Below, in pieces: positions 1 to 50,552 of a stretch of DNA of 50,552 nt. A program made the position numbers and the translations under genes. The notes under the pieces are model-generated. The model saw only the letters and a program-made list of their open reading frames with translations, made no database searches and had not been told where the DNA came from. The stretch's first letter is position 1. Every line of letters begins with the position of its first letter. Origin of the DNA: Polyangiaceae bacterium (GTDB lineage: Bacteria; Myxococcota_A; Polyangia; Polyangiales; Polyangiaceae); assembly GCA_020849655.1 (NCBI GenBank), contig JADLFU010000100.1:1-50552 (forward strand), written 5' to 3'.

Positions 1-119
1 ACGTCGCGCGGAACGGGAGTCGGCGTCCATGCAGGTTTAGACGGAGACCGCTTCGATGGATTCACAAATTCGGAGAGAATTGTGCCTTGAATTCCCGGCG
101 ATTTTGAGATCATCGATCA

Positions 120-1544
120 ATGGCCAGAGGCGCGACCCAGGGAGGTGCGGCGGGGGCCGCGGGGCTCGGCGGCGCGGGCGCGGGCGGCGTGACCGGCGGT
201 GGGGCGGCAGGCAGCGCCAGCTACCCCGCGCCGATCGCGTACTGGCCGCTCGACACGATCGGTGGCGTCGCCACCGCCGAGCTGGCGACCTCGCGGGGCG
301 CGATGCACGACGGCGTGAGCGCGTCGACGGGCCTCTCGGGCGGCTCGATGCGCATGGGCAGCGGCTCGGGGATGTGGGTGCCATCGAACGTCTGGAGCCA
401 GCCGCTCACGGCGGCGACGTTCTCGATGTGGGTCCGCCCGGATGGCGACTGGACGATCCCGTTCGGGCACGAGTTCCTCTGGCGCACCGGCGTGACGGTG
501 TACCGGGGGTCGAGCAACGTCACCTTCAGGGTCGGCTCGGAGAGCGTCAGCGTGACGAAGGCGATGGTCACGGGCCGCTGGTATCACATCGTCGCGACCT
601 ACGAGTCCGGGGTGGAGCTGTCCATCTCGGTCGAGGACGCCCTGAGCCCCGGAGCCGCGACCAAGACGGTGGTTCCCAGCGTCGGGACGATCGCGGCGAC
701 GGGACCCCTGTCCGTTCTCCAGCAGAAGGGAGGAGGCGTCGAGCCGGGGGCGATCGACGACCTCGCGATCTTCGAGACTGCGCTGCCGATCCCCGAGCGC
801 GCGGCGCTCTACACGCGCGGCCTCGTCGGTGACTCACCGCTGTGCCCCGCCTGCGCGCCGCCGCTGCTCCCGCAGCACGTGTGGCGGTTCGATGGCGAGA
901 GCTACGACCGTCCGACCCCGGAGCTCGTGGCCGCGCGCCCGTCTCGGACTCAGGGCCTGACCGACAGCGTGGCGGGGATGGTCGACGGCGGGCTGCACGT
1001 GTCCGAGGTGCTGGCGCTGCCGACCGACCAGCCCGGATCCGGCGTGCTCGTCGATCCGGACGTATCGCTGCACCCGCCCGAGTTCACGCTCGCCGCGTGG
1101 GTGCGGGCGGACCGCGAGCTCGTCCCGGCCGACGCGGACATGGCGTGGTTTCGCGGCAGCTCGACGCTGCCGAACAGGGGCTTCTGGTTCGGGTATGACA
1201 AGGGCGTGACGCTGGTGCTCGGGGACGGCACGATGTTCCTCCCGCCGCGCCACACGCAGATGATGCAGTTCCCCGCGGGCAGCTGGATCCACGTCGCCGC
1301 CACCTTCGACGGTGCCACCACGTCGATCTACCTCGACGGGCAGCTCACCGGGACGGCGAACTTCGGCGCCACCTACATGCCAGGAAACGAGGCGCTGACC
1401 ATCTGCGGAAACCGTCCGTACCCGGCGCCGCTCCCCATGTTTCCGGGCGCTTGCGACGAGGTCGTGATGTTCGACAAGGCGCTCTCGCTCGGTGAGATCC
1501 AGGCGCTGCGCGCGCGCGGGGCGGCCGGCCTGCCGGTGCAGTAG
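120..1544 (+). CDS. LamG-domain (concanavalin A-like) protein with two jelly-roll domains
   Basis: The 474-residue protein has a Gly/Ala-rich segment (about residues 5-32) followed by two LamG/Laminin_G_3-like domains. The first spans roughly 36-232 (opens with AYWPLD, contains TFSMWVRP and WYHIVATYE). The second spans roughly 250-468 (HVWRFDGE, FTLAAWVRAD, WIHVAATFDG, IYLDGQLTG). Such domains usually bind glycans or proteins outside the cell. No signal peptide or lipobox follows the ATG at 120, although the Gly/Ala segment is just what normally follows a lipobox Cys in exported proteins of this window. The frame is closed by TGA at 105-107, so the leader cannot be recovered upstream in frame. 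The first ~120 bases are also AT-richer than the rest. The gene is probably 5'-truncated or rearranged, or the start is unusual. The domain call is firm; the ligand is unknown. Confidence 0.8.
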   Translation: MARGATQGGAAGAAGLGGAGAGGVTGGGAAGSASYPAPIAYWPLDTIGGVATAELATSRGAMHDGVSASTGLSGGSMRMGSGSGMWVPSNVWSQPLTAATFSMWVRPDGDWTIPFGHEFLWRTGVTVYRGSSNVTFRVGSESVSVTKAMVTGRWYHIVATYESGVELSISVEDALSPGAATKTVVPSVGTIAATGPLSVLQQKGGGVEPGAIDDLAIFETALPIPERAALYTRGLVGDSPLCPACAPPLLPQHVWRFDGESYDRPTPELVAARPSRTQGLTDSVAGMVDGGLHVSEVLALPTDQPGSGVLVDPDVSLHPPEFTLAAWVRADRELVPADADMAWFRGSSTLPNRGFWFGYDKGVTLVLGDGTMFLPPRHTQMMQFPAGSWIHVAATFDGATTSIYLDGQLTGTANFGATYMPGNEALTICGNRPYPAPLPMFPGACDEVVMFDKALSLGEIQALRARGAAGLPVQ

Positions 1545-1608
1545 CCCACCCGCGCCGACGCTGCTCGCGGTGATCGCGCTCGGCGCTGCCGTTCGTGTGC
1601 TTCCAGCT

Positions 1609-2325
1609 CTAGAGGTCGTCGCCGCGGCGTGAGCTGGGCATCGGCGCGACGACGAAGGCCTCGCGCGCCTCGTCCCAGGCGACGATCACGGCCTCCTCGC
1701 CGCGACCGAGCGCCTCGCCGTGCTCCACGCGCACGCGCACGACGAGGCCCGCGCCGCCGTCCTCGACGGTCGCCTCGCCGAAGCTGTCGTCGACGCGGCC
1801 GGTGCGCACGACGCACAGCTTGCCGACGAGCGAGTCGCGGCGTCGCGCGACGTTGGGCTTGAACAGCGGCGCGAGCGGGCGGATGGCGAGCGACGTCAGC
1901 AGCAGGGCTCCGACGAACGATCCGGCGAGCGAGACCGAGCCCCAGAGGGCGCCGCGCGCGCCGAGCCACTCGGCGGCGGCCCACGACAGCAGCCACCCGA
2001 GCAGCGACACGAAGCTCCCGCTGACCATCATCGGGACGCTGCGGAGCCTGAGCGCGCCGACGATGTCGAGGGGCCCTCCGTCGACGTCGACGTCGGTGTC
2101 GACGTCCGCGTGCGCGTCGCCTGCGTGGACGTCACCTGCGTGGACGTCACCGGCGTGCACGTCACCGGCGTGCACGTCGCCGACGTCGGCCCCGCCGTGA
2201 TCGGCGCCTAGATCCAGGTGCACCGCGCCGAGGATGACGAACAGCCAGTAGAGGACGGCGACCGCGAGCAGCGTCGTCCAGATGATCGTCGGGTAGGCGA
2301 CGGCGGCGGTGAGCCAGGCGTGCAC
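1609..2325 (-). CDS. YqiJ-like (DUF1449/NfeD-related) inner-membrane protein with GDVHA repeats
   Basis: The 238-residue protein starts at GTG, three bases after the stop of the channel-like gene. It has an N-terminal membrane helix (about residues 8-34), then an Asp/His-rich linker with GDVHA repeated four times (about 50-70) and further acidic DVD units. Two more hydrophobic segments follow (about 96-145). The C-terminal soluble domain (about 160-230) has the character of an OB-fold (GKLCVVRTGRVDD, GLVVRVRVEHGE). This order matches YqiJ/NfeD-type proteins, which usually partner flotillin-like YqiK proteins in membrane organisation; no flotillin gene is visible here. The linker lies on the far side of the first helix and could bind metal, which is inference. 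It is probably co-transcribed with the upstream channel-like gene. Confidence 0.7.
   Translation of the reverse strand: MHAWLTAAVAYPTIIWTTLLAVAVLYWLFVILGAVHLDLGADHGGADVGDVHAGDVHAGDVHAGDVHAGDAHADVDTDVDVDGGPLDIVGALRLRSVPMMVSGSFVSLLGWLLSWAAAEWLGARGALWGSVSLAGSFVGALLLTSLAIRPLAPLFKPNVARRRDSLVGKLCVVRTGRVDDSFGEATVEDGGAGLVVRVRVEHGEALGRGEEAVIVAWDEAREAFVVAPMPSSRRGDDL
2116..2175 (-). repeat. 15-bp tandem repeat x4 encoding GDVHA
   Basis: Four successive 15-bp units at 2116-2130, 2131-2145, 2146-2160 and 2161-2175 differ by a few bases. On the minus strand they encode VHAGD repeats inside the YqiJ-like protein. Unit copy number could vary between strains without shifting the frame. Confidence 0.85.
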
Positions 2326-2328
2326 GGC

Positions 2329-2700
2329 TCAGCCGCCCTCGACCGCGGGCGGCGCGCGATCGAACATGGTCGCCGCGAGCGCCGGGCCGAACGTCATCAC
2401 GACGGTGGCGATCGCCTTGCCGGCCTCGGTCTTGGCGAAGATGTCGGAGTACCCGACGCTCATGCAGGTCGAGACGAACACGAAGGCGTCGCCGAGCGAG
2501 TTGACGCGGGGGTTCACCTCCTTCTCGGCGAGGTAGAAGAGGAGCGCTCCGGCCGCGATCATCGACAGCGCGGCGTCCATCGGCGCCTCGCGGCCGCGCG
2601 TGAGGATCTCGCGCTTCACGCGATCGACGGAGAAGATCTCGGGCGCGGCCGCCGCGCCGAGCGCGAGGAGCGCGAGCGTGCTCTCGGTGCGCTTGTCCAC
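2329..2700 (-). CDS. Two-helix ion-channel-like membrane protein with altered selectivity filter
   Basis: The 123-residue protein starts at GTG. A hydrophobic helix lies at about residues 41-58. A pore-helix-like stretch (71-80) is followed by SVGYSD at 81-86, then a second hydrophobic helix (about 95-113). The arrangement matches the pore module of bacterial two-helix (Ion_trans_2) potassium channels, in which the filter reads TVGYGD. Here the first Thr is Ser and the second filter Gly is Ser, so potassium selectivity may be lost or changed. There is no cytoplasmic RCK domain. The next gene, a YqiJ-like membrane protein, starts four bases past the stop, which suggests coupling. The fold assignment is inference from motif and topology; transport is unproven. 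No convincing Shine-Dalgarno precedes the GTG. Confidence 0.6.
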   Translation of the reverse strand: MDKRTESTLALLALGAAAAPEIFSVDRVKREILTRGREAPMDAALSMIAAGALLFYLAEKEVNPRVNSLGDAFVFVSTCMSVGYSDIFAKTEAGKAIATVVMTFGPALAATMFDRAPPAVEGG

Positions 2701-2749
2701 GCCGGGGAGGGTACCGGCGCGGCGCGGCGCGCGCGAATTTTCGGGCTCG

Positions 2750-3244
2750 TAAGAAGCACGTCCCCTTGCGGCGCGAGAGCGGGAACACGCCGAAGACGGG
2801 CCTGTCGGCGGGATCGGACGACCCCTCGCGCCCGATCCGCACGATCCGCGCCTCGACGTCTCCGCCTTCCATCAGCGACACGACGACCGTGAGCTGCGCG
2901 CCCGCGGCCGGATCGGCGGCGTAGAGGTAGCTCGTGCGGCGCCCCTCGCCGAAGTCGAGCGTCGAGAGCGGATCGTGAAAGATCTGGGGCAGCGTGCGCA
3001 GCGGCGCGTCGCCCAGCAGGCCGTCGCTCGTGCCGATGAGCCCCGGCGAGGTCGTCACCCGGTCGGCGTCGAACGTGAGGCGCAGGGCGACATCTGGCGC
3101 GAAGCCAGCGCGCACGAAGGAGCCCTGCACGACGCTGCCGCAGTAGATCTCGCCGGGCGCGGTGGAGTAGCTGGAGGCGTCGCGGCACCCGGCGAGCGAC
3201 GCTAGCGTGAGCGCGAGCGCGGCGACGACGCGGCGCGAGCTCAT
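2750..3244 (-). CDS. Hypothetical lipoprotein, 3' end uncertain (no stop where coding signal ends)
   Basis: The ATG at 3244 overlaps the TGA of the upstream TPR/HEAT gene (ATGA). The first 20 residues form a lipoprotein signal ending in LAGC, so Cys20 is the likely lipidation site. About 165 residues look genuinely coded, ending near GTCFL. Beyond that the same frame stays open to 2162, but as an Arg-rich out-of-frame reading of the two downstream genes. The other frames have no nearby stop either: one is open to 2616 and one runs into the channel-like frame. The listed end marks where the coding character fades, not a stop codon. A lost stop, a frameshift or a sequencing error would each explain this. 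I recognise no domain; function is unknown. Confidence 0.5.
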
Positions 3245-6200
3245 CGCGCGCCGGCCGCCTCTCGGACCTCGGGCTCGACGTCGGTGCGAGCGATCTCCGC
3301 GAGCTCCCTGTCGCTCCCGCCGAGGCGCGCGAGCGCCCTCACCGCGGCGACGCGCACCGCGGCGAAGGCGTCGGCGCGCGCGAGCGCTCGGAGCGAGTCG
3401 ACGGCGGCGGCGCGATCCGCGCCCGACGCGCGCGCGGCGACGAGCCCGACGGCGCGCGCCGCGTCGGCTCGGTCGGACCAGCGGGGGCGGGTGAGCAGCG
3501 GCGCGAGCGCGCCCACGGCGACGAACGCCTCGCTGTCCTTCGCGGCCGAGAGCGCGGCCCGCACGACGGAGGGGTCTTCGTCGCCGAGCGCGCGGGCGAG
3601 CGCGGCCTGCGCGGCGTCTCCCGTGCCGTGCCCGAGCGCCTCCAGCGCCTCGGCGCGCACCTCGCCGTGCCCGGTGTTCGCCCAGGTGACGGCGCCCGCG
3701 GTGAGCGCGGCGGCGAGCTCGTCGTGCGCCGCGCGCGTCGCCGGTGTCGCCGGGCGGAAGGGGAAGGCGCCGGTGCGCGCCAGCGAGAGCGCGACGCGCG
3801 CGCGCTCGGGCGAGCCGGAGAGCGCCGCGGTCACCGCGGCGGCGAGCGTGCGCGGGCTCGCGAGCAGGGCCTTGTCGAGGTCGGCGTCGCTCGGCGCGGC
3901 GAGGGTGACCGACGCGAGGACCGCGGCGACGTCGAGCGCCCCCGAGTCGGGAGCGGACAGCGCGGGAGACGTCACGCTCGGGCGCGCGAGCGCCGCGACC
4001 CCGCGCGCGCGCTCGGCCGGATCGAGCGAGAAGAGCGCCCGCTCGGCGAGCGCGCGCGCCCGCTGATCGCCGATCCTGGCGAGCGCCAGCACCGCCGCGC
4101 CGCGCACGAGGGGATCGCGCGCGTCGGTGAGCCCCACGAGCGTCGGGGCCGCGTCGCGCCCGGCCTGCATCGCGAGCGATGACAGCGCCGCCGCGCGCAC
4201 GACGGGGGGCGCCGCCGCCTGGCCGGTGAGCCTCGCGAGCGCGGGCACGGAGGACCTGTCGCCGTGGAGGCCCAGGCCGAGCGCCGCCATCGCGCGCACG
4301 TCGCCGGAGGGCGCGTCGAGGAGCCCGGTGAGCAGCGCCGTCGCTCGCTTGTCGGCCATGCGCGCGACGCCCCACGCCGCGGCGACGGTGACCGCGTCGC
4401 CGGGCGCGACGGCCTCGTCGCCCTGCGGCGCGAGCAGCGCCTCGAAGCGCGGCAGGAGCGCGGGATCGCGGAGCATCCCGACCGCGACCATCGCGCGCGC
4501 GCGGAGCGGCAGCTCGGCGTTGCCGGTCGCGAAGGAGAACAGCGCCGGCCCCGCGCCGCGGTTCTCGACGTGTGACAGCACGTCGATCGCGACCCCCGCC
4601 TGGCTCTTCTGCTCGTCCGAGAGGGCGTCGAGGAGCGGCTTGACCCCGCGCCCGCCGAGCTTCGTGAGCGCCAGGCGCGCCGCCTCGCGCGCCTCGGGCT
4701 TCGGCGAGCGCAGCGCGGCGACGAGCGGCGCCGCCATCTGCCCGTACACCTCGACGAGCGTGCGTCGGTAGAGGGGCTTCTGCGGGTGCGCGAGCACGAG
4801 CGGGAGCAGATCGGTCTCGAGCTCCGAGAGCGTCCCTCGCGCCAGGTGGTGCTGCATCGCGAGGCGCGCCGCGGTCGCGACGAGCTCTTCATCGGGCGAC
4901 CCGCGCACGACGCGCCTCCAGAGCAGGCTCGCCTCCTCGGGCTTCTCTTGCGCGACCAGCACCTCGGCGAGCTCGAGGTACGCGGGAAACAAGCGGTCGT
5001 TGCGGGCGATCGCCTGGTAGTACGCGGCACGGGCGCGCGCGAGGTCTCCCTTGCGCCGGTACATCGCCGCGAGGCGCCTGTGCCCCTCGGCGTCGTCGGG
5101 CGAGAGCGCGAGCGCCTTCTCGGCGAAGCGGATGGCGTCGTCGTCCTTGAAGAGATCGGCCGAGTGCTGCGCCGCGCGCTGGTAGTACTCGCGCGCGCGC
5201 TTGGGGTTCAGCTCGGCGAGCCGCACGAGCGCCTCGATCGCGCCCGGGAGGTTCTTCGACTGCACGCGCACCCGCTCGAGCAAGAGGAACGCCTCCTCGT
5301 CGCCGGGCGCCTTCTCCACCACGCGCGCGAGCGCCTCCTCCGCCGGCGCGGGGCGCCCGAGCTTCAGCAGCACCTCGGCGAGCAGGCGGCCCGCGTCGAG
5401 GTCGGGCGGATCGTCGGCGAGGCGCAGGCGCAGCGGCTCGACCTTCTGCTCGAGCTGCTTCTGCAGCCCCCAGATCAGCACGAGGTGACCGCGGGCCTCG
5501 CGCGCGAGCAGCCGATCGGGCCCCGACTTCTCGAGGAGCTCTTGCCACACCTCGCGCGCCGTCTCGAGCCGACCCGAGCGCGCGAGGCCGGTCCCGAGGA
5601 AGGTCGCGGCGCGCTCGAGCGCGAGCGCGAAGCTCTTCTTCAGCTTCAGGTCGCCCGGCGCGCGGCGCATGGCCTCCTGGTACGTGGCGATCGCCTGGTC
5701 GACGAGATCGTGCTCGAACTGCACGTCTCCGAGCGCGCGCAGCCCCTCGATCTTGTTCGGGACGGTCGTGGTCAGCCGCTGCCACGTCTCCTCGGCCTTC
5801 TTCTTGTCGCCGGCCTGCCAGTACCGGTCGCCGAGATCGACGAGGTGCGACGGATCGCTCGAGCCGGACTGCGCGAGCCGCGTGACGAGGGCGAGCGCGC
5901 GCTCCTTCTCCTCGATGCGCTCGTAGAAATCGGCCACGCGCGTGAGCACGTCGTCGTCGCGCCCGGCCGCGCGCAGGAGCCGCTCGACGACCTCGAGGGC
6001 GCGCTTGCGGTCGCCCCGCGCGAGGTACGCCTCGGCGAGCTGGAACACGAAATCGGGGTTCTTCGGCGCGGCGCCGGCGAGCCGCTCGCTCTCTGCGATC
6101 GCGCCGTCGAGATCGCCGGTCGACTGGAGCAACCTCACCAACCTGACACGCGCCTCGATCTCCTTCTTGCCGCCGGAGACGAGCCGCCGGTACGTGGAGA

Positions 6201-7257
6201 CGGCCTTCACGAGCTCGCCGGTCTCCTCGTAGAGCGACGCGAGGAGCCGGAGCTTCGCGGCGTCCCCGCCCGCCTCGCGCTCCATCAGCGAGACGAGCTC
6301 CTTCAGCGAGCCGTCCTTGCGGTGCGCGGCGGCGATGACGGAGAGGATCTCCCCGCGCACGCCGGCCTCGCCGCCCGCGACCGACAGCGCGCGGCGCAGC
6401 GTGGCGATCGCGTCCTTCGTCTTCGACTGCGCCGCCTGCGCGCGCCCGAGCTCGAGCAGGGCCGGCGCGAGCGCGCGGTTGTCGCCCGCGGCGGCCTTCA
6501 CGACGGCGGCGAGCTCCTCCTCGGCGTGCGCCGCGTCGCCGCGCGCCAGGAGCTCGCGTCCGAGCTCGCCGCGCACCGCGAGCGAGCCCGAGACCTTGAC
6601 GAGCGCCGCGTGGTAGCCGCGCGCGTCGTCGAGCTGCTTCGCGTCGAGCATCATCGCGCGCAGCGTGCGCAGCGTCTGCTCCTTGTCGACCGCGCTCGAC
6701 TGGTGCTTCAGCGCCTCGTCGTACTGCGCGCGCGCCGCCGCGCGATCGCCCTGCTCGCGCAGCAGCTCGGCGAGGGCCAGGCGGACGGCCGGGTCGGAGG
6801 GCCTCGCGGCGACGGCGGCCTCGTAGCGGCGCCTCGCCTCGTCGGGCTTGCCCTCGAGCTTGAACACCCCCGCGAGCGCGACCTTCGCCGCGAACGACTC
6901 GGGCGAACTCGCGTCCGCCGCGCGGCGCTCCAGCTCCTCGACGAGCTTCTTCAGGTCGCCGTCGCGCTTGCGGTGCAGCTCGGCGAGTCGCTGCAGCGGG
7001 AAGGGCGAGCCCACCTGCGCGAGCACGATGCCCATGTATCGAAGGATGAGCGCGTCGTCGGTCGGGCCCTTCGGCGGGGCGTCGGGCGGCCGCGCGTCGG
7101 GCGGCCGGGGCCTCGTGGTGCCGGGACCGGGGCGGGTGGTGACCGGCGGCTTCGGCCCCTTCTTCCGGCCGCCGGCGCTGAGCTCGGCGTGGGCGACGGG
7201 CGCGAGCAGCGACAGCGCGAGGGCGAGGCCGACCGGCCGTTTCACGCGCGGGAGCAT
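3241..7257 (-). CDS. Exported TPR- and HEAT-repeat solenoid protein
   Basis: The 1338-residue protein begins, with the chosen ATG, with a signal peptide (Arg/Lys then LALALSLLAP, cleavage after AHA near residue 24). An upstream in-frame start at 7296 would bury this signal. A Pro-rich segment (about 34-64) leads to many TPR units over roughly 70-820, recognisable by repeated A...Y..A/P patterns such as RRRYEAAVAARPSD and YLELAEVLVAQEKP. From about 840 to the end the pattern changes to HEAT-like repeats (VRGAAVLALARIGD, VRVAAVRALARLGG). The protein is probably a large periplasmic scaffold. It is followed by an overlapping lipoprotein gene and two membrane-protein genes, so it may organise an envelope complex. 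No catalytic domain is visible. Confidence 0.85.
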   Translation of the reverse strand: MLPRVKRPVGLALALSLLAPVAHAELSAGGRKKGPKPPVTTRPGPGTTRPRPPDARPPDAPPKGPTDDALILRYMGIVLAQVGSPFPLQRLAELHRKRDGDLKKLVEELERRAADASSPESFAAKVALAGVFKLEGKPDEARRRYEAAVAARPSDPAVRLALAELLREQGDRAAARAQYDEALKHQSSAVDKEQTLRTLRAMMLDAKQLDDARGYHAALVKVSGSLAVRGELGRELLARGDAAHAEEELAAVVKAAAGDNRALAPALLELGRAQAAQSKTKDAIATLRRALSVAGGEAGVRGEILSVIAAAHRKDGSLKELVSLMEREAGGDAAKLRLLASLYEETGELVKAVSTYRRLVSGGKKEIEARVRLVRLLQSTGDLDGAIAESERLAGAAPKNPDFVFQLAEAYLARGDRKRALEVVERLLRAAGRDDDVLTRVADFYERIEEKERALALVTRLAQSGSSDPSHLVDLGDRYWQAGDKKKAEETWQRLTTTVPNKIEGLRALGDVQFEHDLVDQAIATYQEAMRRAPGDLKLKKSFALALERAATFLGTGLARSGRLETAREVWQELLEKSGPDRLLAREARGHLVLIWGLQKQLEQKVEPLRLRLADDPPDLDAGRLLAEVLLKLGRPAPAEEALARVVEKAPGDEEAFLLLERVRVQSKNLPGAIEALVRLAELNPKRAREYYQRAAQHSADLFKDDDAIRFAEKALALSPDDAEGHRRLAAMYRRKGDLARARAAYYQAIARNDRLFPAYLELAEVLVAQEKPEEASLLWRRVVRGSPDEELVATAARLAMQHHLARGTLSELETDLLPLVLAHPQKPLYRRTLVEVYGQMAAPLVAALRSPKPEAREAARLALTKLGGRGVKPLLDALSDEQKSQAGVAIDVLSHVENRGAGPALFSFATGNAELPLRARAMVAVGMLRDPALLPRFEALLAPQGDEAVAPGDAVTVAAAWGVARMADKRATALLTGLLDAPSGDVRAMAALGLGLHGDRSSVPALARLTGQAAAPPVVRAAALSSLAMQAGRDAAPTLVGLTDARDPLVRGAAVLALARIGDQRARALAERALFSLDPAERARGVAALARPSVTSPALSAPDSGALDVAAVLASVTLAAPSDADLDKALLASPRTLAAAVTAALSGSPERARVALSLARTGAFPFRPATPATRAAHDELAAALTAGAVTWANTGHGEVRAEALEALGHGTGDAAQAALARALGDEDPSVVRAALSAAKDSEAFVAVGALAPLLTRPRWSDRADAARAVGLVAARASGADRAAAVDSLRALARADAFAAVRVAAVRALARLGGSDRELAEIARTDVEPEVREAAGAR

Positions 7258-7292
7258 AGCCCGTGACGGGCGCACCGGCCCGGGCGATCGCG

Positions 7293-8780
7293 TCACCCCG
7301 CTGGCCGTCGGCCTGCCCAGGGTCGCGCCGCCTCGAGCTGCGCCGCCAGTCGAAACAGGAGCCCCTCCTCGCCGAACCTGCCGGTGAACATCACCCCGAT
7401 CGGCAGGTCATCGTGGTTCCAGAACAACGGGACGCTCATCGACGGCTGCCCGGTGACGTTCGCGATGGGCGTGAACGACACGTACTCGAACACCCGGCTG
7501 GCCATCGCGTCGACGAGGCCCGGAAGCTTGAGGACCGACTGCAGCTCGGCCGCCGCGATGAGCTCGTGTGCCACCTTCTCGACGCCCTTCGGCGACAGCT
7601 CGCCGTGGCGCGCCGGCGGGCGCGACAGCGTCGGCGTCAAGAGCACGTCATAGCGCTCGTAGAGTCTCGCTACCGTGCGCGCCTCGGCGAACAGGCGCCG
7701 GCGCGCCAGCGTGAGATCGACGGCCGAGAGCGTCCGGCCGAGCATCGCGATGAGCGCCGTCTCCGTGTCGAGATCCTCGCGCCGCGCCCGCCGGCCGATC
7801 AGCTCCTCGCACCACACCGTCTCCGCGGCGACCGCCGAGGCCACGTGCACGACGAACGCGCGCGCGAACGCGTGGCCGTCGACGAGCGGGCTCGCCTCCT
7901 CGACGTCGTGTCCGAGCGACTCGCAGAGCCTCGCGGCGTCCTCCACGGCGGCGCGACAGTCGGGGTGCGTCTCGCCCGGCAGGTGAGGGCGCGTCGTGAA
8001 CGCCACGCGGAGCCTGCCCGGCGCGCGCCGCGTCTCCTCGAGGAACGGCCGCTCGGGCGTCGGCGCGGCGAAGAGGCGCCCCGGCTCGGGCGCACAGGTC
8101 GCGTCGAGCAGCGCCGCCGAGTCGCGCACGCTGCGCGTGATCGCGTGCTCGATGGCGAACCCGAACCACCCCTCGCTCGCGTCGGGCCCCGTGGGCGTGC
8201 GACCGCGCGTGGGCTTCAGGCCGAAGGCGCCGCAGCAGGAGGCGGGGATGCGGATCGAGCCGCCGCCGTCGCCGCCGTGGCCGATCGGGACGACGCGCGC
8301 GCCGACCGCCGCCGCCGACCCGCCGCTCGAGCCTCCCGCCGTGTGCCCGCGCCTCCACGGCGTCTCGGTCGGCGCGTGGATGCGCGGCTCCGTCACGGGC
8401 GTCAGGCCCATCTCGGGCGTGGAGGTCTTCGCGATCGGGATGAGCCCCGCCCGCCGGTGGCGCGCGACGAGCTCGCTGTCGTGGTCGGGGACGACGCCCT
8501 CGTAGAGCGTGCTGCCGCCGCGGCTCGGCGCGCCCGCGACCGCGGCGAGCAGATCCTTCACGACGTACGGCACGCCCGCGAACGGGCCGTCGCCGAGCGG
8601 GCCCCGCGCCCGTCGCCGGGCGGACTCGTACATCCTGTGCACGAGGAAGGAGAGCGTCGGCTGGGCGCGCTCGGCGCGGCCGATCGCCTCCTCCACGACC
8701 TCGCTCGCGGTGATCTCTCCGTCACGGATCAGCGCGGCGAGCCCAAGCCCGTCGTGCGCGTCGTAGTCGAGCGTGCTCAC
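7293..8780 (-). CDS. Amidase signature family hydrolase
   Basis: The 495-residue protein has all elements of the amidase signature Ser-cisSer-Lys triad: Lys75 (PYVVKDL), Ser151 in the GGSSGGSAAAVG block, and nucleophile Ser175 in GDGGGSIRIPAS. The Ser151-Ser175 spacing of 24 equals that of known family members. The protein hydrolyses an amide bond of an unknown small substrate. It lacks a signal peptide and is presumably cytoplasmic. No GatB or GatC gene is nearby, and the sequence reads as a stand-alone amidase rather than GatA. The GTG start at 8780 (STLDYDAHDG) was chosen because the preceding in-frame residues are Arg-rich and non-family-like. The TPR/HEAT gene begins 35 bases downstream on the same strand, so co-transcription is plausible. 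Confidence 0.88.
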   Translation of the reverse strand: MSTLDYDAHDGLGLAALIRDGEITASEVVEEAIGRAERAQPTLSFLVHRMYESARRRARGPLGDGPFAGVPYVVKDLLAAVAGAPSRGGSTLYEGVVPDHDSELVARHRRAGLIPIAKTSTPEMGLTPVTEPRIHAPTETPWRRGHTAGGSSGGSAAAVGARVVPIGHGGDGGGSIRIPASCCGAFGLKPTRGRTPTGPDASEGWFGFAIEHAITRSVRDSAALLDATCAPEPGRLFAAPTPERPFLEETRRAPGRLRVAFTTRPHLPGETHPDCRAAVEDAARLCESLGHDVEEASPLVDGHAFARAFVVHVASAVAAETVWCEELIGRRARREDLDTETALIAMLGRTLSAVDLTLARRRLFAEARTVARLYERYDVLLTPTLSRPPARHGELSPKGVEKVAHELIAAAELQSVLKLPGLVDAMASRVFEYVSFTPIANVTGQPSMSVPLFWNHDDLPIGVMFTGRFGEEGLLFRLAAQLEAARPWAGRRPAG

Positions 8781-8968
8781 GCGGCGCACCGTACCGCGGG
8801 GCGCCCGCGCGCGCGATCGTCGCGCACCCGACCACGTGGCGGCAAAATTGCGACGAGCCTTCAACGTGCGCGTGTTTGGGCTGGAATTTCCCGTGCGGCG
8901 AAGCGTCGCGCGGGGGGCGCCATCGCGTTGCCCCAAACAAACAGCGCATGTTAGCGTCGCGCCGGCTC

Positions 8969-11900
8969 ATGGACCCTCGGCAAATCGAAGCCCTCGTCGC
9001 GCGCCTCGTCGCGAACCCCCACGACCAGGAGGCGCTCGGGTACGCGCACCAGGCTGGCGCGGCGGATCCGATGGTGTACGCGACGGTGCTCGAGCGCGTC
9101 GGCGGCAGCACGACCGATCCGGCCTTCGCCGCGCACTGGCTGAGCGAGGCGGCGAACGTCTACTCGGTGTCGCTCGGCGACGCGCACCGCGCGGCGCAGC
9201 TCCTGATGGCCGCGATCGCCCGCGATCCGTCGGCCGAGGCGCCGGCCGAGCGCCTCGGCGCGCTGTACCGTGAGCGCGGCGAGCACAAGAGCCTCGCTGC
9301 CCTCACCGAGCGCCGCGCGAAGGCGCTCCTGCCCTACGCCCAGCAGTCGCCGGAGACGCGCGCGGCCGTGGGCGCGATGTACGAGGAGCTCGGCCGCATG
9401 TGGAACGAGCCGCCGCTCTCGCAGCCGAGGAAGGCGGCCGAGCACTTCCGCCGCGCGCTCGAGCTCGAGCCCCGCAGCGTGTTCTCGATCTACGGGCTGC
9501 GCGAGATCCACAAGGCCGCGGAGCAGTGGGCGGACGCCATCCCGTACTTCGATCTCGAGCACGCGCTCATCGACGATCCGGCGCGCAAGGTCGCGCTCTA
9601 CCAGGACGAGTCGACCGTCCGCCAGCAGGCTGGCGACAAGGTCGGCGCGACGCAGGTGCTGCGCAACGCGCGCGTGTTCGCGCCCGAGGATCCCGTCCTG
9701 TTGCAGGGCATCGGCGCGCTGGTCGTCGAGCGCATCAAGTCGGGCGAGGCCGTCGCCGTCGACGAGCGCGACGAGGCCGCGCAGCTCTTCGTCGCGCTCG
9801 CGGAGATGTACGGCGGCGAGCACGGGCTCGGGTTCTGTCTGTCGGCGCTCGACGCGCAGCCCGGCAACGACCGCGCGGTGCAGCTCGCCGACTACTTCGC
9901 CGAGCAGCTCGGCCGCACCGACGAGCTGCCCGCGCGGTGGCGCGCGTACCTCGCCGCGAACCCGGGCGGCGCGATGAGCGGCGAGGTCCGCGCGAAGCTG
10001 TCCGCGGCCGGACCGGTCGCGCCTCCGCCTCCTCCTGGCCTGCCCGGTCCGCCAGCGTCGGGCGAGCGCCGCGCGCAGGCGACCTCGACGCCCCCGCCTC
10101 GCCCGAAGGAGGAGTCGAGGAGCGCGCTCGACGATCTGCACGCCGCCGATCAGGCGAGCCCCGAGAAGGTCCGCGCCGTCCTCGCGCAGGCGAGCGAGGC
10201 CGCGTCGAAGGGCAACAAGGCCGGCGCGTTCGCGAAGTACAAGGAGGCGCTCGCGCTCGATCCGGCCAACGGCGAGGCGCTCGCGAGGGTGAAGGACCAC
10301 CTCCGCCAGAAGCGCCTGTACGGCGAGCTGCGCGACGCGCTCGTCGCCGCCTCCCGCGGGAACATGGGCGGCGACGAGCGGCGCCAGGTGCTGCGAGAGC
10401 TCGCTGGGCTGTGTGAGCAGCAGCTGCGGGACGTCGAGGGCGCCATCCAGGCCCTGAAGCAGCTCGTCTCGATCGATCGGAGCGACGTGGCCGCGAGCGA
10501 GTCGCTGCGCCGGCTGCTGGAGAAGGCGAGCCGGTGGGACGAGCTCGCGAGCGTGCTCGAGGAGGAGGCGATGGGCACCTCCGACGTCGAGCAGAAGATC
10601 GCGCTCGAGAAGAAGCTCGCCGCCTTGCACGAGACGAAGCGCAAGGATCTCGTCGGCGCCGGCGAGGCGTGGGCGCGCATCGCGACGCTCTCGCCCGACG
10701 ATCAGGCCGCGTGGTCGGCCGTCAAGCTCTTCGAGAAGGCCGACCGCTTCGACCTCGCGGCCCAGGCGATCGGCGACGCCGTCTCGACCATCGACGACAA
10801 GGCGCAGAAGAGCGCGCTGCTCGTCCGGCTCGCCGAGCTCCGCGACAAGGCGGGGGACGGCGGCGCCGCCGGCGAGGCGTACATGGAGGCGGCGCAGCTC
10901 ACCGAGAGCGACAAGGCCTGGAAGCTCGCCGAGGACGCGTTCGTCGGCGCCGGGCGGTTCGGCGACGCGGCCCAGTCCGCGGACGCGCGCGCGGAGCTCG
11001 CGGCCGGAGACGCGAAGCAGCAGGCCTCGCTGTTCGCCGCCGCGGCCGACCTGTTCGACAAGGCGGGCGACGGCGCGTCCGCGTTCGCGCGGCTCGAGCA
11101 GGCGTGCGAGCTCGACCCGGCGAGCGACGACGTGTTCTCGAAGCTCGAGGCGCGCCTCGTCGCCGACGAGCGCTGGGACGACCTCGCGATCGCGCTCTTG
11201 AAGCGCAGCGACGCCGTCTCCGACCAGGCGGCGCGCAAGCAGGCGCGCGTGCGCGCCGCGAGCATCCAGCGCGAGAAGCTCGACAACATGGAGGCCGCGC
11301 GCGAGAGCCTGATGAAGGTGCTCGAGGACGGCGACGACTACGACGCGCTGGCGCTGCTCGCGGACGACGCCGAGGCGCGCGAGGATTTCAACGAGGCGGC
11401 CGCGCTGCTGCGCCGCCTCGGCGCCGCCGCCACCGATCTGCCGAAGCGGGTCGAGGTGCGCATGCGCGAGGCCCGGCTGCTCGCCGACAACATCGACGAC
11501 GTCGACGGCGCGGTCGCGCGCTACCAGTCCATCCTCTCCGATCTCGACCCCAAGCACGTCGACGCGTTGCTCGCCATCGCCGAGCTCGAGGAGCGCCGCG
11601 ACGAGCCGAGGGCCGCCGCGGCGGCGATCGAGCGCCTGGTGCCGCTGCAGGAGGGCGAGGCGAAGGTCGAGACGGCGCGCCGGCTCGCCGCGCTGTACGA
11701 GGGGCCGCTCGACGAGCCCGAGGGGGCCATCCGCGCGCTCGAGGTCGTCATCGCCGGCGACGAGGAGGACTTCGAGGCCATCGCGAAGCTCGCCGGCCTG
11801 TGCGAGTCGACCGAGAAATGGCCCCGCGCCTCCGAGCTGCTGAAGAAGCAGATCGAGGTGGAGGGCGACGAGGACGAGGTCGCGACGTTGTCGCTGAAGC

Positions 11901-13963
11901 TCTCGACGATCCTCCACGAGAAGCTCGGCGTCGGCGACGAGGCGCTCGCGGCGCTCGAGGGCCCCGCGGACGACGGCAGCACCGAGTGCCGCGACGCGTA
12001 CGTCTCGCTCGGCGACAAGCTCGGCTGGCAAGGGATCGTCGCGACCAAGCTCGTCACCTGGTACGAGAGCGCGTCGGCGTCGGCCCAGCGTTCCCAGGCG
12101 CTGCGCGGCGCGTTCGACCGCTTCGCGGCGATGAACCGCGACGCGGAGGCGACCCGCGTCGCGCTCGAGCTCGCGCGCGGCAAGGGCGGCGACGCCGAGC
12201 TCGCGAAGCAGCTCGAGGAGATCGGCGTGCGCTCGAAGAACCTCGACGCGCTCCACACCGCGCACGATCTGCTCGGGCGCGAGGTCTCGGGCCCCGCGCG
12301 GGCCGAGGAGATGGTGCGCCAGGCCGAGGTGATGCTCGCCGCCGGCGTCCCGGCCGAGGAGGCGCTGACCCACGGCGAGGCGGGCCTGACCAGCGTCGCG
12401 CCGGGCGACGCCGAGCCGCTGCTCGCGCGCCTCGCGTCGATCGCGCCCGACACGGCGGCGGCCATCGACCTCTACGAGCGCCAGGTGGGGCGCTCGAAGC
12501 TCCCCGCGGACAGGGCGCGCGCCCTCGCCCGCGCCGCGCACGTCGCCGCCGAGAAGGGCGAGCTCGCGCGCGCGAAATCGTTCTTCGAGCTCGCGCTCGC
12601 GGGCGGCGCGAACGACGAGCTCGTCACGATGCTCGAGGAGGCCGCGCAGGTGGCCGACGGGCCCTCGGGCAAGGAGGTGCAGCGCACGCTCGCGCTCGCG
12701 CTCGCGGGCGGCGGCGGCGGCTCGCGCGACGGTGGGCGCTCGCGCAGCGCGCTCCTGCGCCGCGCCGCGAAGCTCGCGGAGGGCGCGCTCGGCGACCTCG
12801 AGCTCGCGTTCAAGTGGCTCGGTGACGGCCTCGTCGCGTACGTCGACCCGGCGTCGCTCGACGCGCTCGAGGCGCTCGGGCGCAAGGCGGGAGACCTGGC
12901 GAAGGTCGAGGCCACGCTCACGCGCGCGCTCTCGGAGGTGTTCGATGGCCCGCTCGTCAAGCAGCTGCACGCGCGCCGCGCCCAGCTGCGCAAGGATGAT
13001 CTCGGCGACAGCGCCGGCGCCGCGGAGGACCTGAAGAAGCTCCACGATCTCGCGCCGGCCGACGTCGCCGTGATGGAGCAGCTCACCCTGCTGCTCACGG
13101 AGCTCGGTGACTACCGCGGGATGGTGCAGGTGCTCGAGGATCAGATCCTCCGCGGGAAGGATCCCGCCGCCCGCGCGGAGATCGCGCGCAAGGTCGCCGT
13201 GCTCTGGGAGGAGCGCCTCGGTGACGCGCGGGAGGCGGCCGACGCGTGGCGACGCGTGCTGCGGATGAAGCAAGGCGATCCCGAGGCGCAGGCGGGGCTC
13301 GAGCGCGCGAAGGGCAACATGCTGAAGAAGCCCGACGAGGGAGGCGCGCCGGCCGCGCCGATGCCCACGCTCGGGCTGAAGCCTGGCGGCTCCGCGACCT
13401 CCACGCCCGCGCCCGCGAAGGCGAGCGCCGCGCCCGCGGCGAAGCCGTCGACCCCGATGCCCACGCTCGGCGCCCGACCGACGGCGTCGCCGGTCGCGCG
13501 CTCCGCGCCGCCGGCCGCGCCCCCGAGCAGCCGCCCGGTGCCCCCGAGCCCGAGCGCCGAGCCGGAGGGGCGCGCCGCCGAGCCGACCACCGCGCCGCCG
13601 CCCGCGCCCGAGCGCACCGCGCCGCCCCCGGTCGGCTTCAGCCCCATCCTGGACGAGCCGACGGCGATGCTCCGCACGGACGCGGCGACGCTCATCGCGC
13701 TCGAGCGTCGCTACGCCGAGACCGGCGAGCACGCCGCGCAGACCGACGCCGAGGAGGACATGCTGAAGACGCAGGCGATGCCCGCCGCCGCGTTCGACGA
13801 CGAGCCCACGCGCATCGGCACCGTGATGACCTCGGGCTCCGACGACGCGCCGGGCGGCGACGAGGAGATCGCCGAGGTCGGCGACGACGAGCTGCTCGAC
13901 GAGATGCTCGACGAGGAGACGACCGCCGCGAAGGACGGCGATCCCTTCCCGCCGAAGCGCTGA
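8969..13963 (+). CDS. Giant cytoplasmic TPR-repeat protein with Pro-rich linkers and acidic tail
   Basis: The protein is 1664 residues from the ATG at 8969 (MDPRQIEALV); upstream in-frame starts (8876, 8948) give atypical N-termini. It has no signal peptide or membrane helix. It is almost entirely Ala/Glu/Asp-rich helical repeats of TPR type (for example FAKYKEALALDPANGEALAR at about 420), interrupted by a Pro-rich linker near residues 348-380. From about 1460 there is a Pro/Ala-rich disordered region in which PMPTLG occurs twice. The last ~60 residues are strongly acidic. The likely role is a scaffold or adaptor; the tail and linkers suggest partner binding. It is transcribed divergently from the amidase across 188 bases. 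The specific partner is unknown. Confidence 0.85.
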   Translation: MDPRQIEALVARLVANPHDQEALGYAHQAGAADPMVYATVLERVGGSTTDPAFAAHWLSEAANVYSVSLGDAHRAAQLLMAAIARDPSAEAPAERLGALYRERGEHKSLAALTERRAKALLPYAQQSPETRAAVGAMYEELGRMWNEPPLSQPRKAAEHFRRALELEPRSVFSIYGLREIHKAAEQWADAIPYFDLEHALIDDPARKVALYQDESTVRQQAGDKVGATQVLRNARVFAPEDPVLLQGIGALVVERIKSGEAVAVDERDEAAQLFVALAEMYGGEHGLGFCLSALDAQPGNDRAVQLADYFAEQLGRTDELPARWRAYLAANPGGAMSGEVRAKLSAAGPVAPPPPPGLPGPPASGERRAQATSTPPPRPKEESRSALDDLHAADQASPEKVRAVLAQASEAASKGNKAGAFAKYKEALALDPANGEALARVKDHLRQKRLYGELRDALVAASRGNMGGDERRQVLRELAGLCEQQLRDVEGAIQALKQLVSIDRSDVAASESLRRLLEKASRWDELASVLEEEAMGTSDVEQKIALEKKLAALHETKRKDLVGAGEAWARIATLSPDDQAAWSAVKLFEKADRFDLAAQAIGDAVSTIDDKAQKSALLVRLAELRDKAGDGGAAGEAYMEAAQLTESDKAWKLAEDAFVGAGRFGDAAQSADARAELAAGDAKQQASLFAAAADLFDKAGDGASAFARLEQACELDPASDDVFSKLEARLVADERWDDLAIALLKRSDAVSDQAARKQARVRAASIQREKLDNMEAARESLMKVLEDGDDYDALALLADDAEAREDFNEAAALLRRLGAAATDLPKRVEVRMREARLLADNIDDVDGAVARYQSILSDLDPKHVDALLAIAELEERRDEPRAAAAAIERLVPLQEGEAKVETARRLAALYEGPLDEPEGAIRALEVVIAGDEEDFEAIAKLAGLCESTEKWPRASELLKKQIEVEGDEDEVATLSLKLSTILHEKLGVGDEALAALEGPADDGSTECRDAYVSLGDKLGWQGIVATKLVTWYESASASAQRSQALRGAFDRFAAMNRDAEATRVALELARGKGGDAELAKQLEEIGVRSKNLDALHTAHDLLGREVSGPARAEEMVRQAEVMLAAGVPAEEALTHGEAGLTSVAPGDAEPLLARLASIAPDTAAAIDLYERQVGRSKLPADRARALARAAHVAAEKGELARAKSFFELALAGGANDELVTMLEEAAQVADGPSGKEVQRTLALALAGGGGGSRDGGRSRSALLRRAAKLAEGALGDLELAFKWLGDGLVAYVDPASLDALEALGRKAGDLAKVEATLTRALSEVFDGPLVKQLHARRAQLRKDDLGDSAGAAEDLKKLHDLAPADVAVMEQLTLLLTELGDYRGMVQVLEDQILRGKDPAARAEIARKVAVLWEERLGDAREAADAWRRVLRMKQGDPEAQAGLERAKGNMLKKPDEGGAPAAPMPTLGLKPGGSATSTPAPAKASAAPAAKPSTPMPTLGARPTASPVARSAPPAAPPSSRPVPPSPSAEPEGRAAEPTTAPPPAPERTAPPPVGFSPILDEPTAMLRTDAATLIALERRYAETGEHAAQTDAEEDMLKTQAMPAAAFDDEPTRIGTVMTSGSDDAPGGDEEIAEVGDDELLDEMLDEETTAAKDGDPFPPKR

Positions 13964-13976
13964 CCAGGCGCGTCGA

Positions 13977-16217
13977 TCAGGGCTCGAACACGGGCGGCGG
14001 CGCGGGCTCCTCGGCCGCGCCGTCGCCCTTCGTGCGCTCGGGCCTCGACTGCCCGAACACGACCCACTCGTCGAGCCCGTCCTGCGCGTCGGCCTCCGAG
14101 ATGACGCCGCGCTTCGGCATGCCCCGCATCAGCCGGTGCAGGTAGCCCATCCAGGGCCCGCTCACGCGCCCGCCCGCGGCGAAGTGCTGCGCCTTCGGGT
14201 TCGGGAGGATCGACGCGAGGTACAGCGCCTGCCCGAGCGAGAGGCTCGACGCGCCCGTACGGAAGTAGTGCGCCGACGCGGGCCCCACGCCGTAGACCAT
14301 CGGGCCGTACTCGATCACGTTGAGGTAGAGCTCGAGGATCTGCGGCTTCGAGAGCGCCTGCTCCAGGTACGACGTCAGGATGGCCTCCTCGAGCTTGCGC
14401 CCCAGCGTCTTGTCGCGCTCGAGGTAGAGGTTCTTCGCCGTCTGCATCGAGATGGTGCTCGCGCCGCGGACGAACCTCCCGGCCTTCAGGTTCTCCCGGA
14501 TGCTGTTGCGGATGGCCTCGACGTCGAAGCCCTTGTGCGCGTGGAAGCGGCCGTCCTCGCAGGTCAGCACCGCGGCCTCCATGAACGGCGAGATGCCCGC
14601 GTACGGCACCCACCCGGGCGTGCCGGGGCCCGTCTCGACCTCCACGCGCTTGCCGTCGGGCGCGTACACGAGGCGCCGGAACGGCCTGCGGAACCGCTCG
14701 ACGTCGATCGCCTCGGGCGCCTGCGTCACCTTGCACTCGTCGACCAGCGACAGCTCGATCTTCGCCTTGTCCGGCGCCTCGGAGGAGAAATCGACCGCGC
14801 CCTTCACCGCGAAGGTGCCGGTCATCTTCATGCCGGCGACGTGCGGCGCGAGCCCCGGCGGCAGCGCGTCGAGCGCGCCCTGGCAGGACGCGAGCGGGAC
14901 GCCGCCGCGCAGGACGACGCGGGTCGCGCGCTCGGTGCGCGTGATCTCCCCGGTGCCCTCCGCGTGCACCGTGCCGACGTCGAGCTCGCCGCGATCCACG
15001 CGCAGGTACGAGCCGTCGAGGCGGAGCGCGCCGTCGTACGCGAACCCGAGCTCGAGCCCGCGCACCTTCTCCTTCGCGAGCTTCGGGTGCGTGATCGACA
15101 GCGCGCGCAGCCTGCCGCGGCTCTGCGCGTGCACCTCGACGCCGTCCGGCAAGAGGCGGATCTTCGCGCTCGCCTCGAGCGTCGCCCGCGCGACGTCCGA
15201 CAGGCCGAGATCCCCCTCGCGCACGCCGAGCGACGAGAGCGGCACGGGCCCGCCCGCCACGTCGAGCGCGAGCGGCGCGGTCACGTCCCGCGGGAGCTTG
15301 ATCGAGAGCGACAGCGGCAGGGCGCCCGCGTCCGCGCGGGGCGACTGGAACGACACCGTCGTCTCGGCCGCCGCCAGCTCGAGCGCGAGCGCGCCCGGCC
15401 CCACGTGCAGCGTGTCGCCCCCGCGCTTCACGGTCGCCGACGCGCGCTCCACCTTCACCGACGCGCCGTCCGCGAGCGCCGCCCCGAGCGCCGCCGCGAT
15501 CGTCGTCGCGCGCGCGCGGAGCGCCTGGACGCGAGAGGAGAGGGGCTCCCGCGCGGTCTCGGGGCGCGGCGCGGGCTCCTGTGGCGCCGCGTCCGCCACC
15601 TCGACCTCGACCTCGTCGGCGCGGACGAGCTTCACACGGTGGCCCGCGTCGCCGCGCGCGAGCGTCACGCGAGCGCGCCTCGCGGACACGCGCCGCGCGC
15701 CCTCTGACCACGAGAGCGCGCCGACCGTCGCCTCGATCTCCGCCCCGCCCCTCTGCAGCGCCAGGCCCTCTGCCGAGAGCTCGCCCTCCGGGGACGACCA
15801 CGTCGCCGCGAGCCCGTCGACGGACACCGGCGTCGCCGCCTTCGCGCCGCCGGTGCGCGCGGGCCGGCGCGCGGCGATCTTCGCGACCGCCTCCGAGAGC
15901 GCCTGCCTCGTCCCGGTCGCGGTGACGCGCCCGCCGTGCACCGCGACCGCGCGCACGCCGGAGAGGGGCCCGGCGTCCACGACGATCTCGTCGAGCTGCA
16001 CGCCGAGGCCCGGGGCGTCCTCGAACGCGAGCTTCACGCCGACGAGCCTCACCCCCGCGCTCGACGGGCGCACGCGCGAGATCTCGATCGTCGCGCCGTA
16101 GGTGGCTGCGCGCTCGCTCGCGCGCTTCCTCACCAGCGCGGGGGCCGCCAGCGCCGCCGCACCGACCGCGCCCGCGACGACGACGAGCGCCACCAGGGCC
16201 ATCCGGGTGCGAGTCAC
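13977..16217 (-). CDS. AsmA-like domain fused to GT51 peptidoglycan glycosyltransferase
   Basis: The 746-residue protein has an N-terminal membrane anchor (about residues 6-29). A long region (about 40-500) of beta-rich repeats reads like AsmA/DUF748 family proteins. A C-terminal GT51 domain (about 530-700) follows. GT51 signatures are clear: CEDGRFHAHKGFD with catalytic Glu554, RGASTISMQTAKNL (584-597), RKLEEAILTSYLEQ with the second Glu near 610, and ILELYLNVIEYG (627-638). The domain polymerises lipid II into glycan strands, as in MtgA and class A PBPs; no transpeptidase domain is present. Monofunctional MtgA proteins are usually about 230-270 residues, so the N-terminal extension is notable. 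The start is GTG at 16217; ATG at 16202 is an alternative. It is convergent with the TPR gene (13-base gap). Confidence 0.88.
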   Translation of the reverse strand: MTRTRMALVALVVVAGAVGAAALAAPALVRKRASERAATYGATIEISRVRPSSAGVRLVGVKLAFEDAPGLGVQLDEIVVDAGPLSGVRAVAVHGGRVTATGTRQALSEAVAKIAARRPARTGGAKAATPVSVDGLAATWSSPEGELSAEGLALQRGGAEIEATVGALSWSEGARRVSARRARVTLARGDAGHRVKLVRADEVEVEVADAAPQEPAPRPETAREPLSSRVQALRARATTIAAALGAALADGASVKVERASATVKRGGDTLHVGPGALALELAAAETTVSFQSPRADAGALPLSLSIKLPRDVTAPLALDVAGGPVPLSSLGVREGDLGLSDVARATLEASAKIRLLPDGVEVHAQSRGRLRALSITHPKLAKEKVRGLELGFAYDGALRLDGSYLRVDRGELDVGTVHAEGTGEITRTERATRVVLRGGVPLASCQGALDALPPGLAPHVAGMKMTGTFAVKGAVDFSSEAPDKAKIELSLVDECKVTQAPEAIDVERFRRPFRRLVYAPDGKRVEVETGPGTPGWVPYAGISPFMEAAVLTCEDGRFHAHKGFDVEAIRNSIRENLKAGRFVRGASTISMQTAKNLYLERDKTLGRKLEEAILTSYLEQALSKPQILELYLNVIEYGPMVYGVGPASAHYFRTGASSLSLGQALYLASILPNPKAQHFAAGGRVSGPWMGYLHRLMRGMPKRGVISEADAQDGLDEWVVFGQSRPERTKGDGAAEEPAPPPVFEP

Positions 16218-16281
16218 GTGATGTCGCGATGGACGCTACCTCGCCGCTCGTTTCAGGCAAACTTCGGGCTCGCCCACAGAG

Positions 16282-17781
16282 ATGACGACGCCGCCCCGCT
16301 ACGTGACGATCCACGGGCATTTCTACCAGCCCCCGCGCGAGAACCCCTACACCGGAGCGGTGCCGCTCCAGCCGTCCGCGAGCCCGCACCACGACTGGAA
16401 CGCGCGCGTCACGGCCGAGTGCTACCGACCGAACGCGCGCGCGCGCCGCCTCGACGCGACCGGCGCGCTGCTCCGCGAGGTCTCGAACTACGAGCGCATC
16501 AGCTTCGACTTCGGCCCCACGCTGCTCAGCTGGCTCGAGGTCGAGGCCCCGGACGTGTACCTCGACATCCTCGCGGCCGATCGCGCGGGCGTGGCGTCGC
16601 GCGGCCACGGCCCCGCGATGGCGCAGGCGTACAACCACATGATCCTGCCGCTCGCCTGCGATCGCGACCGGCGCACGCAGGTGCGCTGGGGCAAGCGCGA
16701 CTTCGAGCACAGGTTCGGCCGCGCGCCGGAGGGGATGTGGCTGCCGGAGACGGCCGTGTGCACGGCGACGCTGGAGGCGCTCGTCGACGAGGGGATACGC
16801 TTCACCGTGCTCGCGCCGCGGCAGGCGAGCCACGCGCGTGACTCGCCCCGGCACGCGTGGCGCGACGTCGGAGGCGGGCGGATCGACCCGTCCCGCGCGT
16901 ACCTCGTGCGGCTGCCGTCGGGCCGCGCGATCGCCGTGTTCTTCTACGACGGGCCGGTGTCCCAGGGCGTCGCGTTCGAGGGGCTGCTCCACCAGGGCGA
17001 GCGCCTCGCGTCGCGGCTCTCCGCGCTGTTTCACGGGCGCGACGAGGCCGCGCTCGTCCACATCGCGACCGACGGCGAGACGTACGGACACCACCACGCG
17101 AAGGGCGAGATGGCCCTCGCCCACGCGCTCGAGCTGCTCGCGGCCGAGGGGATCGCGCCCGTCAGCTACGCCGAGTTCCTGGCGCGGCACCCGCCGACGA
17201 GCGAGGCGCGCATCGTCGAGCGCTCGTCGTGGAGCTGCGAGCACGGCGTGGAGCGCTGGAGGAGCGACTGTGGGTGCTCGATGGGCACGCCCGGCTTCCG
17301 TCAGGCCTGGCGCGCGCCCCTGCGGCGAGCGTTCGATGGGCTCCGCGACGCGCTCGCGCGGTCGTTCGAGCAGGCCGCCGGCCCGAGGCTCCGCGATCCG
17401 TGGGCGGCGCGCGACGCGTGGATCGACGTCGTGCTCTCGCCGGATCGCGCGGCCGACTTCTTCGACGTCCACGCCGTGCCGACGCTCACCCACGAGGGGC
17501 GCCGTCGGGCCGCCCTGCTGCTCGAGGCGCAGCGCCACGCGATGCTGATGTACACGAGCTGCGCGTGGTTCTTCGACGATCTCGCGGGGCTCGAGCCGAC
17601 GCAGGGGCTCGTGTACGCCGGGCGAGCCGTCGAGCTCGCGCGCGCGGCGACGGGCGTCGATCTCTGGCCGGTGCTCGCCGCGGGGCTGCGCGCGGCCGAG
17701 AGCAACCTGCCGGGCAAGGGCAACGGAGAGGACCTGCTCGTCCGCGCGATGGCGGAGGCCCACGCGGCGGCGTCCCGGTGA
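16282..17781 (+). CDS. Glycoside hydrolase family 57 protein (DUF3536-associated type)
   Basis: The 499-residue protein opens with the GH57 first motif HGHFYQPPR (residues 11-19). It contains GMWLPE with probable nucleophile Glu156. It also contains ATDGETYGHHH, where Asp264 is the likely acid/base. This pattern is that of the DUF3536-linked GH57 branch, thought to act on alpha-glucans; the exact substrate is not known. There is no signal peptide, so it is likely cytoplasmic and may act in glycogen or maltodextrin metabolism. As far as I recall, DUF3536-containing relatives are longer, so this may be a compact form. It is divergent from the AsmA-GT51 gene across 64 bases and followed by miaB after 57 bases. 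Confidence 0.85.
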   Translation: MTTPPRYVTIHGHFYQPPRENPYTGAVPLQPSASPHHDWNARVTAECYRPNARARRLDATGALLREVSNYERISFDFGPTLLSWLEVEAPDVYLDILAADRAGVASRGHGPAMAQAYNHMILPLACDRDRRTQVRWGKRDFEHRFGRAPEGMWLPETAVCTATLEALVDEGIRFTVLAPRQASHARDSPRHAWRDVGGGRIDPSRAYLVRLPSGRAIAVFFYDGPVSQGVAFEGLLHQGERLASRLSALFHGRDEAALVHIATDGETYGHHHAKGEMALAHALELLAAEGIAPVSYAEFLARHPPTSEARIVERSSWSCEHGVERWRSDCGCSMGTPGFRQAWRAPLRRAFDGLRDALARSFEQAAGPRLRDPWAARDAWIDVVLSPDRAADFFDVHAVPTLTHEGRRRAALLLEAQRHAMLMYTSCAWFFDDLAGLEPTQGLVYAGRAVELARAATGVDLWPVLAAGLRAAESNLPGKGNGEDLLVRAMAEAHAAASR

Positions 17782-17838
17782 ACCTCCGCGCGCCGTGGTG
17801 CTCGGCGCCCGTTCGAGCTAGAGGCCGGCGCGCGCGTC

Positions 17839-19263
17839 ATGCCCTCGTACTCGGTCGTCACCTTCGGGTGCCAGATGAACGTCCACGACTCCGATCGGAT
17901 GCACGAGGTGCTGCGCGCCGCCGGCTACACGGAGGCGCCCGACGTCGAGGCCGCGGACGTCATCGTCCTCAACACCTGCAGCGTGCGCGAGAAGGCCGAG
18001 CAGAAGCTCCGCAGCGAGGTCGGGCGCCTCGCCGTGCAGAAGCGCCGCCGCCCCGAGCTGGTCCTCGCGGTCGCCGGGTGCGTCGCGCAGCAGGAGGGCG
18101 AGCGCCTCGTCGCGAAGATGCCCGCGATCGACGTCGTGCTCGGCCCCGACAACATCCCGGAGCTGCCCTCGCTCCTCGCCGAGGTCAGCACCGGCGGCCT
18201 CCCGATGGTGCGCACGGTGTTCGATCTCGACGCGCCGAGGTTCTTGCTGGCCGAGCCGAGGCTCCGCGGCGGCGCCGCGCCCTCCGCGTTCGTCACCATC
18301 ATGAAGGGCTGCGACGAGCGGTGCTCGTTCTGCATCGTCCCGACCACGCGCGGGCCCGAGCGCTACCGCCCGAGCGGCGAGATCGTCGAGGAGATCGCGC
18401 GCCTCGTCGACGCGGGCACGGCCGAGGTGACGCTGCTCGGGCAGACGGTGAACAGCTACCGCGATCCGCACGGCCTGCTCGCCGTCGCGCCCGACGCCGC
18501 GCCCGACGATCCCGACGAGAGCGAGTTCGCGGCGCTGCTCCGCGAGATCGCCCGGCGCGTGCCCGCGCTCTCGCGCCTGCGCTACACGAGCCCGCACCCG
18601 CGCCACCTGACGCGCTCGCTCATCCGCGCGCACGCGGAGCTCGAGGTGCTGTGCGAGCACGTCCACCTGCCGGTGCAGTCGGGGAGCGACCGCGTCCTCA
18701 GGCGCATGATCAGGCGCACGACGCGCGCCGAGTACCTGGAGCGCATCGCGCGGCTCCGCGCGGCGCGGCCTGGGCTCACGCTGTCGTCCGACGTGATCGT
18801 GGGGTTCCCGGGCGAGACCGAGGAGGACGCGGAGGCCACGGTGTCGCTCGTGCGCGAGGCCGGCTTCGTCGGCGTCTTCGGGTTCAAGTACAGCCCGCGC
18901 CCCGGCACGCCCGCGCTGCGGCTCGGCGACGACGTCCCCGAGGCCGAGAAGGCGCGGCGACTGGCGCGCGTGTTCGAGGCGAGCGAGGCCAACCTCCAGG
19001 CGCACCTGCCGACGCTCGTCGGCCGCGTGGAGGAGGTGCTCATCGAGGGCGACAGCAAGTCGGGCGCGACGGTCAGCGGCCGCACCCGGCGCAACGAGAT
19101 CGTGCACGTCGACGGCGCGAGCGCGCTCGACGTCGTGGGGCGCCTCGTGGACGCGTCGATCACGCGCGCCAACAAGCACAGCGTCGCGGGCGTGCTCACC
19201 GACCGGTCGCGCGCGTCGCTCCCCGCCCGGCGCCGGGGCCCCGTGTCGCTGCCGGTGCTCTGA
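17839..19263 (+). CDS. miaB: tRNA-2-methylthio-N6-dimethylallyladenosine synthase MiaB
   Basis: The 474-residue protein matches the methylthiotransferase layout. An N-terminal UPF0004 domain carries cluster Cys residues 11 (FGCQMN), 47 (NTCSVREKAEQK) and 81 (AGCVAQQEG). A radical-SAM core has Cys158, Cys162 and Cys165 in CDERCSFC. A C-terminal TRAM-like domain follows (near EEVLIEGDSKSG). MiaB adds a methylthio group to i6A37 of tRNAs reading UNN codons, using two 4Fe-4S clusters and SAM. Length and all six Cys are standard. The gamma-carbonic anhydrase gene starts two bases after the stop, indicating an operon. Confidence 0.95.
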   Translation: MPSYSVVTFGCQMNVHDSDRMHEVLRAAGYTEAPDVEAADVIVLNTCSVREKAEQKLRSEVGRLAVQKRRRPELVLAVAGCVAQQEGERLVAKMPAIDVVLGPDNIPELPSLLAEVSTGGLPMVRTVFDLDAPRFLLAEPRLRGGAAPSAFVTIMKGCDERCSFCIVPTTRGPERYRPSGEIVEEIARLVDAGTAEVTLLGQTVNSYRDPHGLLAVAPDAAPDDPDESEFAALLREIARRVPALSRLRYTSPHPRHLTRSLIRAHAELEVLCEHVHLPVQSGSDRVLRRMIRRTTRAEYLERIARLRAARPGLTLSSDVIVGFPGETEEDAEATVSLVREAGFVGVFGFKYSPRPGTPALRLGDDVPEAEKARRLARVFEASEANLQAHLPTLVGRVEEVLIEGDSKSGATVSGRTRRNEIVHVDGASALDVVGRLVDASITRANKHSVAGVLTDRSRASLPARRRGPVSLPVL

Positions 19264-19265
19264 CG

Positions 19266-19811
19266 ATGGCGCTGCTCTACCCGTACGAGGGCCGGATCCC
19301 GCGCGTCCACCCGAGCGCGTGGCTCGCGGACAACGCGGTGCTCATCGGAGACGTCGAGATCGGCCCCGAGGCGAGCGTGTGGTTCGGCTGCACGCTGCGC
19401 GGCGACGTCGGCGCGATCCGGGTCGGGGCCCGCAGCAACGTCCAGGACGGCACGGTCGTGCACGCGACGTTCGGCGTCTCCTTCACGGAGATCGGCGCCG
19501 AGGTGACCGTCGGGCACGCGGTCGTTCTGCACGGCTGCGTCGTCCGCGATCGCGCGCTCATCGGCATGGGCGCGATCGTGCTCGACCAGGCCGACATCGG
19601 CGCACAGAGCGTCGTCGGCGCGGGCGCGCTCGTCACCGCGCGCACCCAGGTCGCTCCGCGGAAGATGGTGCTCGGCAGGCCCGCCCGCGTCGTGCGCGAC
19701 GTCACCGAGGCCGAGGCGCGCCTCGGCGTCGACGGCGCGGATCACTACGTCGCCGAGGCGGCGCGCTACCGGGGCATCAGCGCGATCGGCGCGACGACCG
19801 CGCCGCGCTGA
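19266..19811 (+). CDS. Gamma-class carbonic anhydrase family protein
   Basis: The 181-residue protein is a left-handed beta-helix of hexapeptide repeats (IGDVEIGPEASVWFG, IGMGAIV, VVGAGALVT). The three family metal ligands are present as His66 (DGTVVHA), His84 and His89 (VGHAVVLHG). It is of the short YrdA/CaiE-like type, which lacks the acidic loop of archaeal Cam, so catalytic activity is uncertain. It follows miaB after two bases. Its last 46 bases overlap the 3' end of the opposite-strand kinase gene. The ATG at 19266 gives the standard N-terminus. Confidence 0.9.
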   Translation: MALLYPYEGRIPRVHPSAWLADNAVLIGDVEIGPEASVWFGCTLRGDVGAIRVGARSNVQDGTVVHATFGVSFTEIGAEVTVGHAVVLHGCVVRDRALIGMGAIVLDQADIGAQSVVGAGALVTARTQVAPRKMVLGRPARVVRDVTEAEARLGVDGADHYVAEAARYRGISAIGATTAPR

Positions 19812-21379
19812 GCCGCGGCGACGGTCGCGGCCACCCCGCGCGCCGCGAGGAAGGCTCGCGCGTCCGCGACCGCGGGATCGACGTGCGCCTCGGGGATGGG
19901 GGCGGGGGTCGCGCGCTCGACGCGCACGTGATCGTCGTCCACCGAGCGCACCGTGAGCAGCGCCGACAGCCCGAGCTCGCACCCCGCGACGACGGCGCGC
20001 GCCGCCTCGAGCGTCGCGTCGTCTCGCGGGAGGGTCACCGTCGCCGCGGCGAGCGCGTCCCCGCTGGTCTGCCCCGGCGTCGCGTCATCCCGCGGCGCAC
20101 GCGCCGCCGCACGATCTGGCCACGCGAGCCCGCGCAGGCGCGCCCGCGCTGCGGCGGCCGTCGGCCGGTCGGTCGCGACGGGCGCGGTCATCGCGGCGAG
20201 CAACGCGTCGTGTGCGTCGCCGAGGCCCGATCCGAGCTCGCTCGGCGCGCGCGCGTCTTCTTGCTCGCCGCGGAGCGCCTGGAGCAGCACCGCGCCCAGC
20301 GAGTAGACATCGCCCGCCGGCGTCGCGGGCTCGCCGCGACGCACCTCGGGCGCCATCGTCCGCAGCGTCCCCGCGAGGCCCGCGGTGGCCGTCGTCGCGG
20401 CGTCTCGCAGGTGCGCGGCGCCGAAGTCGGAGAGGTAGGCCGCGCCGGCGCCGTCGAACAGGACGTTGGCCGCGGTGACGTCGCGGTGGACGATCCCGGC
20501 GGCGTGCGCGGCCGCGAGCGCACCAGCCACCGCGGCGCCGACCTCCGCCACGCGCGCCGCCGTGAGCGGGCCCGAGGAGATCGCGTCGCCGAGCGAGCCG
20601 CCGCTCATCCACGGCGTGGCGATCACGCCCGCCTCGACGTCGAGCAGGAGCAGCGGCACGACGTGCGGGTGAAGGAGCGTCTGCAGCGCCCTCGCCTCCA
20701 CCTCCAGTCGGCGCCGCGCCTCCGCGTCGCCCGAGCGTCGCAGCACCTTCAGCGCCACAAGGCGGCCCGTCGATCGGTCGCGTCCGCGGAGCACGCGCGC
20801 GACCTCCGACGACGCGATCTCCGTGAGATCGGCGAAGCGCCCCGCTCCGACACCACCTGCGTCCGCAGCGGCCAGCGCCGCCTCGGTGATCTCATCTGCG
20901 CGGGCGCGCGCGGCGGACGTCTCGGCGACCTCGCGCGCCACCGCGGCGGCCTCGGCGGCGCGCCCCCGGTCGAGCAGCAACGACGCGAGGGAGAGCCGCG
21001 CGTCGTCGTCATCGGGCGCGGTCGCGAGGCGCTCGCGGAGCCGCGCCCCGGCGGCGTCCTGGTCGCCGCGCGCGAGGGCGAGCTTCGCCGCGGCGACGTG
21101 GTCCCGAGCGCGCGTGAACGCCGCCTCGGCGCGCGCGGGATCGCCGGCGAGCTCCCACGCCAGGCCGGCGGCGCGAGCGAGCGCGCGCTGATCGAGCCGA
21201 GCGGCGACGGCGCGGCGCGCGGGAGGGTCGAGGAGCGACAGCCGCGAGCGGAGCGCGTCCAGGTCATCGGCCTGCGCGAACAGCACCGCGGCGCGCGCGT
21301 GGTCGCCGCCCGCGTCGGCGAGCGCCGCGGCCTCCGCGTAGCGCAGCTCGGCGACGAGCGCGTCGACGTCGCCGGTCAC
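19766..21379 (-). CDS. Divergent Ser/Thr protein kinase with helical (TPR-like) N-terminal half
   Basis: The 537-residue protein starts at GTG within the stop of the upstream M15 peptidase gene (GTGA overlap). Residues 1-175 are Ala-rich helical repeats (AAALADAGGDHARAAVLFAQ). The kinase domain runs from about 181 to 415: VALKVL with Lys211, HRD at 298-300, Asn305, SDFG with Asp318, and APE at 343-345. The glycine-rich loop is absent (EIASSEVARVLRG instead of GxGxxG). The catalytic loop reads HRDVTAANV, with Thr in place of Lys, a variation also met in myxobacterial kinases. It may be a weak or regulated kinase, but Lys211, Asp300 and Asp318 argue against a full pseudokinase. The C-terminal ~120 residues are unassigned, with no membrane helix. 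Confidence 0.82.
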   Translation of the reverse strand: MTGDVDALVAELRYAEAAALADAGGDHARAAVLFAQADDLDALRSRLSLLDPPARRAVAARLDQRALARAAGLAWELAGDPARAEAAFTRARDHVAAAKLALARGDQDAAGARLRERLATAPDDDDARLSLASLLLDRGRAAEAAAVAREVAETSAARARADEITEAALAAADAGGVGAGRFADLTEIASSEVARVLRGRDRSTGRLVALKVLRRSGDAEARRRLEVEARALQTLLHPHVVPLLLLDVEAGVIATPWMSGGSLGDAISSGPLTAARVAEVGAAVAGALAAAHAAGIVHRDVTAANVLFDGAGAAYLSDFGAAHLRDAATTATAGLAGTLRTMAPEVRRGEPATPAGDVYSLGAVLLQALRGEQEDARAPSELGSGLGDAHDALLAAMTAPVATDRPTAAAARARLRGLAWPDRAAARAPRDDATPGQTSGDALAAATVTLPRDDATLEAARAVVAGCELGLSALLTVRSVDDDHVRVERATPAPIPEAHVDPAVADARAFLAARGVAATVAAAQRGAVVAPIALMPR

Positions 21380-22161
21380 TCCTCGTCCGCGTGGTCGTCC
21401 GCGTCGTCTGCGGCGGGCGTCGCGGGCTTGCCGCCGATGGCCGCCGCCGTGTCGCCTCGGGCCGGGGAGAAGCTCGGCGGCTCGACGCCTCGCGCCCGGG
21501 CCCGGGCGTCGGCGCGCGCGGCCTCTGCGCGCCGCACGGGCGCCTCTCGCGAGCGTTGCCCGGGCCCGCTCGTGTCGACCCAGAAGTAGCTCTGCGATCG
21601 CACGTCGAGGTGACAGAACCCGCTGTTCGGGTACACGCCGACGCCGGTGAACCCCTGGCTGCGCGCCCACTCGGAGAGCTTCGTGTCCGCGACGCCGGGC
21701 AGCACGAGATCGATCGCGCGACCCTTGCCGTGGTTCGATCCGCCCGATCCCCGGGGCGCGCGGAACCCCGAGACCACGCGCACGAGCGGCGCGGAGAAGT
21801 GGCGCATCGCGCGGTAGACGAGGTCGAGCGCGCGCGGCTCGATGGCGTGCGTCTCCCCGGAGCGCGTGTCGCGAAGCAGCGTCGAGGCGCGCAGGAGGGC
21901 GTCGCGGTCGAACCCGCCGTCGTCCGTCTCTGCCTCCAGCTCCGCGCGCTCGCCGGTGTTGAGCGCCTCGAGCACGAGCTTCGGGCGGGACGACGCGTCG
22001 AGCACGGGCCGCAGCCCCTCCGCCGAGTGCCAGCGCTTGACCGCCGCCCGGTGCTCGCGCGCGGCGGCCGGGCTCCACCGCTGGCGCGCCGGTCGTCCCC
22101 ACGCGACGCCCGCGATCGACGCCGCCGCCAGCGCCGCGATCCACGGCAACGCGCGGCTCAA
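21376..22161 (-). CDS. YcbK-like M15 peptidase (DUF882), exported
   Basis: The 261-residue protein has an N-terminal hydrophobic segment (about 5-22) acting as signal or anchor. The M15/DUF882 domain (about 60-195) contains zinc ligands His144 (SNHGKGRAID), Asp151 and His184 (FCHLDVR). Such enzymes are predicted metallo-DD- or LD-carboxypeptidases that trim peptidoglycan. After residue 200 the chain is Arg/Ala-rich and then acidic, probably disordered. The start is TTG, overlapping the stop of the upstream lipoprotein gene (TTGA), with GGAG about 10 bases upstream. The stop overlaps the kinase GTG. Coupled translation with the kinase makes phosphorylation of, or signalling around, the cell wall plausible (inference). 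Confidence 0.85.
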   Translation of the reverse strand: MSRALPWIAALAAASIAGVAWGRPARQRWSPAAAREHRAAVKRWHSAEGLRPVLDASSRPKLVLEALNTGERAELEAETDDGGFDRDALLRASTLLRDTRSGETHAIEPRALDLVYRAMRHFSAPLVRVVSGFRAPRGSGGSNHGKGRAIDLVLPGVADTKLSEWARSQGFTGVGVYPNSGFCHLDVRSQSYFWVDTSGPGQRSREAPVRRAEAARADARARARGVEPPSFSPARGDTAAAIGGKPATPAADDADDHADEE

Positions 22162-22907
22162 GGGGAGACTCCGATCGATCGGCCGAGCGCCTGCACGATC
22201 TCGGCGCGGACGGTGACCACGCCGTCGACGCGGCGCCGATCGCGGTGCACATCGACGAGCGCGCCGGGCTCAGCGTCGAACGCGATCGAGGTCCTGCCCG
22301 GCTCGGCCGTGCAGCGTCGAGCCCCGCGGCCGTCGGCGACGTCGACCCACGTCCGGTCGCCTGCCTCGCCACCATCGAACCTGACGCCGCTCGGGGTGCG
22401 CTCGGCGTGCAGCGCGGGGGGCGCCACGCCGAGGGGGAGCTCCGCGTGCTCGACCTCGCCGCCGCCGAAGCGCACCCACGCGCGCTCTCCCACCAGCGCG
22501 GGGGCGTCGCCCGCCGTCGTGTAGACCACGCCCGACACCCCCAGCACGTCGGGGAAAGCTCGCGCGACGAGCCGCGCCGCCCCCGTCGCGTCGCCGAGCC
22601 AGACCTCGCCCGCGTCGAGCAGCTCGGTCGGCGCCGCGCTCGATCGCGTGGTCGTCTCGTCGCGGCACACGCCAGCCGGGGGGAGCGCCGGCTCGAGGCC
22701 GAGCGTGAGCGCCACCCCGTTGACCGCCCGCTCGTCCGCGACCCGCACGAAGGCCGCGCGGGCGCGGGTCCGCTCCTCGCCCGAGCCCACCGCCCGCGTC
22801 GTCACGATGTGCACGTGGGTCTGCGGCGCGTCGGCGGCCCTGGGGTCGGCCTCGACCGGGGCCGCGCACCCGGCGAGGATCATGGCGGCGAGCGGCAGCG
22901 CGCGCAT
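22158..22907 (-). CDS. Hypothetical lipoprotein upstream of M15 peptidase and kinase
   Basis: The protein is 249 residues from the ATG at 22907, which opens a lipoprotein signal ending LAGC (Cys14). An upstream in-frame start at 22943 would add an unlikely Arg-rich leader. The mature part is beta-strand-rich (VVYTTAGDAPALVGERAWVR, RTSIAFDAEPG) without a domain I recognise. It is the first gene of a three-gene unit joined by 4-base overlaps with the YcbK-like peptidase and the kinase. It may be an envelope sensor or cofactor for that unit; this is inference from context only. Confidence 0.75.
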   Translation of the reverse strand: MRALPLAAMILAGCAAPVEADPRAADAPQTHVHIVTTRAVGSGEERTRARAAFVRVADERAVNGVALTLGLEPALPPAGVCRDETTTRSSAAPTELLDAGEVWLGDATGAARLVARAFPDVLGVSGVVYTTAGDAPALVGERAWVRFGGGEVEHAELPLGVAPPALHAERTPSGVRFDGGEAGDRTWVDVADGRGARRCTAEPGRTSIAFDAEPGALVDVHRDRRRVDGVVTVRAEIVQALGRSIGVSP

Positions 22908-23162
22908 CGGGCCGAGCCTAGCCGCGGGCGCGCGCGCTCGCAAACGGCGCCCCGATTTCTACGCTCGCCAGCCGCCCGCCCCTGGGATAAGGGCGTCGCC
23001 TCTCCGGGGCGGACCGCCGTCAGCGATCTCCTCCGGGCTCCGTCAGCTTCCTTACGAGCCGGCCCCCGCCGGCGCCTCGCACCGCAGATCGCCGCTGATT
23101 CTCAGAAGGCACGGCGCTTGCTCCCGCTTCCACGTCCCTATGTCTCGTCAAGGAGTCATCGC
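22908..23162 (+). promoter_or_regulatory. Divergent intergenic region upstream of metalloprotease pair
   Basis: The 255-base gap lies between the divergent lipoprotein gene and the first metzincin gene and must carry promoters for both directions. I find no sigma-70 box pair clear enough to call. The only firm element is AAGGAG at 23149-23154, eight bases before the ATG at 23163. No gene or repeat is visible in the gap. Confidence 0.45.
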
Positions 23163-26100
23163 ATGAGGTCCCTCAAGTCCCGGGCAACGGTCGCCACCAT
23201 CCTCTTCGCCCTGGGCGGCTTCCAGGGCTGCGCCGAAGAGCGCCCCGACATCGATCGCACGCAGCCGAACGCGCTCGACAAGAGCTTCTTCCTCGGCGCC
23301 GACCTCGCGAGCCCCGCGGACGACCCGGTCTTCTACTCGCGCTACATGGTCGTCGACCACAGCGTCGGGCAGGCGAACTTCACGATGGGCCTCGGCGGCG
23401 GTCTCGACAAGATCCGCTGGGAGGTCACCGAGAACATGCTCATCGGGCGCAAGGCGTACCAGCCGCAGCCCGGCCGCGACAACAAGGGCCTCGAGGGCCC
23501 CGGCTCGGTGCCCAACGGCACCGTCGTCGCGTCGTATCGCATCATCAGCCACTTCGACATCCGTCGCGGCTACAACCCGACGACCGGCGAGCAGACGAAC
23601 GTCCTCGACGAGAACACCACCGACCGCCCGTGGAACGAGCGCCAGTACATGCGCGTCGACTGGTCGTCGAACGAGGTCGTCAACCCGATGGAGGACGAGT
23701 TCTTCTTCTCGGCGATGTTCGGCGACGGCAAGGTCACGCCGCTCCGCTACTGGGTGTCCGACCCCGCGAGCGACGAGGCGCCGGTCTTCGACTTCTCCGA
23801 CGGCTACTTCGACGTCACCAACCGCTACTGGGTCGAGCCCGGCATGGTCGAGTTCTCGTGGGGCAAGCTGCCTTCGTGCGCGCTCCAGGGCTGGATCGGC
23901 GGCACCGCCCTCAAGGACTGCAACGCCCAGGAGGCGTCCATCCGGCGCTCGTTCTGGAAGGTCCAGGACACCGACTTCGAGCCGATGCCGCTGCCCCCCG
24001 GCAACCGCGACATCGTCGCCAACTTCGGCGGCGCCGGCAACTCGTTCCAGTCTGCCTACGGCCCGCCGCTGCAGGCGTACGACCCGCAGTACGGCTACAC
24101 CGACAAGAACTGGGTCGTCTTCGCCAACAAGCACAACATCTGGAAGAAGTCGCACATCCCCGGCTCGTACTGCGACTCGGCCGCCGACGCGGACGATGAC
24201 GGCACGCACGACCAGTGCGAGTTCGGCGTGATGGCGGACCAGGACGGCATCCTCGTCAACTACGAGGGGTCGAGCGGCTCGCGCTGCGACGTCATCTCGC
24301 ACAAGTGCACCATCCCGTACCGCGACCGCGAGGTGAAGACCGTCCCGTACTACACGAACCCGGAGTTCGGCGACGAGTACCTCGACAAGTGGGACGGCGT
24401 CTCCGCGCAGCCCGAGACGCGCGGCGCCGCCGAGGACGTCGTCTACTCGTGGAACCAGATGATGCGCGCCAGCGTGTCGTTCACGCGGGAGGCCGAGTGC
24501 CGCCGCACCGGCGAAGGCTCGCGCGAGGACTGCCACGCGCTCTACTTCAACTCGACGGACGACCCCGCGACCAAGGTGATGGTCAGCTACGGCGGCTGGC
24601 TCATCGACGACTCGAACGAGACCGCCGAGGTCTTCACTGTCTGCCACAACCCGATCCGCCCGTACGACAACCCCGTCTGCGGCCCGGCCGGCCAGAAGAT
24701 CCGCGTCGGCGAGATCCGCCGTCGCTACATGGTCAACTGGCCCCACGACGCGAGCGCCAGGTACGGCGGCGTCGCCGCGCTCGTCGGCGATCCGGAGACC
24801 GGCGAGGCCATCGGCAACACGGCGACGACCGTCTACATCGAGCGCCGCGCGAACCGCCTGCTGCAGGCGCTGCTCGTCGCGATGGGTGACATCTCGCTGC
24901 AGGACTACCTCGACGGCGTGCCGGGCGACATCGTCGCGCGTACGCTCTCGGCCACGCGTCCCGAGGCCGTCAAGCCCGTGTCGCTCGAGGAGATCGACGC
25001 GCGCATCAAGGCGATCGACGTCGCCAACCTCGCGCGCTCCGCGGGCAAGTCGCCGGCCCTGGAGGGCGCGACCCCGGCGCAGGAGCGCGCCGCGCGCCTC
25101 CGCTCGATGGCGATGACCGGCGACGCAAAGGACGCGCGCGCCCAGGCGCTCGCGCAGCTGCACGCCGCCGCCAGCCCGATCCGCGGCACGAAGGTCGCCG
25201 CCGGCCTCGTCGACAGCGAGACGCTCTCGACCCGCCTCGGCATGGACCCGACGACGCCGCTGTCGCCCGAGGTCGTGGCGGCCGCGTCGCCGCTCGACGG
25301 CCTCGAGCCTGGCAAGCTCGCGGAGGTGCGGGCGTTCATCGCGGCGCGCAACGCGTCGCTCGGCCTCTGCTTCGGCGAGGAGATCGAGGCCGCCTCCCCC
25401 GAGATCGTCGTCAACGCGTCGCTCGCGAAGCACTTCAAGGACAAGTACGCAGCCCTGAGCCGCGAGGAGCGCGCGCAGAAGATCCTGGCCGAGCTCATCC
25501 CCGAGTCGTTCAAGGGCGTCATGCTCCACGAGTTCGGACACTCGCTCGGCATGCGCCACCAGTTCGCGTCGTCGTTCGACTCGAAGAACTACATGCCGCA
25601 GTACTGGCAGCTCCGCACGAACGGCGGCAAGGCGACGGGCAAGTGCGCGCCGGGGCAGGCGCCCGACACCTGCATGGGCCCGCGCTACGTCGACCCCGAG
25701 ACGGACGACGAGCTGGGCCTCGCGGACGAGTCGCGCCCGAACATCCTCTACTTCGCGAACACCTCGACGATGGAGTACCAGAGCGAGCGGTTCTCGGAGA
25801 CGTCGGGCCTCGGCACGTGGGACTACCACATGTCGAAGGCCATCTACGGCGGGGTGCTGGAGACCTTCGACCCGAAGCTCTTCCCGCGCAGCAGGTCGGC
25901 GCAGTACGAGCTCCTGCACTACACGCAGCTCGCCGACGCGAACCTCGTCGACCCGAGCCTGTCGCCGACGATCACGCTCCACTACACGAACCTCGCGCGC
26001 TCGCTGAACCTCTTCGACATGGCGCGCGACTGTCGCGACGCGACGCCGGAGGAGAAGGCGAAGGCCGAGTGGCGCGTGGTGCACAACAAGGTCTGCGCGC

Positions 26101-27590
26101 CCATCTCGCGTGACCACGCGCACTGGGACGAGTTCCTCAGCGACGTCGACCAGGCGCTCACGCCGCTGTTCGGCTCCCCGACGCCGCTGCCCAAGTGGCA
26201 CACGAAGCCCGGCTCGCAGTCGAACCCCGCCAAGGGAGAGGACCGCGTCCGCTGGCACTACCGTTACGGCGAGAACTACTCGAGCGCCCACATCCACGCG
26301 AACCTCACCGACGCGGGCGCCGACATGTACGAGCTGGCGACGAACACCGTCCGCTACTTCGACGCCAACTACCCGTCGAGGTACTTCCGCAAGAAGCAGC
26401 GCGGGTTCAACGACTGGACGACCGCGAGCGCGGTCTCCGACTACGACTTCGAGCGCCTCCGCTCGTACCACTGGTCGGCCGCGACGGACTTCCTCCGCAC
26501 GCTCTCCGCCAACAACGGCCAGGGTGACCTCGAGGCCGCCATCCAGAACGACGACGACGCGAAGCCCGCGGCGCTCGCGAACGTCGCGGTGTTCAACGCC
26601 CTCGCCCGCGCGGTGCTCATCCCGCAGCCGGGTGACTACCGCGTGCGCCAGCCCGTCGCGCCCGGCGACCCCGAGGTCTGGGAGGCCAGCCCGACGCCGT
26701 TCGCCGGCGCGGCGTTCAACGTCCCGCTCATCGACGGCCGCTACGTCGACTCCGAGTACGACACCTCCGCCGCGGGCGGCGGGTCGTGGATGTGGCAGCA
26801 GCGCCTGAAGCGCGCGGGCTTCTCGGTCGAGAAGGCGTACGCGTTCCTCGCGCTCACCGACTCCCGGCCGACGCTCTCGACCATCTCGCGTGACAACTTC
26901 CTCGACGGCCGCGCCCCGGCGCTGAACTTCCGCAGCGACCTGCCGGACGCGTTCGACCGCCTGATGGGCGGCATGCTCTCCGAGGACTGGGCCGCCGTCG
27001 GCATGTACGTCTCGCCGTCCGCCGGCGGGCAGGCGACGGTGCTCGATCTGACGTCCAAGACGCCCACGCGGCCCGCGGACGCGAAGGTGCTCTTCCCCAA
27101 CGTCGGGTACCTGCAGCAGCTGTACGCGACCATCTTCTCGGCGCTGTACGCGCGCGTCGACACGGACATGACGCTGGTGAACAAGATGCGGATCTGGGCC
27201 GACGGCCTCGAGGGCAGCATCTCGAACCTCGGCATCCCCAACCCGAAGGACCAGGTCCGCTTCGTCGATCCCGAGACCGGCATCACGTACATCGCGCACA
27301 CCTACGGCACGGAGAAGATCGCCGGGCGCGACGTCGAGCGCGGCATCGCGTCGCGCATGGTCATCCGCGCGAACGAGCTGCTCGCGGCCTCGTACGAGAC
27401 GGAGGTCGACGGCGGCGGCGCGGTGAAGCGCAACTCGTTCGGCTCGCCGATCCTGAAGATCGATCCGGTCACCAAGCAGCCCATCCGCAAGGATCCGTCG
27501 TCCGCGCCGGTCGGGCACTTCCGCAAGTACGTCGGCCTCATCGACTCGGTCCGCCAGATCGGCCAGATCCTCGGCCAGGGCCCGCTCTGA
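23163..27590 (+). CDS. Large metzincin-type zinc metalloprotease, probable lipoprotein (copy 1)
   Basis: The 1475-residue protein has a signal peptide with a lipobox-like end FQGC (Cys22). The metzincin zinc motif HEFGHSLGMRH spans residues 789-799 (ligands His789, His793, His799, base Glu790). A Met-turn candidate, TSTMEY, follows with Met870. The rest is family-specific: a conserved N-terminal half (PNALDKSFF, ENMLIGRKAYQ, HFDIRRGYNP, RPWNERQYMRVDW) and a conserved C-terminus (KYVGLID...GQGPL). It probably cleaves proteins at the cell surface, for example in predation or nutrition; the substrate is unknown. AAGGAG precedes the ATG. A paralogue follows after 44 bases with no terminator between, so the two are likely co-transcribed. 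I place it in the zinc-dependent metalloprotease group without a more specific name. Confidence 0.88.
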   Translation: MRSLKSRATVATILFALGGFQGCAEERPDIDRTQPNALDKSFFLGADLASPADDPVFYSRYMVVDHSVGQANFTMGLGGGLDKIRWEVTENMLIGRKAYQPQPGRDNKGLEGPGSVPNGTVVASYRIISHFDIRRGYNPTTGEQTNVLDENTTDRPWNERQYMRVDWSSNEVVNPMEDEFFFSAMFGDGKVTPLRYWVSDPASDEAPVFDFSDGYFDVTNRYWVEPGMVEFSWGKLPSCALQGWIGGTALKDCNAQEASIRRSFWKVQDTDFEPMPLPPGNRDIVANFGGAGNSFQSAYGPPLQAYDPQYGYTDKNWVVFANKHNIWKKSHIPGSYCDSAADADDDGTHDQCEFGVMADQDGILVNYEGSSGSRCDVISHKCTIPYRDREVKTVPYYTNPEFGDEYLDKWDGVSAQPETRGAAEDVVYSWNQMMRASVSFTREAECRRTGEGSREDCHALYFNSTDDPATKVMVSYGGWLIDDSNETAEVFTVCHNPIRPYDNPVCGPAGQKIRVGEIRRRYMVNWPHDASARYGGVAALVGDPETGEAIGNTATTVYIERRANRLLQALLVAMGDISLQDYLDGVPGDIVARTLSATRPEAVKPVSLEEIDARIKAIDVANLARSAGKSPALEGATPAQERAARLRSMAMTGDAKDARAQALAQLHAAASPIRGTKVAAGLVDSETLSTRLGMDPTTPLSPEVVAAASPLDGLEPGKLAEVRAFIAARNASLGLCFGEEIEAASPEIVVNASLAKHFKDKYAALSREERAQKILAELIPESFKGVMLHEFGHSLGMRHQFASSFDSKNYMPQYWQLRTNGGKATGKCAPGQAPDTCMGPRYVDPETDDELGLADESRPNILYFANTSTMEYQSERFSETSGLGTWDYHMSKAIYGGVLETFDPKLFPRSRSAQYELLHYTQLADANLVDPSLSPTITLHYTNLARSLNLFDMARDCRDATPEEKAKAEWRVVHNKVCAPISRDHAHWDEFLSDVDQALTPLFGSPTPLPKWHTKPGSQSNPAKGEDRVRWHYRYGENYSSAHIHANLTDAGADMYELATNTVRYFDANYPSRYFRKKQRGFNDWTTASAVSDYDFERLRSYHWSAATDFLRTLSANNGQGDLEAAIQNDDDAKPAALANVAVFNALARAVLIPQPGDYRVRQPVAPGDPEVWEASPTPFAGAAFNVPLIDGRYVDSEYDTSAAGGGSWMWQQRLKRAGFSVEKAYAFLALTDSRPTLSTISRDNFLDGRAPALNFRSDLPDAFDRLMGGMLSEDWAAVGMYVSPSAGGQATVLDLTSKTPTRPADAKVLFPNVGYLQQLYATIFSALYARVDTDMTLVNKMRIWADGLEGSISNLGIPNPKDQVRFVDPETGITYIAHTYGTEKIAGRDVERGIASRMVIRANELLAASYETEVDGGGAVKRNSFGSPILKIDPVTKQPIRKDPSSAPVGHFRKYVGLIDSVRQIGQILGQGPL

Positions 27591-27634
27591 GCCCGACCCC
27601 CAACGCTTTCATCGAGATTTCAAGGAGTCTGAAC

Positions 27635-30600
27635 ATGCCTCGTCTTTCCAAGTTGGGTGTCATGGTGTCGCTCTTGGGCGCGACCCTCGCGTGCGCTGTC
27701 GGCGGCGTCGGCTGCGCCGAGGAGAAGGCGCCCATCACGCGCGTCCAGCCGAACGCGCTGTCCAAGTCTTACTTCGTCGGCGCCAACCTCGCCGACACGA
27801 CCGACGATCCGGAGTTCTTCTGGCGGGCGTACGTCGTCGACAACGCGGCCTCTGCCTCGTGGGTCACCGTCGGCACGTGGAACCACGTCGACCGCATCAA
27901 GTGGGAGATCTCCGAGGACATGCTGATCGGGCGCAAGTCCTACCAGCTGCTCCCGGGCTCGGACGCGCACGCGCTGCCGGGCAAGACCGACGGCACCGTC
28001 GTCGCGGCCTACAAGATCACCAGCCACTTCGACATCCGCCGCGCGTACAACCCGCAGACGGGCGAGGAGCAGAACATCATCGAGGAGAACCGCGACCGCC
28101 CGTGGAACGAGCGCGAGTTCTTCCGCGTCGACTGGTCGACCAACATGGTTCAGGACCCGATGGGTGAGAACTGGCTCGCCAGCATGGAGGGCGCGCTGAC
28201 GTTCACCCCGCTCACCTACACGGTGACCGACCCCGCCAGCGAGGACGCGCCGCACTTCGAGCCCGACTACTTCGACATCACGAACCGCTACTACGTGGCG
28301 CCCGCCAACGCGAGCATCTGGGGCATCGAGTTCCCCGCGTGCTTCCTCACTGGCATCTTCTTCGGGTCGAACACCTACGAGTGTGACGCGCAGGAGTCGA
28401 CGGTGCGCTTCTCGTTCATGCGCACCAACGACGCCGAGCAGGACTTCGAGCCGCTCGAGAACACCAACGCCGCGCTCGACGTCGTCGGCAACCCCGGCGG
28501 CATCGGCACGAGCGGCGACGTCAGCGTCGTGACGGCGGGCCGCGAGGGCTTCGACCCCGCGTTCGGCTACCTCGACAAGAACTTCCACTCCTTCGCCAAC
28601 ATCCACAACATCTGGAAGAAGAGCCACGTCGACGTGGAGTGCTCGGCGAAGGGCGACGCCGATCACAACGGCACCGACGACCAGTGCGAGGGCGCGTCGA
28701 GTATGACGGGCTCGCAGTGCGACGTCTTCGTGAAGAAGTGCACCCTCCCGTACCGCGAGCGCGAGGTGCGCACCGTCGGCTACTGGGTGAACCGCGAGTT
28801 CCCCGCCGATCTCCAGGACACGCTCGACGACGGCGGCGCGCCCATCGATCGCGGCGCGGCCGAGGACGTCATCTTCTCGTGGAACCAGCTGATGAAGGCG
28901 TCCGTCGGCTACGCGCGCGAGGTCGAGTGCCGGCGCACGGGCGAGGGCGACCGCGCGTCGTGTCACTCGCAGTACTTCGACGGCAAGGAGATGGTCAGCT
29001 TCGGCGGCTGGCTCACCGACAAGTCCATCGACGAGACCCCGGTGCTGACGCTCTGTCACAACCCGGTCCGCGCGTACGATCTGCCGATGTGCGGCAAGCC
29101 CGGCGATCGGGCGCGTGACAGCGATCTGCGGAAGAACTGGCTCATCTACTGGCCCTACGCGTCGCGCGCGCCGTACGGCGGCATCGCCAACTGGAACGGC
29201 GACCCGCTGACCGGGCGCATCATCGGGGGCGCGGCGCTCACGATGGGCTCGTCGACGACGCGCGGCGCGGCCTTCGCCCGCGACGTCCTGCAGCTCGCCA
29301 TCGGTGACATCACCGCGACCGACTACTTCGACGGCGTGCCGACCGAGACGTACGCGCGGCGCCTGCGCGACGGGTTCGCGGCGGCGCCGCTCGACGACGC
29401 GGCCGTGCAGCAGCGCGTCGCGCAGAACGACGCGGTGCACGCCGCCAACACGCTCGGCCTCCGCCCGCTCCAGGGTGACTCGGTGCAGGCGAAGTTCGCC
29501 TCGTTCGTCGGCATCCAGTCGCGCTCGACGTTCGACCAGACGTCCGAGGCCGCCGCGTTCAGCTCGCTCACGCAGCGCAGCTCGGCGGCCGTCGGCTCCT
29601 CCATCGAGTCGAGCCTGCTGACGCCGTCGTACCTCGCGACCAGCGTCGGCGTCCGCCCGGGGACGCCCGCGGGCCCGCTCGCGGCCCTCGCCTCGCCGCT
29701 GTCGCTCGGCGACGTCTCGAAGAAGAAGGTGCTCGCGCAGCTCATGCGCAACCACGCCGAGCGCCACGGCATGTGCTTCCTCGAGTCCGACCAGGCGCCG
29801 ATCAGCAGCATCAGCCTGCCCGGCCTCGGCAAGTACTTCCTCAACAAGTACCCGGGCGACGCGAAGGCCCGCGGCGAGGCCATCTACCAGGAGCTCGTCC
29901 GCGAGACCTTCAAGGGCATCGCGCTGCATGAGGTCGGTCACTCGCTGGGCATGCTGCACCAGTTCGCGTCCTCGTGGGACTCGATGAACTACGAGCCGCA
30001 GTACTGGCAGCTGCGCACCTCCGAGGGCCAGACCACCGGCTCGTGCAACGGCGCGGTCAACCCGAGCGGCGCCTGCATGGGCCCGCGCTACCTCGACCCG
30101 CTCACGCCGGACGAGATGGGCCGCGACCAGGAGTCGCGCCCCGGGATCGACTACTTCGCCAACACCTCCACGATGGAGTACCAGTCGGAGCGGTTCGGCG
30201 AGACGGCGGGCCTCGGCTCGTACGATCAGCACACGATGAAGGCCCTGTACGGCCGCGTCATCGAGGTGATGGATGACTCGGTGACGCCCGTCGCGGAGCA
30301 GCGCGACTTCGCGCCGCGCATGCAGACCCAGCTGAACGACCAGGACGTCATCATGCGCACGAGCGCGGTGGCCGGCGGCGCCAAGTTCGCGCAGCCCATC
30401 CACTACACGGAGCTCGCGCGGGCGATGAAGCGCGTCGACCCGGCCCGTGACTGCCGCGACGCGACCGACGAGGAGAAGGCCACCGCGAAGTGGCGCATCG
30501 TCCACGGCAAGGTGTGCAGCCACACCCCGAAGGACCACGCCGCCTGGCAGGATCTGCGCAGCGACGCGTACGACGGCGCGACGACGGCCATCCAGTGGCA

Positions 30601-31966
30601 CGTCGATCCGGCCTCCAAGGCCGCGCCCGACCGCGTGCGCTGGTTCTACCGCTGGGGCTCGACCGACAACTCGTACGTGCACACCAACCCGAGCGACGCG
30701 GGCGCGGACATCTACGAGGCCGCGGTGTTCACGCAGCAGCAGTTCGACGCGCTGTACCCCTACATGTACCTGCGCTCGAAGCGCCGCGAGTGGGCGTTCT
30801 GGCGGCTGCCGGCGCGCGTGTTCGACACCACCTTCGAGCGGGTGCGCACCTACCACTGGAACGTCGCGATGCGCTCGGCGCAGTTCCGCCAGAGCTTCGG
30901 CGCGGCCGAGTTCGACAAGATCGCCGCGTCGGACGACTGGCACCGCCCGTACCTGATGGCGAACGTGGAGGCGTTCAACCTCCTCGCGCGCGCGGTGCTG
31001 GCGCCTCAGCCCGGCGGCTACGTGAACACGAAGAGCCGCGCGCTGCCCGGCTGGAACAAGAACATCTACGACGTGCCCTCGCAGCCCGTGAACGGCAAGT
31101 TCACCGTCGAGGCCGGCGTCGGCCGGTTCGTCGACACCGAGGTCGACAACGATCTCGAGACCGGCGGCGGCTCCTGGGACTACAACGAGTGGACGAAGCG
31201 CACCGGCTTCTCCGAGGAGAAGGGCCTCGCGATCGCGGCGCTCGTGAACGGCCGCCCGCCCGTGTACGCGCCGACGCCCGACACGTTCATCGATCCGCGC
31301 TCGCAGCACCTGAACTTCCACGCTGACATGCCGCTCGGCGTCGAGCGCCTGCTCGCGGGCGTGATGTCGCACGACTGGCAGGCGGTCGGGATGTCCGGGC
31401 GCTCGTCGACCGACAACCCGGTCTCGATGATCGATCTGCTCGCGCCGACCGTCACGCGCGACGGCGGTGACGTCGCGGTGTTCCCCAACATCGGGTACGA
31501 CCAGCAGCTGCTCGCGGGCATCTACGCGATGCTGCTGGCGGGCGAGGGCACGGACATGTCGCTGACCAACCAGATGCGTGTCTGGGTGGACGGCCTCGAC
31601 GGCCCGATCAGCACGCAGGGCATCCCCGATCTGACGAAGCAGGTGCGGTTCACCGATCCGCGCACGGGCTTCACGTACATCGCGCGCAAGTACGGCAGCG
31701 AGGATCCCGACCGCCCGACGGCCGACCGCGGCATGGCCGCGCGCATGCTGGGCTACGCCAACGCGCTCGTCGCCAACACCTACGTGGTGGAGTCGGACAC
31801 CCCGGATCAGTTCGGCCGCCCGGTGCTCGCGCTCGACGCGCAGGGCCAGCCGCAGCCGAAGAACCCCAACGTCCAGAACGCCGCGTACCGCGACTTCGTC
31901 AAGTACGTCGGCCTCATCGACACCGTGCGCCAGCTCGGGTTCTGGTTCGGCCAGGGGCCGCTCTGA
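27635..31966 (+). CDS. Large metzincin-type zinc metalloprotease, probable lipoprotein (copy 2)
   Basis: The 1443-residue paralogue of the preceding gene is alignable end to end (VQPNALSKSYFVGANL, EDMLIGRKSYQ, HFDIRRAYNP, RPWNEREFFRVDWS, and C-terminal KYVGLIDTVRQ...GQGPL). The zinc motif is HEVGHSLGMLH at residues 765-775, with Met-turn Met847 in TSTMEY. The signal region holds two candidate Cys (20 and 27); CAEE after Cys27 matches copy 1 best. AAGGAG lies about ten bases before the ATG, as in copy 1. The copies differ clearly in the middle (about 530-700), which suggests an old duplication with divergence in substrate or partner. A terminator hairpin follows. A surface location is inferred from the signal. 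Confidence 0.88.
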   Translation: MPRLSKLGVMVSLLGATLACAVGGVGCAEEKAPITRVQPNALSKSYFVGANLADTTDDPEFFWRAYVVDNAASASWVTVGTWNHVDRIKWEISEDMLIGRKSYQLLPGSDAHALPGKTDGTVVAAYKITSHFDIRRAYNPQTGEEQNIIEENRDRPWNEREFFRVDWSTNMVQDPMGENWLASMEGALTFTPLTYTVTDPASEDAPHFEPDYFDITNRYYVAPANASIWGIEFPACFLTGIFFGSNTYECDAQESTVRFSFMRTNDAEQDFEPLENTNAALDVVGNPGGIGTSGDVSVVTAGREGFDPAFGYLDKNFHSFANIHNIWKKSHVDVECSAKGDADHNGTDDQCEGASSMTGSQCDVFVKKCTLPYREREVRTVGYWVNREFPADLQDTLDDGGAPIDRGAAEDVIFSWNQLMKASVGYAREVECRRTGEGDRASCHSQYFDGKEMVSFGGWLTDKSIDETPVLTLCHNPVRAYDLPMCGKPGDRARDSDLRKNWLIYWPYASRAPYGGIANWNGDPLTGRIIGGAALTMGSSTTRGAAFARDVLQLAIGDITATDYFDGVPTETYARRLRDGFAAAPLDDAAVQQRVAQNDAVHAANTLGLRPLQGDSVQAKFASFVGIQSRSTFDQTSEAAAFSSLTQRSSAAVGSSIESSLLTPSYLATSVGVRPGTPAGPLAALASPLSLGDVSKKKVLAQLMRNHAERHGMCFLESDQAPISSISLPGLGKYFLNKYPGDAKARGEAIYQELVRETFKGIALHEVGHSLGMLHQFASSWDSMNYEPQYWQLRTSEGQTTGSCNGAVNPSGACMGPRYLDPLTPDEMGRDQESRPGIDYFANTSTMEYQSERFGETAGLGSYDQHTMKALYGRVIEVMDDSVTPVAEQRDFAPRMQTQLNDQDVIMRTSAVAGGAKFAQPIHYTELARAMKRVDPARDCRDATDEEKATAKWRIVHGKVCSHTPKDHAAWQDLRSDAYDGATTAIQWHVDPASKAAPDRVRWFYRWGSTDNSYVHTNPSDAGADIYEAAVFTQQQFDALYPYMYLRSKRREWAFWRLPARVFDTTFERVRTYHWNVAMRSAQFRQSFGAAEFDKIAASDDWHRPYLMANVEAFNLLARAVLAPQPGGYVNTKSRALPGWNKNIYDVPSQPVNGKFTVEAGVGRFVDTEVDNDLETGGGSWDYNEWTKRTGFSEEKGLAIAALVNGRPPVYAPTPDTFIDPRSQHLNFHADMPLGVERLLAGVMSHDWQAVGMSGRSSTDNPVSMIDLLAPTVTRDGGDVAVFPNIGYDQQLLAGIYAMLLAGEGTDMSLTNQMRVWVDGLDGPISTQGIPDLTKQVRFTDPRTGFTYIARKYGSEDPDRPTADRGMAARMLGYANALVANTYVVESDTPDQFGRPVLALDAQGQPQPKNPNVQNAAYRDFVKYVGLIDTVRQLGFWFGQGPL

Positions 31967-31989
31967 GCTGAGCTGATTCACCTCTGCAG

Positions 31990-32025
31990 CGAGGACGGCG
32001 AGGGCTCACGCTCTCGCCGTCCTCG
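31990..32025 (+). terminator. Rho-independent-like terminator hairpin after metalloprotease pair
   Basis: A perfect 13-bp inverted repeat (arms 31990-32002 and 32013-32025) encloses a 10-base loop. It starts about 24 bases past the stop of the second metalloprotease and is followed by TT. The U-tract is short, as is common in GC-rich genomes, but stem length and placement make termination likely. Confidence 0.8.
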
Positions 32026-32052
32026 TTCCATGCGCTAGACTGCGCGACCTCG

Positions 32053-32601
32053 ATGCCTCGCTGCTCCCTCGCGACGTCGCTCGTGCTCCTCGTCGCGGCG
32101 CTCTCGGTCGTCGGGTGCTCGGTGACGCCGCCCGCGCGGTGGGCAGAGGGCGGCGCGGCGCTGGCGCTCGGGCGCGCGCGGTGGGATCGCGGGGGCGAGC
32201 CCGTGGATCTCCTGCCCGACGGGAAGGTGCTCGTCGGCGGCGACCACCTCTACACGCTCGACGGCGCGGGGCGCGTCACCACGCCCGAGCGCGATCCCGT
32301 CGCGATGCTGTACCCGACGGGACACCTCGTCGGCCCAGACGAGCAGGCGCTCGGGTTCGTCGGCGTCGCCTCCGCGGCGCTGCCCGGCGCCTCGACCGCG
32401 TGGGTGCTGCTGGCGCCGAACCAGCAGGTGGTGGTCTACGACGAGGACGGCCTCGGGCGCTCGGGCGGCGTGTGGCAGGGGTGCGTGGGCCCCGTGCTCC
32501 GCACCTGCACGCTCATCACGCACCTCGTCCGGGAGCGCGATCTCGCGCGGAGGCCGCGGTTCATGGTCGGCGTCGGGATCGGCGTCGGCATCGGCCGCTA
32601 G
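32053..32601 (+). CDS. Small hypothetical lipoprotein
   Basis: The 182-residue protein has a lipoprotein signal ending VVGC (Cys22). The mature part contains short beta-strand repeats (LLPDGKVLVGGDHLYTLDG) and ends in a Gly/Val/Ile-rich tail (VGVGIGVGIGR). I recognise no domain. The gene lies after the terminator hairpin and is convergent with the ketosynthase gene (9 bases), so it is probably a single-gene unit. Confidence 0.7.
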   Translation: MPRCSLATSLVLLVAALSVVGCSVTPPARWAEGGAALALGRARWDRGGEPVDLLPDGKVLVGGDHLYTLDGAGRVTTPERDPVAMLYPTGHLVGPDEQALGFVGVASAALPGASTAWVLLAPNQQVVVYDEDGLGRSGGVWQGCVGPVLRTCTLITHLVRERDLARRPRFMVGVGIGVGIGR

Positions 32602-32610
32602 CCGGGGCCC

Positions 32611-33642
32611 TCACCAGTCGACGACGGCCGACCCCCACGTGAAGCCCGAGCCGAACGCGACCATCGCGATCTTCATGCCCCGCTTCAGGCGACCCGACGC
32701 GCTCGCCTCGGCGAGCAGGATCGGGATCGTGGCCGCCGTCGTGTTGCCGTACTTCTGGATGTTCGAGACGAGCTTCTCGTGCGGGATCCCGAGCTGATCG
32801 GCCACGTACTGGTTGATGCGAAGGTTGGCCTGGTGAAAGAAGAAGAGGTCGATGTCGTCGTGGGTCAGGCCCTTCTTCGAGTACGCGGTGAACAGCGACC
32901 CGATCATCCGCTCGACCGCGTGGCGGAACACGAGCTTGCCGTCCATCTGCGCGAACATCATCTCTGGCCGCACCTGACCCACGCCCTCGGCGTCGAGCGG
33001 GATGAAGTTCTTGTTGCGGATGTCCCACAGCTTCTGCGCGAGCACGTCGGCGTGGCGGCCGTCGGCGCCGAGCCACCACCCGCGCACGCCGCGGTCCTCG
33101 TCGGACGCGCTGACGACGACCGCGCCGGCGCCGTCGCCGAACAGCGTCGCCACCGTGCGGCCGCGCGTCGAGAGATCGAGCGCGTGCGAGTGCACCTCCG
33201 CGCCGACGAGCAGCACGTGCCGCACGTTGCCCGACTGCACCATCGACGACGCCGTCGCGAGCCCGTAGAGGAACCCCGAGCACTGGTTGCGCACGTCGAG
33301 CGCCGGCACGAACGGCGCGTCGGGGCCGTCGCACAGGCCGAGCTTCTTCTGCAGGTACACGCCCGCGCCGGGGAAGCAGTGGTCCGCCGAGAGCGTCGCG
33401 AACACGATCATCCCGATGTCGCGCTTCTGCAGCCCAGCGTTCTGGATGGCCTGCTCGGCCGCGTGGAGCGCGAGATCGCTCGTCGCGACGCCCTCCTCGA
33501 CGAAGCGTCGCTCCTCGATGCCGGTGCGCTGGAGGATCCACTCGTGGGTGGTGTCGATGCCGTACTGCTCCGCGAGCTCTTGGTTGGTGACGACGCGCGG
33601 CGGGACGTAGAAGCCTGTTCCTGAGATGATCGCGTTGGGCAC
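32611..33642 (-). CDS. Beta-ketoacyl-ACP synthase III (FabH-like thiolase-fold enzyme)
   Basis: The 343-residue protein carries the FabH triad: Cys121 (NQCSGFLYG), His270 (FFFHQANLRI) and Asn300 (YGNTTAATIP). It also has the GDGAGAVVV motif near 169. FabH condenses an acyl-CoA primer with malonyl-ACP to start fatty-acid synthesis; family members also work in secondary metabolism. No other fab genes are adjacent, so the primer and pathway are uncertain. The GTG at 33642 has a good AGGAG about nine bases upstream and gives the family N-terminus (PNAIISGTGFYVP), so it was preferred to the in-frame ATG at 33675. The TauE-like permease gene lies 53 bases upstream on the same strand. Confidence 0.88.
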   Translation of the reverse strand: MPNAIISGTGFYVPPRVVTNQELAEQYGIDTTHEWILQRTGIEERRFVEEGVATSDLALHAAEQAIQNAGLQKRDIGMIVFATLSADHCFPGAGVYLQKKLGLCDGPDAPFVPALDVRNQCSGFLYGLATASSMVQSGNVRHVLLVGAEVHSHALDLSTRGRTVATLFGDGAGAVVVSASDEDRGVRGWWLGADGRHADVLAQKLWDIRNKNFIPLDAEGVGQVRPEMMFAQMDGKLVFRHAVERMIGSLFTAYSKKGLTHDDIDLFFFHQANLRINQYVADQLGIPHEKLVSNIQKYGNTTAATIPILLAEASASGRLKRGMKIAMVAFGSGFTWGSAVVDW

Positions 33643-33695
33643 TGGGCGCTCCTCGTGACGAAGGTCGCGCATCATGCCCCAGATCCCGATCGCGG

Positions 33696-34451
33696 TCAGC
33701 CCGCGGCGCTCTTCGCGAGCAGCACGACGCCGACGACCACGAGCAGCGCGAAGACGACGCGCGAGAACGCGCGCTGCGAGACGCGGCGGTGCGCGAGCTC
33801 ACCGAGCGCCGTCCCGAGCGCCGCGGGCAGGGCGAGCGCGAAGGAGACGACGAGGCTGTCGCGCCCGACCGCGCCCGTCGCCGCGTACGTCGCGACGAGC
33901 ACGACGCCGAGCACGAGCCAGAGCGCCGAGAGCGTCGCGCGGAAGGCCGCCTTGTCGAGCCCCTCGCGCGACAGCACGTAGACGGCGAGCGGGCCGCCCG
34001 TCGAGAAGGCGCCGTGGAACACGCCGGCGAGCGCGAGCAGGCCCCACGCGGTCGGCCGCGCGAGCCTGGGCGTGCGCGCGCCGTCGTCGCGGCGCTTCGT
34101 CAGCTCCGCTACCGCGACCACCACCACGAACGCGCCGAGCGCGCCCTTCAGCCAGCGGGGATCGAGGCGCGAGAGCGCGAGCAGCCCGACCGGCAGGCCG
34201 AGCAGCATCGCGGGCACGACCCGCCGCGTGAACAGCGGGCGATCGACCTCGCGCGCGTACCGCGCCGTCAGGTAGGCCGAGAGGCCGACGTTCAGCGGGA
34301 CCACCGCCGCGAGCAGCACGTCGAGCCGGAGCAGCGCCGAGCCGAGCGACACCGTCACCAGCATCGCGCCGAAGCCGATGGCCGACTCCACCGTGAACGC
34401 GAGCATGACCACCCCCGCGAGCAGCAGCTGCGACGTCGAGGGGACCGGCAC
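33696..34451 (-). CDS. TauE/SafE family membrane permease
   Basis: The 251-residue protein is strongly hydrophobic with about eight predicted helices. It shows the family's duplicated pattern: first half AFTVESAIGFGAMLV, second half GVFHGAFSTGGPLAVYVL. Such proteins export or import sulfite, sulfoacetate or related anions; the substrate here is unknown. The GTG at 34451 was chosen because the upstream in-frame residues lack membrane character and would overlap the divergent lipoprotein gene. It lies 67 bases from that gene and 53 bases before the ketosynthase start. Confidence 0.85.
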   Translation of the reverse strand: MPVPSTSQLLLAGVVMLAFTVESAIGFGAMLVTVSLGSALLRLDVLLAAVVPLNVGLSAYLTARYAREVDRPLFTRRVVPAMLLGLPVGLLALSRLDPRWLKGALGAFVVVVAVAELTKRRDDGARTPRLARPTAWGLLALAGVFHGAFSTGGPLAVYVLSREGLDKAAFRATLSALWLVLGVVLVATYAATGAVGRDSLVVSFALALPAALGTALGELAHRRVSQRAFSRVVFALLVVVGVVLLAKSAAG

Positions 34452-34518
34452 GCGCGCCGCATACTCCGGCGCCGCGCGGGCTGCCTCGGTCGCGTCGCCG
34501 TGCGAGACTCCGCCGCCG

Positions 34519-35247
34519 ATGCGCGCGCTGCCTGGCCTCGCCGTGTTGCTGCTCGCCGCCGCGTCGGGGTGCGGGCGCGCGTCCTGCCCCGCGGGGCGCG
34601 TGCAGGGAGAAGCGGGAGGGTGCGTCCCAGAGGACATCGCCGATTTCGTCGCGTGCGTGCACGCGGCGGGCGGGGCCACGATCGATCGCGAGAGCGCGAA
34701 GCAGATCGGCGCTTCGGCGGTCGGCGCGTCGGGCGCCGTCGGGTGGCGCGACCGCGTGAAGACAGAGTGGTCGGGGCCGGCCGCGGAGCACCAGCGCGTG
34801 GTCATCGACGCGTGCATCGCGCGGACGCTGTCGATCTCCTCGCCGGTCGCCTCCTCGCCCGCTGCGCCTTCGCTGCCGAGCGTGTCCGCGGCGCCGCCCG
34901 TCGCGCCCTCTCCCTCGACCTCGCCGCCGACGGCGTCGTCCGCGGCTCCCGCTCCGCCGCTCGCGCGCCTCGTCGGCGCGTGGGTCGCGGTCCGGCCGGA
35001 CGGCATGCGCAACGAGCTCGACGTGGACGCGAGCGGGGAGTTCCGTGCGCGCCAGGTCTCGACGACCTACTCGTGCGCGTACAGCGGCGTGCTCCGGCTC
35101 GACGGCGCGGCGCTCGTGCGCACGGTGCAGCACGCAGCTTGCGCGGGCCCGACCGGCGTCGCGGACAGGTTCGAGCTGCTCCACGTCGACGAACGATCGT
35201 TCGTCGTCGCGACGCCCGACGGCGAGGTCACCTACGTGCGGCGCTGA
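34519..35247 (+). CDS. Hypothetical lipoprotein with Pro/Ser linker and C-terminal beta domain
   Basis: The protein is 242 residues from the ATG at 34519. The signal region ends AASGC (Cys18), followed by a Cys-containing small domain (about 20-110). A Pro/Ala/Ser linker spans about 115-150. The C-terminal part (about 150-242) starts with LVGAWVAVRPDG and has alternating beta strands, resembling a lipocalin-like LxGxW barrel start. The resemblance is weak, so no function is assigned. It is convergent with the Sel1-repeat gene. Confidence 0.7.
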   Translation: MRALPGLAVLLLAAASGCGRASCPAGRVQGEAGGCVPEDIADFVACVHAAGGATIDRESAKQIGASAVGASGAVGWRDRVKTEWSGPAAEHQRVVIDACIARTLSISSPVASSPAAPSLPSVSAAPPVAPSPSTSPPTASSAAPAPPLARLVGAWVAVRPDGMRNELDVDASGEFRARQVSTTYSCAYSGVLRLDGAALVRTVQHAACAGPTGVADRFELLHVDERSFVVATPDGEVTYVRR

Positions 35248-35253
35248 CGCGTG

Positions 35254-35562
35254 TCAGATGCCGCCCCAGTGCGCGCGGATCTTCGCCCTCGCGCCGGCGT
35301 GACCCGCGCGCGCCGCCCTGTCCCACAGCGCGCGCGCGCGGGAGAGATTCTGCGGCGCGCCCTCGCCCGTCTCGCACGCGACGCCGAGCTGGAAGCACGC
35401 GTCCGCCGCGTCGGCGTCACAGGCGGCGGCGGTGCAGGCGTCGCATCGGATCTCGCGGGAGGGTGAGCCTGCGTCGATCTCGCGCGCGGCGCCGCCGGAC
35501 GGTGACGGCTTGCAGCCCGCGACGACGAGCGACAGCGCGAGCGCGGCGGCGAGCTTCGTCAC
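35254..35562 (-). CDS. Short lipoprotein with one Sel1-type repeat
   Basis: The protein is 102 residues from the GTG at 35562. The lipoprotein signal ends VAGC (Cys18). A short Cys-rich stretch (CDACTAAACDADAADACF) precedes a single Sel1-like helical repeat (GVACETGEGAPQNLSRARAL, then WDRAARAGHAGA). Sel1 repeats mediate protein contacts in the periplasm. One repeat is too short for a stand-alone solenoid, so it may pack on a partner. It is divergent from the extensin-like lipoprotein gene across 99 bases. Confidence 0.72.
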   Translation of the reverse strand: MTKLAAALALSLVVAGCKPSPSGGAAREIDAGSPSREIRCDACTAAACDADAADACFQLGVACETGEGAPQNLSRARALWDRAARAGHAGARAKIRAHWGGI

Positions 35563-35661
35563 GCGGCCGCTCTCGATCGGCCGACGCGCGGGCGCAACCC
35601 GGCCCCGCGCCCGGTCGAAATCCTTGGCGACGTCGGCTGGGCGTGCCGTACGCTGAGGGCC

Positions 35662-36732
35662 GTGCGCCCGCGCCGGCTCGTCCTCCTTGGCTGCGTGATG
35701 ACGCTCGCGGCCTGCGGCGCCGACGACGCGAGCTCGCCGCTCTCCGTCGCGGGCGTCGCGGGCGCGCCTCAGGGGGGTGCGTCGGGCGGCGCCGGCGCGG
35801 CGCAGGCGGGCTCCGCCCAGGCAGGCGAGGGCGGAGCCGTCGCGGGGGGCGCGGCGCAGGCGGGCACCGCGGGAGCGTCGGGCGTCGGGGCGTCGGGCGC
35901 GCCACAGGGTGGGGCAGGGGGAGCGCAGGGCGGCGCGGCGCAAGCGGGGTCGGCGGGCAAGGCGCAGGCGGGCGCCGCGGGGTCGGCGGGCAAGGCGCAG
36001 GCGGGCTCGGCGGGCAAGGCAGGCGCGGGCCAGGCGGGCTCGTCGCAGGCCGGCTGCTTCGGCGAGCTCGACGCGCTCGGCGTCTCCTACAAGAAGACCA
36101 GCGCGAAGGGCGTCGTCGACGCCGTGAACCTCCTCGGCCCGATCGAGGGCGTCACGTTCACGAGCGGCGACACGACGAAGCCCTCGGGCGACCCGATGGC
36201 GTGCGCGTTCGTGCTGACGCTGCGCGAGTTCGCCGCGACCCTGAAGGCCCGAGGCTTCGTGCGGATCGGCACGCTCGGCTCGTACTGCTACCGCTGCTGC
36301 TGCGCGTGGTCGTCGACCAACTACTGCCGCGGCCCGAACGATCCCGAGCCCTCGTGCGGATCGAGCGGCTACTCCAACCACTCCTGGGGTCGCGCGATCG
36401 ACGTGCGCTGGCTCGTCAAGGCCGACGGTACGAAGTACGACGTCAACGATCCCGCTGACTTCGTGGAGTTCTCGAGCACCGACACCTGCGGCGCGGGGCT
36501 CGCCGCCCAGAAGGGCGTGAGCCTCGAGCTCTACTCGCTCGTGTGCGAGCTGAAGGCGAAGAAGGTGTTCAGCACGATCCTCACACCCAACTACAACTCG
36601 AGCCACCGCAACCACTTTCACATGGACATCGGCCAGTCGGGCCCGCCGAGCGGCTTCATCGTGAAGTCGTGGACGGAGGGCGAGATCGACGTCGGCGAGC
36701 ACGCGGACGCGTGCGGCGGCGCGATCGAGTAG
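35662..36732 (+). CDS. Extensin-like / M15-type lipoprotein with long Ala-Gly-Gln spacer
   Basis: The 356-residue protein starts at GTG. The lipobox is LAAC (Cys18). Residues about 28-130 form a low-complexity Ala/Gly/Gln/Ser spacer. The C-terminal domain (about 132-340) is extensin-like/M15 type, with SNHSWGRAIDVRW (His240, Asp247) and HRNHFHMDI (His318, His320) as likely zinc ligands. A Cys cluster (Cys209, Cys212-214, Cys222, Cys232) is unusual for the fold. The likely role is an outer-membrane-tethered peptidase acting on peptidoglycan or a related peptide, with the spacer reaching across the periplasm; this is inference. It ends five bases before the convergent AAA-TPR gene. Confidence 0.82.
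   Translation: MRPRRLVLLGCVMTLAACGADDASSPLSVAGVAGAPQGGASGGAGAAQAGSAQAGEGGAVAGGAAQAGTAGASGVGASGAPQGGAGGAQGGAAQAGSAGKAQAGAAGSAGKAQAGSAGKAGAGQAGSSQAGCFGELDALGVSYKKTSAKGVVDAVNLLGPIEGVTFTSGDTTKPSGDPMACAFVLTLREFAATLKARGFVRIGTLGSYCYRCCCAWSSTNYCRGPNDPEPSCGSSGYSNHSWGRAIDVRWLVKADGTKYDVNDPADFVEFSSTDTCGAGLAAQKGVSLELYSLVCELKAKKVFSTILTPNYNSSHRNHFHMDIGQSGPPSGFIVKSWTEGEIDVGEHADACGGAIE
35950..36030 (+). repeat. 24-bp repeats in the Ala/Gly spacer
   Basis: Two identical 24-bp units lie at 35950-35973 and 35983-36006, and a diverged third at 36007-36030. They encode SAGKAQAG units of the lipoprotein spacer. Because each is a multiple of three, copy number can change without breaking the frame. Confidence 0.8.
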
Positions 36733-36737
36733 CGGCC

Positions 36738-39401
36738 TCAGGAGTCGACCGCAGGCGGCGGCGGCGAGCGCTCCCAGCCGTCGGGCAGCGAGGCTCGGGT
36801 GAGCTTGTCGAGGGCGCTCGCGGCGCGCGCCTCGAGCGCGTCCGCCTCGGCCTCGGCGTTCGGCCCGCCCTCGCGGCGCACGTGCGCGGCGAAGGCCTGG
36901 CACGTCCGCGCGGCCTCGATCTCGTTGCCGATCTCCTCGAAGATGGACGTCGCGCGGAGGAAGTAGTCGCGCGCCTTGCCCGTGTGCTCGGCGCCCCAGC
37001 CTCCCTCCGCCGTGATCTCGCCGAGCGTGCGGACGGCGATCCCGAGGTGGACCTTGCTGCGCACCGCGGTGAACAGCTCGACCGATCGGGAGATGAACTG
37101 CCGCGCCTTCGCGAGCTCGCGGCGGCTCATGTGCGCGCGCCCGAGGCTGCGGAGCACCTCCGCGAGCCCGAGCTTGTCGCCCAGCTCGTCGCAGAGCCCC
37201 TCGGCCTCGGTCAGCACCTTGATCGCGACGTCCGCGTGGCCGAGGCGCTCCTCCGAGACGCCGATGTTCGTGAGCACGAGCGCGACGCGGTTCTTCTCGC
37301 CGACCTCGCGCGCGGCGAGCAGGGCGTCGCCGAGCAGCGTCAGCGCCCGCTCGTGCTCGCCGAGATCCTGCTGCACCGTGCCGAGGTTGTTGAGGCTCGT
37401 CGCCACGCCAGGCACGTCCCCGATCTCGCGGCGGATGCTCAGGCTGTGCTCGAAGGCCTCCTTCGCGCGCGCGTACTCGCCGCAGTCCTGGAGCAGCACG
37501 CCGAGGTTGTTCATGCTGAGCGCGATGCCGCGCCGGTCGCCGAGCCGGCGTCGCAGGGTGAGCCCGCGCTGCAGCGAGTCGAGGGCGAGCGCGTACTCGC
37601 CGCGCATCCACCGGAGCTTGCCGAGATCGTCCTCGGTCGACGCGATGCCGCGCTCGTCGCCCGCCCGCTGGAACAGCGCGAGCCCGGCGCGCAGGTGCGG
37701 CTCCGCGAGCTCGAGCCGGCCGGTGTCGCGGTACAGGCGCCCGATGCGGTTGTGCGCCGCGCCGCCCTTCGCCGGCAGATCGAGGCGGTACGCGAGCGTC
37801 TTCATCTCCTCGAACTCGGCGAGCGCCGCCTCCGCGTGGCCCGACGCGAGCAGCACGTCGCCGTGGTCGTGCAGCGCGTCGACCCGGCGCCCCGCGTCGC
37901 GGCTCCCGAGCAGCGAGAGGCCGCGCTCGTAGTACTCGACGGCCTTCTGGTGGGCGAAGCGCGCGCGTGCGATGGCGCCCGCCTCGAGGTACGACAGCGC
38001 CGCCCTCGTGCGCGCGCCGGCCAGCTCGCGGTGGCGCGCGAGCATGCCCATGTGCTCCTCGTGCGCGCGCACGCCCGCCTTGTGCTCGAGCCAGTCGGCG
38101 AGGATCTGGTGGTAGGAGCGGAGGTCCTGCGGGCTCGTCCCGCTCGCGATCCGCTCGCGCTCCTTGTTGTGCTTGAACACGAGCTCGCGCTCGCCCGCGA
38201 ACGTGCTGTCGGGGAGGCGGAGCAGGTAGTCGCGCTCCACGAGCTCGTCGAGCGCCGCCGTGATGGTCGCGGCGTCGGCGTCCTCTTCCGCCGTCCAGAA
38301 CGCGGGGCCCGGGCGCTCGCTGCGCGTGAGCGCGGAGAGGCCGCCCTCCCAGAACACGCTGCCCATCGCCGCGGCGCGCTCGAGCAGGCGGCGCTCGTCC
38401 GGCGAGAGCGCCGCGATCCGCGCCTCGACGGCGTCCTCGACCGACAGCGGCAGCCGCGCGCGATCGAGCTTGTCGAGGTGCACGCGCCACTCGGGGCGGT
38501 GCGTGGCGCTCGGCGTGACCTCGAGGACGCCGGTGTCGACGAACACGCGGATCATCCGCTCGAGCAGCATCGGGTTGCCCCCGGCCGCGGCGCACGCGGA
38601 GTCGACGAGCGCCTCGGGAACGTCGCCGCACGGCTCGAGCAGCGCCTCGACCACGGTGACGGACTCGGGCTCGCCGAGCGCGCCGAGCTCCACGCGCCGC
38701 AGGCGATCCTTCGAGATCGCGGTGAACCCCTCGTGCAGCGCGCCGAGGTCCGCGCGCGACGCGCACACGATCAGCACCGGGGCGTCGACGAGATCGCAGA
38801 GGAACGCGAGCAGCTCGCGCGAGTCGTGGTGCGCGTCGTCGAGGTCGTCGAAGAACAGCGCGAGGGGCGCCGCCGCCGCGTCGCTCTCGATCAGCCGCCG
38901 CAGCACGCTGCGCCGCACGAGGCGCCCCTCGATCGCGTCCTCGCCGACCGCCTTCGTGAGCGGGCTGTCAGGGAAGGGGAGCCCGAGCAGCTGCCCGAGG
39001 AAGAACAGCACGTCGCCGACCTTGCGGTCCTCGAGGACCGACGCGACCTGCGCGCGCACGAGCGATTTCGCGGCCTCGGGATCGATGCCGTCGCCGAGGC
39101 CGAAGCGCGCCCGGAGCAGGCGCTCGAACATCGCGTACGCGTCCTCCGAGCCGCGCGCGCTGCCGCGGAACACGCGCACCTCCTCGCCCTCGTCCGGTGT
39201 CTCGAGGCCCTGGAAGAACTCGTACGCCAGCCTGGATTTCCCGATGCCGGCGGGGCCGACGAGCGACACCACGCGCGCCTCGCGCGACGTCTTGACCTCC
39301 GAGAGCGCGTCCTCGAGCGCGGCGAGCTCGCGCCCGCGCCCGACCATCGGCGCCTGCAGCGAATTCGACGAGAGCCCTACCCAGCGGAGGCGGTCGGTCA
39401 T
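36738..39401 (-). CDS. AAA ATPase-TPR regulatory protein (kinase-less)
   Basis: The protein is 887 residues from the ATG at 39401; an in-frame ATG at 39425 is an alternative. A short leader ends in VGRGRELAAL. An AAA_16/STAND-like ATPase domain follows, with Walker A GPAGIGKS (49-56) and Walker B ALFFDDLDDAHHD (181-193). Winged-helix-like segments follow to about 430. The C-terminal half (about 450-870) is clear TPR, with repeats such as RGIALSMNNLGVLLQDCGEY and IASTEDDLGKLRWMRGEYAL. There is no DNA-binding or kinase domain. The layout matches the ATPase part of the kinase fusion at 44856, so it is probably a signal-integrating scaffold. The lipoprotein gene upstream on the same strand ends 40 bases before the start. 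Confidence 0.85.
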   Translation of the reverse strand: MTDRLRWVGLSSNSLQAPMVGRGRELAALEDALSEVKTSREARVVSLVGPAGIGKSRLAYEFFQGLETPDEGEEVRVFRGSARGSEDAYAMFERLLRARFGLGDGIDPEAAKSLVRAQVASVLEDRKVGDVLFFLGQLLGLPFPDSPLTKAVGEDAIEGRLVRRSVLRRLIESDAAAAPLALFFDDLDDAHHDSRELLAFLCDLVDAPVLIVCASRADLGALHEGFTAISKDRLRRVELGALGEPESVTVVEALLEPCGDVPEALVDSACAAAGGNPMLLERMIRVFVDTGVLEVTPSATHRPEWRVHLDKLDRARLPLSVEDAVEARIAALSPDERRLLERAAAMGSVFWEGGLSALTRSERPGPAFWTAEEDADAATITAALDELVERDYLLRLPDSTFAGERELVFKHNKERERIASGTSPQDLRSYHQILADWLEHKAGVRAHEEHMGMLARHRELAGARTRAALSYLEAGAIARARFAHQKAVEYYERGLSLLGSRDAGRRVDALHDHGDVLLASGHAEAALAEFEEMKTLAYRLDLPAKGGAAHNRIGRLYRDTGRLELAEPHLRAGLALFQRAGDERGIASTEDDLGKLRWMRGEYALALDSLQRGLTLRRRLGDRRGIALSMNNLGVLLQDCGEYARAKEAFEHSLSIRREIGDVPGVATSLNNLGTVQQDLGEHERALTLLGDALLAAREVGEKNRVALVLTNIGVSEERLGHADVAIKVLTEAEGLCDELGDKLGLAEVLRSLGRAHMSRRELAKARQFISRSVELFTAVRSKVHLGIAVRTLGEITAEGGWGAEHTGKARDYFLRATSIFEEIGNEIEAARTCQAFAAHVRREGGPNAEAEADALEARAASALDKLTRASLPDGWERSPPPPAVDS

Positions 39402-39441
39402 GGGATCGATCGATGCTAGTGCCATCGCCGCGCGCGGCGCG

Positions 39442-40482
39442 TCACTTCTTCGCGGCGGGCTTGCCCCACGACGAGATCGTCGCGACCTGCAGCGCGCGCC
39501 CGGGCTGACCCTCCTGCCCGAAGACGGCCGTCATCACGCTCTGCAGATCCGCGCTCTCCGCCAGCGCGGCGCCCGCGCGCACGACGAGCTCGCCCTGGGC
39601 GGTCGACTCGAACTGCGCGAGCTGCGTGCCCTTCTGGATACCTGGCAGGGTCGTCTCACCCGACGCCGCGTACGAGTGACCCTCGAGCGTCAGCGTGACC
39701 TTGTCGCCGTCGATCTCCTTCACCTTGTACATGCGGTACGTGACGACGTCGAAGCCGTTGAGCCGCTGTCGGCTGCCGGCGATCCAGAACCCTCCCTTGC
39801 CGACGGGCGCGGGCGGCGGCGGCACCGCCCCGTAGAACAGCGACGCGGCGAGCCCGTCGAGCGGCAGCGAGAGCTGGCCGGTGGCGTCCTTCTCGGCGCG
39901 CAGCTCGGGCCGGCTCGCGCCGACGGTCGACGGCGAGAACGCGACGACCGAGCCCTTCAGCTTGCCCAGCTCCTTCTCTGCCTCCTTCGGCACCGCGCCC
40001 ATCTGCTCCTTCGAGAGCGAGACCTTCTTCACCTCGGCGAGCCACGCGGCCGCGGCGCCCTCCTCCTTCGGCTTCTCGACCGAGAGCCCGAGGGAGAGAT
40101 CGAGGCTCGGCAGCGCCGAGCGCTGCCCGAGGCGCACCGACACGAACACCGTGGGCGCGCCCTTCCACGCGTCGGCGCTCGGCGCCTTCAGCGTGACCTT
40201 GGCCGCGTCGCCGGGCGCGCCCAGCTCGACCTTCACCCCGTCCTTCGGGCCGAAGAGCGCGTCCGCCGCGCCCGGCGCGAACACGCCCCCCGGCGGCGGG
40301 CCGTCGTTCTTCTTCGGGTCGAGCTTCTTCGCGCTCGCGGCGGCGGCGACGGCCGCGGCCACCTTCGCGTCGACGACGGGGCCCTTGTCCGCGCTCGGGG
40401 CGGGCTTCGCGGAGGACTTCGGCGCGTCGTCGCAGCCGAGCAGGAGGAGCGGCACGACGACGAGCGCGCGGGTCGGAGACAT
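39442..40482 (-). CDS. Hypothetical lipoprotein upstream of the AAA-TPR regulator
   Basis: The protein is 346 residues from the ATG at 40482. The lipobox is LLGC (Cys17), followed by a Lys/Ala/Pro-rich segment to about 65. The mature domain is mixed alpha/beta with repeated strand motifs (TVFVSVRLGQR, DKVTLTLEGHSYA, GELVVRAGAAL). I recognise no family. The same-strand position just before the AAA-TPR gene suggests an operon, but a functional link between an outer lipoprotein and a cytoplasmic ATPase is not evident. It is divergent from the amylase gene across 66 bases. Confidence 0.75.
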   Translation of the reverse strand: MSPTRALVVVPLLLLGCDDAPKSSAKPAPSADKGPVVDAKVAAAVAAAASAKKLDPKKNDGPPPGGVFAPGAADALFGPKDGVKVELGAPGDAAKVTLKAPSADAWKGAPTVFVSVRLGQRSALPSLDLSLGLSVEKPKEEGAAAAWLAEVKKVSLSKEQMGAVPKEAEKELGKLKGSVVAFSPSTVGASRPELRAEKDATGQLSLPLDGLAASLFYGAVPPPPAPVGKGGFWIAGSRQRLNGFDVVTYRMYKVKEIDGDKVTLTLEGHSYAASGETTLPGIQKGTQLAQFESTAQGELVVRAGAALAESADLQSVMTAVFGQEGQPGRALQVATISSWGKPAAKK

Positions 40483-40548
40483 GACGCGCGTTCTATCCCC
40501 AGCGCGCGCGTTGTAAAGCGGGTTGGGCGCGCGCGGTGGTACGTTCGC

Positions 40549-42663
40549 GTGGCCTTGCGTCGCTCTCCCTGGTTCGCCTTCTTCGCGCTCGCGGGCGGGC
40601 TCGCGCTCCACGGCGGCTGCGGGTCCGACGGAGGCGCGCTCGTCGACGCGAACTCGGGGCCGCAGCCCCCGTCAGGCACCGGCGGCTTCGATCCCGGCCC
40701 GGGCGGGCCCTACGGCTGCGGCGCAGGCACCGGCAGCGGCGCGAGCACCGGCAGCGGCGCGAGCACCGGCAGCGGCGCGTCGACCGGCTGCGGCGCCTCG
40801 TCCCAGGGCGGGCCCGACGGCGGCGCGGACGCGACGACCGAGCCCGCTCCTCCGATGTGCGCGGAGGCGCAGCGAAGGTGCGCGCACGAGTTCACGCTCC
40901 CCGCCGGCGGAGAGGCGAGCGTCGAGGTGCGCGGCGACTTCGCGCCCGGCGCGTGGGCGAAGGGCGTCTCGATGACCCAGCAGGGCGGCGCGTGGCGCGC
41001 GAGCGTGCCCGTGCCGTGGGCGACGACGGTGCGCTACAAGTTCTTCGTCGACGGCAAGACGTGGCGTGAGGATCCGGCGAACCCCGCGACCGAGCCCGAC
41101 GGCAGCGGCGGACAGAACTCCCTGCTCGCGCCGCTCACCTGCGACGCCTTCACGTGCGAGGTCCCCTCGGGCACCTTCGACTGGCGCGACGCCGTGCTCT
41201 ACTTCGTCTTCGTCGATCGGTTCGCGAACGGCGATCCATCGAACGACGGCGCGCCGGTGCCCGGCGTGATGGCCCCCGCGAACTACCAGGGCGGCGACTA
41301 CAAGGGCCTGCTCGCGAAGATCGAGGAGGGCTACTTCGAGGGCCTCGGGGTCAACGCGCTCTGGCTCACCGTGCCGATGGACAACCCCGACGCGCCCGGC
41401 CTCGGCACGGACGGCAAGCAGTACAGCGCGTACCACGGGTACTGGCCGGGCCGGCTCGACGCCGTCGAGTCGCGCTTCGGCACGCTCGCCGAGTTGAAGG
41501 CGGTGGTCGCGGCGGCGCACGCCCACGGCCTCAAGGTGCTCATCGACTACGCGATGAACCACGTCCACGAGTCGTCGCCCGTGTACGCCGACCACCCCGA
41601 CTGGTTCTGGCCCGCGACCTACAACGGGAAATCGTGCGTGTGCGGCGAGGGCTGCTCGTGGGACGACCCGTACGAGGCGCGGCGGTGCTGGTTCCGTCCG
41701 TACCTGCCCGACTTCGACTTCACGAGGGCGGACGCGCGAAAATTCTCGATCGACAACGCGCTCTACTGGGCGAAGGAGCTGTCGCTCGACGGGTTCCGCC
41801 TCGACGCCGTCAAGCACATCGAGACGCCGTGGATCACCGAGCTGCGCGCGCGGCTCTCGGCCGAGGTCGAGCCGACCACGAAAGAACATTTCTACCTCGT
41901 CGGCGAGACCTTCACGGGCGATCGCGGCGTCATCGGGGCGTACGTCGATCCGTTCACGAAGCTCGACGGGCAGTTCGATTTCCCGCTGCGGATGCAGCTC
42001 GCCGAGACGCTGCTGATGCGCAAGGGCTCGCTCGCCTCGCTCGACGGGTTCCTCTCGACGAATGACGGCTTCTACGGCGCGGGGATCATGAGCACGTTCG
42101 TCGGCAACCACGACATCCCGCGGCCGATCCACTTCGCCGAGGACGCCCCGCTGTGGGCAGACCCGTGGGCCGACGGGAAGGACCGCGCGTGGCAGAACAC
42201 CCCGCCGCTCCCGACCGGCGCCGCGGCGTTCGAGCGGCTCGGGCTCGCGTTCACCTTCCTGTTCACCACGAAGGGCGTGCCGCTCGTCTACTACGGTGAC
42301 GAGATCGGTCTGCCCGGCGCGGGCGATCCCGACAACCGCCGCATGATGGCGTGGTCGGGCGAGAGCCCGGCGCAGGTGGCGCTCCGCGAGCACGTGAAGA
42401 AGCTCGGCAAGATCCGCAAGGAGCACGCGGCGCTGCGGCGAGGCGCGCGCGCGTCGCTCGGGGCCACCGCCGACACGCTCGTGTTCGAGCAGAGCGGCGG
42501 CGCAGACCGCGTGGTGGTCGCGCTCAACCGCGCGGACTCGGATCAGCAGGTCTCCGGCGTCCCCGCCGGCGCGTGGGTCGACCTCTTGACGGGCGCGTCC
42601 GTGCAGGGAGGCGGCGCGGTCACCGTCCCGGCGAGGCGCGCGCTCGTGCTCGCGGCGCCGTGA
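40549..42663 (+). CDS. Exported GH13 alpha-amylase family hydrolase
   Basis: The protein is 704 residues from the GTG at 40549. The signal peptide ends GLALHGGC, a weak lipobox with His at -3, so it may be secreted rather than lipidated. A Gly/Ser/Thr spacer (about 45-90) precedes an N-terminal Ig-like starch-enzyme domain (about 105-195, with VRYKFFVDGKTWRED). The GH13 barrel follows from about 205: region I DYAMNHVH, region II GFRLDAVKH with nucleophile Asp419, region III Glu453 (VGETF), and region IV Asp522 (VGNHD). A C-terminal beta domain closes the chain. It should hydrolyse alpha-1,4-glucans outside the cytoplasm. Its stop overlaps the start of the phosphopantetheinyl-transferase-like gene. 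Confidence 0.9.
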   Translation: MALRRSPWFAFFALAGGLALHGGCGSDGGALVDANSGPQPPSGTGGFDPGPGGPYGCGAGTGSGASTGSGASTGSGASTGCGASSQGGPDGGADATTEPAPPMCAEAQRRCAHEFTLPAGGEASVEVRGDFAPGAWAKGVSMTQQGGAWRASVPVPWATTVRYKFFVDGKTWREDPANPATEPDGSGGQNSLLAPLTCDAFTCEVPSGTFDWRDAVLYFVFVDRFANGDPSNDGAPVPGVMAPANYQGGDYKGLLAKIEEGYFEGLGVNALWLTVPMDNPDAPGLGTDGKQYSAYHGYWPGRLDAVESRFGTLAELKAVVAAAHAHGLKVLIDYAMNHVHESSPVYADHPDWFWPATYNGKSCVCGEGCSWDDPYEARRCWFRPYLPDFDFTRADARKFSIDNALYWAKELSLDGFRLDAVKHIETPWITELRARLSAEVEPTTKEHFYLVGETFTGDRGVIGAYVDPFTKLDGQFDFPLRMQLAETLLMRKGSLASLDGFLSTNDGFYGAGIMSTFVGNHDIPRPIHFAEDAPLWADPWADGKDRAWQNTPPLPTGAAAFERLGLAFTFLFTTKGVPLVYYGDEIGLPGAGDPDNRRMMAWSGESPAQVALREHVKKLGKIRKEHAALRRGARASLGATADTLVFEQSGGADRVVVALNRADSDQQVSGVPAGAWVDLLTGASVQGGGAVTVPARRALVLAAP
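40727..40780 (+). repeat. 18-bp tandem repeat x3 in the amylase spacer
   Basis: Three units at 40727-40744, 40745-40762 and 40763-40780 are identical except for the last base of the third. A degenerate fourth follows at 40781-40798. They encode TGSGAS units of the spacer between signal peptide and starch-binding-like domain. Confidence 0.88.
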
Positions 42664-43349
42664 CGTCGGCGGTCGCGGAGGTCTCGCTCGCCGGGCCGCT
42701 CTCGGGCGTCGGCGTCGACGTCGTCTCGATCGGCCGCGTGAGCGCGCGCCTCGCCCGCGCGAAGTTCAGCGCCGAGGAGGTCGAGCGGTTCCGGGGTCGA
42801 CGCGAGCTGCCGTTCGCCGCGCGAGAGGCGGTGCTGAAGGCCGTCGGCGGCCCCGGGATCCTCCGCGCGCCGCTGCGGGACATGGTCGTCGAGTGGTCGG
42901 CGGGCGCGCTCAGGCTGCGGCCCGGCCCCGCGTACCGCGAGGTGATGAGGCGCGAGGGCGTGGCATCCGTGCGACTCGCCGTCCTCGCCGTCTCGCCGGC
43001 GCACGTCGTCGTCACGGCGCTCGCGGCTCGAGACGGCCCGCCGTCCCGCGTCCGCGTCGCGTACGCGACCGAGCCGGTCCCCTCCGCGGCCGATGATCTC
43101 GACGACGACGAGCGCGCGGCGTGCCTCTCTCGGCCCGATCCGCGCGCCTCCGCGGCGGCGCGCATGGCCGCACACGCGGCAGGCCGCCTGCTGTTCGCGG
43201 GGGCGACCCTCCGCGTCCGCGCGCCTCGCGACCGAGCGCCCGAAGCGCTGGGCGCGCCGACGCCGACGTGGCTGTCGCTCGCGCACGAGCGAGACCTCGC
43301 CATCGCGCTCCTCGCTCACCCGACACCGGGCGACCGCGATCCTGCTTGA
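42660..43349 (+). CDS. Two-lobed phosphopantetheinyl-transferase-like protein (tandem AcpS-like)
   Basis: The protein is 229 residues from the GTG at 42660, which overlaps the amylase stop (GTGA). Residues 14-125 resemble AcpS: GVGVDVVSIGRV with metal ligand Asp20, and FAAREAVLKAVGG with Glu56 and Lys60. The usual SxSH strand is degraded to AVSPAH. Residues 130-220 look like a second, degenerate copy. Its E-A-K motif is lost (AARMAAHAAGRLL), but WLSLAHERDLAIALL (about 204-218) keeps the SxxH strand. The metal site and the SxH strand therefore sit on different halves, in the reverse order to Sfp-type enzymes. A 4'-phosphopantetheine transfer to an unknown carrier protein is plausible. Family assignment is moderate; the two-copy reading is inference. 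Confidence 0.65.
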   Translation: MTSAVAEVSLAGPLSGVGVDVVSIGRVSARLARAKFSAEEVERFRGRRELPFAAREAVLKAVGGPGILRAPLRDMVVEWSAGALRLRPGPAYREVMRREGVASVRLAVLAVSPAHVVVTALAARDGPPSRVRVAYATEPVPSAADDLDDDERAACLSRPDPRASAAARMAAHAAGRLLFAGATLRVRAPRDRAPEALGAPTPTWLSLAHERDLAIALLAHPTPGDRDPA

Positions 43350-43383
43350 CGAAGCGCGCGCGAGCGCAGAAAAATCCAGATCC

Positions 43384-43959
43384 ATGTCCCGCGCCAAGAT
43401 CTTGATCTGCGTCATTGCCACCGCGGCTCCGCTGCTCGCCGCCTGCGGCGACGACTCCTCCGGATCGTCCACGACGACGGGCGCGGCGGGCGCGAGCGCG
43501 GGCGGGAGCTCGAGCGCCGGCGCGTCGGGGTCGAACTCCGCGGGCGCGGGCGGGGCGGCGACGGCGGGCGCGGGCGCGGGCGGGGCGGTGGCGGGCGGCG
43601 CGAGCGGCGCCGCCGGATCGAGCAGCGCGCTGGTCGATCTCGCGGGGTGCACCGAGGCGACGGCGGCGGACAAGGCGGGAGGCGCCGTCGTCACGGCGGG
43701 CGTCGGCGGGCCGAAGTACGCGCCCGCGTGCGTCAAGATCAAGGTCGGCGACGCGGTCGAGTTCAAGGGCACCTCGTCGATCCACCCGCTCGTCGGCATG
43801 TCGACCGCCGGCACCCAGCCGAACCCCATCGGCCCGTCGTCGACTTCGGACAAGACCGTCACCTTCACGGCGCCGGGCACGTACGGCTACTTCTGCGAGA
43901 ACCACGGCGCGGACGGCTCGTCGTCCGGGATGGTCGGCGCGGTGTACGTCGCGCCCTAG
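43384..43959 (+). CDS. Cupredoxin (plastocyanin-like) copper-binding lipoprotein
   Basis: The 191-residue protein has a lipobox LAAC (Cys21), then a Gly/Ala/Ser spacer (about 30-82). A cupredoxin domain (about 83-191) contains the type I copper ligands His134 (SSIHPLVG), Cys171 and His174 (YFCENH) and Met183 (GMVGAVYV). The loop between His174 and Met183 is longer than in plastocyanin, where the His-Met spacing is five. Cys90 and Cys116 could form a disulfide. It is likely a surface- or periplasm-facing electron carrier; the partner is unknown. It lies 34 bases after the transferase-like gene on the same strand. Confidence 0.88.
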   Translation: MSRAKILICVIATAAPLLAACGDDSSGSSTTTGAAGASAGGSSSAGASGSNSAGAGGAATAGAGAGGAVAGGASGAAGSSSALVDLAGCTEATAADKAGGAVVTAGVGGPKYAPACVKIKVGDAVEFKGTSSIHPLVGMSTAGTQPNPIGPSSTSDKTVTFTAPGTYGYFCENHGADGSSSGMVGAVYVAP

Positions 43960-44105
43960 CGCACAGCCTCGGGCGTGACGCCGCGCCCCTCGACGTCGAC
44001 CGTGTCGCCGAGATTTCGCTGCGTGCGTGCCGATCGCTGGTGGCTCCGCGAGCGACGACTCGAGCGAGCCGCGCGCGCTCGGGCGTGGTGGTGGCCGGTC
44101 GTGCG

Positions 44106-44663
44106 CTACCGCGACCACAGCGCGGCGAGCTCCAGCTCGATGGCGTCGAACGGCTCGATCCGCGCCACCGCGTCGTCCTCGAAGGAGTGCACGAGCAGGT
44201 AGCCGCCTCCCTCGAGGCGGAAGACCTCGACGGTCCTGTCGGTGGGATCGACGAACCACAGGTGTCGCACCGACTCGCGCGCGTAGACGCGGCGCTTGGG
44301 ACCACGGTCGACCTTGCTGGTGCCCGGCGACAGCACCTCGCACACCCAGTCCGGCGGCAGCGTGGCGAACGCGTCGTCGGGCATCTCGGGCATGCGCTCG
44401 CGTCGCCAGCCCGCCAGGTCTGGAACGACGATGTCGGCCCCGAGGTGCAGCTCGGGCTCGATGAGGATGATCCACCCACCGGGGCCGCCACGCCCCCGGT
44501 CGAACGGCCCACCCAGATCGCTGCCCAGGACCGACGCCGCACGAGCGTGGCGCATCGCCGGCCTGGGGTGCGCATACAGCACGCCCTCGACGATCTGCCC
44601 GATCTGATGCTCGGGGATCGCGAGCAGATCCTCGTACGTGGGCACCCGATGCGCCTGCGACAC
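44106..44663 (-). CDS. Uma2 family (DUF820) putative restriction-type endonuclease
   Basis: The protein is 185 residues from the GTG at 44663. It has the Uma2/DUF820 pattern: TYEDLLAIPE at the N-terminus, EGVLYAHPRP (Glu26), VPDLAGW (Asp82) and CEVLSPGTSKVDR (Glu109, Lys117), followed by KRRVYARESVRHLWFVDP. These residues form a PD-(D/E)xK nuclease core. The biological role of Uma2 proteins is not established; they are often present in many copies per genome. It is divergent from the large kinase gene across 192 bases and convergent with the cupredoxin gene. Confidence 0.88.
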   Translation of the reverse strand: MSQAHRVPTYEDLLAIPEHQIGQIVEGVLYAHPRPAMRHARAASVLGSDLGGPFDRGRGGPGGWIILIEPELHLGADIVVPDLAGWRRERMPEMPDDAFATLPPDWVCEVLSPGTSKVDRGPKRRVYARESVRHLWFVDPTDRTVEVFRLEGGGYLLVHSFEDDAVARIEPFDAIELELAALWSR

Positions 44664-44855
44664 GCTGGGCGGCAGCGTAGCACGTAGCGGGCGGGGGCCG
44701 CCCCTCCTCCCGCGCGCCTCGCTACCCGGAGCACGCGACACGCGCGACCGCGGCGCGGGCCGAGGGGAACGCCCTCTCTCAGCAAAGCGGCGCCCGGGCG
44801 CTCGAGGGGCTCGACGCGCGCGCCCGTCGTGAGGTACCCCGAGAGGTGCGCTCAT

Positions 44856-48590
<3,735 letters not shown>

Positions 48591-48633
48591 GCGTCATCGC
48601 GCACCCCGACGACTTGGAGTAGCGTCCGCGCCC

Positions 48634-50265
48634 ATGGCGTTCGTCCACGGCGGCAGGCTCGTCTCGCAGGCGCTCAAGCGCCACGGCACCACCCACCTCT
48701 TCACCCTCTGCGGCGGCCACATCCAGGCCATCTATGACGGCTGTCTCGACGACGGCATCCGCGTCGTCGACGTGCGCCACGAGCAGACCGCGGGGCACGC
48801 GGCGGACGGCTACGCGCGCGTCACCGGCAGGCCCGGCGTCTGCGCCGTCACGGCCGGCCCCGGCGTCACCGACACCGTCACGGCGCTCGCCAACGCGCAG
48901 CGCGCGGGCATCCCGATGATCTGCATCGGCGGCGCGGGGCCCGTCCAGTACACCGACATGGGATCGCTGCAGGACATGGACACGGTGACCTTGATGCGCC
49001 CCGTGTCGAAGTGGGCGCAGCGCATCACCGAGGCGCGGCGGCTCGGCGAGTACATCGACTCGGCGTTCCGCGTGGCGCAGGCGGGCGTGCCCGGCCCGGT
49101 GTACCTCGAGATGCCGCTCGATCTGATGATGGGCGGCGCCGACGACAAGGATCTCCCCGCGACGGGCCCGATGACCCCGCCCCGCCCCGGCGGAGACCCC
49201 GACCTCATCGATCAGGTCGCCGAGCTGCTGAAGTCGGCCGAGCGCCCGATGGTGATCGTCGGCTCGCAGATCCGCTGGAGCCCGCGCAAGGAGGCCGTGC
49301 GCGAGCTGTCCGACGCCTGCGAGCTGCCGTTCTTCCTGAACGGCATGGCCCGCGGCGCGCTGCCCGCCTCGAGCCCGAACCTCTTCACGCGCTCGCGCAA
49401 GGTCGCGATGGCGACGGCCGACGTGATCCTCGTGCTGGGCACGCCGTTCGATTTCCGCCTCGACTACGGGCGCGCGTTCAACCCCGGTGCGAAGATCGTC
49501 CAGATCGATCTCGACGGCGCGGAGATGGGCAAGAACCGCCGCGTCGACGTCGCCATCCACGGTGACAGCGGCATCGTGCTGCGCCAGCTCCTGAAGGCGA
49601 TGGGCGGCGCCGGCCCGAAGCGCCCCGAGTGGCTCGCCCAGATCCGCGCCGCGGAGGACAAGTCCAAGGCGAAGATGGCCGGAGAGATCGCGTCGTCCGC
49701 GAGCCCCCCGAACCCGCTGCGCGTGGCGTCGGAGCTCGGCAAGCGCCTCGGGGAGCGCGACATCGTGATCGGCGACGGCGGCGATTTCGTCGCGACCGCG
49801 GCCTACGTGCTCTCGATGGAGTGGCCGCAGATCTGGATGGACCCGGGCCCGCTCGGCACGCTCGGCGTGGGCCCCGGCTACGCGATGGCCGCGAAGCTCG
49901 CGCGCCCCGAGGCCAACGTGTTCCTCGTGTACGGCGACGGCAGCTTCGGCCTGCACGCGCTCGAGTTCGAGGCGATGGTCCGCCAGGACATCCCCGTCAT
50001 CGCGCTCATCGGCAACGACGCCGGCTGGACGCAGATCCGCCGCGGCCAAGTGGATCTCTACGGCAAGTCGCGCGCGGTCGCGACGGCGCTCGAGCACTCG
50101 CGCTACGAGAAGGTCGTCGAGGCGATGGGCGGGTTCGGCGCGTTCGTCGACACCGCCGAGGGCGTGGGCCCCGCGCTCGACGCCGCGATCGCGTCGGGCA
50201 AGCCCGCGTGCGTGAACGTGCAGATCGCGTCGAGCGATTTTCGCAAGGGCGCGATCAGCGTCTGA
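48634..50265 (+). CDS. TPP-dependent ILVBL/HACL2-like 2-hydroxyacyl-CoA lyase (acetolactate synthase family)
   Basis: The 543-residue protein contains an N-terminal TPP PYR domain with catalytic Glu50 (DVRHEQTAGHAADGYAR), a central domain, and a C-terminal PP domain with the TPP motif GDGSFG (434-439) to Asn461/Asp462 in GNDAGWTQI. Wording of the motifs, including the C-terminus DFRKGAISV, is much closer to animal ILVBL (HACL2, 2-hydroxyacyl-CoA lyase 2) than to biosynthetic IlvB. A carbon-carbon lyase acting on 2-hydroxyacyl-CoAs is therefore more likely than branched-chain amino-acid synthesis. No IlvN or regulatory subunit gene is adjacent. The start is the ATG at 48634. Confidence 0.82.
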   Translation: MAFVHGGRLVSQALKRHGTTHLFTLCGGHIQAIYDGCLDDGIRVVDVRHEQTAGHAADGYARVTGRPGVCAVTAGPGVTDTVTALANAQRAGIPMICIGGAGPVQYTDMGSLQDMDTVTLMRPVSKWAQRITEARRLGEYIDSAFRVAQAGVPGPVYLEMPLDLMMGGADDKDLPATGPMTPPRPGGDPDLIDQVAELLKSAERPMVIVGSQIRWSPRKEAVRELSDACELPFFLNGMARGALPASSPNLFTRSRKVAMATADVILVLGTPFDFRLDYGRAFNPGAKIVQIDLDGAEMGKNRRVDVAIHGDSGIVLRQLLKAMGGAGPKRPEWLAQIRAAEDKSKAKMAGEIASSASPPNPLRVASELGKRLGERDIVIGDGGDFVATAAYVLSMEWPQIWMDPGPLGTLGVGPGYAMAAKLARPEANVFLVYGDGSFGLHALEFEAMVRQDIPVIALIGNDAGWTQIRRGQVDLYGKSRAVATALEHSRYEKVVEAMGGFGAFVDTAEGVGPALDAAIASGKPACVNVQIASSDFRKGAISV

Positions 50266-50282
50266 GTCGCCTGCTCAGTGGC

Positions 50283-50552
50283 TCAGTCCCCGGTCGAGAA
50301 GCAGCCGAGCGGGGGCGAGCCGGAGGCGGCGCCGCACGATCCTCCGTCGCACTGTCTGCTCGCGCACTGGTCGGCCTTCACGCACGCGGCGCCCGCCGCG
50401 AGCTTCTGCGCGCAGCGCGTCGTCTCGTCGCAGTACCCGTCGTCGACGCACGAGACGCCCGCGCACGACGCGCCGAGCTCCGCGCGCCCCACGCACGCGG
50501 AGGCCTGGCAGATCTGCGAGCTGCACTCGTTCGACGTCGAGCAGGGCGCGCC
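50283..50552 (-). CDS. C-terminal part of a Cys-rich (Dickkopf-like repeat) protein, cut by window edge
   Basis: Only the last ~90 codons are inside the window; the frame stays open through 50552. The visible part has regularly spaced Cys in repeats of about 18-20 residues (NECSSQICQASACVG, CAGVSCVDDGYCDETTRC, ADQCASRQCDGGSCG), and it ends GCFSTGD. Such repeats are common in exported myxobacterial proteins and form disulfide-bonded modules. The domain at the N-terminus and the role are unknown. The gene is convergent with the TPP enzyme gene (17 bases). Confidence 0.7.
   Translation of the reverse strand, partial: GAPCSTSNECSSQICQASACVGRAELGASCAGVSCVDDGYCDETTRCAQKLAAGAACVKADQCASRQCDGGSCGAASGSPPLGCFSTGD

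Follow-up and report, generated by a model that had tools for sequence, protein, structure and literature searches.

Group II 4'-phosphopantetheinyl transferases (PPTases) are interpreted as two AcpS-like domains fused into one chain, and the step from a symmetric trimer to a monomer is known only by inference from pseudodimers that are already complete. These enzymes (Sfp/EntD/PptT-type; PF17837 4PPT_N plus PF01648 ACPS) are single chains of more than 220 aa with two AcpS-fold halves, the PF17837 Ser/His half coming first and the half that carries Asp, Glu and Lys (D/E/K) coming second. The human enzyme of this group holds the CoA phosphates with Ser110 and His111 of its first half, and its Mg-binding and catalytic residues, Asp129, Glu181 and Lys185, belong to the second half (PMC2148441). 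Group II pseudodimers of the size of the protein described here are monomers (PMC4103896). Group I enzymes (AcpS, holo-ACP synthase; TIGR00516) consist of a single domain of ~120 aa with both D/E/K and an SxSH motif, and form trimers in which the active site lies between subunits (PMC2148441, PMC9338922). The PPT domains of fungal FAS and some PKSs make up group III.

The window analyzed here, the whole stretch of 50,552 nucleotides from a Polyangiaceae bacterium, encodes a tandem AcpS-like protein in which the two kinds of half are joined the other way round. Its open reading frame (42660..43349, + strand) runs from a GTG start at 42660 to a TGA stop at 43349 and specifies 229 aa in two half-domains, with the D/E/K half first and a half bearing an SLAHE motif second; an orthologue has the same start and context. 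Like the group II enzymes, it is a single chain of ~230 aa whose two AcpS-fold halves (that of half 2 in a model built on AcpS rows) separate Ser/His from D/E/K. It differs from them in the order of the halves and in that its half 1 resembles AcpS more than it does the second halves of group II. The reversal of order, already pointed out in the sequence-only reading, was borne out by 24 Sfp-type PPTases collected from the family, in which the Ser/His strand precedes D/E/K, as it does in group II relatives elsewhere in the phylum. The protein shares fold and motifs with group I, half 1 being closest to AcpS, but has two domains per chain, each without the other's active-site part, and scores 12.7 bits against the TIGR00516 cut-off of 59.8. 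With group III it shares the AcpS fold, 2was and 2wat being among the fold matches, but the domains of that group are integral to megasynthases. Two large ORFs of the family (L119 and L121, in genomes G066 and G069) end in a PPTase pseudodimer of SLAH-first order; these pseudodimers are probably integrated PPT domains of PKS-like proteins. No description of reversed-order or split PPTases was found in the open-access literature searched, which is not proof of their absence.

Architecture of the two half-domains

Half 1 (residues 1-124; 42660..43031, +) matched PF01648 over residues 16-87 with an E value of 2.6e-6 and 27.4 bits, above the curated Pfam cut-off of 25. Profile comparison (hhalign) with 36 AcpS sequences of the same family gave a score of 56.4, against a mean of 12.6 and a maximum of 23.1 for shuffled sequences (0/200 as high), and the corresponding score against group II second halves was 27.4. 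In the alignments, Asp20 (42717..42719, +), the metal ligand of the GxGxD motif (here GVGVD), and Glu56 and Lys60 in FAAREAVLKA (EAVLK, 42825..42839, +) coincide with the metal and catalytic residues of AcpS, and these positions are invariant in both orthologues. The last strand pair of the half (residues 105-123; 42972..43028, +) reads RLAVLAVSPAHVVVTALA and is without SxSH, which is replaced by AVLA. Strands are nevertheless predicted there, at residues 103-111 and 115-123 of the model, and therefore the motif has been lost and the strand kept. The sequence-only reading was thus correct about the retention of Asp20 and Glu56 and the loss of the SxSH motif, and mistaken in taking the strand itself to be lost. 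The full-length AlphaFold model is weak (pLDDT 55.5, pTM 0.55) and does not display the packing of the halves. Within it, the strands and helices of half 1 follow each other as in AcpS, and residues 11-126 match solved AcpS structures with Z up to 7.7 and rmsd 4.2-4.6, Z values of a middling size that is common and that supports the AcpS fold without proving it. Two features of half 1 speak against the enzyme reading preferred below: its helix region is shortened, and no sequence similarity to AcpS was found for residues 66-124.

Half 2 (residues 125-229; 43032..43346, +), a degenerate domain of the AcpS or group II first-half kind, is missed by annotation that relies on Pfam only. Its single sequence matched 4PPT_N (PF17837) with E values of 0.13-0.38 and at most 12.8 bits, below the cut-off of 27. 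Profile comparison did recover the relationship. Against the same 36 AcpS sequences half 2 scored 33.9, a value reached by 0/200 shuffles (mean 10.7, sd 2.1, maximum 17.6) and by 0/300 real decoy fragments (maximum 20.1), and against myxobacterial group II first halves it scored 51.0 (hhalign; 0/100 shuffles and 0/300 decoys as high). Residues 125-203, the helix region with SLAHE left out, still match AcpS (24.3, 0/200 shuffles), as does the SLAHE strand alone (21.7, 0/200 shuffles). Judged by these profile scores, half 2 is homologous to AcpS-type domains. Its alignment (A2) has no Asp and places His172-Ala173 (43173..43178, +) at the Lys-Glu pair of AcpS, with loss of the catalytic Glu, as had been read from the sequence. 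SLAHE is kept (residues 206-210; 43275..43289, +), and its His209 matches the CoA-phosphate-binding His (alignments A2 and A3).

Structure prediction also gave half 2 the AcpS fold, a result that could have overturned the two-domain proposal and did not. Modeled alone with AcpS rows in its alignment, the half reached a pLDDT of 82.4 and matched AcpS 3hyk with Z 11.1 and rmsd 3.0 over 98 residues; the AcpS rows bias this model toward the AcpS fold, and weight accordingly falls on the profile comparisons controlled by shuffles and decoys. A PDB search with the single sequence returned no match, and one with a profile of SLAH-type domains listed AcpS chains alone, none of them significant (best E 0.056).

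The active-site motifs are therefore divided between two domains, D/E/K on the first and SLAHE on the second, and the losses are reciprocal. Profile scores, alignment and AcpS fold matches for both halves bear out the observation of a tandem AcpS-like protein with complementary degenerate halves. The interpretation first attached to it is partly supported, being right on architecture and order and weaker on an independent evolutionary route. Direct comparison of half 1 with half 2 detected no similarity.

Relatives and origin of the halves

The orthologue (L004:1498-2175) was found in the Myxococcota MAG KLAP97, the one other genome of the genus searched, and is 73% identical to the tandem protein. 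It has the same start and 4-base overlap, and the same neighbors, an amylase gene upstream and a gene for a cupredoxin-like lipoprotein downstream. The motif blocks FAAREAVLKAVGGPGILRAPLR and WLSLAHERDLA are invariant between the two proteins. The dN/dS ratio of the pair is 0.28 for the whole gene, compared with 0.15 for the neighboring amylase gene, and values of 0.22 for half 1 and 0.32 for half 2 indicate purifying selection on each. The gene product is a real, constrained protein, and its sole close homologue does not have the form that would have spoken against a tandem, a single normal AcpS domain followed by an unrelated tail. No third full-length member was found in 317 genomes of the class, in each of which some of the candidates were scored, or in the public genome collection. 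A first genome scan of other collections yielded no relatives and a profile scan yielded the KLAP97 MAG only; plasmids and viral contigs yielded none.

A different arrangement was identified in a genome from another genus of the same family (G112, contig C5), in which two AcpS-like genes with complementary losses stand apart in one gene run. The SLAH-type protein (L118:1483-2004) keeps SLAHD and has neither the Asp nor the Lys-Glu pair, and the D/E/K-type protein (L118:4753-5196) keeps D/E/K and has no SxSH. The run comprises, in order, genes for an ACP, the SLAH-type protein, a fatty-acid desaturase, a nitroreductase, an acyltransferase, the D/E/K-type protein, a ketosynthase and an SDR. Both proteins match NCBI AcpS models (2.3e-11 over positions 10-128 and 2.3e-12 over 5-84), and identity to the halves of the tandem protein is 29% for the D/E/K-type protein (alignment A4) and 35% for the SLAH-type protein (alignment A3). 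The pair looks like the two halves of the tandem protein as separate subunits, and it is possible that the two proteins act together as a heteromeric PPTase. It differs from the tandem protein in that the genes are separate and lie in a cluster with ACP, ketosynthase and desaturase genes, in a genome that also carries a canonical acpS. These split half-genes are new here and may hint at how single-chain PPTases were assembled. A further AcpS-like match, of 144 aa (L120:1740-2171, in G277, contig C248; also seen as L082), keeps D/E/K and has VTTARR at the SxSH site. It was rejected as a relative of the tandem form, being a single D/E/K-type domain without SxSH and without an SLAH partner on its 3.9 kb contig.

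The origin of the halves was addressed by profile searches and trees. When a profile of half 2 and its kin was searched across the phylum, the best non-self match was the first half of a ~230-aa group II PPTase with normally ordered halves, from outside the taxonomic order, and several more such enzymes were found among the single-domain AcpS matches. In a tree of SLAH-type domains half 2 falls beside group II first halves with support of 88/86, and in a tree of D/E/K-type domains half 1 falls among AcpS, the branches being long and the support moderate in these trees. On this evidence half 2 appears to be group II-like and half 1 AcpS-like, which is better explained by a permutation or new fusion than by AcpS having been duplicated afresh. 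Because the G112 genome holds the half-types as separate genes, permutation or the re-fusion of two subunits likewise fits better. The tandem protein has the look of a group II-like PPTase that was permuted or re-fused, more than of an independent AcpS duplication.

That alternative, which concerns origin and not function, holds that AcpS was duplicated in tandem and that the copies lost complementary parts, yielding a monomeric enzyme by a second route, as the sequence-only reading had proposed. The AcpS-like character of half 1 (56.4 against AcpS, 27.4 against group II second halves), the score of half 2 against AcpS, which exceeds all shuffles, and the existence of AcpS-derived half-subunits in G112 favor it. 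We nonetheless regard it as unlikely, since half 2 scores higher against group II first halves than against AcpS (51.0 versus 33.9) and joins the former in the tree (88/86), since the two halves have no direct similarity, and since a split-gene relative exists. A circular permutation of the family's own Sfp-type enzyme was considered separately and is disfavored on both sides: half 2 scores 20.8 against Sfp first halves, with 2/200 shuffles as high, and half 1 scores 33.0 against Sfp second halves, compared with 56.4 against AcpS.

Together, the two-gene form, which would be a heteromeric PPTase in G112, and fusions in both orders, D/E/K-first in the tandem protein, raise the tentative suggestion, in our judgment a little short of probable, that the half-domains of PPTases can be exchanged as modules. 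One and the same interface could be built from separate subunits or from halves joined either way round, and the occurrence of a reversed fusion and a split form in related bacteria makes the step from trimer to monomer testable.

Proposed activity and genomic setting

The reading that we prefer, and consider reasonably probable, is that the protein is an active single-chain 4'-phosphopantetheinyl transferase with one composite site and its halves in reversed order. Half 1 would supply the Mg-binding and catalytic residues Asp20, Glu56 and Lys60, like one AcpS subunit, and half 2 would supply the SLAHE strand that holds the CoA phosphates, like the neighboring subunit. The interface would be of the same kind as in group II (Sfp/EntD-type) pseudodimers, with the halves joined the opposite way, given that the same interface could form whether a D/E/K-bearing half A precedes an SLAH-bearing half B in the chain or follows it. 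We infer from the retained motifs that the halves pack together, bind CoA-Mg and transfer phosphopantetheine to a carrier protein that serves the type II synthesis of fatty acids or polyketides. Such an enzyme most likely arose when a group II-like enzyme was permuted, or when two separately encoded half-enzymes like the G112 pair were fused, in a genus from which ordinary acpS has apparently been lost.

The PPTase inventory of the genus bears on this proposal. In relatives from the family, acpS sits between pdxJ and nnr; both genomes of the genus have pdxJ and nnr, with no acpS beside either gene and no canonical AcpS found. A TIGR00516 match over the cut-off occurs in 60/106 family genomes and in 0/2 of this genus; both genus genomes are MAGs (97% and 84% complete), and so the absence of acpS from the genus is likely and not certain. 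The tandem protein would be a compact PPTase whose source genus lacks ordinary AcpS. Each of the two genomes also encodes one Sfp-type PPTase, and both encode carrier proteins, including an ACP of 89 aa (at G000:C30 in the genome that contains the window). Many relatives without AcpS over the cut-off still have a PF01648 match, largely Sfp-type as judged by length, and therefore the tandem protein is probably not the sole PPTase able to serve fatty-acid synthesis. Since an Sfp-type enzyme is present and many relatives apparently manage with Sfp-type enzymes alone, it need not be required. More broadly, in ~40% of the family genomes searched no AcpS exceeds the TIGR00516 cut-off, and nearly all have some PPTase match, an apparent pattern of repeated acpS loss with Sfp-type enzymes remaining.

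The Sfp-type enzyme, which may cover all needs, also lends some weight to a rival in which the fold is dead or has been repurposed, so that the tandem protein would be a onetime PPTase retained for some other task, such as binding a carrier protein or CoA without transfer. The surroundings of the gene point the same way, as no carrier-protein gene adjoins it, in keeping with the sequence-only reading, and it is linked to a gene for an exported alpha-amylase. The GTG start of the tandem gene overlaps the stop of the amylase gene in the bases GTGA (42660..42663, +), an overlap found again in the orthologue, and translational coupling of the two genes, as stated in the sequence-only reading, is possible. 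Set against this rival, the residues needed for one composite site are exactly those kept and the others are those lost, the motif blocks are invariant between orthologues 73% identical, and dN/dS is 0.28; we judge repurposing to be unlikely. More doubtful still is a cyclic oligomer working like the AcpS trimer, in which chains are arranged head to tail and each half 1 faces the half 2 of a neighboring chain. The AcpS active site does lie between subunits (PMC9338922, PMC2148441) and a pseudodimer leaves two unused faces, but equally large pseudodimers of group II are monomeric (PMC4103896). A single AcpS domain interrupted by an insertion of ~85 residues, as produced by one MAFFT mode in which the two ends of the protein align with single AcpS and the middle is treated as inserted, is highly improbable, given that the helix region of AcpS is matched by residues 125-203 even when SLAHE is left out (0/200 shuffles) and that in the model residues 11-126 by themselves make up the entire AcpS topology.

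The catalytic part of the exported amylase (41104..42663, +; PF00128, E 2.6e-34) ends inside the start of the tandem gene, and its lipoprotein-like N terminus lies farther upstream. Among the loci listed, not all of which were oriented, amylase homologues in other genera have different downstream genes; a function inferred via the amylase was rejected on this ground, and the neighborhood looks genus-specific. Downstream of the tandem gene, a lipoprotein that is cupredoxin-like by inspection (43384..43959, +) has no Pfam match at 1e-5 and is syntenic with its counterpart at the orthologue's locus. Farther out, the locus is flanked by two large regulators, an AAA_16-TPR protein (36738-39425, -) and a Ser/Thr kinase fused to an AAA_16 ATPase (44829-48590, +). 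Short tandem repeats at 40713-40796 and 43539-43606 encode low-complexity Ser/Gly/Ala linkers located after the lipoprotein signals in both the amylase and the cupredoxin-like protein, and a similar repeat array (35944-36050) lies in an extensin-like-C lipoprotein.
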